Of a stretch of DNA of 13,689 nt, positions 1-13,689 are shown one piece after another; the stretch's first letter is position 1; every line of letters starts with the position of its first letter. The position numbers and the translations under genes are program-made. The notes under the pieces were generated by a model. The model was not told the DNA's origin, did not search any database, and worked only from the letters and a program-made list of their open reading frames with translations. The stretch comes from a bacterium (lineage in GTDB: Bacteria > CSSED10-310 > JAJRTK01): assembly GCA_024278345.1 (NCBI GenBank), contig JAJRTK010000024.1:1-13689 (forward strand), given 5' to 3'.

Positions 1-2286
1 ACCTATCACGAAGGAGTCTGGATGGTAAATCCATTGAACGCGATGGGCTCCCGCTCCCAGCTCCACGGCCCGAAAGGCGTAGTTGGCCACCAGAGTGACC
101 GCAGGCTTGCCATCAATGGTGGCTTGCCACCCGGGAAAACTTGTATCGGCCAAAACCAGCCACCCTTGTTCGGGGGCGGTCACCTCCAAAAGAAGATGCC
201 CCGGCTGGTCTTTTAGAATGCGTACCTCAGCCTGCTCCCGGGAGGCTTCCGACCTCCCCAAAAGCCACTTCGGTGGCTCGCCCAAGAACCCTGGCACCCG
301 CGGATCGAAATTGTCCGAGGCCACGTAACCGATAAGCTCCTCCTCATCCGGGAAGAAGAGGGCTCGACTTGTGAAAGTCGCACGGCTCCTTCCTGAGTCC
401 CTGGCCCAAAAACCCTTGCCCAAGGGGCGGAAGCCCGGCACCCGCCAAGTTGTTCCACGACCGCCATAGACCAGGCGAACGGCCAAAAAATCGTAAACTC
501 CCGACCAGGTAGCTAGGCTTCGGAGCCGGAAAATCCCCAGTCTCCCTTCTTTCTGGACCCATGGGTCAACCCGCCCCAGAAGCTCCTCAAGGCGGCGAGG
601 AGTCATGGCATCGTAGCCCCGAACGTCCCGCAAGCGATAGACCGTCGCCAACTCCGGTGGAAACGCCAGGCGTCCAAAGCCCAAGAATCGTTCGGCACTT
701 CCGGGACCCCCAGGAGTCATTTGACCAACAGCCTTCCCCAATTCTGGCCACATCCGGTCCACCGGCGCTCCACCATGAATACCACTTCCCAGGCGCAGCG
801 CGGGAACAACTGCCGCCACGATCAGCGGGATGAACCCCCCTCTGCTCCATCGGTCGCGGCATAGCAAAACTAGGAGTCCGACACAGGCCAAAAGAGAGAG
901 CAACGGAACCTGAAGAAGCCCAACCACCTCCCTCGGGCTCAAGCCATCCCCCGAGATCGCTCGGAATCCCACCAGCATTCCTACCACTACGGCCACGCCG
1001 GCAAAACCCTTCCATGGAACAGTCCGTTCTCTGATGGCCAGCTCAAGCCCCACCGCTCCCAGCGCCGAAACCATCAAGGCGACAGCCAGCAATAGCCGCC
1101 CATTGTAGGCCAGCCCCAAGCCGGGCACCCAGCGAACGACTTCGCCCACTGGCCAGGGCTCCCATCCGAGCGAGAGCGAAGCGAAGACAATCCAGACCGC
1201 GGGCCTCCAGATCCGAGAACCCCAGGCAGAAGGAACCAGTGCCAAGGCCACGACGCCCACGTAACCCGATGAGATTTCAGGGAGATTCCCTCTTTCTAGC
1301 AGGAACGTCCCAAACGACCAGCCACCCCAAATCTCCGGCACCACCAGCGCCGCCAACCCTTTCCATGGCAAGCCACGCGGTAGCTCAACACCGGCCGACC
1401 GCGCAGCCAGAGCAGAGCTTTCCAGCAAGTATTCTAAGAAGGGCAACACCACCACAGCGGCCAATAAACCTCCCGCCGCAACTGCCAGGCCCACGCGGAA
1501 AACCTGTCTCAGCCGCGCCTGCCCCGCCTGAGGTCCATGGCGCAACACCGCGTAGAGCAACGCGATGAACCCCAGATGAAAGCTCGTCTCCACGTGCCCG
1601 CCCAAAAGGCTCAGCGCCGTTCCTCCGGCAAGGAGGAATTCCGGGCGAACGCTTCGTCGAAGCCACCGAAATCCAGCACACCGCGACATTCCCGACCCAT
1701 CCATCCACTCCACACCCAAAAGGATCCAGGGCAGCCAAACCGCCGACATGAAATGGGGATGTCCAGCCCACGACGTCAAGAACCCACAGAAGGCAAACGA
1801 CACCCCGCCGAAACACCGGCTGGCCTGACCTAACCCGAAACAGGCTAGCCAAAGCCACGCGCCGATCCCAGCGACGACAAACCCCGCAAAGCGGCCCAAG
1901 TGCCGAGCCCATGCGGTGCCTGGAAGCGCCAGAAGTCCAAGGGGACTGAAGACCGCTGGCTGGGAAGCCGCCAAATGAGGTGCCCCACAAAACTGGTAGG
2001 GATTCCACAATGGTACGCGGCCAGCCAGAAGCTCCCTACGGGTCAGTTCCTCCCAGGGAGCAAATTGCGTCACCTCGTCAAACAGGATCGGCGCTGCCGG
2101 AAGAAAATCTGGCGGAAGCCGGCGAAAACGGAAAGGCTCGTATCCGTAGAGCAAACTCATGGGCCGCGGCGCCAACCCCTGGGTCACCGAAACCGGATAG
2201 AGCGCCACATAGCCCATTGCCAGTAAGATCAGTAGCAATAAGAGTCCTGCGGCGGGGCGAATCTTTCGTGGCAAATAAATTCCCAT
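1..2286 (-). CDS. YfhO-family polytopic membrane protein (GT-C-like), C-terminus cut by window edge
   Basis: The reading frame is open without a stop from 2286 to the left edge, giving 762 codons in view. The start is ATG at 2284-2286, directly preceded by an in-frame GTG; an in-frame stop lies about ten codons further up. Residues 13-30 form a first membrane segment. Around residues 91-103 stands the VPLWNPYQFCGAP motif typical of the YfhO family. Many hydrophobic segments follow, then a soluble region, and near the end a motif with PGWQATIDG followed by NYAFRAVELGAG and YHPDSF. That order matches the usual C-terminal part of YfhO proteins, where a last membrane helix follows; here it would lie outside the window. 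Known members have a GT-C-like fold and some help glycosylate cell-wall polymers such as lipoteichoic acid. The substrate here cannot be read. It is divergent from the gene at 2474, with a candidate promoter at 2379-2406. Confidence 0.88.
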   Translation of the reverse strand, partial: MGIYLPRKIRPAAGLLLLLILLAMGYVALYPVSVTQGLAPRPMSLLYGYEPFRFRRLPPDFLPAAPILFDEVTQFAPWEELTRRELLAGRVPLWNPYQFCGAPHLAASQPAVFSPLGLLALPGTAWARHLGRFAGFVVAGIGAWLWLACFGLGQASRCFGGVSFAFCGFLTSWAGHPHFMSAVWLPWILLGVEWMDGSGMSRCAGFRWLRRSVRPEFLLAGGTALSLLGGHVETSFHLGFIALLYAVLRHGPQAGQARLRQVFRVGLAVAAGGLLAAVVVLPFLEYLLESSALAARSAGVELPRGLPWKGLAALVVPEIWGGWSFGTFLLERGNLPEISSGYVGVVALALVPSAWGSRIWRPAVWIVFASLSLGWEPWPVGEVVRWVPGLGLAYNGRLLLAVALMVSALGAVGLELAIRERTVPWKGFAGVAVVVGMLVGFRAISGDGLSPREVVGLLQVPLLSLLACVGLLVLLCRDRWSRGGFIPLIVAAVVPALRLGSGIHGGAPVDRMWPELGKAVGQMTPGGPGSAERFLGFGRLAFPPELATVYRLRDVRGYDAMTPRRLEELLGRVDPWVQKEGRLGIFRLRSLATWSGVYDFLAVRLVYGGRGTTWRVPGFRPLGKGFWARDSGRSRATFTSRALFFPDEEELIGYVASDNFDPRVPGFLGEPPKWLLGRSEASREQAEVRILKDQPGHLLLEVTAPEQGWLVLADTSFPGWQATIDGKPAVTLVANYAFRAVELGAGAHRVQWIYHPDSFVIG

Positions 2287-2378
2287 CACCGGTGATTGTC
2301 GCCATGGACTTTTTCATTCATGATGATCTTTCCCACTATTCCCCAAAAATACCGCCTCAGCGGACTCGAAGCAGAACC

Positions 2379-2406
2379 AGTATAAAAACAATTGAAGGTT
2401 CGACAA
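2379..2406 (-). promoter_or_regulatory. candidate sigma-70-type promoter for the YfhO-family gene
   Basis: On the minus strand the sequence reads TTGTCG at 2406-2401, a 16-nt spacer, then TATACT at 2384-2379. This is a good match to -35 and -10 boxes. It would start transcription near 2372 and leave a leader of about 85 nt before the start codon. The call rests on box similarity and on position in the divergent 187-bp gap only. Confidence 0.4.
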
Positions 2407-2473
2407 AACCCAACTCTGGCACCAGCCATCGGGCTGGGGCAGATCACCCAAAGCGGATCCCACGAGGAGCAGA

Positions 2474-3406
2474 ATGGCCCGTCTTTCCAGTCAAGCCCCT
2501 TGGAGCTTCGCCGAGCTCCTCCGCCAACACCTTCGGAGCGGCGGTCCCATGGATTGCGCCGAGGCCGTAGAGCTGCTCCACGCACATTTTGGTGATCGGA
2601 TCGGCGCGGCCTTTGGCCGGGCAGCTCAGATCGAGCGCCTAGCAACTGGAGCTGCGGGCGTGAAGCTGTCCGAAAAGGCCCAAAGGTTGATGAGCCGAGC
2701 CGCCAGCGTCCGCGAGCTCTATCTGCCCGAAAACAGTCTTCGAGGTAGCGAGCTTCGGAGGGCCGACCTCTTCCTTGGAGCCGGAGCCGGACTGGCCTCG
2801 GTGCTACGTCTGGCCGGAAATGCCCGCCGGCCTGTCGCGCTTCTGGTTCGTGGCCTCCGGCCCGATGATGCCGCCGTATGGCTCCGAACCAACACCCAAA
2901 TCGATGTGGCGATCTTTTTGGGGTCCGAAGATGGAGAGCTCCGCGACCATCTCGAGCTTGTGGCGGAAATCCAACCATCCCGGCCAACTCTTTGGATCGT
3001 GCCAAGCGGCGAGCTTCGGCCCGAGGGCTGTCGCTGGTTCCATGCAGCTCCTGGCGAAAGCCTTTCGGGCATGCTGGAGGAAGCGATGGATGCCTGCACT
3101 CGCCTCATGGGTGCTGAGCAGCTCACTGCCCGCGATCTCACCATCCGAGCCGTCTTCACTGGTGGCCTGGCCCTCGCCCGTGCCCTTGATCTCGAACCGG
3201 ATCTCACGCCGTCGCGAATCGAGGTGCAAGATGCCCTTTACGGCGCCTTGCCCTGGCAAATCGAAGGGCTTGCACGCCGGAACCCGAGCCTGGAACTCTC
3301 GCTGGACGTCCTGCCACACCAGGCGAAAAACGCGCAATGGCTTTCTGGCTTACTTCCCTCCGGTCGGGTCAAGTTGGAGTTTTCTCGGCCTCCATCGCGC
3401 CTGTGA
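2474..3406 (+). CDS. hypothetical protein, 310 residues, function not recognised
   Basis: The ATG at 2474 follows a clear Shine-Dalgarno GAGGAG about six bases upstream, and codons are GC-rich in the third position, so this is a real gene. I do not recognise the family. The product has no signal peptide or membrane segment. The N-terminal 80 residues look helical and rich in Ala, Leu and Arg. Near residues 95-112 the segment RRADLFLGAGAGLASVLRL resembles a beta strand followed by a glycine-rich loop. Alternating hydrophobic strands follow (VALLVRGL, DVAIFLGS, TLWIVPSG), which suggests an alpha/beta, perhaps Rossmann-like, fold. No classic catalytic motif is visible. It ends only 21 bp from the end of the HD-domain gene on the other strand, so the two are convergent, and it is divergent from the YfhO-family gene. 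Confidence 0.78.
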   Translation: MARLSSQAPWSFAELLRQHLRSGGPMDCAEAVELLHAHFGDRIGAAFGRAAQIERLATGAAGVKLSEKAQRLMSRAASVRELYLPENSLRGSELRRADLFLGAGAGLASVLRLAGNARRPVALLVRGLRPDDAAVWLRTNTQIDVAIFLGSEDGELRDHLELVAEIQPSRPTLWIVPSGELRPEGCRWFHAAPGESLSGMLEEAMDACTRLMGAEQLTARDLTIRAVFTGGLALARALDLEPDLTPSRIEVQDALYGALPWQIEGLARRNPSLELSLDVLPHQAKNAQWLSGLLPSGRVKLEFSRPPSRL

Positions 3407-3427
3407 GCTCTTAGCGCGGAGTCAGTC

Positions 3428-4756
3428 TCATTGGCACAACAATCTGCTTCCCACCACCTCAAAGGCCTTGGCAACGCCCAACCGGTCTTCTTCGGGACAG
3501 TAAATCGACAAGACGGAACGAGTGGGCTTGGCTCTGGAAATGTAGTCGGCGAACGGTTTGTCGATCTGCTCCAGGGTAAAAATTCGACCCCGTTCGTCAA
3601 CGAAGCGGATATCGAGCTCCCAAAAGCGGCTTTCAGAGACCTTGGCCGCCTCCACCGGTAGGTCGACGAAAATGTAGCCCGGCTTGACGCCAGCTTCTTC
3701 GCAGAGCATTTCTTCTAAGGCATGCCGCACATCGACGGTGGTGGGTCCAAGGGTGAGGACGGCTTCCACCAGCTCTTCATCGCGTTCAGTCATGGAGCTG
3801 GCGTCAATGTAGCAGCCCCGTTTGAACAAGTCGCGCCGGAACTTGAGGCGGAGGGCAAGGTCCCTGACCCAGGGATCGCCACTCTGGTAGGCCAGTCCTG
3901 AAAGCAGCTCATCGTCGGTCATGGTCTCGAAGTGGTCGAATTCCCCCAGCTCAAGAATGGATCGTTCGGCAATGCGCAAGAGCATTTGGTCGGCGATCCG
4001 AGTTTTCTTGTGAAGGTAGACAGCGCTGTACATCTCGATGCGAGCGTTGAGAAAATCTCGGACAGCCTGGAGCCCCTTGGCACGGAAACAAAGCCGCTGA
4101 TCCCGGATGATCATGGTTCCCATGAGGCGCTCGATGTCGATATGTCCGAATGAAACACCACTGTAGAGGAAATCCCGGCGAAGATAGTCTAGCGTGTCGG
4201 CATCGACCTCGCCAAAAATCATCTGTTGCAGGAAGGGATATTGGGTACAGTTCTGGTTGATGAGATCAGCCACCATGACTGGATCGACGTCGTACTGCCG
4301 CAAGATACCCGGGATCGTCCCGGCCCCCGTGAGGTGCATCTTTTCATCGCCGCAAAACATCTTGTTGACGATCTCCATGTGATCGGTACCATACTTGCGT
4401 ATGTAGAGAGGTTCCAGTGTGTGGGACCAAGGCGTGTGGCAGATGTCGTGGAGTAGTCCCGCGGCGCTGGCCGTCCGCACGAGTCGCTCCCGTTCCGGGC
4501 GATCCAAGCCGAGATCTTCGTTGTCCAAGACGAGCGTAGTCGCCAACTTCTTGGCCGTCGTACCAACTCCAAGGGCATGGGCAAACCGCATGCCGTGAGC
4601 ACAAGGGTAGACGTGAAAACTCATTCCAAGCTGGTGGATGAAGTTCAGGCGCTGCATTTCGGGCGTCTGGATGAGCTCCCGAGTCATGTCGTCGATGACG
4701 ATAGAACCGTGGACGATATCGGTAATGGTCATGGGGCTTTTGTCGAGCATTCTCAT
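3428..4756 (-). CDS. HD-domain phosphohydrolase, SAMHD1/dGTPase-like
   Basis: This is a cytosolic metal-dependent phosphohydrolase of the HD superfamily. Numbered from ATG 4756 (442 residues), TPEMQRLNFIHQLG near 31-44 matches the opening motif of SAMHD1-like proteins. The metal site follows as H54-x-x-R57-x-x-H60, H103-D104 in GLLHDICHTPWSH, and D187 in the VDADTLDYLRRD motif. The C-terminal 200 residues fit the less conserved part of such proteins. Relatives hydrolyse dNTPs or other nucleotides; the substrate here is not evident. The frame also allows a TTG start at 4816, adding a basic 20-residue tail and leaving only 12 bp after the upstream small gene. I prefer ATG 4756 because AAGGA lies eight bases before it, whereas the TTG has no clear ribosome site. 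ATG 4750 is also possible. It probably forms an operon with the gene at 4829-5041. Confidence 0.92.
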   Translation of the reverse strand: MRMLDKSPMTITDIVHGSIVIDDMTRELIQTPEMQRLNFIHQLGMSFHVYPCAHGMRFAHALGVGTTAKKLATTLVLDNEDLGLDRPERERLVRTASAAGLLHDICHTPWSHTLEPLYIRKYGTDHMEIVNKMFCGDEKMHLTGAGTIPGILRQYDVDPVMVADLINQNCTQYPFLQQMIFGEVDADTLDYLRRDFLYSGVSFGHIDIERLMGTMIIRDQRLCFRAKGLQAVRDFLNARIEMYSAVYLHKKTRIADQMLLRIAERSILELGEFDHFETMTDDELLSGLAYQSGDPWVRDLALRLKFRRDLFKRGCYIDASSMTERDEELVEAVLTLGPTTVDVRHALEEMLCEEAGVKPGYIFVDLPVEAAKVSESRFWELDIRFVDERGRIFTLEQIDKPFADYISRAKPTRSVLSIYCPEEDRLGVAKAFEVVGSRLLCQ

Positions 4757-4828
4757 TCCGGATTTCCTTGGCGGGCGCCGCTTGGAACGGGCAGTCTGTT
4801 TTGGCAAAGTTGCCAAAGAGATAAGAAA

Positions 4829-5041
4829 TCACGACTTTACGCGCATCAGTTTGATAGCGAGGAGTACGAGGGGCAAGCTATGGAAAAAGAGGTCAAAGAT
4901 GTCGAGGGGGCGTGTCAAGGTGCCCGATTTCAGCATTTTGAGCTTTTCCCAAAGATGCGGCTCTGGAGTGAACGGAGCCAGCGCCATCCAGATAGCGATG
5001 GCGATGAGCAATCCCAGGGGTATGCGATCGATCCAAGCCAT
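4829..5041 (-). CDS. small conserved membrane protein, 70 residues
   Basis: AAGGAG sits nine bases before the ATG at 5041, a strong ribosome site. The product has two hydrophobic segments, residues 8-23 (PLGLLIAIAIWMALAP) and about 53-65 (FHSLPLVLLAIKL), joined by a polar loop containing TPEPHLWEKLKM and LTRPLDIFDL. From memory, short proteins with this APFTPEPHLWEKLKML...TRPLDIFDL pattern are widespread and often labelled 'RND transporter' or hypothetical in bacterial genomes. At 70 residues it cannot be an RND pump, so that label is probably inherited wrongly. The gene lies just upstream of, and codirectional with, the HD phosphohydrolase, and is divergent from the FG-GAP gene 83 bp away. 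The function is unknown. Confidence 0.8.
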   Translation of the reverse strand: MAWIDRIPLGLLIAIAIWMALAPFTPEPHLWEKLKMLKSGTLTRPLDIFDLFFHSLPLVLLAIKLMRVKS

Positions 5042-5124
5042 GAGCAGTTTCTCCTTCTGTTCCTTAAAGAAGCCTGCGTACCTATTTTTTGCAAACGCAC
5101 ATCTTTTCCTTGCGGTGAAAGCTG

Positions 5125-6939
5125 ATGAATCATTCCCGGGACATCCTATTTCTTGTTTTGTCCTTCTTCTCTGTTTTGATCGGGACGGAGGCGCTCTCGG
5201 AAACTACGCCCTCACCAGCACCGTCACTCCCCCGGGAAACTCCGTCTGTTCCGGCTTCTGGAAAGGCCACTCCAAAGACCACGAACCAAGAGATTTTCAT
5301 CGATGTCACTTCGAAGGTAGGCTTGAAGTTCGTTCATTTCAATGGAATGTCAGGAGAGTACTACCTTCCGGAGGTCACGGGAGCGGGTGGAGCAATGTTC
5401 GATTATGACGGTGATGGCGATCTTGATCTCTATCTTGTCCAGGGCACCTGGCTCGATCCTCAAAAAAAACTCAAACATGAAACGGTTTCTGAAAGCCAGT
5501 CATCTCGGCACCGGGATCGATTGTACCGGAATGATCTGATTTCGGACTCCGGCCCCGGGCGCCTCAGGTTCGTGGATGTCACCGATGAAAGCAAGATTCT
5601 CTCCGTTGGATATGGGATGGGAGTGGCGGCGGGGGATTATGACAACGACGGAGATGTCGATCTTTACGTGACGAATGTGGGGAGCAATAGCCTTTTTCGC
5701 AACAATGGCGATGGGACCTTTACGGAGGTGACGAAGGCGGCTGGTGTCGATGATTCCCGTTGGAGCACGAGCGCTGCGTTTTTCGATTATGATCGGGATG
5801 GTTGGCTCGACTTGTTTGTGGTCAACTACGTCGATTTCCAGGTTTCGAAAAGTCCTCGGTGCTATTCCCGGAGCAGCGCTCGTGATTTCTGTGGTCCCGA
5901 CGCGTTTCAACCGGTTTCCGATGTGCTTTTCCATAACCTTGGCCGCGACCGTTTCGAAAATGTGACCTCGGCGGCGGGGATCGACCGAGCCTATGGCGCT
6001 GGCCTTGGAGTGGTGGCATCTGACTTCAATGGCGACGGCTGGCTGGATCTCTACGTGGCCAATGACGGCGACTCGAACCAGCTTTGGATGAACGGCAAAA
6101 ACGGGACCTTCACGGACGAGGCGCTCTTGTCCGGAGCCGCTGTCAACCGAACGGGCACGCCGGAAGCCAGCATGGGCGTCGATGCGGGTGATTTCGATAA
6201 CGACGGAGACTTCGATCTATTTTTGACTCATCTTATGCAGGAAACGAACACGCTCTACGTCAACCAGGGCCTGACGCTCTTCGAAGACCGTACCATTGAA
6301 GCTGGCCTCGCGAGCCCCAGTGTGCGGTACACCGCTTTTGGCACTGGCTGGATCGACTATGACAACGACGGATGGCTCGACCTTATCACCTTGAATGGAG
6401 CCGTGAGGATTCTTCAGAAGCTGGCTCTCACGGGTGATCCCTTCCCTTTGGGCCAGCCAAATCAACTCTTTCGAAACCTCGGCCACGGAGGTTTCCAGGA
6501 AATCAGCCACAGGGCCGGCTCCGTTTTCCAACGGCTCGAAACAAGTCGGGGAGCGGTCTTCGGAGATATCGACAACGACGGGGATACGGATCTTCTTGTC
6601 ATCAATGCCAACGGTCGGATCCGCCTGCTCCAAAACCAGCAGGGAAATCGGAACCACTGGTTGAGGATTCTGCTCTCTCCGCAATCGCTCCGTCGCGATG
6701 CCCTGGGTAGCAGGGTTGAAATCCGTCTTCCCGGCGGCCTCAAGCTCATGCGAATCGTACGGACTGACGGTGGTTATTGTTCTTCGAACGATCCGCGGTT
6801 GCTTTTTGGACTTGGATCGGCGAGACAGGTGGCGGAGGTCCGTGTCTACTGGCTCGGTGGTGTTATGGAGGTTTGGAAAAACCTGCCCATCGACCGCGCC
6901 ATCCTTCTTCAGCAAGGCGGTTCACCTGCATGGAAATAA
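5125..6939 (+). CDS. secreted FG-GAP/VCBS repeat protein with ASPIC/UnbV C-terminal domain (CRTAC1-like)
   Basis: The 604-residue product starts with a signal peptide (residues 1-24, hydrophobic LFLVLSFFSVLIG core) and a Pro/Thr-rich linker to about residue 55. Seven calcium-binding-type motifs of the form DxDxDGxxD follow, starting at D93, D171, D221, D300, D356, D411 and D481, as in FG-GAP beta-propeller blades. A C...C insertion (CYSRSSARDFCGPDAF, 246-261), often seen in CRTAC1-like proteins, interrupts the propeller. Residues about 508-590 form the ASPIC/UnbV domain (NRNHWLRI, ALGSRVEIRLPGG, WLGGVMEVW). It should act outside the cytoplasm, probably in binding or surface assembly; no enzyme activity is known to me for the family. 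Its stop codon overlaps the start of the TPR gene, so the two are co-translated. The ribosome site is weak (GGTGA before ATG). Confidence 0.94.
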   Translation: MNHSRDILFLVLSFFSVLIGTEALSETTPSPAPSLPRETPSVPASGKATPKTTNQEIFIDVTSKVGLKFVHFNGMSGEYYLPEVTGAGGAMFDYDGDGDLDLYLVQGTWLDPQKKLKHETVSESQSSRHRDRLYRNDLISDSGPGRLRFVDVTDESKILSVGYGMGVAAGDYDNDGDVDLYVTNVGSNSLFRNNGDGTFTEVTKAAGVDDSRWSTSAAFFDYDRDGWLDLFVVNYVDFQVSKSPRCYSRSSARDFCGPDAFQPVSDVLFHNLGRDRFENVTSAAGIDRAYGAGLGVVASDFNGDGWLDLYVANDGDSNQLWMNGKNGTFTDEALLSGAAVNRTGTPEASMGVDAGDFDNDGDFDLFLTHLMQETNTLYVNQGLTLFEDRTIEAGLASPSVRYTAFGTGWIDYDNDGWLDLITLNGAVRILQKLALTGDPFPLGQPNQLFRNLGHGGFQEISHRAGSVFQRLETSRGAVFGDIDNDGDTDLLVINANGRIRLLQNQQGNRNHWLRILLSPQSLRRDALGSRVEIRLPGGLKLMRIVRTDGGYCSSNDPRLLFGLGSARQVAEVRVYWLGGVMEVWKNLPIDRAILLQQGGSPAWK

Positions 6940-8603
6940 AGACTTACCGTGGATACCCGATTTTTCTTACTCTTTTTCTCTTCGCGGCGAGCCAAATCTT
7001 CATCCAAGCCACGGCCCAAGAATCTGCAGCCACCCTGATTCCAAGTCAAGAAAACCTTGTGGAACCCGTTGCCAACGCGGATTTCAACGAAACAGGTCCA
7101 CCGGAATCCGCGATGTTTTTGCCGGTGCCGAACCCCAATTTGGAGGATCTTGAACCGGCGGTGAAAGAGCAGATCGAGCAGCTCAGCACCATTCTTCTGG
7201 AGGTCCTTGGTCAGGCCGGCGCGAACTCCGGGGAACAGAGCGAAGCCTTCGGCTTGATGGGACAGCTCTATCACGCTTACGAGCTCTTCGACGCGGCTCG
7301 ATCCTGCTATCTGAACGCCGGACGGCTGGCGCCGAATGACTTCCGATGGCTCTATCTTTTGGCCAGCGTAGAGCGCCAGTCCGGGGAGATCGATAGAGCG
7401 CTGGAACTCTATAAGCGGGCTTGCCGTCTTGAACCGGGATCTGGCGCCTGTTGGGTCTATCTGGGCCGGATGCGCCTTCTTCAAGACCTTCTTCCCGAAG
7501 CCGCGCAGGCCTTCGAGAAGGCGCTGAAGCTCGATCCAGAAAATGCGCCAGCTCTTGCGGGGCTGGGCCAGATTGCTCTTTCCCGCCACCGGTATGAGCG
7601 GGCCGCCCGGTTGCTTCACGATGCCCTGGAAATCGTTCCCGCCGCCAATCTTCTCCACTATCCTCTGGCCATGGCCTACCGCGGAGCTGGAGAGTTAAAG
7701 AAAGCCCGAAAACAGATTGCGCTCCGGGGAACCGTGGGAGTTCGGCCTTCAGACCCGCTGCTCGACGGCCTTCGCGATCTTCTCCGTGGGGAAAAGGTCC
7801 ATCTGGTGAGTGGAAAGATCGCCTTCCAAGCGGGCCGAATCCACGAAGCCGCCCAGCAGTATCAGTGGGCTCTCGCGGCAAATCCCAACAGCGTGCCGGC
7901 TCGCGTGAATCTCGGCTCCGCCATGGCCAGTCTGGGAGAAACTGATGGCGCCATGGATCTTTTCCGCGGAGCCCTCAAGCTCGATCCCGAAAACGGCACG
8001 GCCCACTACAACCTAGCCCGGCTCTTGGGAAGCCGCGGGGACGAAGAAGAGGCCATGGCGCATTTTCAGGCAGCTCTTGGTGTGGACCCCAAAGATCTCC
8101 AAGCACGCCTCGATTTTTCCCGTCTCCTGGCACGAACAGGGCGCCTTGACGAGGCCGTGGAACAGTACCGCACGGTATCCAAGCTCAGCCCGACCCTGGA
8201 AGATGCTCCCCTTGGCGAAGCCGGCATCCTGATCCGGCAAACGCGCTTCCAGAAGGCGATAGAAACCCTGGAATCGGCCTCCAAACGAATGCCGAGCCAA
8301 GGGAGGATTGCACACGCTCTAGCGCGGCTTCTGGCCGCTGTTCCCCGGCTCGATCTCCGTGACGGCCCGCGAGCGCTCGATCTGGCCCGCCGTGTCTACC
8401 GGGCTCGGCAGACCCTTCCTCACGCCCAAACACTGGTTTTGGCGTTGGCCGAGGCCGGGCGGTGCGCCGAAGCCACTGCGCTTCAAAGAGAGGTGATCTT
8501 GTCCATGGAGCGCTCTAAAAACGCCCCTGGGAAACTGGAAAAACTGGAGGGAGAGCTCCAGCGTTACAAGAACGGGCCTCCGTGCCGCCCGCCAGCGGAT
8601 TGA
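6930..8603 (+). CDS. secreted tetratricopeptide repeat (TPR) protein
   Basis: The ATG at 6930 lies inside the last codons of the FG-GAP gene, a 10-nt overlap typical of translational coupling. The frame is open further upstream but only as a shadow of that gene. The 557-residue product begins with a signal peptide (residues 1-29, core IFLTLFLFAASQIFI, likely cleavage after ATA). Residues from about 104 to 460 hold roughly nine TPR units, for example EIDRALELYKRACRLEPGS, AAQAFEKALKLDPENAPAL and EEAMAHFQAALGVDPKDL. A break near 268-290 divides them into two groups of TPRs. A charged helix closes the protein. TPR arrays bind other proteins, so a scaffold role for the FG-GAP partner is a fair inference. 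The stop codon lies in the first copy of a 20-bp tandem repeat. Confidence 0.93.
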   Translation: MEIKTYRGYPIFLTLFLFAASQIFIQATAQESAATLIPSQENLVEPVANADFNETGPPESAMFLPVPNPNLEDLEPAVKEQIEQLSTILLEVLGQAGANSGEQSEAFGLMGQLYHAYELFDAARSCYLNAGRLAPNDFRWLYLLASVERQSGEIDRALELYKRACRLEPGSGACWVYLGRMRLLQDLLPEAAQAFEKALKLDPENAPALAGLGQIALSRHRYERAARLLHDALEIVPAANLLHYPLAMAYRGAGELKKARKQIALRGTVGVRPSDPLLDGLRDLLRGEKVHLVSGKIAFQAGRIHEAAQQYQWALAANPNSVPARVNLGSAMASLGETDGAMDLFRGALKLDPENGTAHYNLARLLGSRGDEEEAMAHFQAALGVDPKDLQARLDFSRLLARTGRLDEAVEQYRTVSKLSPTLEDAPLGEAGILIRQTRFQKAIETLESASKRMPSQGRIAHALARLLAAVPRLDLRDGPRALDLARRVYRARQTLPHAQTLVLALAEAGRCAEATALQREVILSMERSKNAPGKLEKLEGELQRYKNGPPCRPPAD

Positions 8604-8626
8604 GCCTGCCGCCAGGGGATTGAGCC
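8591..8626 (+). repeat. tandem duplication across the TPR stop codon
   Basis: GCCAGCGGATTGAGCC at 8591-8606 is repeated as GCCAGGGGATTGAGCC at 8611-8626, 15 of 16 identical with a 20-bp period. The first copy contains the TGA stop of the TPR gene. The period is not a multiple of three, so the copy does not extend the protein. Confidence 0.75.
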
Positions 8627-8650
8627 GCGTGCTCCCACAATTCCCGCGAC

Positions 8651-8804
8651 GGGACCTATCAAATTGTCCTGTTTTTGCTTTACAATTTTCTTCGCCGAAA
8701 CGGTGGCACCGGCATCTTGCCGGTGTAGCGCCCTCCGGGCTGCACGGAGCGGGGAAGGAGGCCCGCCCCAGCGGTGATGTTGTCAACCGGATCTGATAGG
8801 TCCC
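8651..8804 (+). mobile_element. 154-bp inverted-repeat element, family 1, copy A
   Basis: The element begins GGGACCTATCAAAT and ends ATCTGATAGGTCCC, imperfect terminal inverted repeats of about 14 bp. It has no coding capacity. Inside are a hairpin CACCGGC-ATCTT-GCCGGTG (8707-8725) and a second one, CTCCG-GGCTGCA-CGGAG (8733-8749). The flanks CCCGCGAC (8643-8650) and CCTGCGAC (8805-8812) match 7 of 8 and touch the ends exactly, as a worn target-site duplication would. A related copy in the same orientation is at 12166-12321. It could be a MITE or a transcribed structured repeat. Confidence 0.75.
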
Positions 8805-8854
8805 CCTGCGACATCCTGATACGAGGGCAAGGAGCACTCTCCTGGGACGATGAG

Positions 8855-9088
8855 GGGTATCCACGCAAGGCGGGACATTCCCGGGACTGTGGAATCGCAA
8901 GCGTCCGGGCAACGCCTCGCTATCGCTCGGCGGGTCACGTTTGCGTGACTCGAAGGTGGTCCGGGGATTCCATCCCCTGGCAGGGCTTTGCCCTGCACCC
9001 ACCAGGGAGCGCGCTCCCTGGACCCACGTTTTTGTACGCTACGCGTTTTCCTTTTTTTTCTGTTCTGTCCCGCCTTGCGTGGATACCC
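8855..9088. mobile_element. 234-bp MITE with 23-bp perfect TIRs and 9-bp target-site duplication
   Basis: The first 23 bp (8855-8877, beginning GGGTATCCACGCAAG) are the exact reverse complement of the last 23 bp (9066-9088). GACGATGAG stands at 8846-8854 and again at 9089-9097, directly touching both ends, so this is a clean insertion with a 9-bp duplication. There is no transposase gene, so any movement would need an enzyme supplied elsewhere in the genome. The interior is a run of hairpins: GTCACG-TTTG-CGTGAC, CAGGGC-TTT-GCCCTG (8981-8995) and a 20-bp perfect palindrome (9002-9021, half CCAGGGAGCG). A T-rich stretch precedes the right end. A 9-bp duplication occurs in several IS families; I cannot name the parent. 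Confidence 0.88.
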
Positions 9089-9168
9089 GACGATGAGAGG
9101 CGAGGAGCGGCGGACGGAGGGAAACTCGCGCCACAGGCGCGGGTCATGCCCATGGGAGCGGACCACAG
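9089..9168 (+). repeat. dispersed repeat C, copy 1, interrupted on its left by the MITE
   Basis: This segment matches 12966-13042 at roughly 80%, including GGGAAACTCGCGCC, a hairpin CGCGCC-ACA-GGCGCG and GGGAGCGGACC. The left part of the repeat continues on the other side of the MITE at about 8838-8854, so the MITE landed inside the repeat. A short third piece with GCGGCGGACGGA lies near 9318-9348. No coding capacity is evident. Confidence 0.7.
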
Positions 9169-9231
9169 CCCCAAAAAACCAAACGACTACAGGCCAACAA
9201 TTTTCGGGGTGAAAAAGCGGTCGCGGGACGC

Positions 9232-9326
9232 CTTTGGGGTCAGGGAGACCGGTTGGAGGGCGATGATGCCGAAGTTCCGGTGGAGAAAGGCCTTGGGGTC
9301 AGGGAGACCGGTTGAAGGGCGATGAT
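9232..9326 (+). repeat. 59-bp-period tandem repeat, two copies
   Basis: A block of about 36 bp with the core GGGGTCAGGGAGACCGGTT is present at 9232-9267 and 9291-9326 with a period of 59 bp and very few differences. It lies in the non-coding island upstream of a further partial copy of repeat C. No protein reading frame around it has a convincing ribosome site or composition. Confidence 0.75.
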
Positions 9327-9348
9327 AGGGGAGGGGCGGCGGACGGAC

Positions 9349-9483
9349 TGCCGCCGACCCGACCGGAACTCAACCAAGAGAAAAGAAAGCAGTTTTCGGG
9401 CTCTTTACCAACGGGTCTCACAACCAAAAAAATGGGTGGATGGCTCAGATGCAAGTCAACACATTTCGGGGTGGAAACGGGGT
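9349..9483. other. non-coding stretch between repeats and the cytidylyltransferase gene
   Basis: I see no gene, hairpin terminator or long repeat here. A short motif TTTCGGGGTG near 9463 also occurs near 9202 and, loosely, near 12910. This is downstream of the minus-strand PolX operon, yet no GC stem followed by a T run is visible. Confidence 0.4.
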
Positions 9484-10380
9484 TCAAGCGCCCTTCATGA
9501 CGAGCTCGTTCCGGAAGGATGGGCAAAGTCCGGAAAGAATTAGACTCTCGGCGTAGACAAGGCTTTCCGGTGTATCGACGTCGAGCCAGCACCTCACCCC
9601 AATATCCATGGCCTTCATCTTGCCCACGCGGCTCAGCTCCCGGATGCCGCCACTCAAGGAGGTGTCACCCTGGGTCCGTGCGATTCGGAGGGCATCGAAC
9701 AAACTGTGACGGCAGAGGAAAAAACCGGTGTCTATGGCGTTGAAATAACCCAGTTCCTTGCCAATTTTCAGAATCTTGTTTGAATTGCACTGCACTTTCG
9801 TGGCATCGGGTAAATCGAACACCTCGTCGATCCGCCGATCGATGGCAAGGAGAGTCGCTGGTGAGGGATCGATGGACAGCAGGCTCCGCAAGATCTCTGG
9901 ATCGCAGATATGATCGCACATTAAAAGCAAGAAGGGAGTCGAAACGTAAGGCTGCGCCGCCAGGACTGACGTGCCATTGCCCTCCATCCAATTGGGGTTC
10001 AAGATGGCACGAACGGAGAGCTTTGACCGCATGTCGATCTCTCGGACGTGGGGCACGAGGCGGTCGGCACCATATCCGCAGACGACCAGGCATTCTTCAA
10101 CACCGGCTTCTTCGCAAGACCCCACGTCACGCTCAAGGAGGGTCAAGCTTCCTATTTTTGTCAGCGGCTTGAGATTGCCGCCGTTGCCATTCCTCAGCCG
10201 CGTACCCTGGCCTGCGGCAAGGATGACAGCGGGAACTCCGTGGTTGAAGCGGCGGCGGGGTAGAACTATTCTTTTCGCGATCACGATTGACTTCCAGTTA
10301 GTTCGCAGGATCTTCGCACAACGGCGATGGAGCTCGCGCGGGAGCTTCAACGATTCAAGCAAGGTTCCGAAGAAATTCAT
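9484..10380 (-). CDS. inositol-1-phosphate cytidylyltransferase-like nucleotidyltransferase
   Basis: This belongs to the NTP-transferase fold. Numbered from ATG 10380 (298 residues), VILAAGQGTRL near 52-62 is the nucleotide-binding loop, with K71 in the following LKPL. The rest fits CTP:inositol-1-phosphate cytidylyltransferases: EGNGTSVL, MCDH at 154-157 as metal-binding motif, DATKV at 192-196, IDTGFF at 216-221 and WLDVDTPE at 265-272. The known enzymes activate inositol phosphate as CDP-inositol for di-myo-inositol phosphate. Those proteins often carry a C-terminal membrane CDP-alcohol phosphotransferase domain; this one stops without it. The start is uncertain: ATG 10380 overlaps the PolX stop by 26 bp and suggests coupling, while GTG 10284, preceded by GGAAG, would give a compact start just before the first beta strand. 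A sugar-phosphate or phosphocholine substrate is a possible alternative. Confidence 0.82.
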   Translation of the reverse strand: MNFFGTLLESLKLPRELHRRCAKILRTNWKSIVIAKRIVLPRRRFNHGVPAVILAAGQGTRLRNGNGGNLKPLTKIGSLTLLERDVGSCEEAGVEECLVVCGYGADRLVPHVREIDMRSKLSVRAILNPNWMEGNGTSVLAAQPYVSTPFLLLMCDHICDPEILRSLLSIDPSPATLLAIDRRIDEVFDLPDATKVQCNSNKILKIGKELGYFNAIDTGFFLCRHSLFDALRIARTQGDTSLSGGIRELSRVGKMKAMDIGVRCWLDVDTPESLVYAESLILSGLCPSFRNELVMKGA

Positions 10381-12073
10381 CGACGCCGCCGGTATTCCAA
10401 ATATCCGCTGGTCCAAGCCAGCCTTTGCGAGCGACTCCGATTCCGTAGCTCACGAAATCGATGGCATCGATATGGTGGGCATCGGGACAGATGCAAAATT
10501 GTACGCCGCGGTTGCGGGCTTCGCGAAGGACTTTCCAATCGAGGTCGAGACGTTTCGGGCTCGCGTTGATTTCCAGCGCTGTTCCGGTTTTGACCGCCGT
10601 TTCCAGGATCGGCTCCAAGTCGATGCCGTAGGGCGGCCGCTCCAGGAGTAAACGCCCCGTAGGGTGCCCTAGAATATCGACGTGAGGATTCTCTATCGCC
10701 CGAACAAGCCTCGTGGTCATCTCCTCCTTCGACTGACTAAACCGATTGTGGACACTGGCAATGACAACGTCGAGCTTAGCCAGCTCCACATCATCGAAGT
10801 CGAGGGTCCCATCTTGAAGTATATCGACTTCCGATCCCTTGAGGATGCGAATACCCGGAACCCGTTCCTGAACCTTAGCGATTTCGAGAGCTTGCTCTTT
10901 CAAGTCCTTTTCGTCCAAACCACCTGCGTAGGCCGCTGCCTTCGAGTGATCCGAAATCAGAATATACTCGAAGCCACGTTTTTCAGCCTGACGCACCATA
11001 GCTCCCAGTGTTGCCGCGCCATCCGACCAGGTGGTGTGGGTGTGAACAAGCCCCCGAATCTCCTCTGGCTGCACCAACTCCGGAAGCCGCCCATCAGCCG
11101 CCGCCTCGACCTCTCCTCTTCCCTCCCGGAGTTCGGGGGGAATCCACTCCAAACCCAGCGCCTGAAAGAACTCCTCCTCTTCTAGGCAAGGAATCACCTC
11201 GCTTCCACCCTTTCCAACGCGAAGAAGGCCGTTGTCTTCCCCCAACTCCAGGCCGCGATCAAGCGCCAACGCTTCCAGTTGCCGGTGATGATCCCGCGAT
11301 CCGGTTTGCAGGGCCCACACTCCGCCGAAAAGCCGTGGCTCGCACACCTGAAGAGAGAGCTTCGGCCCCCTTTCAAAGCGAAGCTCCAGAGCCTGTTCAC
11401 TCCGCCAAAGGACCTCCGCCGGTGCTGTACGCCGGATCAACGAATTGAGAATGTCCTGGCCTTTTCCCGCTGCTACGAGATCCACCGATTCGATGACGGA
11501 ACACTTGCGCCTCAATTCCCCAGCAAGCTCCACGCGCTGGACCCCGGCAAACCTTGACAGGAGAGCCAGCTTCTCCAAAGCAAACTCCAACGCCTCGGGA
11601 TAACGAGCTTTCCACCGCCATTCACCATAGAGTCGGAGCTGACTCAGAAGCCGAGCCTGGGTTTTCGGCCCAAACCCCGGGATCGTCTCGACCCGACCCT
11701 CCCGACAAGCGGCTTCCAACTCATCCAGCGACCCCAAAGAGAGACTGCCCGCGATCTTCCGCGCCCTCTTTGGCCCAAGCCCGGGAATCTCCAAAAGCTC
11801 CAAAGCAAAGGGAGACAATCGCTGGCAAAGCTCTTCGTAAACCGTTGATCGACCTGTCTTCAGGATCTCTTCGATGGTCTTGGCGCTGCTCTTGCCAATT
11901 CCTTTGAGCGATGTCAGTGCCCGGCGCTTTACGAACTCTTCAAGTTCTTCATCAAGTCCCTTGAGCGCACGCACTGCTCCCCGGAAAGCCCGCACTTTGA
12001 ACGGATTCTCCCCCAAAAATTCTAGCAGGATGGGAATCCTGCTCAACAATGCCACGACTTTTCCGCGGTTCAC
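10355..12073 (-). CDS. polX: PolX-type protein: degenerate DNA polymerase X domain plus intact PHP domain
   Basis: The GTG at 12073 is the best start. GGAG lies seven bases before it, the protein then begins NRGKVVALLSRIPILLEFLGENPF as PolX proteins do, and the length (572) is typical. Residues 1-80 are the 8-kDa-like domain, with helix-hairpin-helix motifs at LTSLKGIGKSSA, LEIPGLGPKRA and TIPGFGPKTQA. The polymerase palm keeps TGSRDHH (257-263) but not the active site. Where bacterial PolX usually has GS...DxD, this has GE (185-186) and S196-V-D198; the third Asp is replaced by S240. The PHP domain is complete: H344, H346, D351, H376, E415, H442, H470, D531, H533. The expected role is base-excision repair processing, here probably by nuclease or phosphatase activity alone. 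The cytidylyltransferase gene follows with overlap. The frame stays open further up to 12118, but that part is not PolX-like. Confidence 0.94.
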   Translation of the reverse strand: MNRGKVVALLSRIPILLEFLGENPFKVRAFRGAVRALKGLDEELEEFVKRRALTSLKGIGKSSAKTIEEILKTGRSTVYEELCQRLSPFALELLEIPGLGPKRARKIAGSLSLGSLDELEAACREGRVETIPGFGPKTQARLLSQLRLYGEWRWKARYPEALEFALEKLALLSRFAGVQRVELAGELRRKCSVIESVDLVAAGKGQDILNSLIRRTAPAEVLWRSEQALELRFERGPKLSLQVCEPRLFGGVWALQTGSRDHHRQLEALALDRGLELGEDNGLLRVGKGGSEVIPCLEEEEFFQALGLEWIPPELREGRGEVEAAADGRLPELVQPEEIRGLVHTHTTWSDGAATLGAMVRQAEKRGFEYILISDHSKAAAYAGGLDEKDLKEQALEIAKVQERVPGIRILKGSEVDILQDGTLDFDDVELAKLDVVIASVHNRFSQSKEEMTTRLVRAIENPHVDILGHPTGRLLLERPPYGIDLEPILETAVKTGTALEINASPKRLDLDWKVLREARNRGVQFCICPDAHHIDAIDFVSYGIGVARKGWLGPADIWNTGGVDEFLRNLA

Positions 12074-12165
12074 ACTTCCGCTCCAAAAAAGAGACCGGCG
12101 GGACAAATACCGGACCACGATAACACGATCACCCCAAACCCGTCCATGTCATCTCTGACTCGGAC

Positions 12166-12321
12166 GGGACCCATCAAATCGTCGTGTTTCTGCTTTACAA
12201 TTCTCCCCGCCAAAACCGTATGCACAGGCATCTTGCCTGTGCAGCGCCGTCCGGGCTTCACGGAGTCAGAGAAGAGCCTCCCCCCCAATGCTGAAGTTGT
12301 AAACCGGGTTTGATAGGTTCC
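12166..12321 (+). mobile_element. 156-bp inverted-repeat element, family 1, copy B
   Basis: This copy aligns over its full length with 8651-8804. It begins GGGACCCATCAAATC and ends with GATAGGTTCCC, again imperfect inverted repeats. The central hairpin is GCACAGGC-ATCTT-GCCTGTGC (12222-12242). Compared with copy A, both arms changed together (C to A and G to T), so the stem is preserved. ATCTCTGACTCGGAC at 12151-12165 and ATCTATGACTCGGAC at 12322-12336 match 14 of 15 and touch both ends exactly, like a target-site duplication. It lies 92 bp before the PolX start codon and may influence that gene's promoter. Confidence 0.77.
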
Positions 12322-12336
12322 CATCTATGACTCGGA

Positions 12337-12483
12337 CCTTTCACCGGAGATCGTAGCGGGCAGCCGGGTTTCCACCAAAGAGGGGGAGAGGCGTAAGTCA
12401 TTCAAACCGCCTAGAGCCGCTCGACGATGCCACCAGTGGAGACCCCGGCAGATCCGTGGTGGTATTTTCGGTCGAGGTACGCC
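12337..12483. other. non-coding stretch without recognised features
   Basis: I see no open frame with a ribosome site, no hairpin of note and no match to the repeats elsewhere in the window. It could be decayed coding sequence, but no protein motif can be read in it. Confidence 0.35.
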
Positions 12484-12687
12484 TTACCGTGAAAGTACAC
12501 ACAAAGCAGACATCTGTCTTGCCGTGAAAGCACACGCCAGCATGGAGGCCAGAAGGCCTCCATGCGAAAAGATTGGGGGGTTAAAACATCGGAGGCCGCG
12601 GCGTCCTGCCTTTCATGCTTCTGGGGTGGTTCGATTGGTTTCCATGAGTGTTACCGTGAAAGTACACGCCAAGCCGACATTCGTCTT
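12484..12687 (+). repeat. 37-bp direct repeat, two full copies and one partial
   Basis: A 37-bp unit beginning TTACCGTGAAAGTACAC and ending GTCTT is present at 12484-12520 and 12651-12687, 32 of 37 identical. A partial copy, TTGCCGTGAAAGCACACGCC, follows the first at 12519-12538. The spacing is irregular and the copies diverge, so this is not a CRISPR array. No coding function is visible. Confidence 0.7.
12541..12564. other. perfect 10-bp-stem hairpin with AGAA loop
   Basis: CATGGAGGCC and its exact reverse complement GGCCTCCATG enclose the four bases AGAA. No T tract follows on either strand, so it is not a standard intrinsic terminator. It lies directly after the partial copy of the 37-bp repeat. 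Confidence 0.7.
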
Positions 12688-12942
12688 CTTAGCTTACGGG
12701 CAACGCCGCGCTCCGCACGGCGGGCAACGCCGCGTGCTGCTCGGCGGTCGTCCGGGGATTCCTTCCCCGGTCCCCAGGCAGGGCTTTGGCCTGCACCCAC
12801 CAGGGAGCCAGCTCAACTTCCCGTTGCAACAAAGGGCAACGGGATCCCAGCCCACGTGGATGGACGCTGCGCCTCTTTTTTTGACGCTGCGCCTCTTTTC
12901 TTTCATTCTTCGGGGTGGTTCGATTGGCTTCCTTGAGTGTTA
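12611..12942 (+). repeat. 43-bp direct repeats flanking a hairpin cassette
   Basis: A block with the core GGGGTGGTTCGATTGG occurs at 12611-12653 and 12901-12942, about 39 of 43 identical. The 247 bp between them resemble the interior of the MITE at 8855-9088. They hold a 24-bp tandem pair starting GGGCAACGCCGCG (12698-12721, 12722-12745), a CCGGGG...CCCCGG hairpin, CACCCACCAGGGAGC, and a tandem GACGCTGCGCCTC (12863 and 12883) before T runs. The MITE's 23-bp ends are not present, so this is a related but decayed or differently bounded copy. Confidence 0.65.
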
Positions 12943-12965
12943 AGGGCTCTAAGCATGGTTCCAGG

Positions 12966-13042
12966 GTGATAAAGGGCGAGTGGTGGCGAACGGGGGAAAC
13001 TCGCGCCGCAGGCGCGGGTCGTGCCGCCGGGAGCGGACCGCA
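12966..13042 (+). repeat. dispersed repeat C, copy 2, without MITE
   Basis: This matches 9089-9168 at roughly 80%, with GGGAAACTCGCGCC, the hairpin CGCGCC-GCA-GGCGCG and GGGAGCGGACC. At the point where copy 1 carries the MITE and its duplicated GACGATGAG, this copy reads straight through with GTGATAAAG, so it serves as an unoccupied relative of the insertion site. Confidence 0.7.
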
Positions 13043-13192
13043 ACTCTAAGCGTCCTCGTCCTTGATGGAAACCCGCCCGACCGCTTCGTGACGATCCGTG
13101 ATGAGAACTCCGGGTTGAGGCGTCCCATCACCTGATTTCCGGGTATGATAGAATCGAAAAAAATTGATCACCGACCCGAAAGGGGAGCAGCC

Positions 13193-13689
13193 ATGGCCCG
13201 CCATCTTCCTGGACGCATGGCCAGGATCGCCCTGATCTCCGCTGCGCTCGTCTATCCAGTTTTTTTTCTGCTCGCTGCCAGCCAGCGGATCCCTTACCCC
13301 TACGAGCTGGAGTGGATGGAAGGAGGGAGTTTGGAGCAAGTTCGCCATCTCTTGGCGGGTCATTCTTTGTACAACGCACCAAACTTGGATTTCATTCCCT
13401 ATCTTTATACACCGCTCTATACTTATCTTTCGGCGGGTTTTGCCTATCTGCTTGGCGACGGCTTCTTGCCGCTGAGATTGCTTTCTACATTGGCCTCTCT
13501 CTGGTGCTTTGTTCTGGTGTTCCAGATTGTCGTGGCCGACACACAAAACCGGCCTCGGTCATGGTACCGGCCACGGTGCAGATTTCAGACGCCGCCCCAG
13601 GGCTTCCAGCCCTGGAACCCGGCGGAGGCTCTGCCTCCGGACCTCCGCTGGGAGCGCCGCTCCCAGACCCACGCCAGGGAGCCAGCTCC
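13193..13689 (+). CDS. glycosyltransferase family 39-like membrane protein, N-terminal part, running into a repeat
   Basis: GGGGAG stands before the ATG at 13193, a strong ribosome site, and the frame is open to the right edge (165 codons). Residues 12-28 are a membrane segment, followed by PYELEWMEGGSLEQVRHLLAG and YTPLYTYLSAGFAYLLG. The pattern of a first helix, an acidic periplasmic loop and a TPLYTYL helix is that of GT-C enzymes related to family 39, which use lipid-linked sugars. A further helix spans about 96-117. From about residue 119 the composition changes abruptly to Arg/Pro-rich, with RPRSWYRPRCRF (an 18-bp in-frame duplication) and then translation of a hairpin repeat. Either an element has inserted into the gene, or the repeat encodes a short extension. 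The gene may be a pseudogene. TATGAT at 13144-13149 is a weak -10 candidate. Confidence 0.72.
   Translation, partial: MARHLPGRMARIALISAALVYPVFFLLAASQRIPYPYELEWMEGGSLEQVRHLLAGHSLYNAPNLDFIPYLYTPLYTYLSAGFAYLLGDGFLPLRLLSTLASLWCFVLVFQIVVADTQNRPRSWYRPRCRFQTPPQGFQPWNPAEALPPDLRWERRSQTHAREPA
13597..13689 (+). repeat. hairpin cassette of successive short palindromes inside the membrane-protein gene
   Basis: Three hairpins with 7-bp perfect stems follow one another: CCAGGGC-TTCCA-GCCCTGG (13597-13615), CGGAGGC-TCT-GCCTCCG (13623-13639) and TGGGAGC-GCC-GCTCCCA (13649-13665). A fourth, starting GGGAGC-CA-GCTCC, is cut by the window end. The linkers resemble each other (GAACCC, GACCTC, GACCCAC). CCAGGGAGCCAGCTC also occurs at 12800-12814, and a similar GACCCACG follows the palindrome in the MITE at 9022. 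Confidence 0.75.

Follow-up and report, generated by a model that had tools for sequence, protein, structure and literature searches.

Evidence for a mobile, high-copy MITE with a variable hairpin interior in a draft genome of the bacterial lineage CSSED10-310

Analysis of a 13,689-nucleotide stretch of bacterial DNA (hereafter the window) showed a 234-bp element at positions 8855-9088, which is very probably one copy of a real, mobile, and high-copy MITE, i.e., a non-autonomous DNA transposon. This assignment is based on its ends, the target duplication, the copy number, the dispersed insertion at different sites, and the presence of paralogous empty sites. A transposase of the ISKra4 family (prokaryotic Mutator-like, p-MULT 4) probably acts as the mobilizer. 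It adds a new member to an established class of elements.

With a length below 500 bp, the element carries terminal inverted repeats (TIRs) at both ends. The two 23-nt arms are 100% complementary, enclose 188 nt, and are flanked on both sides by the perfect 9-bp target-site duplication GACGATGAG. By this re-location of arms and flanks, the perfect TIRs and the perfect 9-bp duplication described in an earlier note on this DNA were borne out. The same applies to the reading as a non-autonomous element lacking a transposase, as inspection of the open frames within or crossing the 234 bp revealed none; the long open frames crossing it are of the kind expected in GC-rich DNA. The interior was likewise confirmed to be a chain of hairpins (Table 1). 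The insertion site is intergenic. On one side, a TPR-protein gene on the forward strand stops at 8603; on the other, an NTP-transferase-like gene on the reverse strand runs towards it and has its end at 9484.

Table 1. Coordinates of the element, its parts, and a relative within the window.
Feature	Position	Strand	Remark
Left target-site duplication GACGATGAG	8846..8854	.	Single copy in the paralogous empty sites, whose alignments run through the junction
Left terminal inverted repeat GGGTATCCACGCAAGGCGGGACA	8855..8877	+	413 genomic matches
First internal hairpin module, CCGGGC...GCTCGG	8905..8930	+	Fold of the single sequence and of the alignment
Hairpin module GGGTCACG..CGTGACTC	8931..8952	+	Number per sister copy: 0, 1, 2, or 3
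Hairpin module GGGGAT..ATCCCC, short form	8963..8977	+	Longer form in many copies
Hairpin module GCAGGGCTTTGCCCTGC	8980..8996	+	
Perfect palindrome CCAGGGAGCGCGCTCCCTGG	9002..9021	+	Longer CCCGTTGC..GCAACGGG hairpin instead in other copies
Right terminal inverted repeat	9066..9088	-	Matches the left repeat exactly (right-end type R1)
Right target-site duplication GACGATGAG	9089..9097	.	Empty-site alignments
Decayed relative from this element family, lacking the ends	12691..12882	+	About 75-77% identity to family members

Several other repeats are hosted by the window. Another MITE-like family, about 155 bp long and bounded by the ends GGGACCTATCAAAT.../...TGATAGGTCCC, is represented at 8651-8804 and 12166-12322, and 38 distinct end-like sites of this family (≤1 mismatch) were found in sampled stretches of the same genome. 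A dispersed repeat with a GAAACTCGCGCCACAGGCGCGGGTC core is located at 9089-9190 and 12975-13042, having 41 matches among the scored candidates from this genome. In addition, an imperfect direct repeat, GGGGTCAGGGAGACCGGTTG(G/A)AGGGCGATGAT, was recognized by eye at 9230-9335, its two copies being about 60-70 bp apart.

A search of the element's own 6.06-Mb draft genome with the 23-bp end, as proposed in the earlier note, revealed many further copies. With up to three mismatches allowed, 413 matches were obtained in contrast to zero for the reversed control, so the ends do not arise by chance. The whole element gave 98 BLAST matches in the same genome, a fragmented draft of 550 contigs and 88% completeness. 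The end matches suggest roughly two hundred copies or more, an estimate kept uncertain by the occurrence of single or truncated ends and by the many contigs that stop inside the element. Neither seven other genomes of the same phylum nor 52 further genomes contained a copy; plasmids were likewise negative in blastn, and a scan of viral contigs with an exact 22-mer and degenerate end patterns gave no usable match. In a collection of genome contigs, such patterns likewise yielded nothing usable among the entries listed, which falls short of a clean negative. Three loci at which only the left end is present (L033, L037, and L045) were considered as candidates for an autonomous element and rejected, the element being merely truncated there and the neighboring frames not encoding transposases as judged by inspection. 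At L033, the truncated copy (1501-1555) lies within a frame of 1007 codons that is open throughout.

Target duplications were evaluated in a sample of 34 complete copies with both flanks available. Perfect 8- or 9-bp duplications were present in 16 of them, every one being a different, unrelated sequence, and seven more copies featured a duplication with one mismatch. Shuffling of the flanks resulted in a mean of only about 0.5 perfect duplications, mostly caused by flanks returning to their own place. The different flanks at several copies, which the earlier note had named as a sign of mobility, were thereby observed. Its 9-bp duplication holds for the window copy, while the family makes 8-bp duplications more often (10 versus 6 of the 34 copies). 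The recent insertion it had postulated is in line with the perfect ends and the retained duplication but cannot be dated, because the nearest complete copies are only about 94-95% identical to the window copy.

The window copy itself sits in another dispersed repeat, having been inserted into one copy of the GAAACTCGCGCCACAGGCGCGGGTC-core repeat described above. Its flanks, joined with a single GACGATGAG, match many other places in the genome. Eleven of these matches were aligned, and several span the junction without a large gap. Such uninterrupted repeat copies are paralogous empty sites for the window copy, implying that it was inserted into a pre-existing repeat. In combination, duplications and empty sites support the earlier note's interpretation of the element as a MITE.

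The co-occurrence of 8- and 9-bp duplications in a single family, together with the GGGT terminus, points to prokaryotic Mutator-like transposases as the source of mobility. Elements of the p-MULT type possess inverted repeats of 18-39 bp and direct repeats of 8 or 9 bp (PMC3942029). The MITE end GGGTATCC starts with GGG and comprises 23 bp, and the perfect duplications divide into 8 bp (10 copies) and 9 bp (6 copies); in all these respects it resembles the ISKra4 family (p-MULT 4, including the ISAzba1, ISMich2, and ISKra4 groups), which has GGGT or GGGC termini, inverted repeats of about 18-39 bp, and 8- or 9-bp target duplications. We examined nine ISKra4-family elements for their ends, seven on plasmids and two in a genome of the same phylum. 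Ends could be located for six of the plasmid elements and for L158 from the same-phylum genome; all seven start with GGGT or GGGC, and five of them are flanked by perfect 8- or 9-bp duplications. The six plasmid elements start with GGGTGCGG, GGGTGCGA, GGGTTTGA, GGGCGTAA, and, in two cases, GGGTGAAC, and L158 starts with GGGTGTCC; the ends of the remaining two, L159 (cut off) and L171, were not found. L158 (1354-3008, genome G003) is an apparently intact ISKra4-type element with a transposase frame of 471 aa. Its inverted repeats (GGGTGTCCGTCCGGAATACCGGACT) are perfect over about 25 bp, and it shows no target duplication. Unlike members of this family, the MITE carries no transposase gene; inward of the outer GGGT-TCC, its TIR also departs in sequence from the ends of the same-phylum ISKra4 element.

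Within the host genome, ISKra4 fragments were detected on three contigs (C17, C481, and C464), all of them decayed or cut and none with MITE ends nearby. The remnant on C481 adjoins a hairpin module like those of the element. As this module is a common repeat, its chance insertion may explain the adjacency, and the remnant was rejected as a link to the MITE parent. An intact or end-matched parental transposase gene was not found in the draft. Of the full-length IS with the same ends anticipated in the earlier note, only a likely family could therefore be named; considering that the draft is fragmented, with many contigs interrupted within the element, the parent may be missing from the assembly. 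We class the element as a MITE and only infer its mobilization by an ISKra4-type transposase; a short, targeted literature search retrieved no paper linking MITEs to such transposases. In this view, a trans-acting DDE transposase, in all likelihood from the ISKra4 family, would bind the 23-bp ends, move the element, and introduce staggered target cuts of 8 or 9 nt, which would later be filled in to give the duplication.

Mobilization by another family that makes 8-9-bp duplications, namely IS1595, ISAs1, IS1, or IS256, appears unlikely, even though the host genome contains two copies of IS1595 genes, one ISAs1-like fragment recognized by eye, and two IS1-like fragments. Both IS1595 copies end in GGCTCTATATGCGATCC, and an end of this type interrupts one MITE copy (L046, near 1535). 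The sequence after the stop codon of the ISAs1-like fragment is free of a GGGTATCC end, no MITE end is found near the IS1-like fragments, and IS256 has no match in the host genome. Consequently, none of the four was supported as parent, and the ISKra4 family remains our preferred mobilizer.

The copies of the element differ in their interior. The final palindrome comes in two versions, CCAGGGAGC..GCTCCCTGG and the longer CCCGTTGC..GCAACGGG unit, and one and the same left end is combined with several right ends (R1-R4). Each of the four pairings of palindrome type with right-end type is represented by five copies, which indicates probable recombination between copies, chimeric assembly being less likely. 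Whole palindromic modules have been gained, lost, or exchanged among the copies, for which slippage or template switching at hairpins plus recombination between copies would be the simplest explanation; independent recurrent module loss could also contribute to the combinations. That this mosaic is instead a short-read assembly artefact of the repeat is not very probable. The draft is fragmented and many contigs end within the element, so some internal mosaics could be assembly chimeras, yet all four combinations are found among copies with a matching target duplication on both flanks. A natural hairpin-cassette system, in which hairpins regularly drive the exchange of whole modules and right ends through template switching or gene conversion, is a doubtful extension of biological recombination; if true, the diversity of the element would be generated combinatorially and not by point mutation. 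It is very unlikely that selection maintains the element as a structured RNA or as a regulatory unit (terminator, REP-like, or attenuator) and that transposition is secondary. The predicted folding is indeed strong (-130.9 kcal/mol for the whole element, z -8.7), even if a large share of it comes from the 23-bp terminal inverted repeat, and the hairpin chain and the T-rich right arm would fit such a unit as well. However, only two of the 63 consensus pairs are changed on both sides (covariation term +0.36), modules are freely lost or duplicated, and the element is absent from the rest of the phylum (seven genomes examined). Moreover, the window contains no Rfam family match above the gathering score, and simple scans detected no promoter- or terminator-like sites. 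The suggestion of the earlier note that the element may be transcribed or act as a structured insertion thus found no support. With covariation lacking, we set a conserved RNA function aside as not supported; a host function is unnecessary to explain the element, which we continue to regard as a mobile MITE.

Correia, ERIC, and QMITE have other ends and another duplication than the present MITE, and in contrast to them, whole-hairpin modules are shuffled between copies in the present family. MITEs are described as typically AT-rich, whereas this family is GC-rich (62%). Like the present element, Correia, ERIC, and QMITE are short, structured, non-coding, and TIR-bounded, and a genome contains tens to hundreds of them (PMC10969869). 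Another close parallel, the Chunjie MITE of Geobacter uraniireducens, measures 235 bp at full length and exists in tens of copies, 178-235 bp long, in which TIRs and direct repeats are conserved; further copies are partial (PMC10969869). Compared with this description of Chunjie, the present family is more numerous in view of its 413 end matches.

These data add a very abundant MITE family to a sparsely sampled bacterial phylum, and the element accounts for many of the contig breaks in this draft genome. Its abundance, GC-rich palindromic interior, and modular mosaicism are of moderate specialist interest. The combined empty-site and duplication evidence represents a clean test case for mobility and is accompanied by a probable connection of MITEs to transposases of the ISKra4 (Mutator-like) type; the modular copies, in turn, offer material for studying a possible role of palindromes in driving the diversification of MITEs.
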